A stretch of 64,000 bases of DNA from the NCBI GenBank assembly GCA_963971405.1, contig OZ020485.1, positions 1,984,001-2,048,000 of the forward strand. Direction: 5' to 3'. This document shows, piece by piece, positions 1 to 64,000 of this stretch. Both the position numbers and the translations under genes were made by a program. This stretch comes from Psococerastis gibbosa. Its lineage: Eukaryota; Arthropoda; Insecta; Psocodea; Psocidae. Within the stretch, counting starts at the first letter, position 1, and each line of letters begins with the position of its first letter. The notes beneath the pieces are model-generated. The model made no database searches. It worked only from the letters and a program-made list of their open reading frames with translations, and was not told the origin of the DNA.

Positions 1-321
1 TTTCAAAATTAAAGCTATTGCTAAAAAGGCTAAGAACTTCAATGCTCCAAGGGAGATTGAATATTTTGGCTCTCTTCAGCTCAGAAAGAGATATTTGAAA
101 GAGCTGAACGTTGAATCTATAATAAATTAGACGCATTTAAATTGAAATGTAAGGACAAGTATTATGCTGTTATTGTTCCCTCTTTTCCTAATATCGTAAT
201 ATAATGTACATAACTGCAGTGCAACAGTGAGGGAAAGCCAATGGGAGCTGCTCCTTTTGGGAGGGCCCCCGCAGAGAACTATGCCTGCATACAGGCCTCC
301 GAAGCCTAAATCCAGCCCTAG
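1..321 (+). pseudogene. hAT-superfamily transposase, C-terminal remnant and 3' terminus
   Basis: Translation from base 3 gives a frame containing TSMLQGRLNILALFSSERD, which resembles the C-terminal dimerisation (hATC) segment of hAT and ZMYM6-like transposases. A stop and a frameshift follow, after which a short frame reads LKELNVESIIN, the expected end of such proteins. Downstream, the bases around 307-321 (TAAATCCAGCCCTAG) look like the terminal inverted repeat of a hAT element, and a GC-rich stretch before it (240-305) resembles a subterminal region. The 5' part of the element lies outside the window. It is inactive because of the frame breaks. The family assignment rests on motif memory, without a database search. 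Confidence 0.5.
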
Positions 322-1085
322 CTGGTTCTACTGTTGAATTAAATAATTATGTTTTGCATCGTAATTAGGTGTATTTAATTTACTTCATGCACAACGGCTG
401 CGACTACTGCATTTCGGGATACATAAAAGAAACAATGCCGAAAAGCAATAATATTGATTCAATGGACTGAATTGAAAACAATAATGCAGCGGGCGGCATT
501 TGGAGAAATGTCTGCACCCTGCGGTTAGCTAAATGATAAAGCTAACTATTTTGGGAGTTAATGACCCGCGCGCGATTCCGTAATGCAATTTGAGAACAAT
601 GTATTATTTAGTTGGGCCCTTGTTCCCGATCAAGTATTGCCGCTGGCGACCAGTCACCAGGCCGATATTCCATCTCCAGGATTAATATTAAAGTAATGCG
701 CGCTGTACCTATAAAGGTGAAAGTTACCATTTTAAGTTATGGCAAATAATTCACACACAAAACTCAAAGGGTTTTAATTATAAATTGAAATATGTTTTAC
801 AGACATGTCTTCATCGATGCCTCTTCAGTTTGAGATGATGTAAGTCCTGGTTTAGTGCCAACAGTGCCCGGAGCATTTTAAGGAGGTTTCATCTACCAAT
901 TGAGGCGGTAACCAATGTCTGACTTCTGGAAACGTTCTTCAAAACTTGTCATTTGATAACTCCCTGAGCCTAAAACCACCCTCCGTGCAAAATGCTATGT
1001 ATGTAGGAGTATATCGATACGAAAATGGTAATTAACAATGTAATTAGTCTCAGGGCTAAATTACGATCGACGGACAGTCATTTGG
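322..1085. other. No gene seen; one diverged repeat pair
   Basis: I see no coding signal here. A stretch at about 880-970 (AGGAGGTTTC, GAGGCGGTAACCAATGT) is loosely repeated at about 1510-1580 (AGGGAGATACC, GAGACGGCGACCAATGT), in the same orientation, so both are probably old copies of one interspersed repeat. Confidence 0.4.
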
Positions 1086-1094
1086 CCAAATATT

Positions 1095-1207
1095 TTTTGT
1101 GTCCTGGGCCCGCAAAACGCGTAAATCTGGTGAAATCTCGGTATCGAAAATTTCTGCCATGACAAAGCTTTCCTTATATTAACGTATAAATAGGAAAGCA
1201 GCAATAC
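1095..1207 (-). repeat. Repeat family R, partial copy (proximal end)
   Basis: On the minus strand this matches the proximal end of family R: a GGAAAGC hairpin end, then GCTTTGTCATGGCAG, a CGAGATTTCACC block, a GTTTTGCGGGCCCAGG block. The same order occurs at 36830-36900 and 54170-54270. Only about 110 bp is present, and the rest of the repeat is missing. Confidence 0.6.
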
Positions 1208-1985
1208 AGTGTATATGTATGTGGGAGGAAATAGTGAGTTTTGCTGGTGCTGTAGTAGAACATGTTTGGAGGGAATGGAGGCAGTGCTGGGTCAGCTGAC
1301 AAGTGGGGGGGGGGGGGTGCCCGGGGAATTGCCGCTGTTATTCTTCTCATCTAGTTTGTGACGTCTTGTTATCGGTTTTATACACTTGTATCATACACTT
1401 GCTTCCTCTTTCACAATCAACCCTTCTGTACTTGTAATTTTATCATGAGGCGGTGCTTTGTAAAAATTAAAATACAATAATACACCACAAACATTCTTCT
1501 CCTATTTTCCGCTATTTTAGGGAGATACCTATTGAGACGGCGACCAATGTTCGACTTCCTGAAAATTTTGTTCCATGTGCGGCTGACCAAAAATTTGAAA
1601 AATTCATATCTCACTTAACATTGGTCGTAGAGGGGTAAGATAACATTTGACTGAAGGCCCTTAGTTGTATCTACGATAATATTAATTATCACTTTTTACG
1701 ACAAATCAACGATTTCATGATGGCGATCACTCGATCAGCCTAAGTGAAAATGATCTGACACGTGCATCCTAGGTTCAGCCGTCCACAATGCGCTGTAAAA
1801 GGAGGAACCAGACTGTCCTGTATCAACAGAACAGTTCCAAGATACATTAAACCTACCGAATAATGTCCAGAAAGGGCTTGTTTACTAAACTTAGTTGAGA
1901 CTGTCAGGTTTTTTTGGTGGGTAGCCTACTACTACTGCACTCCACAATTACTGTTTACTTTTAGTGATATTGTATTATTATTAGG
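1208..1985. other. No gene seen
   Basis: This AT-rich stretch contains a 13-base poly-G run at about 1305-1317. Short frames such as the one at 1417-1614 on the minus strand have no recognisable domain. Confidence 0.4.
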
Positions 1986-2275
1986 GCTCTATATTAGACA
2001 GGTATTGTCATCCGCCATGTTGTATCCATTATAAGTCTGGTGTATAAGCCAAGCATTGGGTGTTTACCTATTTATTTTTAGACATTTATCGTTGTTTATT
2101 TATTATTATTTAAAAAACGTGCTACTAATTAGGGAAGTGGTTAATAAAAAAAATACTAAGACGTGTATTCGTTTTTTTTTCAATATTTTTCAATCTTTTC
2201 TTTTCTTACAATACTTACCATATAGGAAATATGGGATACAACATGGCGGATGACAATACCCGGGTATATAGTGCC
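1986..2275. mobile_element. MITE with 27-bp perfect inner inverted repeat
   Basis: Bases 2001-2027 and 2234-2260 are perfect reverse complements (GGTATTGTCATCCGCCATG and onward). The outer bases also pair imperfectly (CTATAT near 1990 with ATATAG near 2270). The roughly 200-bp interior is AT-rich and has no credible gene. Length and structure are those of a non-autonomous DNA transposon. No clear target-site duplication could be fixed, so the superfamily is unknown. Confidence 0.6.
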
Positions 2276-2377
2276 TTAATTATTATACCTATTCTTGGTT
2301 GTTTACCAACAAAATCCAAATTTGATTTTATGGTCGGATTCTTTTAGGGAGATTTATAATATTATTGGCTATAGAAA

Positions 2378-3262
2378 TTAACCCGATTCTTCGGTGTACA
2401 TCGATAGTCTATATTTATTCAATCTACAGTATCCTGACGTAGTGAGTAATATTTCAATTAGTTTACGTCCCACTCACTATGATATTTGTAGGAAATAGAA
2501 TACAATAGATTTTATTTTATTTTTTTAGTCGACTACATAGCGTTTTAAAAATAAGCGGGGTCGGTGATTGTGCGAAATATCGTCTAGTATACTTTAATAG
2601 AGCAGTATGTTATCATTTATAAGGAAAAGAGAAACCACCACCTTTTATGAATCTCCCTACACCTGATCGGCCAGACCCGAAAGGGATTTTATGTTTGAAA
2701 AGGTTGCCTCCCTGTAATCATGTTGTAATGTTGTTTCAAGACTGAGTTAAATTTACAACAATTATTATCTACTAGGAATTCCCCACCAGCCAGTATTTTT
2801 AGTTTTTGAATATTCTACCAGATGGCAACTCAATCCTCTCTGCAACATACTCGTAGGTATGCACGCAACAAGAAAATAGTCTTACTCTGATATTTTAATC
2901 ACTCCTCAACATCTCTGGAAATTATGGTTAGAACGTTTAAATTCGAGGGAGGTATTCAGTTGTGCATTAAACCTAACTTGACAACACAACACAACACGTG
3001 ATAAAAGTAGCAACCCAGCTCCGCAGTATTCAAGTATCTGCACTAGAACATATTTCGCACAATGGCCGACCTCTCTTTCGCCCTTTTTAGACGCTATGTA
3101 ATGTAGACGACTGTGACATTAATTTAAAAAGAGTCTATTCTATTCCCTAAAAATATCCCAGTGAATGGGACAAACGCACACTAAGTAGAATGTCACTCAC
3201 TAAATCAGGATAGACAGAATAAATATAGACTAATTATGAACATCAAAGAATAGGCTCATTGC
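2378..3262. mobile_element. Foldback-type element with about 215-bp imperfect terminal inverted repeats
   Basis: The left arm, about 2378-2592, is the imperfect reverse complement of 3040-3262. Shared blocks in order are AGTCTATATTTATTC, ATCCTGA, TAGTGAGT, GATATTT, GGAATAGAAT, GACTACATAGCG and TTGTGCGAAATAT. The 450-bp interior shows no coding. I estimate the arms at roughly three quarters identical, so the copy is old. The next palindromic MITE begins only about 20 bp further on. Confidence 0.6.
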
Positions 3263-3284
3263 TTTAGGCGGCCATTCCACCGGC

Positions 3285-3518
3285 GAATTTAATTGAAAAA
3301 TTGACTTTGTCATTGACGTTTGTTTTGTTTTAAGGAGACTATTATGTAGATACTTAACTTATCTATTATAAATTAAGTTATGATATGGTAGCAGACATCA
3401 TTAATAAGTCTCTACCATATTATAACTTAATTTATAATAGATAAGTTAAGCATCTACATAATAGCCTCCTTAAAACAAAACAAATGTCAATGACAAAGTC
3501 AATTTTTCAAGTAAATTC
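3285..3518. mobile_element. Palindromic MITE with arms of about 105 bp
   Basis: Almost the whole element is an inverted repeat around a centre near 3395-3410. Matching blocks are GACTTTGTCATTGAC with GTCAATGACAAAGTC, TTTGTTTTGTTTTAAGGAG with its complement, and TAACTTATCTATTATAAATT with its complement. There is no coding. The arms are nearly identical, so this copy is much younger than the foldback element beside it. Confidence 0.65.
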
Positions 3519-3809
3519 CATAGAATAAATATTTACTATAGAATGCTGTCGGTATAGGGCCGTCTGTGACTCGAACCTTGTAAATCACAGAATCCAAGTC
3601 ACAAAATATTTGGGCCCACAGTTCCCACTTCGGCCAACAGGGGGCTCAGAAAAATATTAAAAAAACATTCATGAGTGCGATCCAACGTTCTATAAAACTT
3701 AGCCCACGATTGATGGTTGCCTATACTTTCAAATTTTGAAATGTCAACATTCGTTTTCACAACCAACACAACTTTCTAGATAGAAGATAAATAATACAAT
3801 ATTTGATTA

Positions 3810-3915
3810 GGTGCTTATTCCACCTACGACATTTTTAGACTGTCTTTAATGTCTGCTACCACGTCAATAGGTACCACATTTACTATTGACTATTGACGTA
3901 GGTGGAATAAGCGCC
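3810..3915. mobile_element. Short MITE, about 106 bp, 19-bp terminal inverted repeats
   Basis: GGTGCTTATTCCACCTACG at 3810-3828 pairs with CGTAGGTGGAATAAGCGCC at 3897-3915 with one mismatch. The interior holds a second, shorter inverted pair (CGTCAATAG and CTATTGACG). TCTGCTACCA in the interior also occurs, inverted, in the loop of the previous MITE (near 3390), which hints that the two are related. Confidence 0.55.
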
Positions 3916-3934
3916 TTACTTTTTTAATATCAAT

Positions 3935-4029
3935 ATGGTCAATTGTGCTGTTATGGGGTGTGGGTCAAACACTGGGGGTAAACCTTCCCACCTGCAGTGT
4001 AAATTAACGAATCAAGTAAGATTTAAAAG
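3935..4029 (+). pseudogene. Possible THAP-type zinc-finger first exon (left arm of an inverted pair)
   Basis: The frame opens with ATG at 3935 and reads MVNCAVMGCGSNTGGKPSHL before running to a splice-donor-like AAAAG/GTTAGT at 4029/4030. A start methionine followed by a C-x4-C pair is how many THAP domains (C2CH zinc fingers) begin. THAP domains occur in host regulators and in P-element-type transposases. The same exon recurs inverted at 6129-6224. No downstream THAP exon with the C-x2-H pair was found, so identity is tentative. Confidence 0.35.
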
Positions 4030-4153
4030 GTTAGTTTTCCATTTTCATTTTTTTACATGTACCGTATGCAATTACAATAATAATTAATAAGTAAAAAAAA
4101 TTATATTTAAGGCTATCCACGATATTATATATTATTCTTATTATTATTATTAA

Positions 4154-5310
4154 CAACTATGTTCTGTACCACAAGGCTCAATCTTAGGCCCATTATTATT
4201 TATTTTATACACTAATCAACTATGCAACTTGCGGCTACATGGTACTTTGACTAGCTTCGCTGATGACACGGCACTCTGCTACTCTGCAAGAGACTGGAAT
4301 GAGATACAAAAGTTTATGACTGAGGATTTACAACATCTTAACACTTGGTTCCAAATCCATGGCCTTACAATTAATGTTAGTAAAACCTGTTTTCTGCCAT
4401 ACAATCTAAGAACAGGAAGTATAGATGAGCCCCTCGAAGTGAGATGCCATGCGTATAATTGCGACTTACAAAATCCAAATTGTCAATGCCCAGCTATCAC
4501 TAAAGCACAAACGACGAAATACCTTGGCGTCCACTTCGACAGTGATATGAAATGGAGCAGCCACTTAAAATCGATAAACGGAAAATGTCGAAATTTTTTA
4601 AGACAACTTTTTTACCTCCGCACGGTCTGCCCTCAAAAAATTTTAATCCAACTATACCACTCACTTTGTGAATCTCGGTTAGCGTATGGTATCCAAGTAT
4701 GGGGTGGGACCTTAGTTACAAATTTAAATTCACTTGTAGTTACCCAAAAATACCTTATTAGAACAATAGCCAAAAAACCTAGAACTTGGCCATCATTCCC
4801 TCTCTTTGCGTCTCTCGGTTTATTCCCGCTGCGGCACTTGTTCTTATACAAGACATTGCGAATTTTTTACTCTATCAGTGGGGACATGGTACAGAGACCC
4901 AGACCAGCAAATACTAGAAGAATTGAGCACCTTGTAGTACCAAGGGCATACATAGCAAATTTTACCAAATCCTACCAATATATAGCACCAAAATTATTTA
5001 ACTTACTTAATATTTGTCCTGGGTCGCTGTCAATAAATAAATTTTCCAAATTCGTCCGGGAATGGCTGATGAGACGGGAAGAGGTGGAATCTTTATTTGA
5101 AATAGTGGACTAGACTGTTATGTGTTTACGAGAGATCTGTTATTAATATGTAAGTGTAGTTTAATAAGTTAAATTAAGTCTAATTGATTTTTTTTCTTTT
5201 TTCTTTAGTTTTAGAGTAGGGTAAATTGTTATAGGTCTTCATGTGGGGCTTTACAATTATTGTATTTAAATTGTTCTATATATCATTCATTCATTCATTC
5301 ATTATTATTA
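4154..5310 (+). pseudogene. Non-LTR retrotransposon (Jockey/CR1-like), 5'-truncated RT fragment with 3' tail
   Basis: An open frame runs from 4154 to the stop at 5113. It begins in reverse transcriptase with SVPQGSILGPLLF, then FADDTALCYS, the metal-binding FADD motif of the palm, followed by the thumb and C-terminal region (KYLGVHFDSDMKW, YGIQVWGG). There is no RNase H. A roughly 170-bp AT-rich 3' UTR follows and ends in four CATT units at 5283-5303, a typical tail of simple repeats. The fragment is truncated at its 5' end inside the RT, as is usual for target-primed reverse transcription. It sits between the two arms of the possible THAP inverted repeat and so inserted into it. Confidence 0.85.
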
Positions 5311-5784
5311 TATTAGATTAATTCAATCAAATCAAATTTTAATATATCCCAATGCAGTATACAGTTATACAATAAAACCTTTCCCTATGGGCTAGGCCCG
5401 TTGGTGGGGTGGGTGGATATAGACTACAGTATATTTTCTAATATAATTTTAATAATCCCGCAATGGCATTCGTCACATTGCATTTGTGAGTGACGTGTGT
5501 GTGTGTGTTTTGTGTTCAGCATGTGGGTTTGTGGTGTATTAATGTGTACTTGTTACTTTTTGTTTATTATTATGCAATTTCTACCTGTATGTCAGTAAGC
5601 CACCTTTTTACAATTTTCCTAAAAGTGTGGTATAGTTTGTTTGGTTTTTCATGTTTAATGGAAGTTTGTTGTAGTACTTTTTGCCTCTATAGGATAATAG
5701 ATATTGCCCTAATAAGACAATAAGCATATTTGAAATTTAAGACTAAATTATGCCTACATACCTCTTAAGTAAAGTAAATTCGTG
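5311..5784. other. No gene seen
   Basis: AT-rich sequence with a short TG repeat near 5495-5510. No domain or RNA structure was recognised. Confidence 0.4.
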
Positions 5785-6035
5785 TCGGGGTGGTACTACC
5801 CGTGGTACAGGAGTTTTCAGGTTGCATCAACAGCCTCCTGTTTAACCTATCGACAGTCAGGGAAGACTGCCGGGACCGCCGGCTTTACATGCCCTCCGAA
5901 GCATGGTAGTCAGAAGATAAATAATTGTACCACTAGAAAATTTTGGCATTCGGGTGGGACTCGAACCAGTCACCTTCTGGATGATAGTCCGAGTCGTTAC
6001 CTCTACGCCATTCTGACTACACTACATACCTCTTG
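5785..6035 (-). mobile_element. tRNA-derived SINE
   Basis: On the minus strand there is an A-box-like TGGCGTAGAGG near 6010 and a B-box GGTTCGAGTCC near 5955-5965, spaced as in an internal RNA polymerase III promoter. The body then carries CTTCGGAGGGCATGTAAAGC and a GTCCCGGCAGTC block, a tRNA-unrelated region of a type I know to be common in arthropod SINEs. Coordinates are approximate because I could not fix a target duplication or tail. Confidence 0.6.
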
Positions 6036-6128
6036 ATCAATATAATATGATGAAAGCCGGCAAGAAAGCATATCTTCTCTTTGTAATTGCATACGGAACA
6101 TGTATAAAAATGAAAATGGAAAACTTAC

Positions 6129-6224
6129 CTTTTTAATCTTACTTGATTCTTCAATTCTCATTGTAAGTAGGAAGGTTTACCCCCAGTTTTTGACCCACAT
6201 CTCCTCAACAGCACAATTGACCAT
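6129..6224 (-). pseudogene. Inverted second copy of the possible THAP-type first exon
   Basis: This is the inverted partner of the exon at 3935-4029. Homology extends from about 6240 down to 6085 and matches 3930-4080. The ATG is at 6224 and begins MVNCAV, but insertions shift the frame to a stop soon after. The exon end is followed by a perfect donor, AAAAG/GTAAGT (6129/6128). The two arms enclose about 2 kb that holds the RT fragment and the SINE. Confidence 0.35.
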
Positions 6225-6264
6225 ATCGATATTAAACTCATATTCGTTTAGACAGGTTAGCACC

Positions 6265-6690
6265 AGCTATCTGCCACTGAGAGAAATAATGGGATGTTTT
6301 CAAGTATCGGACACCCATTTTTCGGTCCGATAACGAAATTTCGAAAACTTATCGTAGATTACTACACATAAGATATCGGACCACTTCTCCGATAACACAA
6401 AATCTCCGTTGCGTTTTCGTTGAGCTGTTACTCCGATAAAAATTACACGATAAGTTATCGGAATGCAAATTCTTCCCCCATAAGTTAACGGAGTGACCTC
6501 CGATGTCTTATCGAACTTGTAATGCCTCTATAAGATATCGTTGCTTGGTCGACGATACTTTAAAGGAGCTCTGGCACATCGATAATTAAACGTCTAAAAA
6601 ATGTACGATAAGATATATGATGACCTAGCTGAGACGAAAACTTATCGGATTCACTGGATATGGTCCGAAAAGTTATACGTAGCGCGTGTT
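6265..6690. repeat. Cluster of TTATCGGA/TCCGATAA octamers
   Basis: In about 420 bp there are a dozen or so copies or near-copies of TTATCGGA in both orientations, for example GTCCGATAAC near 6325, CTCCGATAAC near 6385, AAGTTATCGG near 6455, CTTATCGGA near 6640. It looks like the subterminal repeat region of a DNA transposon or a block of protein-binding sites. There is no gene here. I could not identify terminal inverted repeats. Confidence 0.45.
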
Positions 6691-6923
6691 TTTCGCGCTA
6701 AAATTTAAAATCATATTGCTTTAATACGACATCTATATTCGTAAATATGGAACGAAAGTAAAAAATTATATATTACATAAAAAACTACTTTGCTTTACTA
6801 TTGTAACGAAAAATTAACCAATTCCCCTGGGGAGGGGGGGGGGGGGTTATAATGATATTACGACTTTGGAAAATAAAATGCAAATACATATTTGTATATG
6901 TGCGGTATAGACGGATGCATCTG
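6691..6923. other. No gene seen; poly-G run
   Basis: AT-rich sequence with a GGGGAGG(G)n tract at about 6829-6846. The copia protease frame breaks off immediately to the right, so the copia element's internal deletion or truncation point lies near 6930. Confidence 0.4.
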
Positions 6924-7772
6924 TTAGCGCCCCGAAAAGTGAGAGCTTGCTCCGGAATCAAAAGACCACGAAGCACGACGGCCTGTGTCAGTATTGAAAG
7001 CCACAAGAAAATCCGTGCCATCCTTTCTTCCACAATTTTGACGGATATGGCCGTAAGACTTGCAGCCATGGCATTGAGGACCTTTTCCTACCGATTTCGA
7101 AGCAGAATTTTTCTTGTCGACATTGAAATTTGGCTTTGGCTTCTTCTTGACTTCGTCCCACATCCTACCATGCGTGGCCAACGCAGAAGCAGCAGGATCC
7201 GTCATTTCAGAGCGACGAACTGATTCCGACAGCAGTTTAGACTTAATAACATTCATCTGAAGTTTTTGCGTAGAGGAATTCTCCAAAGCAATGACAAGCG
7301 GGTCAAAGGACTCAGGTAAACCACTGAGAAGTAACACACACAGCAATTCCTCATCAATGGGATTGCCAACATCATTAAGTTCTTGTGAGATAGCAGTGAA
7401 TCTAGTTACATAATCATCCATACTTGCTGAAACCTGTAAATTAACAGATAACAACTTGCGGAGCAACATAATCCGACGCTGTAGTGAGGATCCTGCGTAA
7501 GTGGATTTTAGGACATCCCATGCTTCTTTAGCTGTACCGCAATTCCTAATTAGAGGATATATACACGTATTGCATGTAAGTGCAATCTTTGCTAAAGCCT
7601 TTTGATCTTTAATTGTATCCTTGGCACTATATGCATTGGTTGTGGAATCCATCGCATAGCTAGTTACCGCCTCAAATAGATCTTCATGGATGAGAAGCAT
7701 TTTCATCCCAAATGCCCAAACGCCATAATTTTCACCCAGTAACTTCTCCACCTGAAAAACCTGCGTTGCCAT
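6924..7772 (-). pseudogene. Ty1/copia retrotransposon Gag with truncated protease
   Basis: The minus-strand frame from the ATG at 7772 (MATQVFQVEKL) encodes a copia-type Gag. An N-terminal UBN2-type capsid-like region spans about residues 10-150, and a basic linker leads to a CCHC zinc knuckle, CHGCKSYGHIRQNC, near residues 234-247. The frame then enters the aspartic protease with FDSGASSHF, where D-S-G is the active site. Homology ends a few residues later at about 6935, so the rest of protease, integrase, RT and RNase H are absent. A start nine codons upstream (7799) is open but lacks conservation. The Gag frame has no stops, so the truncation is fairly recent or was present when the copy inserted. 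Confidence 0.88.
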
Positions 7773-7942
7773 TTTAACAAAGACAATGTTAAAAAACAAG
7801 GCAAATATAACAAGACTTCACGGTTTAGATTCCTAACCAAAACAGGTCACAGATCACAGTCAAGGTACACATACCACAGTTTTCCCATGTCAATCTTCAA
7901 TCTTCATGATTAACCAACCTGAAGAACGGTCCATAAGCTATT

Positions 7943-7957
7943 CCTGGGCCCATAACC
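7943..7957 (-). promoter_or_regulatory. Primer-binding site of the copia element
   Basis: The minus strand reads GGTTATGGGCCCAGG, the copia-type site that pairs with an internal fragment of initiator tRNA-Met. It lies three bases inside the presumed LTR end and about 170 bp before the Gag start, as expected. Confidence 0.65.
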
Positions 7958-7960
7958 TAT

Positions 7961-8102
7961 TGGACAGGTGGTATTAAGTAAGTAAATTCAACACATAGGT
8001 CCCGAGAAGACAAAAAACGTTGTAATGAACAAAGCACAACAAAGCATTATAAAATGGCAGGCGCGGCCAACGACATGGCGGCTAAAACAGTAATTACCAA
8101 CA
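7961..8102 (-). mobile_element. 5' LTR of the copia element
   Basis: Read on the minus strand, this segment starts TGTTGGTAATTAC (from 8102) and ends CCTGTCCA (7961), giving TG...CA termini, and the primer-binding site follows directly. A TATA-like TTTATAATG lies in the middle. At 142 bp it is short for the family. No 3' LTR is present because the element is truncated near 6930. Confidence 0.5.
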
Positions 8103-8311
8103 TTTACGGAAATAAGCAGTCGAGGTTTTTTCAATTAATTAGGTACCTGCGACCAATAGACTAACTAGCTTAGTGGAGTGCCGTAAGCTTTATACCTCGG
8201 AATCCAGGGACAGTCCATGAATATTTATGAAAACTTTTAAAATGGCTTCTTAATAGTATATAGAAAAATGTTAAAAAACAAAAGTTTTTGCCCGCTCTCA
8301 ATTGTTAACTA

Positions 8312-8811
8312 CAGGGTGTGGCAGCATAACTTCCTTTTTTGTAATGCGCGCCATTCGGTCGGTTGATATCGTAACGGAGTGTAAGTGGTCTCGTTCGAAA
8401 GATGGGACTATACACTTTTGTCTTAGGCCTACATAGTTTCGAAGATCAAAATATTTGGATCGCGTCCCCCAATCACGATACATTGAGTATTAGTGGAGCG
8501 CCGTAAGTCAAAAAATGGTAATGCCTCGAAATTCAGGGCCAGTCAATGAATATTTATAAAAACTTTGAAAATGTGTTTAGGCACTGAATTCAGAGGTATT
8601 ACCATTTTTTTGTCTTACGCCCCTCCACTAATACTCAATGTATCGTGATTGGGGGACGTCATCTAAATGTTTTGATCTTCGAAACTATATACCTACGTAA
8701 GACAAAACTTTACAGTCCCGCCTCTCGAACGAGACCACTAACTCTCCGTTACGACATCAACCGACCGAATGGCACGCATTACAAAAAAGGAAGTTATGCT
8801 GCCCCACCCTG
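8312..8811. mobile_element. Tc1/mariner-type MITE with about 175-bp inverted repeats
   Basis: The element starts CAGGGTGTGGCAGCATAACT at 8312 and ends with the complement at 8811 (CCACCCTG). It is flanked by TA at 8310-8311 and 8812-8813, the Tc1/mariner target duplication. The arms reach to about 8489 and 8632. The same terminal sequence borders the transposase remnant at 19794-20600, which identifies the family. There is no transposase in this copy. Its centre is occupied by a second TTAGTGGAG MITE. Confidence 0.75.
8490..8631. mobile_element. Inner MITE (TTAGTGGAG termini), second copy of the outer family
   Basis: This 142-bp palindromic element begins TTAGTGGAGCGCCGTAAG and ends CTTACGCCCCTCCACTAA. 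It is flanked by TA on both sides (8488-8489 and 8632-8633). The flanks CATTGAGTA and TACTCAATG are themselves complementary, so the insertion is at the exact centre of the enclosing element. It shares termini and blocks (ATGAATATTTATAAAAACTT) with the outer MITE. Confidence 0.7.
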
Positions 8812-8962
8812 TAGTTAAAAGTTGAGAGCGGGCAAAAAATTTATTGAACATTTTTCTATATATACTATTAACAACACATTTTCAACGATTTTATAAATAT
8901 TCATGTACTGTCCCTGGATTCCGAGGTTTTACTATTTTTTTGTCCAATTGCACTCCACTAAA

Positions 8963-9170
8963 CCGAAATTAGAGAGAGGATATAGAAAAACTGGGCTTGG
9001 CGGGATTCGAGTCCACAATCTAGGCCCTTGGGCTTATGGTCCAGCGGTTAGGCGTAGATCGTGGGTTCGAATCCCGCCAAGCCCAGTTTTTCTATATCCT
9101 CTACTTTCGGTTATTACGTGGAGGTTACCTCTTGAACCAAAGTTAATTTAATGTCAGTGTTATATTATAC
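8963..9170 (+). mobile_element. tRNA-like SINE within a hairpin
   Basis: An A-box-like TGGTCCAGCGGTT (9037-9049) and a perfect B-box GGTTCGAATCC (9063-9073) lie about 28 bases apart, closer than in a functional tRNA gene, so part of the anticodon arm is missing. The B-box half is duplicated in inverted form upstream: 8963-9016 is complementary to 9060-9110, including CTGGGCTTGGCGGGATTCGA. The 3' part (TCTATATCCTCTACTTTCGG, GAGGTTACC, AATGTCAGTGTT, ACTGCAATAT) recurs at 39346-39470, so this is an interspersed family rather than a tRNA gene. Confidence 0.55.
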
Positions 9171-9309
9171 TGCAATATAATGTGTAAAACCACTAGACGA
9201 ACTGTCATTATACGTATACTATCATTCAAAGCTATAACAGTTTTTACCAACTGTAAACTAGCAATGAACGTTCCCAGCGATGGCGCCACCTTCACAGGTG
9301 CCGCTTAAA

Positions 9310-9349
9310 ACGCAGCCTATTTATACTCTCGTATAGGCTAATGAAAGCT
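9310..9349 (+). repeat. Repeat family R, left part, split by the LTR element
   Basis: TATACTCTCGTATAGGCTAATGAAAGCT resembles the hairpin proximal end of family R, which normally continues AGCTTTGTGATGGTCG. That continuation is found at 17506, directly after the LTR element, so the element inserted into this copy and duplicated AGCT. Confidence 0.5.
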
Positions 9350-12300
9350 TGTAATGTGAATTCCGGAAAACGTAACTTTTAATATTACACAAAACCGAAC
9401 CAAAAAAAAGAAGAAAATTATTTACCATTTATTCTTATTTTCAGAAATCCACAAAACAATAATCACCGCGACCTAGCTCGAGTCAAGAAGAGATGTTGGG
9501 CGTAGATCCTTTTTAAACTGTTTTAATTCTATTAGACTGCTAGCTTTTTGAATAGATCTCCGAATAAAAATCTCAACCAAAACCTTCCAAGACATTCAGG
9601 GAACGTGCCAAGCCAAGAACAACAGAAAATCTAATTTAACCCAATATAATAACCTTATGGTCAATAAGAAATAAGCAATACATGATATCACAATACTGTA
9701 AGGAAAATTACAATTAGTTGGTTAGTACATTTCACTAGAATTAAGTATTATCAGAGGAAAATACATGACTTATAATAATTTGTTCATCTCAAAATTAATA
9801 GAATGCTGGAAAGAAGAACAATTACCCGAACAGGGAGAATTTCTCTATCCCTGGCTGAACTTAAGCAGCTATGCTCAAAATAATAATTAACTTAAAAAGG
9901 AGGACTCACTCAACTCTTAGGTTTCGAAGAAAAGAAAGTAAAAAAAAGGAAGCAATAGGTAAGCTGATATCAAAAATATAAATGTACTAATTCAGACTAT
10001 TTAATTAAAAGTAATATAGTATTCAAAATTAAATTTCAAGTTTAGAGTCCGAATTTCAAAAAAAAAAATACTCCTATAAGGGCAACATTTCACTCACGCA
10101 TTCATACTGGGGTACCTTAACAATAAACACCCAATGGTAGAAGAGTTGCAGAAAGGAATGAGTAGACTAGTATCTTCCATCATCAGCATCTAAGATCCCT
10201 GCATCCTTGCCACCAGCGTTTTAGGCCCGCACGGCCGTGAGAGGTTAAACCGGCATCATAGCATCAATGGTTTCAAACCGCAGGAGAAAAACCAGCATCC
10301 GAGATAGAGAAGCAAACACTTGAAGCATCACCTTTGAAGTTAGGCATAATTTACTTGGAGAGATCCGAGGTGATGAAGGAGGAAAAAAAATGAAAGATGA
10401 GAGAAAATCAAAAGAAGGAGAACGAAGAACTTGGAGAACGAAGAAGTCGGAGAACGAAGAAGTCGGAGAACGAAGAAGTCGGAGAACGAAGAAGTCGGAG
10501 AACGAAGAAGTCGGAGAACGAAGAACTTGGACCTGGAAACAAAATTTTAGTTCACAGAATTTTCGAACACTAATCTTAGCAGCATAGCAGCTTCCACATA
10601 CGAGCGACTGGAGACGAATTGGAAACGTGATTGAAGAATGCAGATACTTTCCATTAAATTTACTAAGCAACTGCTTCTAACTAGTAGCCAGAATAAAATT
10701 TAGAAACCTAGTTCGATTGGTTGACTCCAAAAAGGTAGACTAAGTTGGCTAATCTGCTATTAAGATCCATTGAGCTATCTTAATTCGCTGGTCAAGTAGT
10801 GACGTACAAATGGTAACATCTCTCTCTAGTTAAAAATGATAAATAGTAGACCTATAGCATTAACTTGTATGCATTAGACTTGAATAAAACACTTTCCGGC
10901 CAAAACCTCAAAATAGTTTGAACTAACTTGTAAGTTCAGAAACTTGCTTAAAGTTGAATAAAAAGGGAATCGAATCTTAAACGGAGCACACTAAATGTTT
11001 AAAAGTAGTCTCATGTGGTTGAGAAAAATATCGAGAAAAGAGCTCAACGTAAATTGAGAAAGGGGGGGGAAGGCATTTGACTGCCTACGCCTCTGACGAT
11101 TGCTCCATGAGGGCAAATCGTGCGACCCCAGTTAGCTTATCAACTTTTTATTCCGAAAACGAAAATATATTTCACAAGGTTAGATAAAGTACTGGCTGAA
11201 TTTACTAAGAGCTTTCAAAATTAATTCAATATTGTCTATTCAAACATCTAAGCCTGTCGCATACAGTTAATACTAGTATAGCAAAGTAAGCTTACCAGAC
11301 AGAACTCCTAGTTGTTTTTTTATTGCTGGTTAGAACTAGTCCACGTTCAAAAAATTAAGTTTTTCCGTAGGAACCAGGTCAAGGCATCTCAACCTACGTT
11401 TTCGCAGACCCGAAATCCATTAGAACTCCACAATTTCTGGGCCCTTGCTAGAATAAACCAGAGTTAGCTATAACACACTGTCTGAGCCATTCTATATTTT
11501 AATTAAAGATTGTTGGGAGAATTAATGTATTTTATTTAATTTACGTTGTGTAGTTAAATAATTAATTTAGTCAGGTTTTAAATCTCTTTAATTTCGTAAC
11601 CCACTACTAAGGTTAACCCATAACGCATAGCGACCATGTGAGCGGTTTGCAACAAAATTGGGTTTTAGTGAAGAATTAATTAAACGAAATCTGCCAAATT
11701 TCAGGAATCAACTGAACACAGTTGGAAAAAACATTTATCAGTAAAAATTCCACTAAAAGTTCAACGTTGAAAGTAATTAAATTTATTTCAATTGGGCCAC
11801 ATGGCATCGCACTTAGAGCAAGGCATGGTCCCAGAAATTCACTAATTTCTCAGAGAAAAAGTAGGTTAAAACAATGGATTTAATGCTTACCCTGTATCAG
11901 ATGAAAATAAAAGTAATTAATAAATTAACATTGTAGAATTAGGTTGGTTTTCTTTATTACCAAGAATAAAAATCAAAAATTATACGGGCCCAATTTCAGG
12001 AATCGCCACCATATTTCCCTCTTCCGGAAATCAGTGTTTTCCTTTTTCTAAGGCACCGCTTGGCATACCCGTTGCCGCGAAATTGCTGGGATTTAAAATC
12101 TAATCACTTTGAATGCAAAAATTACTTTATTTGGTGCCATTTTATAAGAATTAGATTTATAAATTAGTTATTAAACTTACGTTGAAAAAAAAAGAAGAGT
12201 TATTTCAATAAAATCAGTTTAAATATTTATTTGTTATTTTTGTATTAATGGCATAGACAAACAGTGCGCAGCCTTCTAGTTCATACCGACAAAGGAACTT

Positions 12301-12616
12301 ATTGTAAACAAAAACATCGAATTCAAACATGGACATCTCCCTAGAGATTTTATCAATATTTCGACGCAAAAATAGAGAATACCTTCACGATAAGTAGGCC
12401 TAGACTAACCAGACTTAAGGAAGTGAAGTAAGACCATGTTCTTCATTGAGTTGCGAAGTCTTCAGGTACCCAGATGCTACGCTGGACGAGAAATAAATTC
12501 GATACCAGTGACAGGTAGGCTCTAAGAGTTGATAGATTGTGAATAAATTATGAGATTAACCGATTTTATCCAAAACGCTAGCGGATAAAATTCAATGGAG
12601 CAAAATTCTTGCTACA
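9350..12616 (+). mobile_element. Left long terminal repeat (3,267 bp) of a long-LTR element
   Basis: This segment is repeated directly at 14241-17505. It starts TGTAATGTGAATTCC and ends TTCTTGCTACA, so it has TG...CA ends with TGTA/TACA inverted termini. The two copies keep an exact offset (4,891) until a G tract near 11062-11069, which has 8 Gs here and 6 in the right copy; I noticed no other indel and no substitution in the lines compared. The element is flanked by AGCT on both sides (9346-9349 and 17506-17509). No reliable gene is present; frames at 10245-10670 arise from a 16-bp minisatellite. A 3.27-kb LTR is unusually long. Confidence 0.8.
10421..10530. repeat. 16-bp minisatellite in the left LTR
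   Basis: There are seven tandem units of AACGAAGAAGTCGGAG; the first and last read AACGAAGAACTTGGAG/C. Because 16 is not a multiple of 3, every frame cycles through the same peptide over 48 bases, which produces spurious open frames on both strands. Confidence 0.9.
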
Positions 12617-13191
12617 AAATATTGACCATAAAGTAAACTCGCATTTCCAGACCTACACGGTCGAAAGGCGAACTCGTAGAATTAATTGGGAAGAGAACAA
12701 GATGAACGACCTATTCCAATCGGACACCCAAAAAAAACAACTTGAATTATAAGAGGAACAACTTCGATCCATCCTACTCAACCATAGACGATGGTTGAAG
12801 AACTCAACCACAGAAACAACTTATCATCTGTGGGAGTAACGAAAGGCCAAGATGAACAGGCAACGCAGACATTTCGAAAAACTTCGCGGAAAGTAAAAGC
12901 ATTGGAAACATAGTATAGACAGCAAGCAGCTGTCTGACCAACCAACCCTTTACAAGGAGGGAAAATATCCGGGGGATATTGACCAATAAAAAAAAAAAAA
13001 AAAAAAAAAAATTGAATTTTTTTTTTTGTTTTTTCTTTATTTAAAATAATAGAAAATATAAGAAATAATTTTTCCTACTTGAAACTTAGTAATAAAATTA
13101 GCCGGAAACTATCCGGGCTCGGATGTCAAGAACATCGGGGGTATATTGACCATAATCAAGAAGGATTCTACTATCGAGAACTAGGAACGCT

Positions 13192-13294
13192 CTTTTTTTT
13201 TTTTTAAAGTGATATCTTGCTTAGCTGGAAGAGTAGCTCTTCGGGGCTAAAGCTCGCCTGAAAATAAAGACGATATTTCATTTCATTTCATTTC
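13192..13294 (+). mobile_element. 3' tail of a non-LTR retrotransposon or SINE inserted in the interior
   Basis: A T-rich start is followed by GCTTAGCTGGAAGAGTAGCT, a short TCTTCGGGGCTAAAGC segment, and a GAAAATAAAGACGATATTTC end that runs into TTTCA repeats (ATTTCATTTCATTTC). This is the form of the last hundred bases of many arthropod non-LTR elements. It carries no coding sequence. Confidence 0.45.
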
Positions 13295-13329
13295 TTGCAT
13301 CTGTATAGAAATATTTTTATACGAATGGG

Positions 13330-13520
13330 CGTAAGAACGAAACATGCCATCTTCCAGCTTCGTCACCGTCCATCGTTTCTAAGATATAGGAAGAATTTCC
13401 AGCTCTCGCACGGATTGTGAAGGGACCTATATATCTCGCCATTAAACTTTTCGTAACCCCGGCTTGCGCTTAATTCAGCAAACCGCAAAACGGACAAATC
13501 ATACCGAATGCAATTGCAAG
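13330..13520 (+). pseudogene. Possible Ty3/gypsy integrase C-terminal (GPY/F-type) remnant
   Basis: Across at least two frames of the plus strand I can read ARIVKGPIYLAIKL, then NRKTDKSYRMQLQD. This order resembles the GPY/F module at the end of Ty3/gypsy integrases, in which a K/R-G-P-Y segment precedes a K-S-Y-(K/R)-V-x-x-x-D segment. It is broken by frameshifts and short. If correct, the parent of the long-LTR element was a Ty3/gypsy element in plus orientation. The assignment is weak. Confidence 0.3.
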
Positions 13521-14240
13521 ACCCGAGTGGCCATTGATTAGTTAAAAATTAAATTTATCCAAAAAGAGCAGTTAACAGGAACCAAACATCCAACAAAAGA
13601 GGCGATGGGAAGAGTACCACTACTAACGACAACTAAAGACAACACGGAGAATCTGCAACAATTCACCAAAAAGATTAAGCACGGGTTGGACGCCATTCGA
13701 AGAGATAGCTTCGAAACTAATAAATAGAGAAACGATTCATGGAAGAATACTGAACCACTAAGGTCAAATGGCATAGGACAAATCTACCTAAAAACCACAG
13801 TACGTACCAATGAATAAAAATAGGAACGGAAGAAAGTCAAGGCAAAAGCACTTACAGACTGAGAGAAAACTTCGTCACCAAAGGCAAAAGCACTTACAAG
13901 GCAAATCGAAGACAGAGAAATAATAAGTTTATCAATATTATACCACAATAACACAAGATGAGGCACAAAGCCTAAGAGAAAAAAATTGCATTCTACCCAA
14001 TGGGTAGGAGTACTCTATGAAAAAGAGGGTTTTCCCCAAGATTAACTAATGTTCACAGCGCATCAAAGCTCCCAACTTGCAAGGCAAGACGGACATAATT
14101 ACTCGGTGATCCATCAACCAACTAACAGTCTTTAAGAATTAAAACAAAATGCTGTTGTGCAGCACTACGCCATGGCATTTGAAAAATAAATTGCAATTTT
14201 GCAGTTTCGCAGCCCCACGCCCTGGGCTCCATTTTTTTCT

Positions 14241-17200
14241 TGTAATGTGAATTCCGGAAAACGTAACTTTTAATATTACACAAAACCGAACCAAAAAAAA
14301 GAAGAAAATTATTTACCATTTATTCTTATTTTCAGAAATCCACAAAACAATAATCACCGCGACCTAGCTCGAGTCAAGAAGAGATGTTGGGCGTAGATCC
14401 TTTTTAAACTGTTTTAATTCTATTAGACTGCTAGCTTTTTGAATAGATCTCCGAATAAAAATCTCAACCAAAACCTTCCAAGACATTCAGGGAACGTGCC
14501 AAGCCAAGAACAACAGAAAATCTAATTTAACCCAATATAATAACCTTATGGTCAATAAGAAATAAGCAATACATGATATCACAATACTGTAAGGAAAATT
14601 ACAATTAGTTGGTTAGTACATTTCACTAGAATTAAGTATTATCAGAGGAAAATACATGACTTATAATAATTTGTTCATCTCAAAATTAATAGAATGCTGG
14701 AAAGAAGAACAATTACCCGAACAGGGAGAATTTCTCTATCCCTGGCTGAACTTAAGCAGCTATGCTCAAAATAATAATTAACTTAAAAAGGAGGACTCAC
14801 TCAACTCTTAGGTTTCGAAGAAAAGAAAGTAAAAAAAAGGAAGCAATAGGTAAGCTGATATCAAAAATATAAATGTACTAATTCAGACTATTTAATTAAA
14901 AGTAATATAGTATTCAAAATTAAATTTCAAGTTTAGAGTCCGAATTTCAAAAAAAAAAATACTCCTATAAGGGCAACATTTCACTCACGCATTCATACTG
15001 GGGTACCTTAACAATAAACACCCAATGGTAGAAGAGTTGCAGAAAGGAATGAGTAGACTAGTATCTTCCATCATCAGCATCTAAGATCCCTGCATCCTTG
15101 CCACCAGCGTTTTAGGCCCGCACGGCCGTGAGAGGTTAAACCGGCATCATAGCATCAATGGTTTCAAACCGCAGGAGAAAAACCAGCATCCGAGATAGAG
15201 AAGCAAACACTTGAAGCATCACCTTTGAAGTTAGGCATAATTTACTTGGAGAGATCCGAGGTGATGAAGGAGGAAAAAAAATGAAAGATGAGAGAAAATC
15301 AAAAGAAGGAGAACGAAGAACTTGGAGAACGAAGAAGTCGGAGAACGAAGAAGTCGGAGAACGAAGAAGTCGGAGAACGAAGAAGTCGGAGAACGAAGAA
15401 GTCGGAGAACGAAGAACTTGGACCTGGAAACAAAATTTTAGTTCACAGAATTTTCGAACACTAATCTTAGCAGCATAGCAGCTTCCACATACGAGCGACT
15501 GGAGACGAATTGGAAACGTGATTGAAGAATGCAGATACTTTCCATTAAATTTACTAAGCAACTGCTTCTAACTAGTAGCCAGAATAAAATTTAGAAACCT
15601 AGTTCGATTGGTTGACTCCAAAAAGGTAGACTAAGTTGGCTAATCTGCTATTAAGATCCATTGAGCTATCTTAATTCGCTGGTCAAGTAGTGACGTACAA
15701 ATGGTAACATCTCTCTCTAGTTAAAAATGATAAATAGTAGACCTATAGCATTAACTTGTATGCATTAGACTTGAATAAAACACTTTCCGGCCAAAACCTC
15801 AAAATAGTTTGAACTAACTTGTAAGTTCAGAAACTTGCTTAAAGTTGAATAAAAAGGGAATCGAATCTTAAACGGAGCACACTAAATGTTTAAAAGTAGT
15901 CTCATGTGGTTGAGAAAAATATCGAGAAAAGAGCTCAACGTAAATTGAGAAAGGGGGGAAGGCATTTGACTGCCTACGCCTCTGACGATTGCTCCATGAG
16001 GGCAAATCGTGCGACCCCAGTTAGCTTATCAACTTTTTATTCCGAAAACGAAAATATATTTCACAAGGTTAGATAAAGTACTGGCTGAATTTACTAAGAG
16101 CTTTCAAAATTAATTCAATATTGTCTATTCAAACATCTAAGCCTGTCGCATACAGTTAATACTAGTATAGCAAAGTAAGCTTACCAGACAGAACTCCTAG
16201 TTGTTTTTTTATTGCTGGTTAGAACTAGTCCACGTTCAAAAAATTAAGTTTTTCCGTAGGAACCAGGTCAAGGCATCTCAACCTACGTTTTCGCAGACCC
16301 GAAATCCATTAGAACTCCACAATTTCTGGGCCCTTGCTAGAATAAACCAGAGTTAGCTATAACACACTGTCTGAGCCATTCTATATTTTAATTAAAGATT
16401 GTTGGGAGAATTAATGTATTTTATTTAATTTACGTTGTGTAGTTAAATAATTAATTTAGTCAGGTTTTAAATCTCTTTAATTTCGTAACCCACTACTAAG
16501 GTTAACCCATAACGCATAGCGACCATGTGAGCGGTTTGCAACAAAATTGGGTTTTAGTGAAGAATTAATTAAACGAAATCTGCCAAATTTCAGGAATCAA
16601 CTGAACACAGTTGGAAAAAACATTTATCAGTAAAAATTCCACTAAAAGTTCAACGTTGAAAGTAATTAAATTTATTTCAATTGGGCCACATGGCATCGCA
16701 CTTAGAGCAAGGCATGGTCCCAGAAATTCACTAATTTCTCAGAGAAAAAGTAGGTTAAAACAATGGATTTAATGCTTACCCTGTATCAGATGAAAATAAA
16801 AGTAATTAATAAATTAACATTGTAGAATTAGGTTGGTTTTCTTTATTACCAAGAATAAAAATCAAAAATTATACGGGCCCAATTTCAGGAATCGCCACCA
16901 TATTTCCCTCTTCCGGAAATCAGTGTTTTCCTTTTTCTAAGGCACCGCTTGGCATACCCGTTGCCGCGAAATTGCTGGGATTTAAAATCTAATCACTTTG
17001 AATGCAAAAATTACTTTATTTGGTGCCATTTTATAAGAATTAGATTTATAAATTAGTTATTAAACTTACGTTGAAAAAAAAAGAAGAGTTATTTCAATAA
17101 AATCAGTTTAAATATTTATTTGTTATTTTTGTATTAATGGCATAGACAAACAGTGCGCAGCCTTCTAGTTCATACCGACAAAGGAACTTATTGTAAACAA

Positions 17201-17505
17201 AAACATCGAATTCAAACATGGACATCTCCCTAGAGATTTTATCAATATTTCGACGCAAAAATAGAGAATACCTTCACGATAAGTAGGCCTAGACTAACCA
17301 GACTTAAGGAAGTGAAGTAAGACCATGTTCTTCATTGAGTTGCGAAGTCTTCAGGTACCCAGATGCTACGCTGGACGAGAAATAAATTCGATACCAGTGA
17401 CAGGTAGGCTCTAAGAGTTGATAGATTGTGAATAAATTATGAGATTAACCGATTTTATCCAAAACGCTAGCGGATAAAATTCAATGGAGCAAAATTCTTG
17501 CTACA
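14241..17505 (+). mobile_element. Right long terminal repeat (3,265 bp) of the long-LTR element
   Basis: Direct repeat of 9350-12616 with the same TGTAATG start and GCTACA end. It is two bases shorter, in the G tract near 15954. The very high identity means the insertion is young. The right target copy AGCT follows at 17506-17509. Confidence 0.8.
15312..15421. repeat. 16-bp minisatellite in the right LTR
   Basis: Same seven-unit array as in the left LTR, with the same unit number and order, which confirms that the two LTRs have hardly diverged. Confidence 0.9.
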
Positions 17506-17708
17506 AGCTTTGTGATGGTCGAAATTTTCCATTCCGAGGTTACTACGGAATTACAGGTTTTGAGGTCCCAGGGGCCCCAAAAAGTGATTTTGTAAGAAAT
17601 GTCTGTCTGTTAAACTGCCTGTATTTGAATGGGGTTCTTAGCTGGTTTGAATGGTGGCACTACTGCTGGCTATCACAAAAAACATGGCGGATAGCCTTTT
17701 TGTATTGA
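17506..17708 (+). repeat. Repeat family R, right part after the LTR element
   Basis: It begins AGCTTTGTGATGGTCGAAAT and continues with a GAGGTCCCAGG block and GAAATGTCTGTCTGT, the diagnostic order of family R. It is the continuation of the copy interrupted at 9349. Confidence 0.65.
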
Positions 17709-18204
17709 ATTGATGTCAACTATATTATTTTTTAACCATTTTAACTTGAATACATCGAAGCCTGGCCAATGTGTTGTATTTAAATTAAGTAGAAATTACC
17801 AATTTCGTTTCCCAAAAATTTAAAAGCAGGAAGCGTTGTGGGTAAGGGCCATAAAGAGGAAAAATTGGAAGCCCACTCCATTACAGTTCTAGTTCTGGCA
17901 CTAGGAGACGGGCACCCTCCACTGTCAATATATCTTAAAACATATACACATCAATAATAATTGTTGTTTGAGTGATTATCGCCAAATAGCGTCTTCAGTT
18001 TTCCCCAGTTATGTATGTGTTATGTTATGTGTTCTACGCATAACCTTTCAACTGGTTTGCATAAGGTTTGCTGAGGGAGCCGTCTGTCTCACCTTGGTGG
18101 ATCACGATCAAAGATGAATTGTAATGTCTAAGTTGTTCACTTAGCTTATTGTAATGGGATACCTATCAACGTGTCTAGAGACATAGTTGTGAGTCTCACG
18201 AAAA
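17709..18204. other. No gene seen
   Basis: No coding, RNA or repeat signal that I can support. Confidence 0.4.
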
Positions 18205-18369
18205 GTCTAGGGCCGTGCCCAGGTGGGTGGTCCCCCCCCCCCCGAAATGATGTTTTAATATAAACCTATATTGTTAGATGAATTCATCCATTAAATCATT
18301 AATAAATTACGTAAAAAAAATTTGGACCCCCCCCCCTCCCGAATCCAAAACCTGGGCACGACCTTGGGT
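18205..18369. mobile_element. Short MITE with poly-C arms
   Basis: TCTAGGGCCGTGCCCAGGT at about 18206-18224 pairs imperfectly with ACCTGGGCACGACCTTGGG at 18350-18368, and each terminus is followed internally by a C-rich tract (18231-18243 and 18327-18336). Size and shape suggest a non-autonomous DNA transposon. The superfamily was not determined. Confidence 0.5.
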
Positions 18370-19793
18370 CTATCAGCATTTGACGTCGTCCCTTTAGTAA
18401 CACACGTGCAAATTTATGAAAACAACTACTTTAGGCCCGGTACACAATGACTTTTTGGTTTTGATTATGGCGTTTTCATGCAGACGCATCTGTAGCTTCT
18501 CCGCACTAAACAGAGGTTCCAAGAAAGAAAATGGACTTTGAAATACTTAAGGAGGGTTTATTATCCATTATTTTCAAATAATGCTGGTAAATTGTTAGTT
18601 TTCAATTGAAATTACATTAAAAAACTTACATAAAAACAACACAGGTTCTTACGGCAAAACGCCTATTGACATCTCCTAGCAGACGACATTACCAGGTCGG
18701 CCATATTGCGCTAAGGACCCCATTTGGGGAGTTGTAGTCATTTTTTTGGATGACTTTATTTTGGGGGTTTTACCCCCCAAAAACTCCAGAATTTTCAAAA
18801 CCAAAAACTCTCAAGAACATTCCTGATGTACCATTTTAATGATCCTTTCGAACTTCCAGCACGTTTTTGGTACAAAATATAGAGATATAGAGTAACAGTA
18901 CTTTATAAAGCGTTGTTATCTCAATAGCCCGGTCAAAATAGACATGAAAACAGTGACTAAATAACAAAATTGCCGGAGAGCTAAATTGTGGTACAGACCT
19001 TGGGTTTACCATTATAAATAAAATATCAAAAATCCCCATTGATCCCATGTGTGCTAAAAAAGTTATTCGGGGTCAAAGGTCAAAATTTCAGGTTACTTTG
19101 GTTTTCTCGAAAACGGTAAGTTGTATCAAAAAAGTTTTTGAACAAAGATTTTCAATTCTCCATAAAAAAAGGTGTCTGTCATTTTCTTTTCATTCCTGAG
19201 ATATCACGCTTGTAAGAGGCACGCCCCACATAATATGCACATTCAACCACGTTTATGCATAGTTAGGTACTTAAGCGTGCCTATTAGTGCCTCTTTCATG
19301 TACAAACTGTACTATTCATCGAAAATATACACTTAAATAAAATATTCACTTATAAAGGACAGTCAGCCCCTTGCTATACAGAATCCTCTCCACCTGTTTG
19401 GCCTTAAGTAACATCTGGCTATAGGCCTATGCTATTTAATATTAAAATATATTATTAAACACAGCAATAATTGTAGTAGGTGATGATGTGGATTTGTTAG
19501 TATGACTTACTGCAAGGACTCAAATAGATAAAATTTACTTTTTAAAAACCGGGAAAGGCTCAACAGTGAACAGCTAGTGTGTACACAGGTAGGCCTACTG
19601 GCTCAACTATTTTATCTTTCTCCTAAATTAGCATTTGCTACTCAACACTTGTATCGAGCATACTATCAAGTTCAGGTATGGCAAGGCAATCAACTGACCT
19701 CTAAAGATAGGGGTTGGGAATTAATAAATAACATTTTAATGGCCAATCCAAACTTTACTCCCCCCTGCAACAGAAAAACTTCTTAACACAATT
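18370..19793. other. No gene seen; weak repeats only
   Basis: A stretch near 18740-18790 (TTTTGGGGGTTTTACCCCCC) resembles the middle of family R. Bases 19194-19245 (ATTCCTGAGATATCACGCTT and onward) are complementary to 20610-20663, so a roughly 50-bp inverted repeat brackets the Tc1-type copy. The open frame at 19577-19786 has no recognisable domain. Confidence 0.4.
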
Positions 19794-20600
19794 GCGTGCC
19801 ATTCGGTCGGTTGATGCCGTAGCGGAGTGCTAGTGGTCTCTTACGAGAGGTAGGACTATAAAGATTTGTCTTAAGGCAGTTTCGAAGATCAAATCATTTA
19901 GACGACGTCTCCCAATGAGTGTACTGATTTCTGGTGTTTGGCGTGACTGTTTCAAGCATAGCAGGTGTTATGTAATATATTCCTTCCTGGATATTGTCCT
20001 TTGAATCTTGTACAGTCCTCGAACGGTTCACATAAACACGGGATTTCAAAAAACCCCATAGGAAATCGGAGTTCGGGAAATCGCCCCTGATTGAGATGAG
20101 GCGTTCAAGGAGGAGCTGTTCTCTCAAAGTCTCGTTCTGACAGTTCTTGCACAATAGACATCTTATATGGATGAAAATGTTGGTCTTCATGGAGAATTCT
20201 CTTCACAGAACGATCGAAAAGTCCAAGGGCAGAGGCATGTGATCGCAACATTGAAGCTCTAACTGCCTCAATGTTCTCAGGTGATCCATGGGGCTGAGGG
20301 GCTCCAGTTCTTCGTTTTATCGAGTTTGCAGTTCCTCTAAGCGCAGTGATCCACGTAACATTGATTTCCGGTCCGAAACAGTGCCTAAATTAAAGTTATT
20401 CCGAAAGGCGCGCTGGTTTGCAATCTCAGAACATCCGCTCAAAACGCCCAAACGCACGCTCCTAAATGTTCCAACGCCCGAACTATGCCTGAAAAACTTT
20501 AAAGTCCCACCTCTCAAACGAGACCACTAACACTCCGCTACGACATTAACCAACCGAATGGCGCGCATCACAAAAAAGGAAATTATGCTGCCGCACCCTG
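19794..20600 (-). pseudogene. Tc1/mariner-superfamily transposon, internally deleted
   Basis: On the minus strand the right end begins CAGGGTGCGGCAGCATAATT (from 20600), the same terminus as the MITE at 8312. A helix-turn-helix region follows (about 20158-20320), including WITALRGTANSIKRRTGAP, ENIEAVRASM and DRSVKRILHEDQHFHPYKM. The frame then jumps to the C-terminal end of a DDE transposase: SDFLWGFLKSRVYVNRSRTV and ITPAMLETVTPNTRNQ (20075-19915). The first two catalytic acidic residues and the region between are deleted, and frameshifts are present. The left end lacks the outermost 25 bases of the terminal repeat. Confidence 0.75.
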
Positions 20601-20699
20601 TTCATGCTGTATGTGCATGTTATGTGGAACGTGACACTTACAAGCGCGATATCTCCGGAATGGTGCAATAAAACAAATTTCCCAAAATAACAGTTTCAA

Positions 20700-21022
20700 T
20701 CTCAATCTAGTAAACAGAATTCTGCGACATCACAAAATCAAACACAACCTCAAACTAATTTACCCCCCAGAGAGCATAAAAAGGAAACCAATAAATCATA
20801 TTTCATGATACAATACATAGAAAAATTCACAGAAAAAATAAGTAACCTAATTTCTTCTACAACAGACAAAACACCAGCCCCGTACAACCGCAACAATTTA
20901 GCCAATAAACTCATGAACTGCAAAACCAAACCAGAAAAGGAAAAAGGCAATGGAGTTTATCGTATAAATTGTAACGATTGTAACGCAATCTACATAGGCC
21001 AAACAGGCAGAAGCTTTAAGTT
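20700..21022 (+). pseudogene. Penelope-like element, GIY-YIG endonuclease fragment
   Basis: The plus frame reads EKFTEKISNLISSTT in the linker after RT, then NKLMNCKTKPEK, then GVYRINCNDCNAIYIGQTGR, which contains the GVY...YIG core and the CxxC pair typical of Penelope-like GIY-YIG domains. Homology stops at SFK (about 21022), where AT-rich sequence takes over, so the catalytic R/E portion is missing. No RT is present. Confidence 0.8.
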
Positions 21023-21038
21023 ATTTTTTGTTTATTAA

Positions 21039-22019
21039 AATGAAATACTACGAAGTCACGAGTAATCTAATTATTTCTGTTATGTATTCATTATTATTAT
21101 TATTATTATTATTTGAAGAAATTATGGATAATCTGTGCCACAATGCATTCAATACCATGCTATTATTATTGTGTAAAATTATATAATATTCTGTCCATTG
21201 CAAACTATGAAAATTAACCCAACGATCAAGCCAATGCTTTACTATAGTGACAATCGAGCTGTGGCCGAAATTTAACCTTAGGACAATTATTTCCCAAGGA
21301 ATTCTTTATAATTATCTTTTACGGTATACCAATAAATAAATCTAATAAGTAGGAAAGCATGTACGGGTTCACTTGTATCGATCACCTCTAATGGTGTACG
21401 TTAATTTCAGCTAGTCTCTAACTTAATTCCTTATATTACCGAAATTACCGAAAATATTACAGATGTATATCGTATATTCGTAGTCATTTATAAGGTGCTG
21501 TGAAATTTGACACTAGTGGATAGCCTACTGTATATAATATGCCAACATCTAGTCAGTCCGATTTAATCTACGCTTTAGAGTATTTAAAAAATGTAAAATA
21601 TGTTGGAGAACATTCAAAGGGAAATAACAAAAGTATTCGGGAGCAGTGCGGATGTCCACATTTTTGCGGTGGCATTTATTTTTATCCCCGCGAGCGACAC
21701 AACATGGCTACCCCACTATTCCCTCAGTCCCCCACTATTCTCTCTCCTTCCTAAACCGTCTTTTCAATTTCGTACCGTTTTTTAGAATATCCCATTGCCA
21801 CCTTAGTATTTTTTCTGTAGGTACTTAACGGTCGTCGGGACAATATACTTTTTTTCCTGCAGAGGAGATGGCGTGGGAATTTCTTCTTAATGTGGGGTAC
21901 GTTTTTGTGTGTGCACTTGAGCCCCCTGCTGAGTGCTACCAATACTTTGTTTCTCAAGCCCTATTTCCATAATGAAGGAGTTCGGTCTTTTCTCAGGTTA
22001 CACTTTCCAGAAGGTTCCA
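21039..22019. other. No gene seen; distal end of family R near 21240-21395
   Basis: The block CCGAAATTTAACCTTAGGAC and GGAAAGCATGTACGGGTTCA near 21270-21380 matches the distal end of family R (compare 40970-41060 and 52290-52370). The ATT microsatellite at 21090-21112 is the only other feature. Overlapping short frames at 21539-21828 show no domain. Confidence 0.45.
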
Positions 22020-22130
22020 GTTATATTTATTTATTGACTTAATATTTAAAAAAAACAACAACATTGAAAACCTGCTATGCCAGTGAAGTTAGGGCCATAA
22101 GGCCCTCTCTTACACTCAACTGTGATGACA
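22020..22130 (-). mobile_element. SINE/non-LTR 3' end
   Basis: On the minus strand, GTTGAGTGTAAGAGAGGGC, a GGCCCTAA segment and a GTTGTTGTTT/AACAACAAC tail match the 3' part of the SINE at 40005-40165. The promoter half is not visible. Confidence 0.5.
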
Positions 22131-22765
22131 AGCAATCATACACATGCGTCAATACAGTACAGGTGACAACACAACACACATGACAATCGTAACCTTAACC
22201 TAGAGCTGAACTAGGTCCTATTGTATGCCTTACCATAGTGACGACCGTCACATATACGCAATGTCCTACTCCCACCAGACCAGCAAGTGTCTGCTTTCTG
22301 ACAGGTTTAGGCAATCTCTGGCATGGACATGGTCATTGAGGCCTTGGGATATAACAGAAATCCGATACACAACGTTGGAATTGCCTTAATTTTAAATTGC
22401 AATAAGAAGCACCGTCGTCCAAGCTTTGCAGGTATGTTCCCGGTGTCAGGCGACTGGTTTGGAACATCCTCATTTGTCGTCAGTAACTTGCACATACCCT
22501 TACCTAGACCTTACGTTACCTGACTGAGTCGAGCCAGGTGGAGATTTTTTACATCAAGGCTCAAAACTTAACCGACTGTTCCAACTGTTGGACGACTTAT
22601 TTCACTTTGCACACGCAACAGATATGCATTGTTATGCTTTATATCGCACATACAGGTAGCTTGTTGAAATTCTATACATAATAGTCTCTTTAGTAACTTT
22701 GTAAAACTTGCTGTCACTCATTGTGAAAAAATTGTTTCTTTGTAAAGACTTACATAATAAAATAA
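22131..22765. other. No gene seen
   Basis: Nothing supportable. Short frames at 22307-22523 are unremarkable on both strands. Confidence 0.4.
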
Positions 22766-22770
22766 AAAAC

Positions 22771-22803
22771 ACAACCGGTTTCGGCTCACGCCATCGTCAA
22801 GTG
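22771..22803 (-). ncRNA. Hammerhead-ribozyme-like core
   Basis: On the minus strand, TTGACGA is followed by TGGC-GTGA-GCC, a short stem II closed by a GNRA tetraloop, then GAAAC and a palindromic ACCGGT. This is the arrangement CUGANGA, stem II, GAAA of a hammerhead, and hammerheads with short stems are known in Penelope-like elements. The first core base is U instead of C, so activity is doubtful. It lies 220 bp from a Penelope endonuclease fragment, but on the opposite strand. Confidence 0.4.
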
Positions 22804-22984
22804 TAAGAAAACAGTAAAAACAGGCCATACATTTCATGATTCATAGACTCCTACAGGTACCGTTGACGAATGTAAATTATAACAAAGTGCTATCAACAAT
22901 TGCGGAAATTGCCAATAATAACGGGTAACCTACGAGTTTAGTAAGGAATATTTTGAGAAAACACGGGAATAAGAAGTTGACTCT

Positions 22985-23440
22985 TTCTTTAATTTATGGA
23001 GCTAGCCAGACCTCTGAGCCAGATAAAGGGTACGTTAAGTTACCATATTTGGGTAGGATCAGTTTGGACCTTGGAGTTGGCCTCATGGATTAGAGATAGG
23101 GTTTGCAAGAATGTGTCGTTATATTATGTGGACTCGTTGGGTAAGCAACTTATTAATTGTAAGCCTAAATTGGAGAAAGGGAGGAAATCAGTGGTTTATC
23201 AACTAGACTGTAAAGATTGTGGTAGTTTATATACTGGCCAAACTGAGAGGGGTTTTGGAGAAAGAATAGCGGAACATAGACGTGGGGTAGGAAAACCCGA
23301 CACTCAGTCCGCCTTTGCCCAGCATATAAACACCCACAGCCATTCCTGTGACTTCGATAATTTTAACATTTTACATGTAGCCAACTAGGGGAAACTTCTT
23401 GATCATTTAGAAACTAGGTATTAAGATTGGGCAAGCTGTT
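22985..23440 (+). pseudogene. Penelope-like element, second GIY-YIG fragment
   Basis: From about 23106 the frame reads NVSLYYVDSLGKQLINCKPK, then VVYQLDCKDCGSLYTGQTER, GFGERIAEHRRGVGK, and SAFAQHINTHSH. This is a longer piece of the GIY-YIG domain than the one at 20.7 kb: it keeps the conserved R/E-H helix (ERIAEHRR) and the downstream H motif. The core has YTG in place of YIG. A stop at 23386 is followed in another frame by HLETRY, the normal continuation, so it is a pseudogene. It differs clearly from the first copy, so the two are separate insertions. Confidence 0.8.
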
Positions 23441-23682
23441 GTTAAAAACAAAACTTATAAACTTTTTAAGTAGTTCTCCCTTGCTTGGGCTACCATTTTT
23501 AAATGTTTAATTATTGATTAGGTACTATATGTATGTAAAATATAGGTAAGTAATATTTTTATCCTTCTCCTACCAGATTTTTTTTTTTTTTTTTCAAGTC
23601 ATTCGCCATACTCACAAATATGTTAATTTTAACTAATCCATAACTTTAAGGTCAAGTTTATACAATTTAAATGTTTAAGGGG

Positions 23683-24640
23683 GGTGCCCATTACTGGAAT
23701 CTTATTTTAGCAAACCTGCCAGTAATGGGTGCCCATTATTGGAAGAGTGTGCGGTAGCTAGGAATGGGCACTCATAAGCAATCTCTATTAATTTGATTTG
23801 CTGGTAATTGTCGGTTTTGCTTTTTGTCGGTCCCAGTTAATTAAAATGAGCCCAAGCAAGAAAAAAACATTCTCTTCATACACGGAGGATGCTATACTGC
23901 AGTGCAGCAGGGAATGTCGATGAGTGAGGAACATAATTTTATGAAAAAGGGATGAAGAGAATGTAGCAAATAGGGAGAAGAAGGACCGTGAGGCTGCAGG
24001 AGTGGAAGAGAAAGGGGAATGAGAGATTGCAGAAAAGAAATAAGAGAAAAGGTCCCAAAGGAATGGAGGAGAAGCAGGCGAAAAGGCAACCAGTAAAGGG
24101 GAGAAAAGCCACGAAAAAGAAGTTTGAAATATGCCTCTCACACGACGAAACTGATGACGAGGATGAAGCTATATCATTGCCCAATGAGTCCTCGGATAGT
24201 CATTTTGTTAGTGAGGATGACAAAGATGAAGAAGATGCAATCCCCAATCAGTCAATGGCAAGTCCACGAATGCCTTCTCAAAGAACAACTTATTTAGAGG
24301 AATATGGAATTTGAGGGAATTTGTCTTATAATATTCTTTTAATAAAGGATTACCTCAGGCAGTCAAACTTGAGTATAAATTGCAGTTTTTATTATTCCTT
24401 ACCATGACCAAAACTGGGGTGCCCAATACTAGGACTACGGTGCTCATTACTGGCATTTTTTGCATAAATATGTAGGTTTTTTTTTTGTTTAATTTGTCGA
24501 ACCGTTAGTAAACATTCAGTAGATTAACTAGTCCATACCCATAGCTTCAACCTACAAACGTGTAGTTACTCCAAACAATTAACAGTTGCTGGAAATAAAT
24601 TTATGAAGTAAAAAGTTCGTTAAGGGTGCCCATTACTGGG
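23683..24640 (+). pseudogene. pogo/Tigger-like DNA transposon, internally deleted
   Basis: An ATG at 23846 opens MSPSKKKTFSSYTEDAIL, which resembles the N-terminal Psq-type helix-turn-helix of pogo/Tigger transposases. A frame break follows. The frame from about 23970 to 24314 is a lysine/arginine-rich segment followed by an acidic tail (FEICLSHDETDDEDEAISL) and a stop, the typical C-terminus of these proteins, so the DDE catalytic domain is deleted. The region is bordered by repeats of GTGCCCATTACTGG: near 23685, 23718 (both strands, CCAGTAATGGG), 23760, 24418, 24449 and 24627. CAGTAATGGG near 23719 and CCCATTACTG near 24629 could be the terminal repeats. No TA duplication was found. Confidence 0.5.
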
Positions 24641-25639
24641 TGGTTTACGTAACAAAAATGAAAAACAAGTTGAAACATTGAGTGGACCAAACATTAATAA
24701 TTTTCATAAGTATTAACTTAAATAAAAATTATTTGGTGAGCTCCAAATTGGTCAATGCCAACGGTAAAGTTTCTCTTAAGAATAAAGTGAAGTGAAGAAA
24801 TACAAAAGTACACTGCTGAACGGGCGAGGGTGAGCAGAAAGCTCTTCAACAGCACAAACTACTACAAATAAAGATAAGACTTTTAAAAAGGCAAAGACAA
24901 GGGTGCAATTATGATAAACTAGAGGCTTGAGAGAGAGAAATCTGTGCTGACAGTGCGTGTTAGATCATGGCGAGTGCTGAGAAATTACACCGCCGTCTCC
25001 ACCAAATTTCCCCAGGAAATGTGAATTGCGCAATAAATCTGAAGGATATGTTTGACGGAAAGCAGAAAACTTATTAATATTTCATTTTCCGACTTTTTCT
25101 TTTGATGCCGTTTCTTTGGCAATAACGTGGGACTGGACGACGAGACATGTTTTTGTTTCGCTCTGTATAGCATTCTGTTTGCAAATTTATTGGGCAAACT
25201 CGAGACCAACATCAAACAGCCGTCAATGGCGTTATCTGCTCAGTTCAGTCATACAGTGCAACATGGCCAACTACTAAAAGTTGCATTTACAGTGGCAATA
25301 ATCAAATTATACCACAAATACAGTATATGCATTGGATATTGAGCAATTTATACAAAGTATCATATTATTTAACAAGAAACTGACCGTGCTATTGACCAAC
25401 CCTAGATCACCGGAGAATATGCTTGTTTACATTTTATTTAAATTTATTTAAGTCATTAAGATTTGGTCTATCCAGTAAGAATCCAAGTTGTAGAGGACCA
25501 TTTGATACATTGCAATACATAATGGGTTTTGTTTTGTGTTGGTAGATACAGTGATTTTTTTCCGTTAAACTGATGAGCGCACACAATTTGCCGAATTATT
25601 TATTATCATTAATAAATTATTATTGTTAAAAATTAATTC
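24641..25639. other. No gene seen
   Basis: AT-rich sequence without recognisable coding or repeats. The overlapping frames around 24985-25342 lack domain signatures. Confidence 0.4.
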
Positions 25640-25730
25640 ATCAGTTTTGCCAGAGATATTTAACAAATTGCCATTTAAACTACAAGAATTGATATATATA
25701 TAATATTATTAGCCATTTTAGACCTAATTA
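25640..25730 (+). pseudogene. Non-LTR retrotransposon C-terminal tail remnant
   Basis: The frame reads VLPEIFNKLPFKLQELI, the short conserved segment near the end of Jockey/CR1-type ORF2 proteins. The flanking nucleotides (CAGTTTTRCCAG, ATATTTAACAAATTGCC, AGCCATTTTAGRCCTAATTA) are shared with 39550-39720, so both are copies of one element family. Confidence 0.5.
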
Positions 25731-26079
25731 TCCTATCTTTCATTGGGATCTCATCTCATTCATTTGCCAGAGGCTAGAGAGATCGCTTGCCCTTTATGAT
25801 AGTTTGGTTCATCGGGGGAAAGATAGAATAAGACTCAATTCTCATGAAAAAGTATTAAAAAATCCCTTTTCACTTTGGCTGGACGCCATCATATTATCGT
25901 TGATTTGTAGTAAAAAGTGTTGATTACCATTATCGTATATAGTAATACGGGCTTTTAGTCCGATTTAAATATATTCCTCTGCGACCAATATTAACTGAGA
26001 TATGAATTATATGAGGTTTCAATCAACCGCCATCTTGTAACTGTTTGTGAGGAACCGTTCAAATAGCCTAGATGCTTTC

Positions 26080-26730
26080 CAACTTGAGGTATGTTTTAGG
26101 TGTTAAATATAGTAACTAAATCCAACAGGTTGCTTTCCCAACCAAAGTTTTGGCTTTGAAAGACATTATGTTTTAAGAAGTTATTGCCAAATGCCAATAT
26201 CCTGAAATCTACAAAAACAGTGTTTTATAGGCTAGTAACAGCCACCCAGAATGTCAGCATGTTTCATTCGCAAGTTATTGCAACTTACTATTATTATTAT
26301 TACGTATTATTCGCTTATTTGTTTTCTTATAGTCCTATATTTTAGTTTTTAGTTTTTTAGTTTCTAGTTTTAGGATTAACTATTGGCTATAGTACAGGGG
26401 GCCCAGTACAGGCTCGTCCTAATAAAGGGTCCCCTCCTAGCTTTGTTTTGAAGGAAATAAATTTATGTTTACTTTTCTTTACTACTATTGATGATTGATG
26501 CCCCAATACATTGCATACCCTGTCATTATTACGGTGTTGTATGATTATTGGTGTGCCCGTTTCGGACAGTGCAATCGTCCCATTGATCCATCCAGTATCC
26601 GGTAAGGGAAGGGAACCGAAATTTAACCCTGTACTATTATATTATCGAATCTCGATCCTAATTCATCAATAGGAAACCATTTTATTCTACCTACGAAATG
26701 CAATACAAAGTGCTTACAATATAGGTATAT
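26080..26730 (+). repeat. Repeat family R, middle and distal part
   Basis: GTATGTTTTAGGTGTTAAAT and ACAGGTTGCTTTCCCAACCA match the middle of other R copies. CCGAAATTTAACC near 26618 and AGGAAACCATTTT near 26672 match the distal part. Inside, near 26340-26470, there is a TTTAG-rich stretch and a CTCGTCCTAATAAAGGGTCC segment that looks like an inserted non-LTR 3' UTR. Confidence 0.5.
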
Positions 26731-29700
26731 TCTTCAGCTCATGTGCATCACAAGTTACTTACATAAAAATAATAATAATAACAATTACACTCTACCTACT
26801 AAACATTTTTTGACAGACATCTCACCGCAGCGAACAGGAAAGAAAATGTTTAATTTTTTTCAGCCTATACTAACGACCTAGATTTAAAAACGAGTATTGT
26901 ATGGAATAGAAATGAATTTATCGGGTAGACCTATATTGCAGTAAATGTATAGAAAAGGGCGAGGGTGGGTGGTGCCAGTCGTGCCATCGGACAGACTATA
27001 CACAGCTCAAATAAACATTACAGCAGTCAAGATATAAGTCATCTCCAACTCGGCATTTTGTCATTTACATTTTTCTTTATTCCCTGGCTTTCTTATTCCA
27101 AATCTGATTTTCCAGCTTTTTATATTTCTCTCCTTTATTTCCATATACTTAATTCATTTCACGAACTTGCTGATATTTTGTGTTAAGCGCGTTGCTTTGT
27201 TTGTAACGCATTATTGCTGCCTACTCAATGTTGGTATACGAAACAGATTTGTCTTGACCGTGACGGAGGCTGTGAGGGGGGGGGGGGCGATAATATCTCG
27301 GGTTTTGCTACAACATAGTGGAAAAAGTTTGTGATATATCTATTTGAGTTATCTGATGAATCGGAGCGTTTTATTAAAAGGCAAACAATGTGAAACTAGG
27401 TCAGACCATGGAAATCAAATTGCTGATACGTTTTCCAATTGGCTCATTGACCACGCGAGTCATTTAAAAAACAACAAAATGATGTAGTCGTTTAATAACT
27501 TCTTCGCCAGCAGCTGTTCCTATTTACGACAACAGTTCACTTTGTATTCTAACCTCAAGAATTAAATTGAACAAATTGTGCCTATATTTATACACTAATA
27601 AATCATTTATTTCTGCCAATGACACTGTGTAGGTCATATTCAATTACAACTATTTTCACTCCCACCATTGCATCGTTGGTAACGGTAAAGCCGTGTAAAT
27701 AGAAATTAGAAACCTGTACTATTCGTATAATGCATGACAATTTCAGCAGTTTCGCTTATCGGTTGTGGGAGCATTGCCGATTTTTGACATCACGAGGAAC
27801 CCATAATAAAAATTGACAATTCCCATCTCAACTTTACAGGATCCAATATACGTACTTAAGTTACTTCAAATCACCACTTATCAAACCGTTTTTAATTTCA
27901 TGAATATTATATGAATAATTCCATATTTACGATTTAAAAAAACTTATTAATGAGCGCGCCTTTCTGCCTAAAATCATGGCAGTTAAAACGAAATCCTTTC
28001 AGTTAGATTTCAAATGGGAGAATTGAGATTATTTATTGAAAGCGACATTGATATGGTACAGCATTAAATGACAGCTTTCTATTCCTCAGAGCATAAAACG
28101 GTGGCTTGGCTCAAAGTCTCCCAAAATTAGCCCAGCATTGTAGTTAAACATAGGTAGTCAGTAGTCGCACATATCTGCGACATTATTAATTGTAATAGTT
28201 TCTCGATCGCTGACCACTCACCAACATATGAAACTTGCGAACCCAAACGACTGATATCCAACTCGAATCGCCTTAGCGGTTCGTATCGAATTATGTTATC
28301 AGATCATTTCTAAAGCTTGCCGTGATCTATTGAGTCCTCTTTATCTCATTTATCGCGTCCCCTTATTGTATAACATTATAAATTAATTCAGAGCAAGACT
28401 GCAATACTGTAAGCTTGACTGAAATGGTGGCGAACGAGGTCCTTTCAGACAGATGCCTTGTTATAAAATACATAATACATAATAATACACATTTCTATTT
28501 CTAAACTTGAATGCTCCATAATTGAGTTTTTTTTCTTCAAAAATACATGCACAAAAAATTCATGAACTGTAATATTTGTCAAAAAATCTGTTTGAATTAA
28601 ATGAATTGAGAAATTGAGTATACACCTGCACAGTTGCATACGATACAGTAGCGTTGTCACCGATTTTCTCTCTCAACTGGTTCAGATTTTTCGTTGTTCC
28701 GATGCAAGTACTAGCTATTCACACGTTTCTCAGAGAATGTTTTTAAAGCTTTTGCTCAGCTACTTTGACAACGCACGCATTAAAAGATGTTAGAATGAAT
28801 GGGACTTTGTTTCTCCGTGAGATAGCAATTAGTTGGGTTCAGAGGTTTTCAGATGTAGTAGATAGGGGTGCTGCCCAGTCATTCACGCCGACACCGACTA
28901 ACAAAAGTCCTTAACATTTACAAATAAAAAAGAATAGTCGAGGGAAAAGTTTTTCATTAAAAAATATGTTTGAGGGGAAATGCGGGACAGTCAACAATAC
29001 ATTGTATGCCGCGCGTTTTTGTTATTCCCGTTTTTGTTTGACCTGGGTTTCGGCACATTGTTCTTTGGGTCGGGGAAATTTCGAATAATTCAAAATGGAA
29101 AAATACTTGTAAGGAACAGAAATTGAATTCACGGGTTATGGGTCCAATTTATTTGTAGCGGATGTGCTGAAACAGTGACAGGTCTCGGGCTAATAATACC
29201 ACGACCAGGGCTCTACTATTTCTCGTTTTATTACAAACTTACAATTAAATACACCATATGAAAATGCGTTGCAGCATTTGCATTTTAAATAAATACATCC
29301 GGTACGTAGATGTAAATGCTTTCCTATTTTTAATTAGTATTATAGATCATTATGAGTGGTTACAATCATTTAGCCCATGCTAAATTATTCATTCACGGTT
29401 GCAACGATTTTCTCTATCCTGAAGCATCGGATGGACAGGAAAATGTCATTGTTTTTAACCAACCCTGTTTAATATTCAACAACGAAAGCCTGGTTCACAA
29501 AGATACCTGATGGGTTTTGTGACTGTATTTAACACCTAGATCATACCAGACAGCTTATAAAGCACTGTTGGAAACCATTATCATCAATATATTATTTTGT
29601 CATTAATTATAAGTAGCTTTTTTTGTATTTTTCTGCCCCTGAACCAATTTGTGAAGGAAGGCGCCACCTAGTGTATTTTGTTAACATTAATAACGATTAC

Positions 29701-29929
29701 AATAAAATAAGGTACAATATATGAGCATCGACTTTTGTGGCAATGTGGTAGCGTGCTTGTACTTGTGCGAGTCTCTACACACCTTGCGGTCGGAGACGTG
29801 TCGTAACTCGACACAAGTACCTATTAGGTTAATTAATGAGGCGACTGAAGAGGTTAACCGGATACATTCATTAAATTGTTTGTATGCGTTTAACTTTTTA
29901 TCAAAACACAAACACAAAATTTGAAAAAA
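26731..29929. other. No gene seen over 3.2 kb
   Basis: Single-copy-looking AT-rich DNA with a 12-base poly-G run near 27278. No frame longer than 80 codons and no recognised domain. It may be intergenic or a distal intron of the Dpr gene. Confidence 0.4.
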
Positions 29930-30258
29930 AAAATTTAACCCGTTTGGCGGGTTAAAATCCCTCCAAAATTAAGTTAGCCCGAAATAAAAGAAATAGGTAT
30001 TCCTGAGACCTGAGCAATAATTTTTGTGAACCTATATGCCGAATTTAATTGAAATCTATTGACTAGTTTGTCCAGAAATCGACGAAAGCGACAAAAAGAC
30101 AGGCATACCTACCAGTATCGTAAAAGAAAAAAAGCTTTTGAGTCCAAGGATCTCAAAACGTGTAAATCAGTTGAAAACTCGAAATAATAATAATTTTGAC
30201 CATCACAAAGCTTTTCTTATAAATGTAAACGTATGAATATAAAAGCAAAACCCATAAT
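29930..30258 (-). repeat. Repeat family R, proximal third
   Basis: Minus-strand order: GCTTTGTGATGGTCAAAATT, CAACTGATTTACACGTTTTG, GTCGATTTCTGGACAAACTA, then a TTTATTTCGGGCTAACTTAA block. This matches the proximal third of family R, with the hairpin end near 30225-30258. Confidence 0.65.
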
Positions 30259-33200
30259 CTCACAGAACGGCAGGGCTGGGCAGAAGACATAAAAATGTTG
30301 TTTGGATGGTACTAGCAGACCATTTTGTCGGAGACCTTTGTTCAGGTTCAGAAAATTGGCAACTGTAATACTTTTGTTATAGTTGTAAATTCGCCTACGA
30401 AGATGTGTTGCGAAACTGAGAATGAATTAATTTTAAGACTAATCGCAGCCAAAAAGTAAATATGAGCCACGGGAGAAACCTTTTCGGTTTCCATGGGAGT
30501 TTTATGAGGACAAAGGGGAAAGGTTTTGTTAATGAACAAGCAAGTGAGAATATAAATTTTCAGTCGGTAAATAGCTTTCCCCGCGCTCGGCTCGGCTGTT
30601 GTATGGTAATGCGACCTCACGGTGTGCATCACACTGCATTACCTGATACCATCTACTCCCCAACTAATACACATTTTATCACAAGTTGCACGAGCTGTGA
30701 TTGGCTGTGGGCCATCACCGTATAACAATATCAATATCGCACACGATTACTCCCCCCAATTTGATATAGGTACCTATTAGAGATCTAAATTGTATCTAAA
30801 ACAAAACTTTTTGTGAGTGTTTTGAGGTAGGTATTCCTCTCGTCTCCGAAAAACAGTTTTTAATCAAAGTCTGTCTGTGCATTGGTTCGTCGAACTTTAC
30901 CAGACAATATATTTCATCAAATAATGTATGTTGAAAGGAAGTTCACACTTGAAACCCCACAAAACTGATAAAAAGACAGCTCCATCAAATGTTTTCAATA
31001 CTGTACACAACGTTATTATTCGTCATTGTTGGAAAATAAATCCTAAGAGGGCGCCGTATTTTACCTGTTAATGGTGTAAAAAGAGCTGTTGGTGGCCATC
31101 AGTGCATTTGCTTAGAGAGAGCCTGATTAAACTTTTTATCGTACAAGTTACGCGTTGCGCAATGATAATTTTCAAGTCACCCACATTATTGTTTCAAAGA
31201 GTGTGTAATAAGGTTTTCATTCATAAAAGAAAATTGTCCAACTATATCGAGGCTAGGCTTACATATAGGCTGACAACAAAGTCCAATTTCTCCGATCGGG
31301 AAAAATGAAATACGATGACACGATCCTAAATCCGTAGAGTCCATGCTTAAGAAACCGCAGGTAGTACGGAAACTGAGTTATGTAGTTTGGGGTACTAACG
31401 GGGGCTGAAAAATGGGGGGATTATGAGGGTGAGTTTGTTCAATAAGAGGGATACGGCAACAGATTAGCAACTCGGTCGACCGACGTCAAACAACAGCCAA
31501 CTCCGGTACCTAAGCTGCCGGCTAAAACTTGAGCGCATTACTAACGTTCACGTTTGCCGCGTTTCACAGACAATGGGCAAATTGTTTCCCTTGAGTAATC
31601 AATTTTCAGCAGCCAGACCCGTTTTCCCCCAACAGTTTCCAACTATTGTAAGGCCATATAGAATCAACTGAAACAAAAATATCTCGATCTGCCAGATCTA
31701 ATAATATCACAAGAAAGACTTTTCCAAGTCCGAAGCAATGTGACAACTGACATTAATAGCCTAAAAGCCTGATGAAGCTGAAGCCTGTGTGGCAGCTAGG
31801 CCCGAGATTAACTCCAGCTAAGTATGCCAATGCAAGTTTCTACGACAACCCATTTAGGGTTCTATTTGGGATGTTGGGATGTAACATGTACCATTCAATA
31901 CCCATCATAGGGTTACAAGTTATTTTGCGAACCACCGCCTTCTGCTCCATAGTCCAGCTGTCAGCCTTTTCTGGGCTATTCATAAGGGAGAAAGTAGCCC
32001 AAAATCGGTTAACCAGTCATTTTTTATGTCAGTGGTAGGAGGTACAATAGGAGCCAAAAATTGAGTTGCTATACAAACCAAGCTTAAAACGGTGCGCCTG
32101 ATATGCTGACGTACAGCTATACCTAAATTTTATATTTCTTCGGAAATGTTCCCTAAGAATTTCCTTTCTGCTGTTCTTTATATAAATTTCATGCTAGTGT
32201 CAAGAAGTTAATAGTAATTCAGTTTCGTAGCCTCCCTCATGTTTTAGACATTGTATAGGGTGGATATGCTGATTACATGCATGTGCAGGGGGCTATCTAT
32301 AGCAAATCTTTTTGGGCGTTATTTACGCGGTAGGTGTTAAATTGATAGTTTCAAAACTGCTCTCGTATAGCGGTAAGATAAATAATAATAATATATAAAA
32401 GGGTTTCGTTTGCCTATATTACTACATTCTAGCTAGAACGCAGCGTTGAAAATTTTATTGCTCCTTGAAAAATTCTGTCCTGTCCTTAACTTGAATGGAA
32501 TTATTCCCACAGCCCATTCTTAATTTGAAAAAATCGAAACAGTTTCACACCTTTTTAATTTTCAGATCTGAAGTCTGTTAACGGTCCGCTTCCTCTTAAG
32601 CGGCTGACACTAAGTTAAAATATAAACCAAAAAACTTAAAAGGCCATTTACGCATCATTCATTAACCATCCGTACGTGACAACCACCCTTTTCGCATTCA
32701 ACAGGTCTATCAGCATTGTACTTTGCAGTTGAGCCTTAAATTTGAGGTTCAGGTGCAGTATTAATAACTATTGTAATAAGATTTTCAGCAAAAGCCCGTC
32801 AAACAATTTCCTCCTAAAGTGCAAACGGAAAAGAATAAAAACCAGATCAATATAATTTCGAGATAGATAGAAAAGGAAGCCTCTCAAACAAGTCATTTTG
32901 GACTCGCAGTAAATCTCCGGACCGGATTACTTGTCAATAATGCATGTAGGAGCATCAGAAATATGCACTCTCTTATACTGCGATAACACTTACATTGCCA
33001 TGACTGAAGCAAAAAATGTAAAATATTCTAATAAGTAAACAAAATTGGCAGGGGGACAGGTCTGATGAACGGCCAGCAGCGCTAGGAAATAGATTGAGCT
33101 GCGTGACGTGTGTGTTATCGGGACCTGCAACTTCCTTAGCCCTTTTAAACCCCCCCCCCCCTCCCTCCTCACTACTTTTGAGGTGGCAATCAACTCTCAA

Positions 33201-33625
33201 GACGTGGCCTCTTGCTTTCAAAAGAATTTTTATTTCGTTTCTTTCCTGCAATGATAAGGGTTGGTCTTGTGTTGATGATTTAGTACTTATTTTCCTGTTT
33301 TTATTTTCTTTATTTTTAACACCCTTGTGGCAGCCACTGAATTTTTAGATCAATATTTTCAAACTTTTGCATCAACGAGGTATCTAGAACGGTGACAAAC
33401 AGAGGCGTATATTGTTATATAGTATATAGTATTGTAAGTGAGATGAGCCGATGTAGTAGAACGGACATATTTGTATTGTACTCGTATAAATTTTATGGGA
33501 TGTTTACAGCTTAGAAAGAAATACGAAATCGTGAATGAATCTCATGCATATTTCAACATGGAAATTAAAAAGAATAGAAAATATCGCTATTGATTCATTA
33601 TTGATTCGATATTCCTTCAAATAAC
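30259..33625. other. No gene seen over 3.4 kb
   Basis: No domain, RNA or element signature could be supported. A poly-C run lies at 33150-33161. Frames at 30348-30725 and 31772-32038 show no recognisable domain. Confidence 0.4.
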
Positions 33626-34297
33626 TTATAACATAAATATACGTACAATGAACATCATAACACGACAAATCCGCATGTCGGCATTGAGGAACATAAGATG
33701 AAAATCGGAACGGTTGTCTAGTATACCTGCTGTTTCTATGTACAGGAATCTCAAAGTTATCCCTGCCCCTAGGACCGTAGGCCGAGCGTCCTCCAACCTA
33801 GGCATGGTACATGACACCTTCTTCGCGTGAGTGGACGCCTCTAGAACATGGAGGGATGGCACAGTCAGAATACCCAGATGACTTCTTGCGTCTCTAGCCG
33901 ACCTCCACAGAGATATCGCACCGCCCTCTTCTGGAGCTTAAAAATTCTCTCGATGTTGTACTTGGAGCTTGCTCACCAGAGGACAATCCCATATGCTTAT
34001 GTGGCTCTGTATTAGGGACTAGTATACCGATAGGGTGTCTGATATTGTTATGATGCTCCTCAAACACACAGTCCAGAGCATATGGGTACTCTACTGGCCT
34101 CAGCATCAACGTGCGCTAGTCCACGTAAGGTCACTGTACACGAGCATGCCCTTTGCATTCAGATGTGTCCACATGCTTGATTCTAAAGGAATTTCCTTAT
34201 TTCTGGGTTTGAAAAGCATCACTGATGTTTTTGATGGATTTACTTTGAGTTTATGGGAGGCCAGAGACAAGCTCGTTGACTTTGATATAACTACCAA
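33626..34297 (-). pseudogene. Non-LTR retrotransposon RT thumb/C-terminal remnant
   Basis: Read on the minus strand across several frames: GLKVNP-type segment (HKLKVNPSKTSVMLF) near 34250, AYGIVLW near 33985, KYNIERIFKLQKRAVRYLCG near 33950, and LGILTVPSLHVLEASTHAKK near 33860-33810. These are, in the right order, the post-palm and C-terminal motifs of Jockey/CR1-like ORF2. Frameshifts separate each block, and no catalytic palm or endonuclease remains. It is older than the other RT copies here. Confidence 0.75.
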
Positions 34298-34315
34298 TCT
34301 CTAATAGCTATGTAG

Positions 34316-35056
34316 TTCATTGAAATGTTACAATTTAAGGACCGAGTATTGCATTTCTTAGAGGCAGGAATTTTATTTTATAGATATGTGAGGGGGGTCA
34401 ATAGAAGCTTAACCTCAAGTTTGAGGTCACCACCCTTGTCCCGCGGCCGCCATATTGAAAAAAGGGGTGAAAACATTTTTTCGCGATATCTCGGAAAACT
34501 ATGCGTCCTACAAAAATTGGGAAAAACATAATTTGTAGAAAATTGTTTTGCCTACAAATATGTTTATATAACTTTTCGCCCTAAATTAAAAATGAAAGAA
34601 GTTATAAGCAAAAAAGTAAGAAAAGTTGTATAACAATTTTCTTTTTTGCTCTTCAACTTTTTTTTATACATTTTACAAAAAAATTAACTCAGACCAATCT
34701 TGTAGATGATCTTTTGAGGAAAAATTTAACCCTATATCTTTTTTTATTTCATTCATTTAAAACGCTGTTACAACGCTCCAAAGTTGACCAGGCTCGTCAA
34801 AGCTCATGAGAATCCGGTCGAAACGAAATGTTTAACTTATTTTATTATTTTTTTTTATTGTAAATTTATTCTTACAAAATTTTTGTTAAATTCGTACAAC
34901 TTTACTGTTGTCACCCCTTTTTTCAATATGGCGGCCGGGGGACAAGGGTGGCGGCCCCTCAAACTTGAGGTTAAGCTTCTATTGACCCCCCTCACATATC
35001 TATAAAATAAAATTGCTGCCTCTAAGAAATGCAAAGCTCATGTAACATTTCAATGG
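34316..35056. mobile_element. Foldback MITE with about 150-bp terminal inverted repeats
   Basis: TTCATTGAAATGTTACA at 34316 pairs with TGTAACATTTCAATGGA at 35041-35057. The arms continue inward through TTGCATTTCTTAGAGGCAG, ATAGATATGTGAGGGGGGTC, AAGCTTAACCTCAAGTTTGA and CGCCATATTGAAAAAAGGGG, ending near 34470 and 34905. The 430-bp interior is AT-rich with no gene. The arms are highly similar, so the copy is fairly young. It ends about 350 bp before the Dpr exon duplication array. Confidence 0.75.
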
Positions 35057-35404
35057 ACTAATGGTGAATACTGACAACAGTAGTAGGCCTATATTAGTGG
35101 TAGGTAGTAATAGTTTCAAAGTTAAAAAACGTATTACGATCATAGCACAGTCGTCATTAACGTTTAATAATTGGAACGCCAATTTCTTTGCCATGTTCGT
35201 AGATGTCATGTAGTTTCAGAAACAATTGACTTGTTCATTCTCCTACAGATTTTATCCTACGTAATGAATTTTCCCGCCAAGGAGGTGCTGGTTCCTGCCG
35301 TAATATTTTTGATAACAACAGCATGTTTACTTTACTGAGGTGAAAGGTCATCTTACAGACCTGGGGCACAGCTTTGGTTGCCTTGTTGTAGGTAATGTAG
35401 GGCC

Positions 35405-35754
35405 CGGGAGTGGCAGCTCAGGTAGCTCCAACATCAAAAACAGTAACACCAGTTTTACAGTGCAATATGTTGATTGTTGCAGGACATGCGGGGCACAGAC
35501 ACGGAGAGTGGCAGCTCTGGTACTCCAACTTCGAGGAGTTCCAGGGGCTGAGTTAGCTCAGCTCCAACATCAAAAACAGTAACACCAGTTCTACAGTGCA
35601 ATATGTTGATTGTTGCAGGACATGCGGGGCACAGACACGGAGAGTGGCAGCTCTGGTACTCCAACTTCGAGGAGTTCCAGGGGCTGAGTTAGCTCAGCTC
35701 CAACATCAAAAACAGTAACACCAGTTCTACAGTGCAATATGTTGATTGTTGCAG
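35405..35754 (+). repeat. Tandem 136-bp repeats containing the Dpr exon's acceptor and 5' part
   Basis: Two full units, 35481-35616 and 35617-35752, precede the real exon, and a degraded partial unit lies at about 35405-35480. Each unit holds a 3' splice acceptor (GATTGTTGCAG), the first 67 bases of the exon (from GACATGCGGGGCACAGACAC to GGGGCTGAG) and then intronic CAACATCAAAAACAGTAACA. In the Dpr frame each decoy reads to AGT-TAG, a stop just after the exon-like part, so a transcript using a decoy acceptor would be truncated. The period of 136 also shifts the frame. Confidence 0.85.
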
Positions 35755-35924
35755 GACATGCGGGGCACAGACACGGAGAGTGGCAGCTCTGGTACTCCAA
35801 CTTCGAGGAGTTCCAGCGGCTGAGCGAGCCCAGCTTCGACAACAACACCATCACCAACGTGACAGTCCAGTTGGGGGGCACGGCCTTCCTCCACTGCAGA
35901 GTGCGCAATCTGGGAGAGCGCACG
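35755..35924 (+). CDS. Dpr-family immunoglobulin protein, exon encoding the N-terminal half of Ig domain 1
   Basis: The exon follows the acceptor GATTGTTGCAG and ends at CACG/GTGAGT. It begins with the last two bases of a codon and then has 56 codons: HAGHRHGEWQLWY, a linker, then NVTVQLGGTAFLHCRVRNLG and ERT. The cysteine of FLHC is the B-strand cysteine of the first Ig domain, and the RVRNLGERT...SWVR junction is a hallmark of Dpr proteins. Dpr proteins are two-Ig, membrane-anchored neuronal surface proteins that bind DIP proteins in synaptic partner choice in Drosophila. Signal-peptide exons must lie upstream, outside or unrecognised. Which dpr paralogue this is cannot be told from one domain. 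Confidence 0.88.
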
Positions 35925-36804
35925 GTGAGTGCTGAAGTTAGTATGCCTTTCATTCATCAATCATTGCCGCATGCATGTCTCCGACGCTTCATTGCTCTAT
36001 GTGCTCCTTAGGCCTACGTTACTAATATGCCGGGCAGAACATTCGAGAAGAATCACCAAAATGTCTGATAGTGGCAATGAACATGACCAAACCTGAACAG
36101 GGATAGGGTAGTACAATTGCATCAGTTTGTATTATTTCCCTGCATAATATATGCAAATGTTGGCAGGGAAGAATGGAGTTTTATTCTGGACAAATGTGAA
36201 ATGATTAATGTATTAACAGATGTTATGTTGTATCAACGCTACACAAAACCATGACATAAATAAATTGGGCACTATAGAATTAGATGAAGAAACAATACAA
36301 AATATACTGAATATTATAAAACATTCAGGCTTCTGCTCCCTGTTGGCTTTACATGGGTTCAATTCCACGCGACAGTATTTTTGAGGACAGCGTTCTTGTT
36401 ACACACTACATGTTACATGAAGCTCATGTCAATTATAGTACTACTAATAAGTTGAAAAGAAACGTTTAAATAGGCAATATAATTATACATTTATTATACT
36501 ATTGTACGGGTACTATGCCTACCTACTGTACTATTTATATTCGGATATTTCTATATTAAAACATATACCGGGTACCTAGCTACCGTCTCAAAGAATAATT
36601 TAATATCGTATGCAAATGGAATTCATCTTTTCGGGATACATTAACAGTGTCGCGTATCGCTCTTCCCAACTGGTAATGCCAAATTTCGGGCAGCATGCAG
36701 CATTCCAAGAGATAGAGATAGAATCTAACTTAGCCTACTTTATAGTTCTGCATTCAAGTGCAAAGGGGTAAACAAATTTTTCTGTTATTTTTTTGCAATA
36801 TTAT
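35925..36804. other. Dpr intron, proximal part; no element recognised
   Basis: Begins with a consensus donor GTGAGT. No coding or repeat signature up to the family R copy. Confidence 0.5.
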
Positions 36805-36914
36805 TGCTTTCCAATTTATACGTAGTATAAGGAAAGCTTTGTGATGGTCGAAATTTTCGATTCCGAGATTTCAACGTATTGACACGTTTTGGGGTCCCAG
36901 GAACCAAAAAAAGT

Positions 36915-37280
36915 TGTTGTTGTTGTTTCCAACGCCTGCTTTCAGCATTTCTGCTTTAAGCAACCCTGTCAGCCTGGCGGGGGGAGTGAGTCTGTTTGTT
37001 AACTTGAGGCAACCTAAGGGCAGACTCTTTCACCTAGGGGAAAGGTCAGTTGACTGACAGGGTGGAACTCCTGATTATAGTGGATTCCGAACCACTTGGG
37101 GAACATGGTAAAGTCACACGATTAAATCGGAGGTGACCAGGACTCGACTTATACTGCCTAAGCGCTTTATCATATACCACCATGTTCCCCTGCCAACGCT
37201 GTGCACACTACCAAGTTGCCGCAGTTTGAAACATGCTCTGTTCTAATGGAATCAACATGGTAAGGTCGTTGGCTAACGGT
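36915..37280 (-). mobile_element. tRNA-like SINE inserted in family R, with target duplication
   Basis: CAAAAAAAGT occurs at 36905-36914 and again at 37281-37290, flanking an insertion absent from other R copies. On the minus strand there is a B-box-like GTCGAGTCCTGG and an A-box-like TGATAAAGCGCTTAGG near 37145-37175, and the left end is a (CAA)n-type tail (GTTGTTGTTGTTTCC on the plus strand). The orientation is therefore minus. Confidence 0.55.
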
Positions 37281-37310
37281 CAAAAAAAGTGGTTTTTTAT
37301 GAAATGTCTG

Positions 37311-37392
37311 TCTGTCGCTCTGTCTGTCTGTCTGTATGTATGTCTGTCTGTCTGTATGTATGTATGTCTGTCTGTCTGTCTTGTCTGTCTGC
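37311..37392. repeat. CTGT/TGTA microsatellite inside family R
   Basis: The GTCTGTCTGT motif present in all R copies has expanded here to about 80 bases with TGTATGTA variants. Confidence 0.85.
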
Positions 37393-38010
37393 TCATCGAT
37401 TTCCGGGCAAACAACTCGGTCGATTTTGATGAAATTTAGTTTGTAAGTTTAAAAAAATCATACCTCGGGACTATTTTTATTTTATTTTGGAATAACTCAA
37501 TTTGGGGGGATTTATTCTCAAAAAACTAAAAAAAAAGTCTAAAAAATTATTTCTCAAAAACGGCTCCAACGATTTCTTTTAAATTCACATATATTGTAGT
37601 CGTTATTAATGTTGACAAAATGCGTGGAGTCACTTGCCCCTTGATAGTTTGCTTTTAGGGGTAAAAAAATAAAAATAACTAAATTTTAATAAAAAATGAC
37701 TAAAAAATAATTTTTCTGCGAAACCTTTCAATCATTAATTTCTATCTTTAGGCATTAAATTGAGTAACGAAACCGGACAGGTTGCTTTCCCGAAAAACTA
37801 TTTGGTTTTGTTCCAAAAATAGTTTTTGAAAAAATGATAGAAAATTCACGCTCAAATGCATTGCGTGCCCTGCCAGTATTGCTGTGTGGTAATGGGTTGG
37901 TCTGACCTAAAGGCAAATTCTTACGAAAGGGCACCAAATTTAGCTAGGGGGTTTTGGGGTTGTTGGATTATTACAATGGTATCTAAGTCATCGGGCAGTA
38001 CATGTTCATA

Positions 38011-39345
38011 AAATTCCACCAAATGCCAAAAATTACATCAACACATAATACTATAGTATATCATGGTTCATGTTCATGCTCAGCAGCTAAAGCCATCTCC
38101 AAAATTTTAAAATCAAAATGGTTATATGGCTCAGCAAAAATGTTATATTTTAGTCAATTTGAACAAGTTCTATCCCAATGGCAAAAGTTTAGCTTGAAAT
38201 TGGCGAGTGGAGTCAAGTTGCGTCGTTTACGGAATCATTCGCGCCATTAGCTTCTCAAAAACTTTCTTTGCAATTGAAAATACAAAAATGTCTCATTTTT
38301 AGAGCAGGAATTGCGGCTATACATTGCGAGTCGTTGCAGTAAGTCCGCTGCTGGACTCGATTTAAAATTAATTGCCATAGAGAAATGCCATGTCCTACAG
38401 TGTAAAATAGTCGTCTTTACACGGTACTTGAATATTGTCTGTAGCTTACCTTTTTTTTTTCAATACCTACAATACAATATTGTTTTGAAAGCCTTATGAT
38501 ATTATTCCTCTCTGCTCTCCTCTAAACAGGATTGAGTCCTGCAGGAGCGTGCACAAGCAGGAGGATTCTATAGGGTAAATATTAGCAAAGTATAAATTGT
38601 GCGCTTTTAAGGCCGAGATTTTAATACATTTTGTAAAACAAGATTCAGGGAGTACATTTGACGAAATTAATTAATACCTCCTTCCACAGCTACATGCATG
38701 AAAATGACCCGATTAAAAGTTCACCAAAAAGCTTTCCAAGTAAATTCAGGCCGTACATTTTCTCACCTGCAACATTGTTACATACACGGATAAAAGTCCA
38801 TTCCACTAATTTCGGGAAAGCTTGAATTTTTATGGCATTTTCTTGGTTTTCATGTATTTGCGGCTGTGGTACGAGTAATTCATTAATCTCGTCAAAAATG
38901 CGCGTCTATACATTTCCGAGTTTAAAAAATATATTCGAATGTCACCCTTAAACATTTCTTAACTAACATTGTACTATAGTATTGTAAATACATCAGTAGC
39001 CATTTATAAATACAGTAATATAGTAAATGATATATTTAAACAAAGAATGTTCAGATTTTACAGACAAAATGAACTCACTACAAACACGGAGTAATTATTC
39101 GAAAATATAGGATCTATTATAGACCTATAATAGGTAAGCCTACTATACTAGATTTTTAACGCGTGTTTAAAGAAAGCTTCGAACAAGCAAGTTTAGTACT
39201 ATTTGCGTACACAACTATAAAAATTACGAAACAGAAACGCATTTATAAATTTGTGCGTGTGGCCAACAAAATGACTCTACTATAACCATTATCGTAGACC
39301 AACTCACCAGTTGGTGGCTTATATATTGTACTGGTTAGGGTTAGG
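38011..39345. other. Dpr intron; no gene seen
   Basis: Short frames at 38002-38499 show no domain. No repeat family was recognised. Confidence 0.4.
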
Positions 39346-39470
39346 GTTCCAAGTCCAGTTTTTTGTATATCCTCTAATTTCGGTTATAACGAGGATTGAG
39401 GAGGTTACCTTAAATGTCAGTGTTTTATGTATGCCTAGGTATAATACCTACTGCAATATTTGGGCTTACG
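39346..39470 (+). mobile_element. 3' part of the tRNA-like SINE family seen at 8963-9170
   Basis: Shares with 9085-9170 the blocks CCAGTTTTT(T/C), TATATCCTCTA, TTTCGGTTAT, GAGGTTACC, AATGTCAGTGTT and ACTGCAATAT. The tRNA-like head is replaced by GGTTAGGGTTAGGGTTCC. Confidence 0.55.
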
Positions 39471-39549
39471 CTCATCGCTCTCGGAAATTTATTTATTTTC
39501 TCTTAAATGTAGTTGTCAAATTATAATTATAACAAGTATGGCAGACGCC

Positions 39550-39720
39550 TCAATCAATCAGTTTTACCAGGTATATTTAACAAATTGCCGCTTAAACTAA
39601 AATAATTGAACAAAATAGGGAAAATAATAAAAGAAAGAAATAAATACTTAATTTCAAATACAGACTAACTATTAGCCATTTTAGGCCTAATTATATCATC
39701 CTTAAGGGGGATCTCAGTCA
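39550..39720 (+). pseudogene. Non-LTR retrotransposon C-terminal tail remnant
   Basis: The frame gives SVLPGIFNKLPLKLK, a stop, then LNKIGKIIKERNKYL, the final conserved segment of Jockey/CR1-like ORF2. The following 3' UTR resembles that at 25690-25790. Confidence 0.55.
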
Positions 39721-40004
39721 TTTGTCAGAAGGCAAGAATGGGTACTCTATAATGGTTTATTATTATTAATTAAATTTTTTATCTTGCAGTGCTGCTGCTC
39801 TAAGATCGCTCGATAAGCGGAAGCTTGAGCCTGATATTATACTAGAACTTACAACAAATTTTTCCAATATTTGCACGTCCGGGGTAATTAAAATAGAATA
39901 AGAAATAATTATGCTCTCCAACATGTAAGGACAGTTTAGTGTAACAAAGGGCCATAACTACGCTGTTCAATAATATTAAAATATAAAATATTATTACTAT
40001 TATT

Positions 40005-40165
40005 AAATGGTTGTTGGTTCGAGTCTCACACTTGCTACATTTTCAACCATGCTACGGAGAGCACCTAAAGCAGGCTCATCCTAGTTGAGTGTAAGAGAGG
40101 GCTTTTGTAGCCCTAATTCCACTAGGTTGGCTTACTAATAGAACAACAACAAAAAATTATTTATT
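40005..40165 (+). mobile_element. tRNA-derived SINE
   Basis: B-box-like GGTTCGAGTCTCACACTTGC near 40017 is followed by CTCATCCTAGTTGAGTGTAA and AGAGAGGGC, CCCTAATTCC, and a tail of AACAACAAC near 40144-40153. The 3' half matches 22020-22130 in the other orientation. Confidence 0.55.
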
Positions 40166-40254
40166 TATTTTTCATTGTTTTACTTTACATACCGTACGTG
40201 ATGTTTGGCTCTAAAATACTCATCTTCAACTAACCAGAACCTTTATTGGACTGC

Positions 40255-41075
40255 ATGCATTATTGCTTTCTAATTTTTAAGTACCGGTAGTATAAGGAAA
40301 GCTTTGTTGTGTTCGAAATTTTCGATTTCGGGATTTCAGTGGATTAACATGTTTTGAGGTCCCAGGAACTCCGTTTTTATGAAATATCTGTCTCTCGATT
40401 TGCGGCAAACTACTCTGTGAATTTTGACATGCAGGTTCGCAAAAATCATATCTTGGAATTTTTATTTTTATTTTGGGCTAACTCAATTTTTAGGGGTTAT
40501 ACCCCCAAAAAACGGCTAAAACATTATTTACCAGAAACAACTTAAACGACTTCTTTTAAATTCACATATATTGTACTAGTATAGTTGTTATTAATGTAAA
40601 CAACACGCAATGGGTCGCTTGCGTCTTGATAGCGTTTGCTTCTGGGGGTAAAAAAATAAAAAAGGCTCAATTTTCATGAAACATGACTAAAAAATACTTT
40701 TCAGTAGAACCTTGCAATCGATGCTTTCTTACTTCCGGTGTGTTTTAAATGTTGAATGGAGTATTAAAACCGAACAGGTTAATTTCCCAAATAAAGATTT
40801 GGTTTTGTGAAAAATAAATAAAAACAAAACCAGAAATTATGGAAAATTCACGGTCAAATAGCCTAGGTACACTTCGTACCCTGCCAATATTATTGTATTG
40901 GCTTACCCTTTCTAGAATATGCAATCCCATCGATCTATTCAGTGCTTTGGGATGCGGGATGTCGAGGGATCCGAAATTTAACCATAGGAAAATTATTTAC
41001 TATGAAATTACTCATATTATCTACCTACTAATTCATAAATTGGAAAGCTTGTTCATGTCTCTGAGCGGTTCTTTT
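40255..41075 (+). repeat. Repeat family R, near full-length copy
   Basis: Starts ATTGCTTTCTAATTTT, AGTATAAGGAAAGCTTTG and runs through all middle blocks (AGGTCCCAGGAACTC, TCGATTTGCGGCAAACTACT, ATTCACATATATTGTA, GAACAGGTTAATTTCCC) to the distal end with CCGAAATTTAACC and TTGGAAAGCTTGTTCATG and GGTTCTTTT. About 820 bp. No open frame of note. Confidence 0.75.
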
Positions 41076-41421
41076 TATTATGCATAATCGTAAAAATAAT
41101 AGAAACATGTAATTTAGAGGTTGCCCCCAGCGACAGAAATTGACATCGCAGACTGATAGGAGGGGGTCGTTAAGGTGGCAGCTCAATTCGAAAAACGACC
41201 ATCGCGGAAACCAAGAGTTGCTGTTGTCCAGTATATTGCACAGAAATGATGAGTGCTGTCTGAAACCGATTTAATCTTGCGACGCCCTTAGGCGTGGTCA
41301 CATAGCAAGGCTCACAATATGAAATAGTCATTTTTCGAATATCCTAATACAACTTATATTTATATTATTACATTGTACATATTTTTGTACTTTGGCGCTA
41401 GTGTTGTTATGCCTGTTGCAG

Positions 41422-41583
41422 ATCTCGTGGGTGCGGCGGCGAGACTGGCACATTCTCACCTCAGGCATGTTCACCTACACCAACGACGAGCGGTTCCAGG
41501 TCCTGCACGCCGAGGGCTCCGACGACTGGACGCTGCAGATCAAGTACGTCCAGAAGCGGGACAACGGCACCTACGAATGCCAG
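41422..41583 (+). CDS. Dpr-family immunoglobulin protein, exon encoding the C-terminal half of Ig domain 1
   Basis: The exon lies between the acceptor GCCTGTTGCAG and the donor CAG/GTACGT and is exactly 54 codons in phase 0. It begins ISWVRRRDWHILTSGMFTY, continues TNDERFQVLHAEGSDDWTLQ and ends IKYVQKRDNGTYECQ. W in SWVR is the C-strand tryptophan, and D-x-G-x-Y-E-C carries the F-strand cysteine that pairs with the one in the preceding exon. Joined after ERT, it completes the first Ig domain of a Dpr protein. The second Ig domain and the membrane anchor are not in this window. GC content is far higher than in the flanking introns. Confidence 0.92.
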
Positions 41584-41705
41584 GTACGTAACACCATATG
41601 CCACACGACATCCCGACCCAGCTGAGCCGGCAGCAGCAGGCTTTAACCAGTTTCAAAATATATATGGGCTCGTATATGTATAATTTTGATTTTCACTAAA
41701 TCGAG

Positions 41706-42237
41706 CATTGGCGTAAATCCACAAAATTTCTTGGGGGGGCTTTAGAGGAAAAAATTGATAAATGGGTCCAAATTGGTGAGGTTTTACATATATTATACCC
41801 TGGAGAAAGGGGGGCCGGGGGTCTCTCCCGGGGAAAAAATTGATAAATGGCCCCACATTTGTAAGGTTTTGCGCATTTTGCAAGCAGTACAGTTGAGATT
41901 TTATCGACGAATAAGCCTACCACTGAGGCGGGCCCGAGGGTCTCCCCCGAAGAAAATTTTTGAAAAAATAGGTCTGAAATATTGGGATTTTAAGCATTTT
42001 GAGTACTACATTTTTGTGTAAGTATTTAGTCAATATTTTGATTTTTTTTTTTCATGACGTCTTTCATGTAAAATAAGCATACCAAGAATTAATTTCCCGT
42101 TTGTTATTCTGGATACTATGCCTTTCGCCTTCATAATGTCTTAGTCACCAGAAATCCTGGGGGGGGCTACGGCGGGTGCCCCTGGGGGGCTTAGCCCCCC
42201 TCAAAGCCCCCCTCAGGACCCCCTATTTACGCCAATG
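41706..42237. mobile_element. hAT MITE, 532 bp, with 8-bp target duplication
   Basis: CATTGGCGTAAAT at 41706-41718 is the perfect complement of ATTTACGCCAATG at 42225-42237. The flanks AAATCGAG (41698-41705) and AACTCGAG (42238-42245) are an 8-bp duplication with one difference, the size made by hAT transposases. The interior has poly-G-rich arms (CTTGGGGGGGCTTTAG, with CCCCCC tracts at the other end) and an internal duplication (GAAAAAATTGATAAATGG twice). No transposase. It lies 122 bp after the Dpr exon, in the intron. Confidence 0.8.
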
Positions 42238-42300
42238 AACTCGAGTACAAAACAAACATAGAGGCCCCTACCTGCGGACTGCGGAGGGGGGACTCAGGGG

Positions 42301-42957
42301 AAAAAATATCTTATCTTATCTAAAGAGGTATCAGTCCTAAAAAATCAGAACCAATGGCTAAATCGAGAATTGTTAAAGATAAAAACAGATGTGAACGATC
42401 TCAACCAATATGGCCGGAAAAACAACGTTAAGATACATGGACTTGACATAACCGAAAATGAAGACCTCATGAAGGTAATAACGGATATTTCTGAGCACCT
42501 TCGACTCCCAGTAATACAACCAAACTCAATCGAAGCCTGCCACCGACTGAAAACACCAAAAGTGAAGCCAGCAGTCATAATTAAGTTTTCAAGACGTAAG
42601 GATGCGGAGGAGTGGCTAAAAAAGAAGAGAACAGGACTCACGAGCAAAAACCTAATCACTGGAGGCTCCGACGACAGAATATTTATCAATGAGAACTTAA
42701 CGCCATTCAATAAAGAGTTATTCTGGCAGGCGAGGAGAGCAGCCAAAAACATAAACTACAAATTTGTGTGGGTCTCAGATGATCAAATATTCATGCGGAA
42801 AGACGAACACAACCAAAAACTACGCATTCACCTACTAGAAGACATACCAAAGAGCCCGTCAAACAATGCCCCCCATCAGCTGGTACTACCACTCCTACTA
42901 CAACCACGGCCAGTGTTGTTGGCACAAGTTCCTGGCACCAGATTTAGACTAGAGTAG
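42301..42957 (+). pseudogene. Non-LTR retrotransposon A, ORF1 protein (5'-truncated)
   Basis: The frame is open from 42301, without a start, to the stop at 42957. It begins in a predicted coiled coil (KEVSVLKNQNQWLNRELLKI), then DLNQYGRKNNVKIHGL, then an RRM-like core (IEACHRLK, AVIIKFSRR, IFINENLTPFNKELFWQARR) and FVWVSDDQIFMR. This is the L1-ORF1p-like type of RNA-binding chaperone that many arthropod non-LTR elements carry. The N-terminus is missing, so the element is truncated at about 42300. ORF2 starts 39 bases after the stop. Confidence 0.8.
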
Positions 42958-42996
42958 TTATGTACTTATAATTTTTTAAACCGTTACTTGATAATA

Positions 42997-44105
42997 ATGG
43001 CATTTAACATTTTTTATTCCAATATTCGCTCGATTAGGCAGAACTTCGACCACCTAGTAACACTACTTCACTCAGATGTCTATAAAAATATTAACTATCA
43101 GCTCATAGTGCTTAGTGAATCTTGGATTACCAAATCAGAGTTCAAACTATTTAAAATACAAGGCTACACGGGAAGATTACAAGAAAGAGCCAATGGAAGA
43201 TCAGGGGGCGTGGCCCTGTACATCCGAGACGACGTTCAATATGATATTGTCACCACTTTATCCACATTATATCATGAGAGTATACTCATTAAAATAAAAA
43301 GTAGAAAAATAAACTTTAGGTTGCTATGCTCGTACCGAAATGTAAAAACTAACATAAATAACTTTTTAGATGAAATAGATGACCTCTTACACATGGAGAG
43401 TACAAAGTTTGACGCTCTACTTGGTGACATAAACCAGGATATAAGTACACAAACATCAGATTCTATAACCTATTTAAATTATTTTTCCTCACAGGGCTTT
43501 CAATCGCACATACAAGGCCCAACGAGAGTTACACCCACTACATCTACCACAATAGACCATCTATTCGTAAAAAATAATATGCAAGCTATAATTACTTCAC
43601 ATTGCAGTGATACAGGTATCAGCGACCACAAGTCTATATCTATCACCATACAGGGAATAGACCCTATAATAAACGTTCAAAAATCGTACACATATTGCGA
43701 CATTCACTTACTTAAAGGACATTTAAATAGGGTCAACTGGCAACCCATTGGATTGTACAACACTCAAAATGTTGATCGGGCCTATGAGATAATTGAATGT
43801 GAAATACAAAAAAGCATAAAAAGCTCAATGGAAACAATCAGGCTGTCTAATAAAAACAGAAAAAGAAAAGAATGGGTAAGCAATGAAATTATAAACATGT
43901 GTAACGTAAAGAATAAATTATATAAACTCTGTGCACGTTACCCCTTTAACAATAGCTTAAAACGGCCCAAAAAAAATTAAAAAAACGAAAACACAGCATT
44001 TTATGACAAAATTTCAAGAGGCTAAGAGTACCCGCGAGTTTTGGAATGTAGCAAATTCTGTTATCAAACCTAGGCCCAAAAAATTTATAAGCTCAATCAA
44101 GATTA
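42997..44105 (+). pseudogene. Non-LTR retrotransposon A, ORF2 endonuclease and linker (5' half)
   Basis: The ATG at 42997 begins MAFNIFYSNIRSIRQNF. This is an apurinic-endonuclease-type domain: ESWITKSE (catalytic E), GRSGGVALYIRDD, LLCSYRNV, LLGDINQDI (catalytic D/N), TIDHLFV and SDHKSI (catalytic D-H). A frameshift in an A-rich run near 43975 shifts the frame to 44003, which continues FQEAKSTREFWNVANSVIKP. At 44115 the sequence is interrupted by the RNase H element. Endonuclease motifs are all present, so this part decayed only lightly. Confidence 0.85.
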
Positions 44106-46865
44106 GTGGAACCAGAAGCAGAAACCTCAAGGTCATTGGTGGACTGCATAGAGCTGCGGAAAAACCAGGCGATGCTGACCCAAGCTATTAAATCAGGCAA
44201 AAGAGACGCATTTAAAAGCTTTCTGAGTAATCTCGACTTCAGAAAAGACGGAATTAAGGCTCACCGTTTTGTGACGACACTAAATAATGATGGCAATAAA
44301 CTGCAACAATTGCCAATCAAGGTCAGAAACAAGGAGCTAACATCCCACAAACAAATTGCTGAAGAGCTCTGCAAGTACTACACCAACGTCAGCAACATTA
44401 AAATCGATAAACCTGCCAAACCGGCACTGCAAAAGGCCCCGCCCCCACACTGCCTAGAGGAAATAATGAATTCGATCTGCATGGACAACTTCACCATTCT
44501 AGAGCTAGAAGCGGCCCTCACACAGACCAAAAAAAAGAAGGCAGCAGGCATTGACCAACTCTTCCCTGAAATGCTCACGAACTTGGGCGAGAAAGCCAAG
44601 GAAGTTATCCTCAAGCTAATAAACCTTACATGGAACACCAGAGTGCCTAGCCAGTGGAGGAAAGGTGAAGTGATCCCAGTGCTCAAGAAAGGAAAAAACC
44701 CATGTAATATCGACAGCTACCGCCCCATCACCTTAACAAGTTCACTATGCAAAGTCGCCGAAATAATGGTACTTAACAGACTACTGCTGGCTACCACCCA
44801 CCTTAGTGCCATAGACGACGCTCAAGCTGGCTTTAGAAGACACAGAAACACCATGGATCAAGTAGTCGCCTTCACACAACACGTCAGAGACGGGTTCCAT
44901 AGGAAAATGTCAACCGTGGCGGTGCTGGTCGACCTGAAAGCAGCCTATGACACGGTGTGGCGAGGGAGGCTCTTACACAAGATGGCCCTGGCCGGTATCT
45001 CCGGAAAACTTTTCTCATGGATCAAGTCATTCCTGGGTGAGCGGCGCCAGCGAGTGAGATTCAAAAATAGCACCTCGAAGTTCCGTCTACAGAGGCAAGG
45101 CCTAGCTCAAGGCGCCGTGATCAGCTGCCAACTGTTCAACCTAATGATCAATGATGTCCTAGACGTTATCCGAGAGATACCGGGTGTAGAAGCACTATTA
45201 TACGCAGACGATTTGCTCATCTGGGCAACCAGCAGCAACATAAAAGCACTAGAGACTATTCTAAACGCAACTTTAGCAAACCTTGCAAAGTGGGCCGACA
45301 AGAACTGCCTAACAGTTAGCACAGAAAAAACTGTCTATCAGATACGTAGTCTCTCAACAAGGCAGCCGGATGTCAAACTCAGATACAAAGGAGTAGACCT
45401 GGAAAAACAAGACGTATCCAAATACCTCGGCGTTAGTATCGACAAGAAACTGTCATGGAAACCCCATATCGATAGCGCAGCAGAAAGGGCAACTAAAAGA
45501 TGCCGCTTACTCAAACGACTGACCGCCACAAAATGGGGTGCCACACAAGATGTTTTGACCACCACATACAAAACGTATGTCCGCCCAATCCTGGAGTATG
45601 GCAGTGAGGTTACTATCACGGCCAGCGCTACCACGTCGTCAAAATTGGAAACCACCCAAAATATAGCGCTAAGAACCATCACTGGTGCACCTAAATCGAC
45701 CCCCATCGCAGCCATGGAAGTCCAGACCAGCATTGAGCCAATCCAGTGTCGCAGGGAAAGATCATCACTCCTGTTCTGGGAGAGGCAGAAACGGATCCTC
45801 CCCAAGAAATGGGGCAGTTACAAGAACGCGACTTCCAGATTGAAAACTCAAGTAACGCCATTAACACTTGCAGACTCCATCAAAACCAAATACAATATAC
45901 TATTGGGAGAAGCCGCGCCATTCCCAGTACAACAAGAAGTCGTGCGATCGCTACCAATGGCCAATCTAGATCTCATCGGCCATGACCTCCCGAAAAACCA
46001 ATCTTCTGATGTAGCCTTGAGAAAAGCCGCGCTAGAAACAATTCACACAACGTATCCAGCAACTGAGTGGCTCCATATATACTGTGACGGCTCTTCCATG
46101 CCAGGCTCGGGCAACACTGGAGCAGGTTATACCTCAACTAACTTCCAAGGCTCCGTAGCTGTAGGCGCACCTCTTACGAACTACGATGGAGAGATAGCGG
46201 CCATATACGAAGCTGCCGCCCACCTAGATCACCATACTGGTCCCAAACGGAAGGTAGTCTTTTTGATCGATTGCCAGGCAGCAATATGCGCACTTGCCAC
46301 TAACAAAGCTACAGACTGCACCAAGACACTTCTCTGTCGCTCAAGACTCTCCACGCTCATAGTGGCCGGGTGGCACATCATGCTACAATGGATCCCGAGT
46401 CACGTTGGGATCGATGGAAACGAGAAGGCCGACGAATTGGCAAAGCAAGGTACGACCTTTCAGCAGCCAGCCTGCCCACAATCATACACATCCGCCAAGG
46501 CAGCAATCAACCGAGCCATCGGGACCTGGTCAAGAGCGCACTACTCCCAAGTCAGCTTAGGGAAAAGCTGGGCCAGACTGATCGACAACCCTATCCCGAG
46601 GTCACTGCCCAGGGCCGTGGCTGTCGCAGCGTTCAGAACCACCACAGGTCATGACTACCTCGCCACTCATCTGCACCGCATTGGGGTTCTCCAATCGGAA
46701 GCATGCCCCCTGTGCGACGAACCGAAGATGGATGCTGCCCACCTACCAAACTGTCCAGCCCTGGCAACCGATTCACCACCTGAGAACGAGCTCGCGGAGA
46801 TATCCCGATTATACTGGTCAGCGCGTCACCTAATGGCTAACCTGCCAAGGGTGGGCGTTGGCTAG
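44106..46865 (+). CDS. Reverse transcriptase-RNase H polyprotein fragment of element B
   Basis: One uninterrupted frame of 919 codons; the first four codons are host target sequence, and the natural start is missing. A linker (about residues 1-140) leads into reverse transcriptase: KKAAGIDQLFPEML, SYRPITLTSSLCK, LVDLKAAYDTVW (motif A), QGLAQGAVIS, and YADDLLIWA near residue 366. RNase H follows near residues 655-790 with all four catalytic acids visible: YCDGSS (661), GEIAAIYEA, FLIDCQAAI and GNEKADELAK, plus WIPSHVG. A zinc-knuckle-like CPLCDEPKMDAAHLPNC near residue 868 ends the protein. Clades with RNase H include I, R1, LOA and relatives; I cannot choose. The frame is intact, so the insertion is young, but without the endonuclease it could not move by itself. 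Confidence 0.9.
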   Translation: MEPEAETSRSLVDCIELRKNQAMLTQAIKSGKRDAFKSFLSNLDFRKDGIKAHRFVTTLNNDGNKLQQLPIKVRNKELTSHKQIAEELCKYYTNVSNIKIDKPAKPALQKAPPPHCLEEIMNSICMDNFTILELEAALTQTKKKKAAGIDQLFPEMLTNLGEKAKEVILKLINLTWNTRVPSQWRKGEVIPVLKKGKNPCNIDSYRPITLTSSLCKVAEIMVLNRLLLATTHLSAIDDAQAGFRRHRNTMDQVVAFTQHVRDGFHRKMSTVAVLVDLKAAYDTVWRGRLLHKMALAGISGKLFSWIKSFLGERRQRVRFKNSTSKFRLQRQGLAQGAVISCQLFNLMINDVLDVIREIPGVEALLYADDLLIWATSSNIKALETILNATLANLAKWADKNCLTVSTEKTVYQIRSLSTRQPDVKLRYKGVDLEKQDVSKYLGVSIDKKLSWKPHIDSAAERATKRCRLLKRLTATKWGATQDVLTTTYKTYVRPILEYGSEVTITASATTSSKLETTQNIALRTITGAPKSTPIAAMEVQTSIEPIQCRRERSSLLFWERQKRILPKKWGSYKNATSRLKTQVTPLTLADSIKTKYNILLGEAAPFPVQQEVVRSLPMANLDLIGHDLPKNQSSDVALRKAALETIHTTYPATEWLHIYCDGSSMPGSGNTGAGYTSTNFQGSVAVGAPLTNYDGEIAAIYEAAAHLDHHTGPKRKVVFLIDCQAAICALATNKATDCTKTLLCRSRLSTLIVAGWHIMLQWIPSHVGIDGNEKADELAKQGTTFQQPACPQSYTSAKAAINRAIGTWSRAHYSQVSLGKSWARLIDNPIPRSLPRAVAVAAFRTTTGHDYLATHLHRIGVLQSEACPLCDEPKMDAAHLPNCPALATDSPPENELAEISRLYWSARHLMANLPRVGVG

Positions 46866-46882
46866 TAAGTAAGTAAGTAAGT
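44116..46882 (+). mobile_element. Non-LTR retrotransposon B (RNase H type), 5'-truncated, nested in element A
   Basis: Insertion of about 2.77 kb flanked by a 17-bp duplication: 44099-44115 (AAGATTAGTGGAACCAG) and 46883-46899 (AAGATTGGTGGAACCAG), one mismatch. The element lacks its endonuclease and any ORF1, as expected for incomplete reverse transcription, and ends in GTAA repeats. Removing it rejoins element A's ORF2 (SIKISGT before, IGGTSYEVEG after). The TAG stop at 46863 runs straight into the tail repeats, so there is essentially no 3' UTR. Confidence 0.9.
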
Positions 46883-46886
46883 AAGA
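46864..46886. repeat. TAAG/GTAA tail of element B
   Basis: Five to six tandem GTAA units follow the stop codon directly and abut the target duplication. Confidence 0.85.
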
Positions 46887-46899
46887 TTGGTGGAACCAG

Positions 46900-48560
46900 C
46901 TATGAGGTAGAAGGAAATGAATCATTAATTGCGGACCACTTCAACTCCTACTTTGCAAGCATAGCCCAAAACTTAATAGCCAGTAGTGGAATAAGCGACT
47001 CAGATCCTTTACCTGAAATAATAAAACAGCCATATTCAATGTTCTTCCCTTCCCTTACCTTAAATGAGGTAGATCTAGCAATAAAAAAATGAAAAAAGAA
47101 AAGATCGTCAGGGATTGACGGTATTACCTGCGAAATGCTTAAAGAATGCAAGGAACCCCTACTACCAGCCCTCCACCACCTGTTCACCCTCTCTTTGTCC
47201 CAAGGAAAATACCCTGAGGGACTCAAGCAAAGTAAAATAGTACCTATCTTTAAAGAAGGGGATCCCTCACTAGCATCACAATACAGGCCCATCCATGTAC
47301 AACCAGCGATTGGAAAATTGCTGGAAAATTGCGTTCAAGCAAGGCTTCTTAAATATCTGTCGACCACGGGCAGGACGGAGTACAGAGCTAGCAATTTTTG
47401 AACTGACAAAAAGAATTTTGGATTCATTTGAAAGAGGAGAAAAAACAGCAGTCCTACAAATAGACCTAAGCAAGTGTTTTGACCTTATTGATCATACCAT
47501 AATGATAAACAAATTAAAGCAACTTGGAATCCATAAATCTTTACTTCGATGGTTTCAATCATATTTTTCTGGACGAAAGCAAGTAGTACAAATAACAAGT
47601 GCAAGTGGATCATCCCTTAGCTCCCCTCAACCCATTACACATGGCATTTTTCAAGGCAGCGGCCTTGGACCATTATGTTTTTTAGCCTTCGTAAATTCCC
47701 TTTCGGAACTGTCAGTATCCCATAAATTATTAAACTTTGCAGATGACTATGCGCTAATTGTCAAAGCTGGCAGCTCAAATAAACTCGCACAAAAACTGAA
47801 TTCCGACATGCATCTTATAATGAGTTGGCTAAAACAACACAGATTGATCCCGAACCTAGAAAAAACAAAAGTAATGTACCCTTCATGCAGAGCCACTGAT
47901 GAGACACCCCCCGCTTTGAAGTATAACGGCATTACAATTGGTAGTACACGGGTAATGAATTACCTTGGAGTACAATTAGATGAACAACTGTTGTGGAAGG
48001 AGCATATCAACAAATTGCATAGCAGTCTACGCCCAATAAACATGATACTATACAACCTTGCAAAAATTTTCCCCCAGAAAGCCCTATTACAAATATACAG
48101 GGCCTGGTATGAGGCCAAGTTAAGCTACTGTCTGGGAGTATGGGGTGGGGCTGCAACCACTCACTTACGTCCACTCCGCACAGCACAGAACTATGCACTT
48201 AAGACAATTACAAGAACACCCAGGCTGACGCACTCAAACACAGTTTACAAATCTAGCAATATACTACCGCTGGAACTACTATACAATAAGCAACTACTTT
48301 CCTTTAATCAGAGGTATATAGCGCATAAAATGGTTAGTCCGTCTGTCAATGTCCGAAACACTAGATCTCATGCATACGAAACACTCCCACTACCCTCATG
48401 GTCTCTTTCGCGCACAAGAAACAGTCTGCTATATAAGGCAATATCAGCCTTCAACATATACTCTAAGCACACCTATAACAAACCAGAATACGATGTCAAA
48501 AGCAGTCATAAGTCAAAAATAAACCTTTACATAACTAACAAATTGAAAACACTCACTTAA
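46900..48560 (+). pseudogene. Non-LTR retrotransposon A, ORF2 reverse transcriptase (3' half)
   Basis: Continues the interrupted ORF2: DHFNSYFASIAQN, a TGA stop at about 47091, then SSGIDGITCEMLKECK, KIVPIFKEGDPSLASQYRPI, a small deletion/frameshift at about 47350-47390, and a long frame to 48560 with LQIDLSKCFDLIDH (motif A), GIFQGSGLGPLCF, FADDYALIV near 47735 (palm FADD), YLGVQLDEQLLWKEHI and a C-terminal region with LSYCLGVWGG. There is no RNase H, so it is Jockey/CR1-like and differs from element B. It is related to the fragment at 4154-5113 but not the same family, judging by sequence. Confidence 0.85.
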
Positions 48561-48681
48561 GACTTAACACTCACTTGCAAAACAATTAACACAAAACACT
48601 AAATTGATATCTTTATATTGTCTATGTAACTATGTTTAAGTAATTTTAAGCTTGTAAGGCTGTAGCCTACCACTTATTAGA

Positions 48682-48727
48682 TTGGGCGGCTATTACACTG
48701 AGGATCGTCAGTGTAATAGCCGCCCAA
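48682..48727. repeat. Perfect 20-bp inverted repeat with 6-base loop
   Basis: TTGGGCGGCTATTACACTGA, loop GGATCG, then the exact complement. It lies 122 bp after the ORF2 stop of element A, where a 3' UTR stem-loop that binds the reverse transcriptase is plausible. It could also be a small independent palindromic element. Confidence 0.7.
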
Positions 48728-50904
48728 GATAATGCGTGATCCTCACACGCCTCACGGTACGAGGGAGCGCAACCATTATTAATAAAAAACTGTATAAACA
48801 TTAGATCGAGGTAAATACACGATTATTTATTATGATTATTATATAAAATTTAAAAAACAATTGAAGGTGTGGAAGAGACCAAGAGTAGGAAGTTGTTAAC
48901 GTACGTATTACGACCACAGTTCATACTCATTCATAGTCGGTTTTTTTTTTTTGTTAAAATTTGCTCTCAACTACGTTTATATATTCAAGCTGTTTGAAGA
49001 AGCGGCGCATTGCCGACTAGTATTGTAAAACTCTGTAATGACTAATGAGACGGGTTGTTCTAGACTTCTGGTCGATTTAATTTAATGGACAGTTGAGTAC
49101 TTGGTAACTTGACTCATAAGTCATGAGACATAAGTCATTAACTTGAGATAATTTGTAATAATTTTGTATTGAAATAGTTTCGACTCCACTTGAGTAAGTT
49201 CAGAGTGAGTAAACAAACATTTATTACAATATCAGGTGTGTGAAAAGAATGATACATGCTTATAATTAATAATGGATTTGACCCAGCCTGCTTCCATGTA
49301 GAAAAACCAACTCTGTGTTCCCAGCTAAAGGAGCTGATGAGACACAGAGGGTACCTTAATGATATTATTGAATAAAGGAAATAAATACTGAAAACGAAGA
49401 TTTAGGAATATTGAATTGTGTGAATGTGAACAGCGCCATCTACCGGGAAAAAGGTGAAGCTGGAAGCAGACTGTTTATTATATATGTGCCCACAAGGTCC
49501 CCACAACTCCTTTGGATTGAAACTTAGCAACATACTAAAGGTAATGATATTAATATTAGTGATGGTATTGGGAAGATGTTTGAAATCATGAAATGAGCCA
49601 TGTGTGCCACCACTATGCCACAATCGAAACATCTACCGAGCTAAATAATTGTGTTAGCGTCCAACGCTGGCACCAATCCAAATTTCGAGCTCAGTTTCTC
49701 AGTTCTACTGTAATTAAATCACATCTGCAAAAAATAGGTTTCATCGCCCGCGGGTTTTGGTTCCCACAAAGAAAACAGAAAGAGAGCTGAAAATATATAA
49801 TAGTTCATTTATTTTCCCTCAGCCATGAATTAAAGAGGGAAAGCCCTAAAAATCCACAGAAAGTCTCTTCCTAATCAATGTAAAATATGAAATATTGCCA
49901 TCAATTTTTACGTAAAACTGAATAATACAATATAATATTAAGCGGTACCTATTTCATGGATTTTAATATGTACACTAGACGGTTTTTAATGTCGATGCAG
50001 CAATAGAAAATTTGTACGCTCCTCCATGTCAGTAGGTATTTGAAATACAACACAATATCCCCCAGGTTTTTGTTTATTGAAGAGGGAAAACTCCCATCAA
50101 CACCGGAAAAATATAAGGCGGCTCGTTAAAAGTTAACCCAATTTGATCCGAAGGAGTCCCTTACAATTTTTAATTGTGTTAATTTTTGGTATGTACGGAG
50201 TACGGTACACTGAATTGTTGAAAAGTATTTTTTGATTTGAGGTTAGGTTAGATTTAGGGTAAAGCGAGGGCGCAGTTGCCATAATCTATCTGCCTTCCCA
50301 CCTCACAAATTCTTCTACATTTAACCAGTTAAATTGACTACGTTCTTTATCAAAACTAGTGTCTAATCGTTATAACTCTATGGCGTAAAAACTGGTGCAA
50401 ACTGCCAACTAGAGTGGCATTATTTGATTTATGGGGTCCATTCAATTTTTTCTTCAATGTCTAGATTTTACTTTTACTTTATTGGTAATTTAAATTTTAA
50501 AATTTCACTTTTTCATTTTTTACAATTCGTTTGACGGGGAAGGTGGCCTTTTGGGGCCCATGGGAGCGGAGGGCGCACAAATGTCCACCAATACTGTGTA
50601 ATACAATTATTGTGAATGTCGGCTTCGGTCACAAAATGGCAGTGTCCTTTTCATAACAAACAAATATTGTATATACGCACACATTACTATCCAACCGCAT
50701 CCATCCAAGAATTTCGGATACATCGATCTTGTAAAAAATACGTGATTTCCATTAATAAGTGGCCAATGTTGGTTTATTCTACTCAAGTATATACATCTGC
50801 ACATTGGACGCCTCTTAAGTATAGCTATTAAAGAGAGAAATTAAACTCGGCCGGTTTTCTCCTCAAGCAAATTTTTATTTTAGGAGAAAAGAGAAAATGG
50901 TGAA
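48728..50904. other. No gene seen over 2.2 kb
   Basis: AT-rich sequence without recognisable coding, RNA or repeats. The 3' end of element A is presumably near 48730-48810. Confidence 0.4.
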
Positions 50905-51300
50905 AAAGAACCGGTCCCAGTTTACTCCAACATGCCTTCCTATTTATCAAATAGTATAGCCAAGGTAACGAGATAAATAATATGATATTTCCATGGTAGA
51001 TAATTTGCCTAGGGCTCAATTTCGGTTCCCTATCCCAAACCACTGAAATGATCGATGGCACGCAGGCCCATAACCTGCATTGTGATCCTATCATCAGTTC
51101 ATCTAGTTTAATCTTGTTTAAAGTCAAAAATTGTCAGAGGGGCAGCAGACCGACAGACAGATATTTCGTTTAAAAAGAAACAGTTCTTTTGTGTTCCTGG
51201 GACTCCAAACATGTAAATTCACTGAAATCCCGAAATCGACCATTTCGACCATCTGAAAGGTTTACTCATACTGCATATAAATACAAGGGAAAGCAATAAA
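50905..51300 (-). repeat. Repeat family R, copy with deleted middle
   Basis: The distal end AAGAACCGGTCCCAGTTTAC and ACATGCCTTCCTATTTATC at 50905 is followed by the CTAGGGCTCAATTTCGG block. It then jumps to the proximal end: CAGACAGATATTTCG, TGTTCCTGGGACTCC, ACATGTAAATTCACTGAAAT and the hairpin end CATACTGCATATAAATAC, GGGAAAGCAATAAATC. Confidence 0.65.
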
Positions 51301-51554
51301 TCATTATTATGAGAGCTCGTTCATTCCAGTACAACAATAGCAATTCCAAAACTTAATGATTTTATACGGTCATTCCTATTTTCTATTAAAATTAGTTATC
51401 TAATTGATTTTTTTAATAAAGATAAAAATAAAATTGACTTGACTGTGTCGAGATCTACTTTGGTAAGAACAAGCAGTCGTCATGAAACTTGTCACAAATT
51501 ATCACAATATGCATGCACAGTGTAGTATTACGGTGTGCATTATTTATTTCCCAT

Positions 51555-52380
51555 TTATACATACGAGTAGTAGGCTATAAGGAAACCTTTCTGTTTGAAA
51601 TTTGCCTTTTGGCATTTTAGTGGATTTCAACGGTTTAAGGTCCCCAACTCCCAAGAATACAAAAAAATTTTTTTTACGAAATGTCTGTCTGTCGGTCTAT
51701 TCGTCGATTTGTGGGCTAACTACTCAGTAGATTTTCATGAAATTAGGCATGTTGGTTCACAAAAATCATGCCTCAGGAAAATTTATTTTATTTTAGGCTC
51801 ATATAATTTTGGGGGTTTAACGCCGAAAAAGCTCAAAGAAAGTCTAAATTTCTCAAAAACGTCTCCAACTATTTTTTTTTAATTCACATACATAGAGTAC
51901 ATACTATTGTAGTCCTTGTTAATGTCAACAAGACTCAATAAGTCGCTTGCTCTTGAAAATTTGGTTCTGAGGGGAAAAAACACTTTTTCGTGAAAAATGA
52001 CTGAAAAAATAACCTTTCTATCGATTCTTTCTTACTTCAGGTATGTTTCAGGTGTTATATTGAGTTACAAAACCAAGCAGGTTGCTTTCCCAAATAAAGA
52101 TTTAGTTTTGAACAAACAATTATTTTTTGAGGAAATTATTATTATTGATGCTCATTCTCCCAGCCTAGCGTAAGAACATCCTACCACTATTACTGTATTG
52201 TATCGTATCATATTAGTCTGCCCATTCATGACTATGCAATCGTCAATTCAGTGCTTTCAGATAGGAAAACTCCAAGTTTAGCCCTAGGACAATTAGTTAC
52301 CTACTAAGGAACTTCTACTGTACCTACCTTTCCTATTTGATAAATATGATACCGGTTCTTTTCATTTATTAGGAGTTTTT
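51555..52380 (+). repeat. Repeat family R, near full-length copy
   Basis: Proximal end with GGAAACCTTTCTGTTTGAAA, then ATGTCTGTCTGTCGGTC, GATTTGTGGGCTAACTACTC, AAAAATCATGCCTCAGGAAA, CCTTGTTAATGTCAACAAGA, CAGGTTGCTTTCCCAAATAA and the distal GATACCGGTTCTTTTC. Non-coding. Confidence 0.7.
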
Positions 52381-52589
52381 TTTTGTGTAAACCGAGTTTC
52401 ATTGCATGCACAAGTCCAAAGTAAACGGTTGCGGCTGCATTTTTAATTGGACTGGTGGGGATGTACCGCTGTAGCAGCAAAAAAAAAAACAGCTAAACCG
52501 CTGCTGGCTTTCCCCTTCTCCATGGAGTATACTCTGTTATTGTAATAACAGGATTACTATTATATATATGAATATTGCGCACGTCCCTT

Positions 52590-53055
52590 ATTGAATACAT
52601 CTATTTACTCAAGGCGAACAGCCTATGCAATTTTTCACTTACATTTCCCTTGTAGGGTAACTTTTAAGATAAAAAACCCGGTTGAAAAAGTTCTCTCACT
52701 AATGGCTCCAACTTTTTTTTTTAAACACAAAATTATATTGTTGTCAACAAGCCCCACTGGGCCTAGGTTGTTTTCCCACTGACACATTTCGTTCTGAGGC
52801 AAAAAAAGTAAAATGACTCAATTTTCATTGATTTCATGATTTTTGCGTGATGCCCGTTTGATCAATATATACGTTCCATATTCTCTATCCTTTCTCAACT
52901 AAGTTTTGGTTTCTATGGCAAAATAAATGTTTGAAAAAATATGGGAAAATCCATAGGAGTAATTGATCGCTATTACTATTTATCGTACAATATTAGCGCA
53001 TTGCACACAACATATCGTGCAGGATGGTTATTGCTTATCTGACTATAGATGACAA
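52590..53055 (+). repeat. Repeat family R, diverged middle segment
   Basis: GGCTCCAACTTTTTTTTTTA, TTGTTGTCAACAAGCCC, AATGACTCAATTTTCATTG and GGGAAAATCCATAGG align in order with the middle of other R copies, at lower similarity. Confidence 0.45.
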
Positions 53056-53457
53056 CAACATATCATTGGGCACCGCTAACATGATATTTGGGAGAGTAGG
53101 CTTCAAACTGAGTTGGGAAAAGACATGAAAAAGAAAAATCCTGCACACATTGCAGGATAATGGATAAAAATGGAACTTGGTGTTGGTGACAAAACCCCTT
53201 TTTGGGAACGAGCTGAGAAATAGGTTGGTGTCATCAAGTATTTATTTTCAATTTCTATGTAAACAGGGGTACATCCCCCCGGATTACGGTAATGGGGGTG
53301 CAAACGAGTCTTTTCGTTTTTGCGTAATCTCGCTGGTTTTAAATTGACTAACTTAATTACAATTTGTTTTATTGGGATGTTCTCCCCTGCGAGTGCTCGT
53401 CAACAGTCAACAGTGTCCGCGTTTCATCACAAAAAATAACCTAACGTCATTTTTCAA

Positions 53458-54300
53458 CTTAAAATATCTAACAAAGAACCGGTCCGAGTTTACTCGAACA
53501 TGCTTTCCAATTTATCATTTATTATAGATAGAGGAAATGAGTAATTTCATGGTAAACAAATTTCCTATGGTTAAATTTTGGATATCTCGTGGGGGGGGGG
53601 GGGGGAGTGTTCACCTGACGTCACTAAAGGTGAGGTAAATTCTAGATAGGGCAGACCAACACATTACCACACAGTAATAATGGTAGGGCACCTAATTCAT
53701 TCGAGCGTGAATATTCTATAATTTTTTCAAAAAATAATTTTTTGCTCAAAGTCAAATAGTTTTTGGGAAAGCAACCTGTTCGGTTTCGTTACTCAATTTA
53801 ACACCTAAAACATGCTTGAAGACAGAAATCATCGACAGAGAGTTTCCGCAGAAAAATTGTTTTTTAGTCATTTTTCATTAAAATTTAGTTATTTTTATTT
53901 TTTTTACTCCCCGCATTTTGTCAACATTAATAACGACTACAGTATATGTGAATTTTTAAGAAATGGCTGGAACCGTTTTTGAGAAATAATTTTTTATACT
54001 TTTTTTTTTTAGTTTTTTGAAAATAAAACTCCCCCAAACCGAGTAAGCCCAAAATAAAAAAATAAATGGTCTCGAGGTATGATTTTTGTAAACCAACACG
54101 CCAAATTGCATACAAATACACCGAGTAGTGCCCGGAAATTGACGAACAGACAGACAGAGCGACAGAGCGACAGACAGACATTTCGCAAAAAACCTCTTTT
54201 TTTGGGTTCAAAACGTGTAAATCCGTTGAAATCTCGGAACCGAAAATTTTGACCATCACAAAGCTTTCCTTATACTACCTTATACGTATAAATTGGAAAG
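53458..54300 (-). repeat. Repeat family R, full-length copy
   Basis: From the distal end AAAGAACCGGTCCGAGTTTA and ACATGCTTTCCAATTTATC at 53474 to the proximal end CATCACAAAGCTTTCCTTAT and TATAAATTGGAAAGCAATAA at 54300, about 840 bp. A poly-G run (53591-53606) interrupts the distal third. A head-to-head copy begins immediately at 54300. The minus-strand frame at 53927-54259 is a by-product of the repeat. Confidence 0.75.
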
Positions 54301-54600
54301 CAATAATGTTACTTTCCTATTTATGCGTTAATGTGAGGAAAGCTTTGCGATGATAAACATTTTTGACTTTGACATTTCATCGGATTTACACAAAAAAAGT
54401 GGTTTTTACGAAATATCCGTCTATATATGTATATCCAATCGTGGGTGAACTACTCGATCAATTTTCATGAAAGTCGTACGCTACAGTATAAAAATACATA
54501 AAATATTTCGAGACAGTTTTATTTTTTTAAAATTCACACACATCTAGTCATAATTAAAGTCAACAAACCTCCTGATTGTTTGGCCCCATAAAAATAAAGA
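54301..54600 (+). repeat. Repeat family R, proximal part, head-to-head with the previous copy
   Basis: TGTGAGGAAAGCTTTGCGAT, ATTTCATCGGATTTACAC, GAAATATCCGTC, GGTGAACTACTCGATC and AAATTCACACACATCTAGT follow the proximal order. The two copies meet at a shared hairpin end. Confidence 0.6.
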
Positions 54601-57600
54601 ACCGGTTCGAGTGAAGCCTAATAGTTTAATAAAATTTGCCAGTTACCATTTAGTGTAGGCAGATATAATTACGAGTTCTTCTGACCAACTTTGCGAAATA
54701 ATTATGGTAAAATTAAATGATGACAGAGATTGCATTCCCCATCCTGAAGCATTGAATTGCTCGATAGAACAAATGCCATTATCCCGTTGTGTACACTCCG
54801 CTAAGATAATAATGCAACAGGATGCAATGCAAAAGGGATATGAATATGCTCTATTTTTCAAAACAAAACTTGTAAAACAAGGTTGAGCATCACAATTTCC
54901 CATTATACTAATATATAGATAAATATAAAATCATGTACGGGTTCACTTGTACCGGTGGTTATTTATTTAATTTATTTAATTTTCTGCTAGAAAAGAGGCT
55001 GTTGCCGTTATCCATTCCATAATGCATCTATTAAGACTATAAGACATCTATAAACAACTTAAAATTTACTATATTAACTATAGGTTACAATATTGCCAAT
55101 ATTTTGAAATTATAACATGACTGATATTATGCAAACGTACTGTAATTTACATTAGCACTTTTTTCTAATTTTGATGTATCTTGTGAAAATTTTAATTGTT
55201 CATTTGTTACATTGCTGTTGTCTGATGATTTTTATCAAGTTGTGTACATTTGCCTATTTTCACTGTGCATATGCGGTTTAGCTGAAGCACCGGTGTGCTG
55301 AGTGCTGACTGAGTGAGAGTCCTCAGCCTTAACGTGTCAAATTTCACGGCAAATGTAGCAAGTACGGTACATTAATTTCCGCTTCCATTTTCTCGGAACC
55401 AGCAGGCCGCTTCATAATGATTTACATAAATTCAATAAAAATGAGTTAACGTGGTATACCTGAGCTACTAAATCAAAAGACAAAGTAATAAAGAGTGTGC
55501 ATATGGTGAAGAAAAATTCGATAAATTTCCGTGGCATCTAATATTCCCTTTTAAGAAAATTTTCCGGTGTGAAACTCCCATGGGAAAGACCATGTGTCAC
55601 CACACACCTAACACTAACACATTTTATTATTTCTCACTGATTTCCTCCAATTTTACTTTGTTCTCTATAAGAGATGTTTTTACATCTTTTAATCTGTGCG
55701 TCTGCTATTGCGGCCATCTTTTCTTTCTCTACATGATGGGCCTGCGGGTGGTAGTGCATCATTCATTAAACTAAGCTAATTTTTTTTTCGATTAGTTTAT
55801 TGTGCCATCCGGCTGTGGAGTTAGTAATTCGAAATAGGGCTCTCCTCAGTTGAAGTGGCATAATTTCGCTTCTCTGAGATTCACTGTTGCTATGCAAACA
55901 ATCAATTATTGTGCGTATTAATTTAGGATTTACCAAAATGACAACAGAAATTCGATGCCAGCAAAGTTATTCTCCCAGTGTTCTCATGTGCACGAAAGTA
56001 AATAGCGTATTAGCCATCACCTGGCGGCAATTGATTGATTGGGGTGGAAAGTGTTGTACAATGTAGATAAAAGATAAAATAAAAACTCGCATTATTCGCA
56101 CCATGTATGAAAGAGTATTAAATAGGTGCCCATCACAGATTTATCTACAGGGTGTACTCTCTTATACTATAAGCTGTATACTATTACTACTACTATTGTA
56201 CTATTATTTGTTATGTATGCATGAAGGAAATAAATACATTATTTATTATTTATTTATTATTAATTATAATTGACTGCAGTTCGTAATGAAGTGGGCTGGA
56301 GGTATACTTTCACAAGAGAGGTACATCCTAACATTACTTGTAGCAGTAGTTTTTATTTTAAATATTACTGTATATAATGCCAACTCTTGATTATCACGAA
56401 ATATGTTTCAGTACATTCATTTTGCAGAGGTAATCTTAATTGCTTATTAAAAATAAATTGTGCCTACCTAAAATACTACGATAATATCTTATACTTCTAT
56501 GAATAAGAAGGTAATTGACTGGTCTAAGCCACTCACAAAAAAAATATCAGAAAGCAACTGCGAATTTTGTTTAGCGTATTTGAAGAATTTCACAAAAAAA
56601 AAGTCTGATCTATGTAAAATAAATAATATACTTTGTATAGTATATTTCTGTTAAATTATACAATCAAGTACCTAATTAACAAGTACAACAAGTATAGGTA
56701 GTTGTGTCATTGTCATTGTGCTATTGTCTCAGTGAAAATGTAGAAAGCTTTCTCTAAGAGATGGTCTCTACAATTTAGGCAAGTTGGTAGCATTTCTCAC
56801 CGCTATCAGTTAATCATTCGGGAGTTTTCTAAGGGAGGCTTCTGCTTAAATTTCCCGCACACCTCAGGCCTTAAGATATGTAAAATGCATGGATATAATG
56901 TAAAGACTGACATAATTTTTAATGTTATGACAACTGTCACTAGGTCCCAGTTTCAGCAGGTAGCGGACTTTTCTCTTTTGGAGCCTGAGTACAGCGTTCC
57001 TCCCTAGGCCAATACCGCATGCCTTGTATCAGAAACCGGTAGTAAAATTAGTTGTTGTCTGTACGTGGATATATTTCAGGTTGGATGCTGCGCGCAGAGA
57101 GAATAGTTGCAACTTGCATTAAGCCATTGGCTTGCATGTACAATAGTACAACCTACAGTACCATATAGTTTCGAACAAAAACACAGCGCCTAGCGCACTA
57201 TATTTTTAAGCAATATATTTTATGAGCAATTTGTGTACCCAAGGGAGAAGCAGCAGGATGGTAACAGCGGTCGGGATTATTTTAATTAATTTATGACGGC
57301 AAACAAAACCATCGCCCCCGCCCCCGCCCCATCATTCACATGAAATAAATGGGCCCACACTTTCTCACAACTCAAACTCGAATTATAGCAGTAAGCAACA
57401 GTTATCTACTGTACGTTATACTTTGGCTGGGACTTTTTGGAGCGGGCGGTTCATAAATCTCATTCCGCCAAACATGAAAAGCATAATTCAACAATACAGG
57501 TACATTACGGCCAATTAAATTGGTTCGTAAATACGTAATTAGAAAATGCATAGGCAGGGGGGTCCGGGGCCACCCAGCCCAAAACAAATTTCTGAAAATA

Positions 57601-58884
57601 TGCTTGTAAAATAAAGATTTTTTGCACATTTCTAGCTGGCATATTATATGCATAGCAAGCTAGAAAAATAACGCGAGTGCTGCCAAGGGGATTAGGGATG
57701 GTAGATTCATCAACTAAGCTTTGAGGCATAATATAGCACCGAAAATTAGAGGAATTAAAAAAAAATCTGGACTTGACGGAAGTCAAACCCTATGCCTATC
57801 GTCTGAGCAAATGCCTCAGAAGCAAGGCCGTAGCCAAGGGGGGGGGGGGGTTCATGGGGGTTCAACCCCCCCACTTTTAAAAATCTAATATGCAATAATT
57901 ATGCAAGTTTACGAATTAACAAAGTGTTCCAATTGTCATGATATCGTAGTCGAGTAGTATGTATAATGGCAGAAAGCAGAATTTACTGCTCTTATTTAAA
58001 TGAAGAAATCAGAATTGATGCTAAGAAATATAAAAGAGCAAGATAATCTGATTAAAAGTGCCGAGAAATCCCAGCAGAGCTAAACCGATTTAATAAATGA
58101 GGGTATAACGCTGAAAAAGAATTGAAACATTCTCTGTATATTGCCACTGATTAATTAAAAAGAAAGCGAATCGAAATCAAGTGACTTGCAGATGGAGGAA
58201 ATAAAATAAAAAACTGTTAATCCTACTTATCAACTACTTTAATTGTTGAGATGAAAAAGAGTCGAGAGATTTTTTATCAGTGAGGTCGCTGACTAAAGTA
58301 ATGAAAAACAAACTCGATAATTAATGGGGAAATTTCTGCCTTGGAGAATTATTGCCTGTTGATTTACTCTGCACAGATTTTCAGAAAATCATTTCCCTGA
58401 GATATTACACTCATTACCAACTTTGTTACTATCTTTGATTTCGTCTCATTGTTTTCGTCACTTCCCTTGCTGTTAGTATTATTTTGTAGGTTTGCAGGGT
58501 ACATAACCGATTTTACATTTGACATAAGATGAAACGTTTTCTACCCAGCTCCCCAGGAAAAACAAGCTATGTTACTAAACGGGCCATCCTCAATAGGGTA
58601 CAAAAAAGATCCTCTACCAGTGCTCAGGTCTGAACCTTCAATATGGGTTGTCTAGTTACGGCATTAATTTCGTTTTATTTTCGTTCTCACACTGGTACGT
58701 ATTAAAATTGTTGTCTATAGGTACCATGTGGCATTTTTTTTTTAGATAATATTGCATCTTTTCATAACATCATGTAACCATTTACGCCCATTACTAGTGT
58801 ATTTCGTATTTCCCCCGCTGCATTGTGAGCCCGTTTGGTGCTTTAATTGCAGACAACTGTAATACCTATACAGTGCTGACAGCT
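54601..58884. other. No gene seen over 4.3 kb
   Basis: R-type distal ends appear near 54597-54620 and 54932-54960 (CATGTACGGGTTCACTTGTA). A G/C-tract hairpin of MITE type (GGCCGTAGCCAAGG followed by a 14-G run and a C run) lies at 57827-57872. No coding sequence could be supported; the overlapping minus-strand frames at 57402-57786 have no domain. Confidence 0.4.
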
Positions 58885-59065
58885 AATCAATCAATCAATC
58901 AATATAATATAATCATATACTATATGTACATTTGAGAGACAAAAAATACTGTGGACCCGATAGGCCGTGGCCCGTGATGGCTCCAGAACAACTGTTATTC
59001 TTAATATTAATTATAATAAGGTTAATAGGAAATCCAAACAATAATATAGGAAATATAAATAATAT

Positions 59066-59890
59066 TTAATTGTAGTTAGGAACTATTTGAGATAAATAGT
59101 CTGAATTGTTAGAATTTAGGAATTGGCTAATTTGAGTCTGGAAATATTTAATATTTGATACCGGTTGTTGTTTTATTTCATCTGGTAGTCTGTTGTAAGC
59201 TAAGATAGATAAATATGCATGAGAATGTTGAAAATTGGATGTTTGATACTTGAGTATTTGTAGATTGTTATTCACACCTTAGCGAGTCACCCTGCCATGT
59301 TGAATAAAATCGACTTGTCCTTCTGGCGTTGAGTTTGTTATGATGCGATACATGAGCAATTGTTTAATATAAAGTGATTGTAAAGTCGGGACGTTTAACT
59401 CTGTAAATAGACGGGTATCTATACGGTTTATTTAGACTGACCCTAAGAATGTGTTTCATCGCTATTTTGATAGGGTATAGATGAAATTGGTGAGCACCAC
59501 CCCAAGCCAAGATGCTGCATGCTGCGATAGATTGTGCAAAAGAAAAGTATATTTGTCTTAATAGGTACGTTTCTGTCTAAGATGTGGCGAAGTCTTTTGA
59601 ATTTATATATAGTTTTTCTTAACCTTTTGGCCGTAACAAGTATATGTTCATTCCATTTAAGGTGTTTGTCTATAGTGACTCCGAGATATCGGTATTTTTC
59701 TACTTGATTCAGTTTTCTACATTGACAGTTGCTATTTGCCGTAGTTTGGTCACATAGATCAGAATGCAGTTTTAGTGTTTTATATCTCTATCTTTAGGCT
59801 GTCCAATTGCCGTCAAGCTGAATGTTATGTATTCCGTCTTGTTTGTGTTTAATGTGAGTTGGTTTTCGTCTAGCCAAGCTTTAACTGTTT
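59066..59890 (-). pseudogene. Element C, ORF2 C-terminal region
   Basis: After a frameshift near 59900 the other frame reads GLKTVKAWLDENQLTLNTNK and TEYITFSLTAIG, followed by several stops and shifts. SIAACSILAWGGAHQFHLYP near 59520-59460 is the conserved (Y/L)G/AWGG region. The final open part (59275-59066) ends LSILAYNRLPDEIKQQPV and a stop, equivalent to the tail remnants at 25640 and 39550. Confidence 0.75.
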
Positions 59891-61042
59891 TTAACCCCTT
59901 CCTGCTTTAGTGTATGATTCTTCCCAGTTTTGTCCGGTAAAGTACAAGGCAGTGTCATCAGCAAAGCCCAGCTTTTCGCATTCCAGTCCCAGATTTAATA
60001 CATCATTTATATAAATCAAAAAGAGCAGCAGACCTAGAACTGTGCCCTGCGGGACTCCGAAATTGACACTTTCATACTCGCTGTGTATAGTTGCAGGGTA
60101 GCCCTTTGTGTGCCATTTAATTTCACCTGTTGCACTGCCTTTCATATACGATTTTAGCAAGTTGTGGGAATGCCCTCTTACTCCGCTTAGTTCAAGCTTC
60201 TCAAGAAGTCGTTTATGAGAAACTGTGTCAAAGGCCTTCTTGAAATCTAAGAATATGCAGAGAGGATTGTTTCCGTTGTCTAAGTCTTTGTACAGGAACG
60301 AGGTAAGTTTAGTGATAGCGTTTTGTGTATTTCTACTAGTCCTGAATCCGTATTGATTTGATGCTAAGTATGAACTTTCTTCTAAGAATCGATATAGGCG
60401 CGTTTTAATGGTCTTTTCAATAATTTTAGATAGATTGCTTGTTAGTGAAATAGGTCTATAATTTGACATTTCTGTTTTGTCACCTTTCTTGAAAATTGGG
60501 AAAATTGTAGCTTTCATTAGGGTTTTAGGGAAGATAGCTTTTTCTAAGATGAAATTAGTGAGATATGTAATTGGCTTTAACATGTGTTTGCTATGAATTT
60601 TTAATATGTTAGTATCTAGGTCATCAGGACGAGAACTTGAGTTGCTTTTAAGCTGGTTGATATAGGTGTCAATTTCAATCTCGTGTGCCGGTGTAAGGAA
60701 GAGTGTTCTCGGATTTATATTGCGAGAACCAGTATGTCTGGAAATGGAAGGTGGTTTGGTTATTTTATAAGCAAGTGTTTCACCGACTGCTGCAAAGTAT
60801 TTGTTAAAGGCTTCGGTCATTGTTTTCAAGTCACTATTGTGGATAAAATCGCCTGTTTCATTATCTTTTATCTCCGTTATGTGTTGGTAGCCTCTTGTTG
60901 GGTCCGTTATTTTATTGATGATTTCCCATGTCTTTTTTGGGTTATTTTGAGCGTTTTTAATTTTATCTTTGTAGTATGTGTTTTTAGCAGCGTCGCGTCG
61001 CATCGTTAGGTTGTTTATTGCATTTTTGCCGAAGTTTGTCAC
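59891..61042 (-). pseudogene. Element C, ORF2 linker and reverse transcriptase palm
   Basis: A 383-codon open segment: KNTYYKDKIKNAQNNPKKTW (linker), RPDDLDTNILKIHS, FPIFKKGDKTEMSNYRPISL, FLDFKKAFDTVSHKRLLEKL (motif A), GVPQGTVLGLLLFLIYINDV and LGFADDTALYF (palm FADD at about 59975-59950). RT motifs are intact, and the frame is lost only after NWEESYTKA. There is no RNase H. Its frame starts inside the linker after an upstream break near 61045. Confidence 0.85.
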
Positions 61043-61282
61043 GTTCTCTGAGGTTCTTTAGTAACACATTATTCATCCAAGGTTTTAGTTTTGTTAAACA
61101 ATTTGAAACAGAAATTCTTTGGGCGGATGTTTTCGTTATGTTTATTGATGGTTGATATCAGATTTTCAGAGCAGGTATCTACGTCTGTCTGATTGAATAC
61201 TGTGCTCCAAGACTCATTAAATAGGAGATTACTTAATTTTTCATGGTCGGTTTTGTTGAAAGTCGTTAGAACGTTATGTTGC

Positions 61283-61808
61283 TGTTACGCCCTAGGCCTA
61301 ACACAAGAGCATACGCTCTTCTCGGCCTAGGCTCAGGGCTGAGGACAGACGGCAAACCTCTGTTGTGTAAATGTTATATCGGTCGTCACGTATGTCCTTA
61401 GCCATAATGTATAAATCACGAACCTTGGGTTCGAAGAACGAGAGAGTTTGGAGACTATGGATAGAGTAGTTAGAGTCGATAGAGTCTAGTGAGACAGAAC
61501 TGATTCACCATGTGAGTTGATACACGGTGCAAGTAGGAGTAAGCTCCTATGGATGTATGAGTAAGTACGTTATCATGTAGCCCTTATGTAACTAAGTTCC
61601 CCCCCCCCCAATTCATGATGTTGTCCCTTGTCCCTTAAGTGCTTAAGTTGTCCCTAAGTTATTATGTGGTATTAATGTTAGGTGTATTAATATAATATAA
61701 GGTATTTGGTACCATCCTATTAGCTTATATATAATTCCCCTCTCATAAGTCCACTCTGAATACTCTAATCTATAGAAGGTCCCAATTAGTGGTATTCGGA
61801 GTGTGACA
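61283..61808. mobile_element. Solo LTR with 5-bp target duplication, inside element C
   Basis: A 526-bp segment starts TGTTACGCCC and ends GAGTGTGACA (TG...CA, with imperfect TGTTAC/GTGACA inverted ends). It is flanked by GTTGC on both sides (61278-61282 and 61809-61813), the usual 5-bp size for Ty3/gypsy and copia. No interior is present, so it is the product of LTR-LTR recombination. The strand is undetermined. A C run lies at 61600-61610. Confidence 0.75.
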
Positions 61809-61813
61809 GTTGC

Positions 61814-62235
61814 TTGTCACCAAATTTAAAAGTTACTAAAGCCGCACTGCATCCAGGGATAGAAGTTGGGGTGACATTGGCAGAGAGACTCGCGTGTGTA
61901 AATATCGCAATCCCATCGCATTTGTTAAGGTCATTTGCAGGCATATGAGTATTGTAGTTTGGAATGTTAAAGTTATTGTATTTATTTGAAGAGTGCCTCG
62001 TTTCAGTAAGGATAATTACATCAAAAATAATTCCAGTGCCATTAATTAAGAGAAGAAATTCATCTGTGTTCTTTCCTATACTTCTTACATTGTATTGCAC
62101 AATTTTTAGGTGCTGGTGAGTAAAAATTTTTAATTCAAATTGATTACCTCTTGTTATTGTTTGGATTGTATCCTCCTTATCATCTAAATTTTCTAGGAAA
62201 GTCTGTCCATTCACATCTACGTCACAGTTTGGCAT
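61814..62235 (-). pseudogene. Element C, ORF2 N-terminal endonuclease (incomplete)
   Basis: Begins with ATG at 62235 (MPNCDVDVNGQTFL) and contains HLKIVQYNVRSIGKNTDEFL, FDVIILTETRHSSN (catalytic E) and NKCDGIAIFTHASLSANVTP. It stops at FKFGDKQ, where the solo LTR lies. On the other side of the LTR the frame resumes directly in the linker (HNVLTTFNKTDHEKL, LLFNESW). The central and C-terminal endonuclease, roughly 90-100 residues with the D/N and D-H sites, is missing, so a deletion coincides with the LTR site. Confidence 0.7.
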
Positions 62236-62854
62236 AATGGTATGAGATAGTGGGTAAACGAAATATACAGTATATCACATGATCTTAAAACGAGAGAAAA
62301 AGAAAAACAGAAAAAAAATTATAACAAGTGAATGTATAGACGGTAGGTTATCTGTACAAAGTTAATTCATTCGAGTTTGTTCTCATGAAACAGAGCATTT
62401 TGTGAATACAGCAGTAGCCTATTTTATATAGCCTTGTATATTATAGTATAAATGAAATTAGTTAATTTTTTGTTTCTAAATTATCTAGCCTATGCATCTT
62501 CTTATGATCTTAAAAATAAAATTAAAATTTAGTCTTGGATATTAAACAAAATGAAAAAAATGATAGTAGGTATTTGGTACCGGTGAACGAAAGAAAGATA
62601 GCTAAGCAACAGACCACGCTTGAATCACGTGGTTATCGGTAGGTACATATTGTATTATGTATTGGCCTGTTGTGGCATTCTCCTACATGAAACTTTATGT
62701 TTCTTAAAATCTACGTGCACCATCAATAGTACACTGTACTCTACCGTATTTGTCATTTTCTTCTATTACACATCGCTCTCTTTTCCATTATTTCTTCCTT
62801 GGCTTCTTCCGTTTTCTCTTCTTCTCCTTCATTGGAAGTAGTAGTAGTGGTTAG

Positions 62855-63512
62855 TTACTTCTGCAGTTCTCTTTCTGTGGTTATTGAGTGCTTATTGGTG
62901 CCGTTGATAATTATAATACGTCCGCCGTCAGTGTATACTTGGCGAATGCCCCATGTACTTCGCGCTGCTTACAATAGTGACATTCTGTGAGGAGTCAAGG
63001 ATTCTGTTACGACGTATGGAGTACCTTTTAATAGTTTATTTTTTAAGAAGACCTTTACTCTGCTTTGATAACTTACAAACTTGACTATTATGGGTCGGTT
63101 TTTTTTTTCTGGTTCTGATGACAGGGGCCTAATCGATGAGTTGTGTCAATATCGGCTTCGGTGAGTTTAATACTGAGTTTATCCATGACGAACTTTATGA
63201 CTGCATTGGTTTTTCATTAGTTGTTTCAGGTAAACCGTGTATAAGTAGACTGTTTCTTCTAGAGTATTGGAGACAGCTTTCAAGTTTATCATTTGCATCT
63301 TCAGTATTATTTTAAACTTTATCTACTAAATCAAGTACCTTGTTTGTAAAGATTGAGAATTGCTTCTTTAATAGTACTGCCTCCTCGTTCCCGCTTGCCT
63401 CATCCAATCTTTTCTGGAACTCCTTCATCTCCCCTCTTAGTAGGCTCAGCTCAGATTCAAATCTTTTGTCCATTTTTACTTTTAACTTAACACTATTGCA
63501 CCAGGACAACAA
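62855..63512 (-). pseudogene. Element C, ORF1 protein (frameshifted)
   Basis: Starts near MDKRFESELSLLRGEMKEFQ (coiled coil; ATG at about 63473). After a stop it reads LESCLQYSRRNSLLIHGLPE, then in other frames IDTTHRLGP, RPIIVKFVSYQSRVKVFLKN, VVTESLTPHRMSL and TDGGRIIIINGTNKHSI, a stop ending the protein near 62855. The order is that of an L1-ORF1p-like RNA-binding protein with coiled coil, RRM and C-terminal domain. At least two frameshifts and three stops are present. Confidence 0.75.
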
Positions 63513-63540
63513 TAAAAAGACACCACAAAACTCTTAGCTG

Positions 63541-64000
63541 TCTCAATTATTACTTAAATAAGTAACTACCGAAACTGTAACGGAAAAACAAGTTACTCAT
63601 CCGCCATCTTGGATGCTACTTCAGTTATTATCTATATATTTCCCTCTTGCAATCAATCGATATCTAGCATGAGCTAAGGGGGGGGGGGGGGTATCGTAGC
63701 GAAATGACAGCGCGGCGCAACTTTAGACATGACTCAGCATAATACGTAATTGAATTGGGGAACTTTGCATCGTGACGTGAATAGACACCGCCCGACAGCT
63801 TCTCCCAACAATTTGTTGTTGGGTCCCGCTCGAATAGGAGCTGCTAAGCATCGCATATTGTCCCCCAGGGAAATGCTAACTTAGCAGCTATTACGGTATT
63901 TTAATTGTGGCAGATTTGTTTGCATCTTGACGTGAATAGACACCATTCTCCACCAGCCTTTACTACAATATTTATTGAGTCTGCAATGGTGTGAAACAAT
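63541..64000. other. Upstream of element C; direct repeat
   Basis: Contains a poly-G run (63680-63692) and a direct repeat: GACGTGAATAGACACC near 63774 and again near 63928, each preceded by TTTGCATC. The 5' boundary of element C was not found. Confidence 0.5.

Follow-up and report, generated by a model that had tools for sequence, protein, structure and literature searches.

The window, a 64,000-nucleotide stretch of the Psococerastis gibbosa genome (C2:1984001-2048000), carries a recent LTR-retrotransposon insertion on the minus strand that lacks gag-pol. The element is delimited by two direct repeats identified with blastn: a 3' LTR of 3,267 bp (9350..12616) and a 5' LTR of 3,265 bp (14241..17505), both in minus-strand sense. 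The orientation was assigned from the gag-pol of full-length relatives; in three of these (L010, L011 and L015) gag-pol is on the minus strand, which rules out a plus-strand reading of the element. Both LTRs start with TGTAATG and end with GCTACA, and comparison of the LTR repeats revealed an AGCT target-site duplication to the left (9346..9349) and right (17506..17509). The near-perfect 3.27-kb repeat has a blastn E of 0, far beyond chance.

Aligned base by base, the two LTRs show zero substitutions and differ only at LTR offset 1718, where a G tract is two G longer in the left LTR. A 16-bp tandem repeat array (unit GGAGAACGAAGAAGTC) lies within the 3' LTR at 10417..10525, with its counterpart in the other LTR at 15308-15416; its length differs among relatives. 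The initial annotation had described a young LTR element with direct repeats of these lengths, TG...CA ends, an AGCT duplication and a two-base indel as the sole LTR difference, and the near-identical, substitution-free LTRs and the 4-bp duplication bear this out. Zero substitutions in 2 x 3,265 sites place an upper bound of ~164,000 generations on the age of the insertion, if the Drosophila rate of 2.8e-9 mutations per base and generation is assumed for the present host.

In the 1,624-bp interior no stop-free stretch exceeds 98 codons, which is within the range of shuffled sequences (mean 91, max 195, n = 200), in keeping with the earlier remark that no gag-pol frame is present. Read on the minus strand, the interior starts beside the 5' LTR with a 5' leader (13470..14240) that is 99.0-100% identical in L009, L010, L011 and L015 and includes a candidate primer-binding site (14211..14231). 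The sole gene remnant is the final pol codons and stop (13317..13469), recognised by comparison with L010 as the integrase tail with its GPF motif. This remnant is joined to the leader at a deletion junction with TTGCGC microhomology (13464..13469). The 3' untranslated end of the parent interior follows (12617..13316), and its main block, outside an insertion described below, is 97.8-99.9% identical in 13 relatives. A GGTCAATAT-like word occurs three times in this 3' untranslated end on the sense strand, at window positions of about 12620, 12975 and 13145. Elsewhere in the window, direct repeats with a period of ~136 bp, 95-97% alike, are present at 35424-35845. Outside the window, contig C68 (17,084 bp) carries a COX1 gene according to Pfam, surrounded by frames read by eye as nad2 (partial), cox2, atp6 and cox3 in the arthropod order; the host is accordingly an arthropod, and probably an insect.

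Coding relatives and the missing interior

A query with the LTR's first 600 bp against the 409-Mb genome gave at least 40 scored places among 67 candidates. Of these, 24 fall into 11 loci in which LTRs on the same strand are spaced by 9.27-10.58 kb, including a row of four LTRs; the remaining 16 comprise the two in the window and 14 others without a partner among the matches listed. The genome therefore holds full-length relatives in which pol lies between LTRs of this family, as read at L010; the initial annotation had proposed looking for such copies. The L010 interior has two stop-free frames on the minus strand between the LTRs, one gag-like (531 codons) and the other pol (1,273 codons), and the gag and pol pieces of L011 and L015 are likewise stop-free across the extent of those loci.

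Pfam identified RVT_1, RNase H, Integrase_H2C2 and rve in L010 pol, while the first 400 codons (the first third) had no Pfam match. The order reverse transcriptase-RNase H-integrase is thus present in L010, and is deleted from the window copy. Against solved structures, the L010 reverse transcriptase was best matched by 4ol8 (3.8e-63), which we take to be Ty3 reverse transcriptase, then by 7q5b, labelled Ty3-G (5.2e-62), and the integrase by 7q5b (6.6e-26) with foamy virus integrase behind. L010 gag matched Pfam only below curated cut-offs (Retrotrans_gag at E 0.036, a weak SAP-like match and a weak zinc knuckle). Judged by its predicted proteins, the family is a Ty3/gypsy-type LTR retrotransposon. 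It appears to have been recently active, given that gag and pol are open in those relatives that were read and that the window copy has no LTR substitution.

The window interior corresponds to L010 positions 68-837 and 6537-7312, overlapping by the 6-bp TTGCGC, plus a 72-bp insertion. What is missing relative to L010 is one 5,705-bp block that holds all of gag and all of pol except the last ~50 codons. The window copy is accordingly predicted to make neither Gag nor Pol, and it retains both LTRs, the leader and the candidate primer site. A 130-bp query across the junction gave 32 matches in the genome: one spans it (the window copy), 18 cover the right side only and 13 the left side only. All 13 left-side matches are paired with a right side at a distance of 5.76-5.77 kb. 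Among the 18 right-side matches, five lack a listed left side: three are units of the rearranged row on C13, and the others lie at C2:52.50 Mb and C12:11.90 Mb. The deletion is the derived state.

The 72-bp insertion (13221..13292, plus strand) lies 24 bp past the pol stop, has an (ATTTC)n end and is flanked by a 6-bp TCTTGC duplication read by eye (13215-13220 and 13293-13298); it is perhaps a short SINE or LINE fragment. We compared the 13 relatives given by the left-side junction matches, two of which sit in one row on C19, and found the insertion in three (L089, L096 and L098) and absent from ten. Since these three share the insertion yet have full-length spacing, the deletion postdates the insertion and, among the copies found, is confined to the window copy.

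Long LTRs are a trait of the coding family itself. Measured between the end words, six of nine left-hand LTRs span 3,194-3,258 bp and three span 2,025-2,076 bp; two further LTRs of the short form, in L012 and L016, are without LTR positions 1182-1944 and about 2095-2541, with the gaps seen directly. The 2.0-2.1-kb form also occurs at C12:40.75 Mb, C12:46.99 Mb and C14:95 kb, as judged by length only. Ten other LTR pairs were tried for target-site duplications, and all six with both outer ends located have 4-bp duplications; in the other four no right end was found within the sequence examined. Exact boundaries were read by eye, as the fuzzy match began two bases early.

Rearranged rows of the same family were also observed. 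At C13:30110504-30145000, four LTRs stand in a row with a 10.39-kb spacing and a single CTAA duplication flanking the whole row. In the one interior read from this row (L009), a portion of gag together with the beginning of pol is inverted with respect to the LTRs. A 1,692-bp segment in the row was found only in its three units (100%) and at C12:44.81 Mb (71%, partial), and a 393-codon frame running into this segment in L009 had no Pfam match. Another row probably lies at C19:18092412-18112626, where the family shows, in tandem, two LTR places and two junction spacings of full length, which imply a third LTR.

Primer site, polypurine tract and lineage

The absence of an obvious primer site, noted in the initial annotation, holds for the plus strand but not for the minus strand, the sense of the element. 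Read in this sense, AGAAAAAAA and TGGAGCCCAGGGCGTGGGGCT come after the 5' LTR, and a candidate primer-binding site begins 9 nt from the LTR. Alignments with tRNA-Lys(CTT) and with a second site, L099, suggest that it resembles a diverged tRNA-Lys site. The 3' end plus CCA of a host tRNA-Lys(CTT) gene (L100) aligns with it through a 2-nt gap, a 1-nt gap and mismatches. The alignment scores 12.5 against 12.0 for the best shuffle, with none of 5000 mononucleotide shuffles as good, for a tRNA picked after the idea was formed. On visual inspection L100 has unpaired stem positions, and the principal tRNA-Lys gene may therefore be another one. Among the 30 of 50 RF00005 matches examined, the best tRNA was tRNA-Thr with a score of 9.0, and tRNA-Lys(TTT) scored 7.0, under a slightly harsher gap cost than that used for tRNA-Lys(CTT).

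No exact 13-nt match between the site and the 3' end of a tRNA was found, with pattern CACGCCCTGGGCTD giving no places in the genome. Pattern TTCRANNCNNNNCCTGGGCT gave two places, neither with a tRNA according to ARAGORN, and both were rejected. Neither the window nor L030 yielded a tRNA with ARAGORN in bacterial mode. Pattern TTCRAGCCCCACGNNGGGC, aimed at tRNA-Lys(CTT), was rejected as a route to the tRNA; its one place has no tRNA but a primer-site-like stretch, L099 (C12:236.7 kb). There, a nearly exact tRNA-Lys site (two mismatches in 23 against L100) lies 3 nt past a TACA end, and L099 looks like the border between LTR and leader in a different element. The window leader resembles L099 past the site: no shuffle among 3000 was as good for the whole, and two among 3000 were for the downstream stretch taken by itself. 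With BLAST, this match of 44 bp reaches only E = 0.031. Window-family gag had no meaningful match within 1.5 kb on each side of the L099 site, and the link to L099 thus consists of about 45 bp. Self-priming through leader-LTR complementarity was ruled out, as only 8-9-nt matches were found.

No purine run of at least 10 was found within 400 nt of the 3' LTR in the window copy, where a less regular polypurine tract is possible, and the relatives are nearly identical to it in the sequence beside this LTR. Because the pol of the coding relatives is Ty3-like, we keep the Ty3/gypsy assignment despite the lack of a recognisable polypurine tract.

Within this class, the lineage is most likely Osvaldo/Isis of insects, which fits the long LTRs, 4-bp duplications and tRNA-Lys-like site by published descriptions rather than by a tree. 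LTRs above about 1 kb and a 4-bp duplication, both Osvaldo/Isis traits, are present (compare PMC3286476). In Culex quinquefasciatus, Osvaldo-lineage Ty3/gypsy elements have LTRs of ~1-2.1 kb (nearly all of those listed), total lengths of ~7-12.5 kb, mostly 4-bp duplications and a tRNA-Lys primer site (PMC3286476). Compared with these, the window LTRs are longer (3.27 kb), and the candidate primer site, which is diverged, lies at a distance of 9 nt from its LTR. Some Culex copies labelled 'frag', such as cqgypsy_2.2 (5,491 bp, with LTRs of 2,054 and 2,057 bp), have by description the same anatomy as the window copy (PMC3286476).

An Isis-like element of Calliphora vicina, of the Osvaldo lineage, has LTRs of 2,577 and 2,574 bp, a 4-bp duplication, a gag of 531 aa, a pol of 1,137 aa and, as described, no env (PMC3630058). 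By description it shares with the window family the long LTRs, the 4-bp duplication and a gag length of 531. Unlike the window copy, it has no internal deletion as described, and its gag has a RING finger, whereas Pfam finds only the weak SAP-like and weak zinc-knuckle matches in the window family (PMC3630058). A literature search of titles and abstract beginnings, made without species terms, met no description of the present element.

The woot element of Tribolium castaneum has LTRs above 3 kb. It is named with the Osvaldo lineage in PMC3286476 and as a gypsy-class element in PMC2397513; by description, this beetle element is like the window family in class. An Osvaldo/Ulysses group is also named in PMC5408442.

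Origin of the deleted copy

We consider the window copy to be, very probably, a recent Ty3/gypsy-type insertion on the minus strand, most likely of the Osvaldo/Isis lineage, that was gutted by one 5.7-kb deletion between two TTGCGC words. Full-length parents would have produced Gag and Pol from genomic RNA, and a tRNA (here probably tRNA-Lys, if the candidate site is used) would have primed minus-strand synthesis immediately internal to the 5' LTR. During the cycle that gave rise to the window copy, reverse transcriptase would then have jumped template between the two TTGCGC words, which we hold to be the somewhat likelier timing of the loss, and integrase would have inserted the product, giving the 4-bp duplication. 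It is possible, though we think it doubtful, that the insertion was full length and lost its middle later through microhomology-mediated chromosomal repair or end joining; the 6-bp microhomology is equally compatible with such repair, which is expected to leave the same scar. Zero LTR substitutions leave little time since insertion for a later loss, and a template jump requires no extra step, but neither point is decisive. That the deletion occurred earlier, in an already deleted RNA mobilised in trans, is improbable.

The initial annotation had likened the element to the large retrotransposon derivatives (LARDs) of plants, which form multi-copy families and have a non-coding interior that is their own. 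In LARDs such as Dasheng of rice, the LTRs are shared with an autonomous partner (PMC1940013). The window copy has in common with them LTRs shared with an autonomous partner and a non-coding interior, but it is one private deletion copy (one of 32 junction matches) with an interior not distinct from that of its coding partner. A true non-coding, long-LTR family replicated in trans by the coding family would account for the lack of coding capacity, for the intact LTRs, leader and candidate primer site, and for coding relatives in the genome. We nevertheless regard it as very unlikely, as the junction was found once in the genome, the LTR length equals that of the coding family, and the interior is the parent's two ends plus a 72-bp insertion common to three full-length-spaced relatives, with nothing of its own. 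The likeness to plant derivatives is, on the same grounds, not upheld. Nor does mobilisation in trans follow, as the annotation had held, since the deletion may date from the reverse transcription that made the copy or from after insertion; a single private deletion copy gives no evidence of a trans-mobilised family. The nearly identical repeats, judged on the assembly rather than on reads, could also arise from segmental duplication or an assembly artefact rather than transposition, but the TG...CA ends and 4-bp duplication of the window copy, at least 38 other scored LTR places and the other pairs' own 4-bp duplications (six of six with both outer ends located) make this scarcely credible.

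There is a small chance, which we rate as quite improbable, that the window copy is the founder, or first seen copy, of a non-autonomous lineage, its gag-pol-less RNA having been packaged, copied and inserted in trans. If so, it would be a LARD-like derivative caught at birth in an arthropod. On the preferred reading of a recent insertion gutted by one deletion, a supposed animal LARD is struck off the list, and long LTRs with little between them may reflect a single private deletion within a Ty3/gypsy family that has long LTRs.
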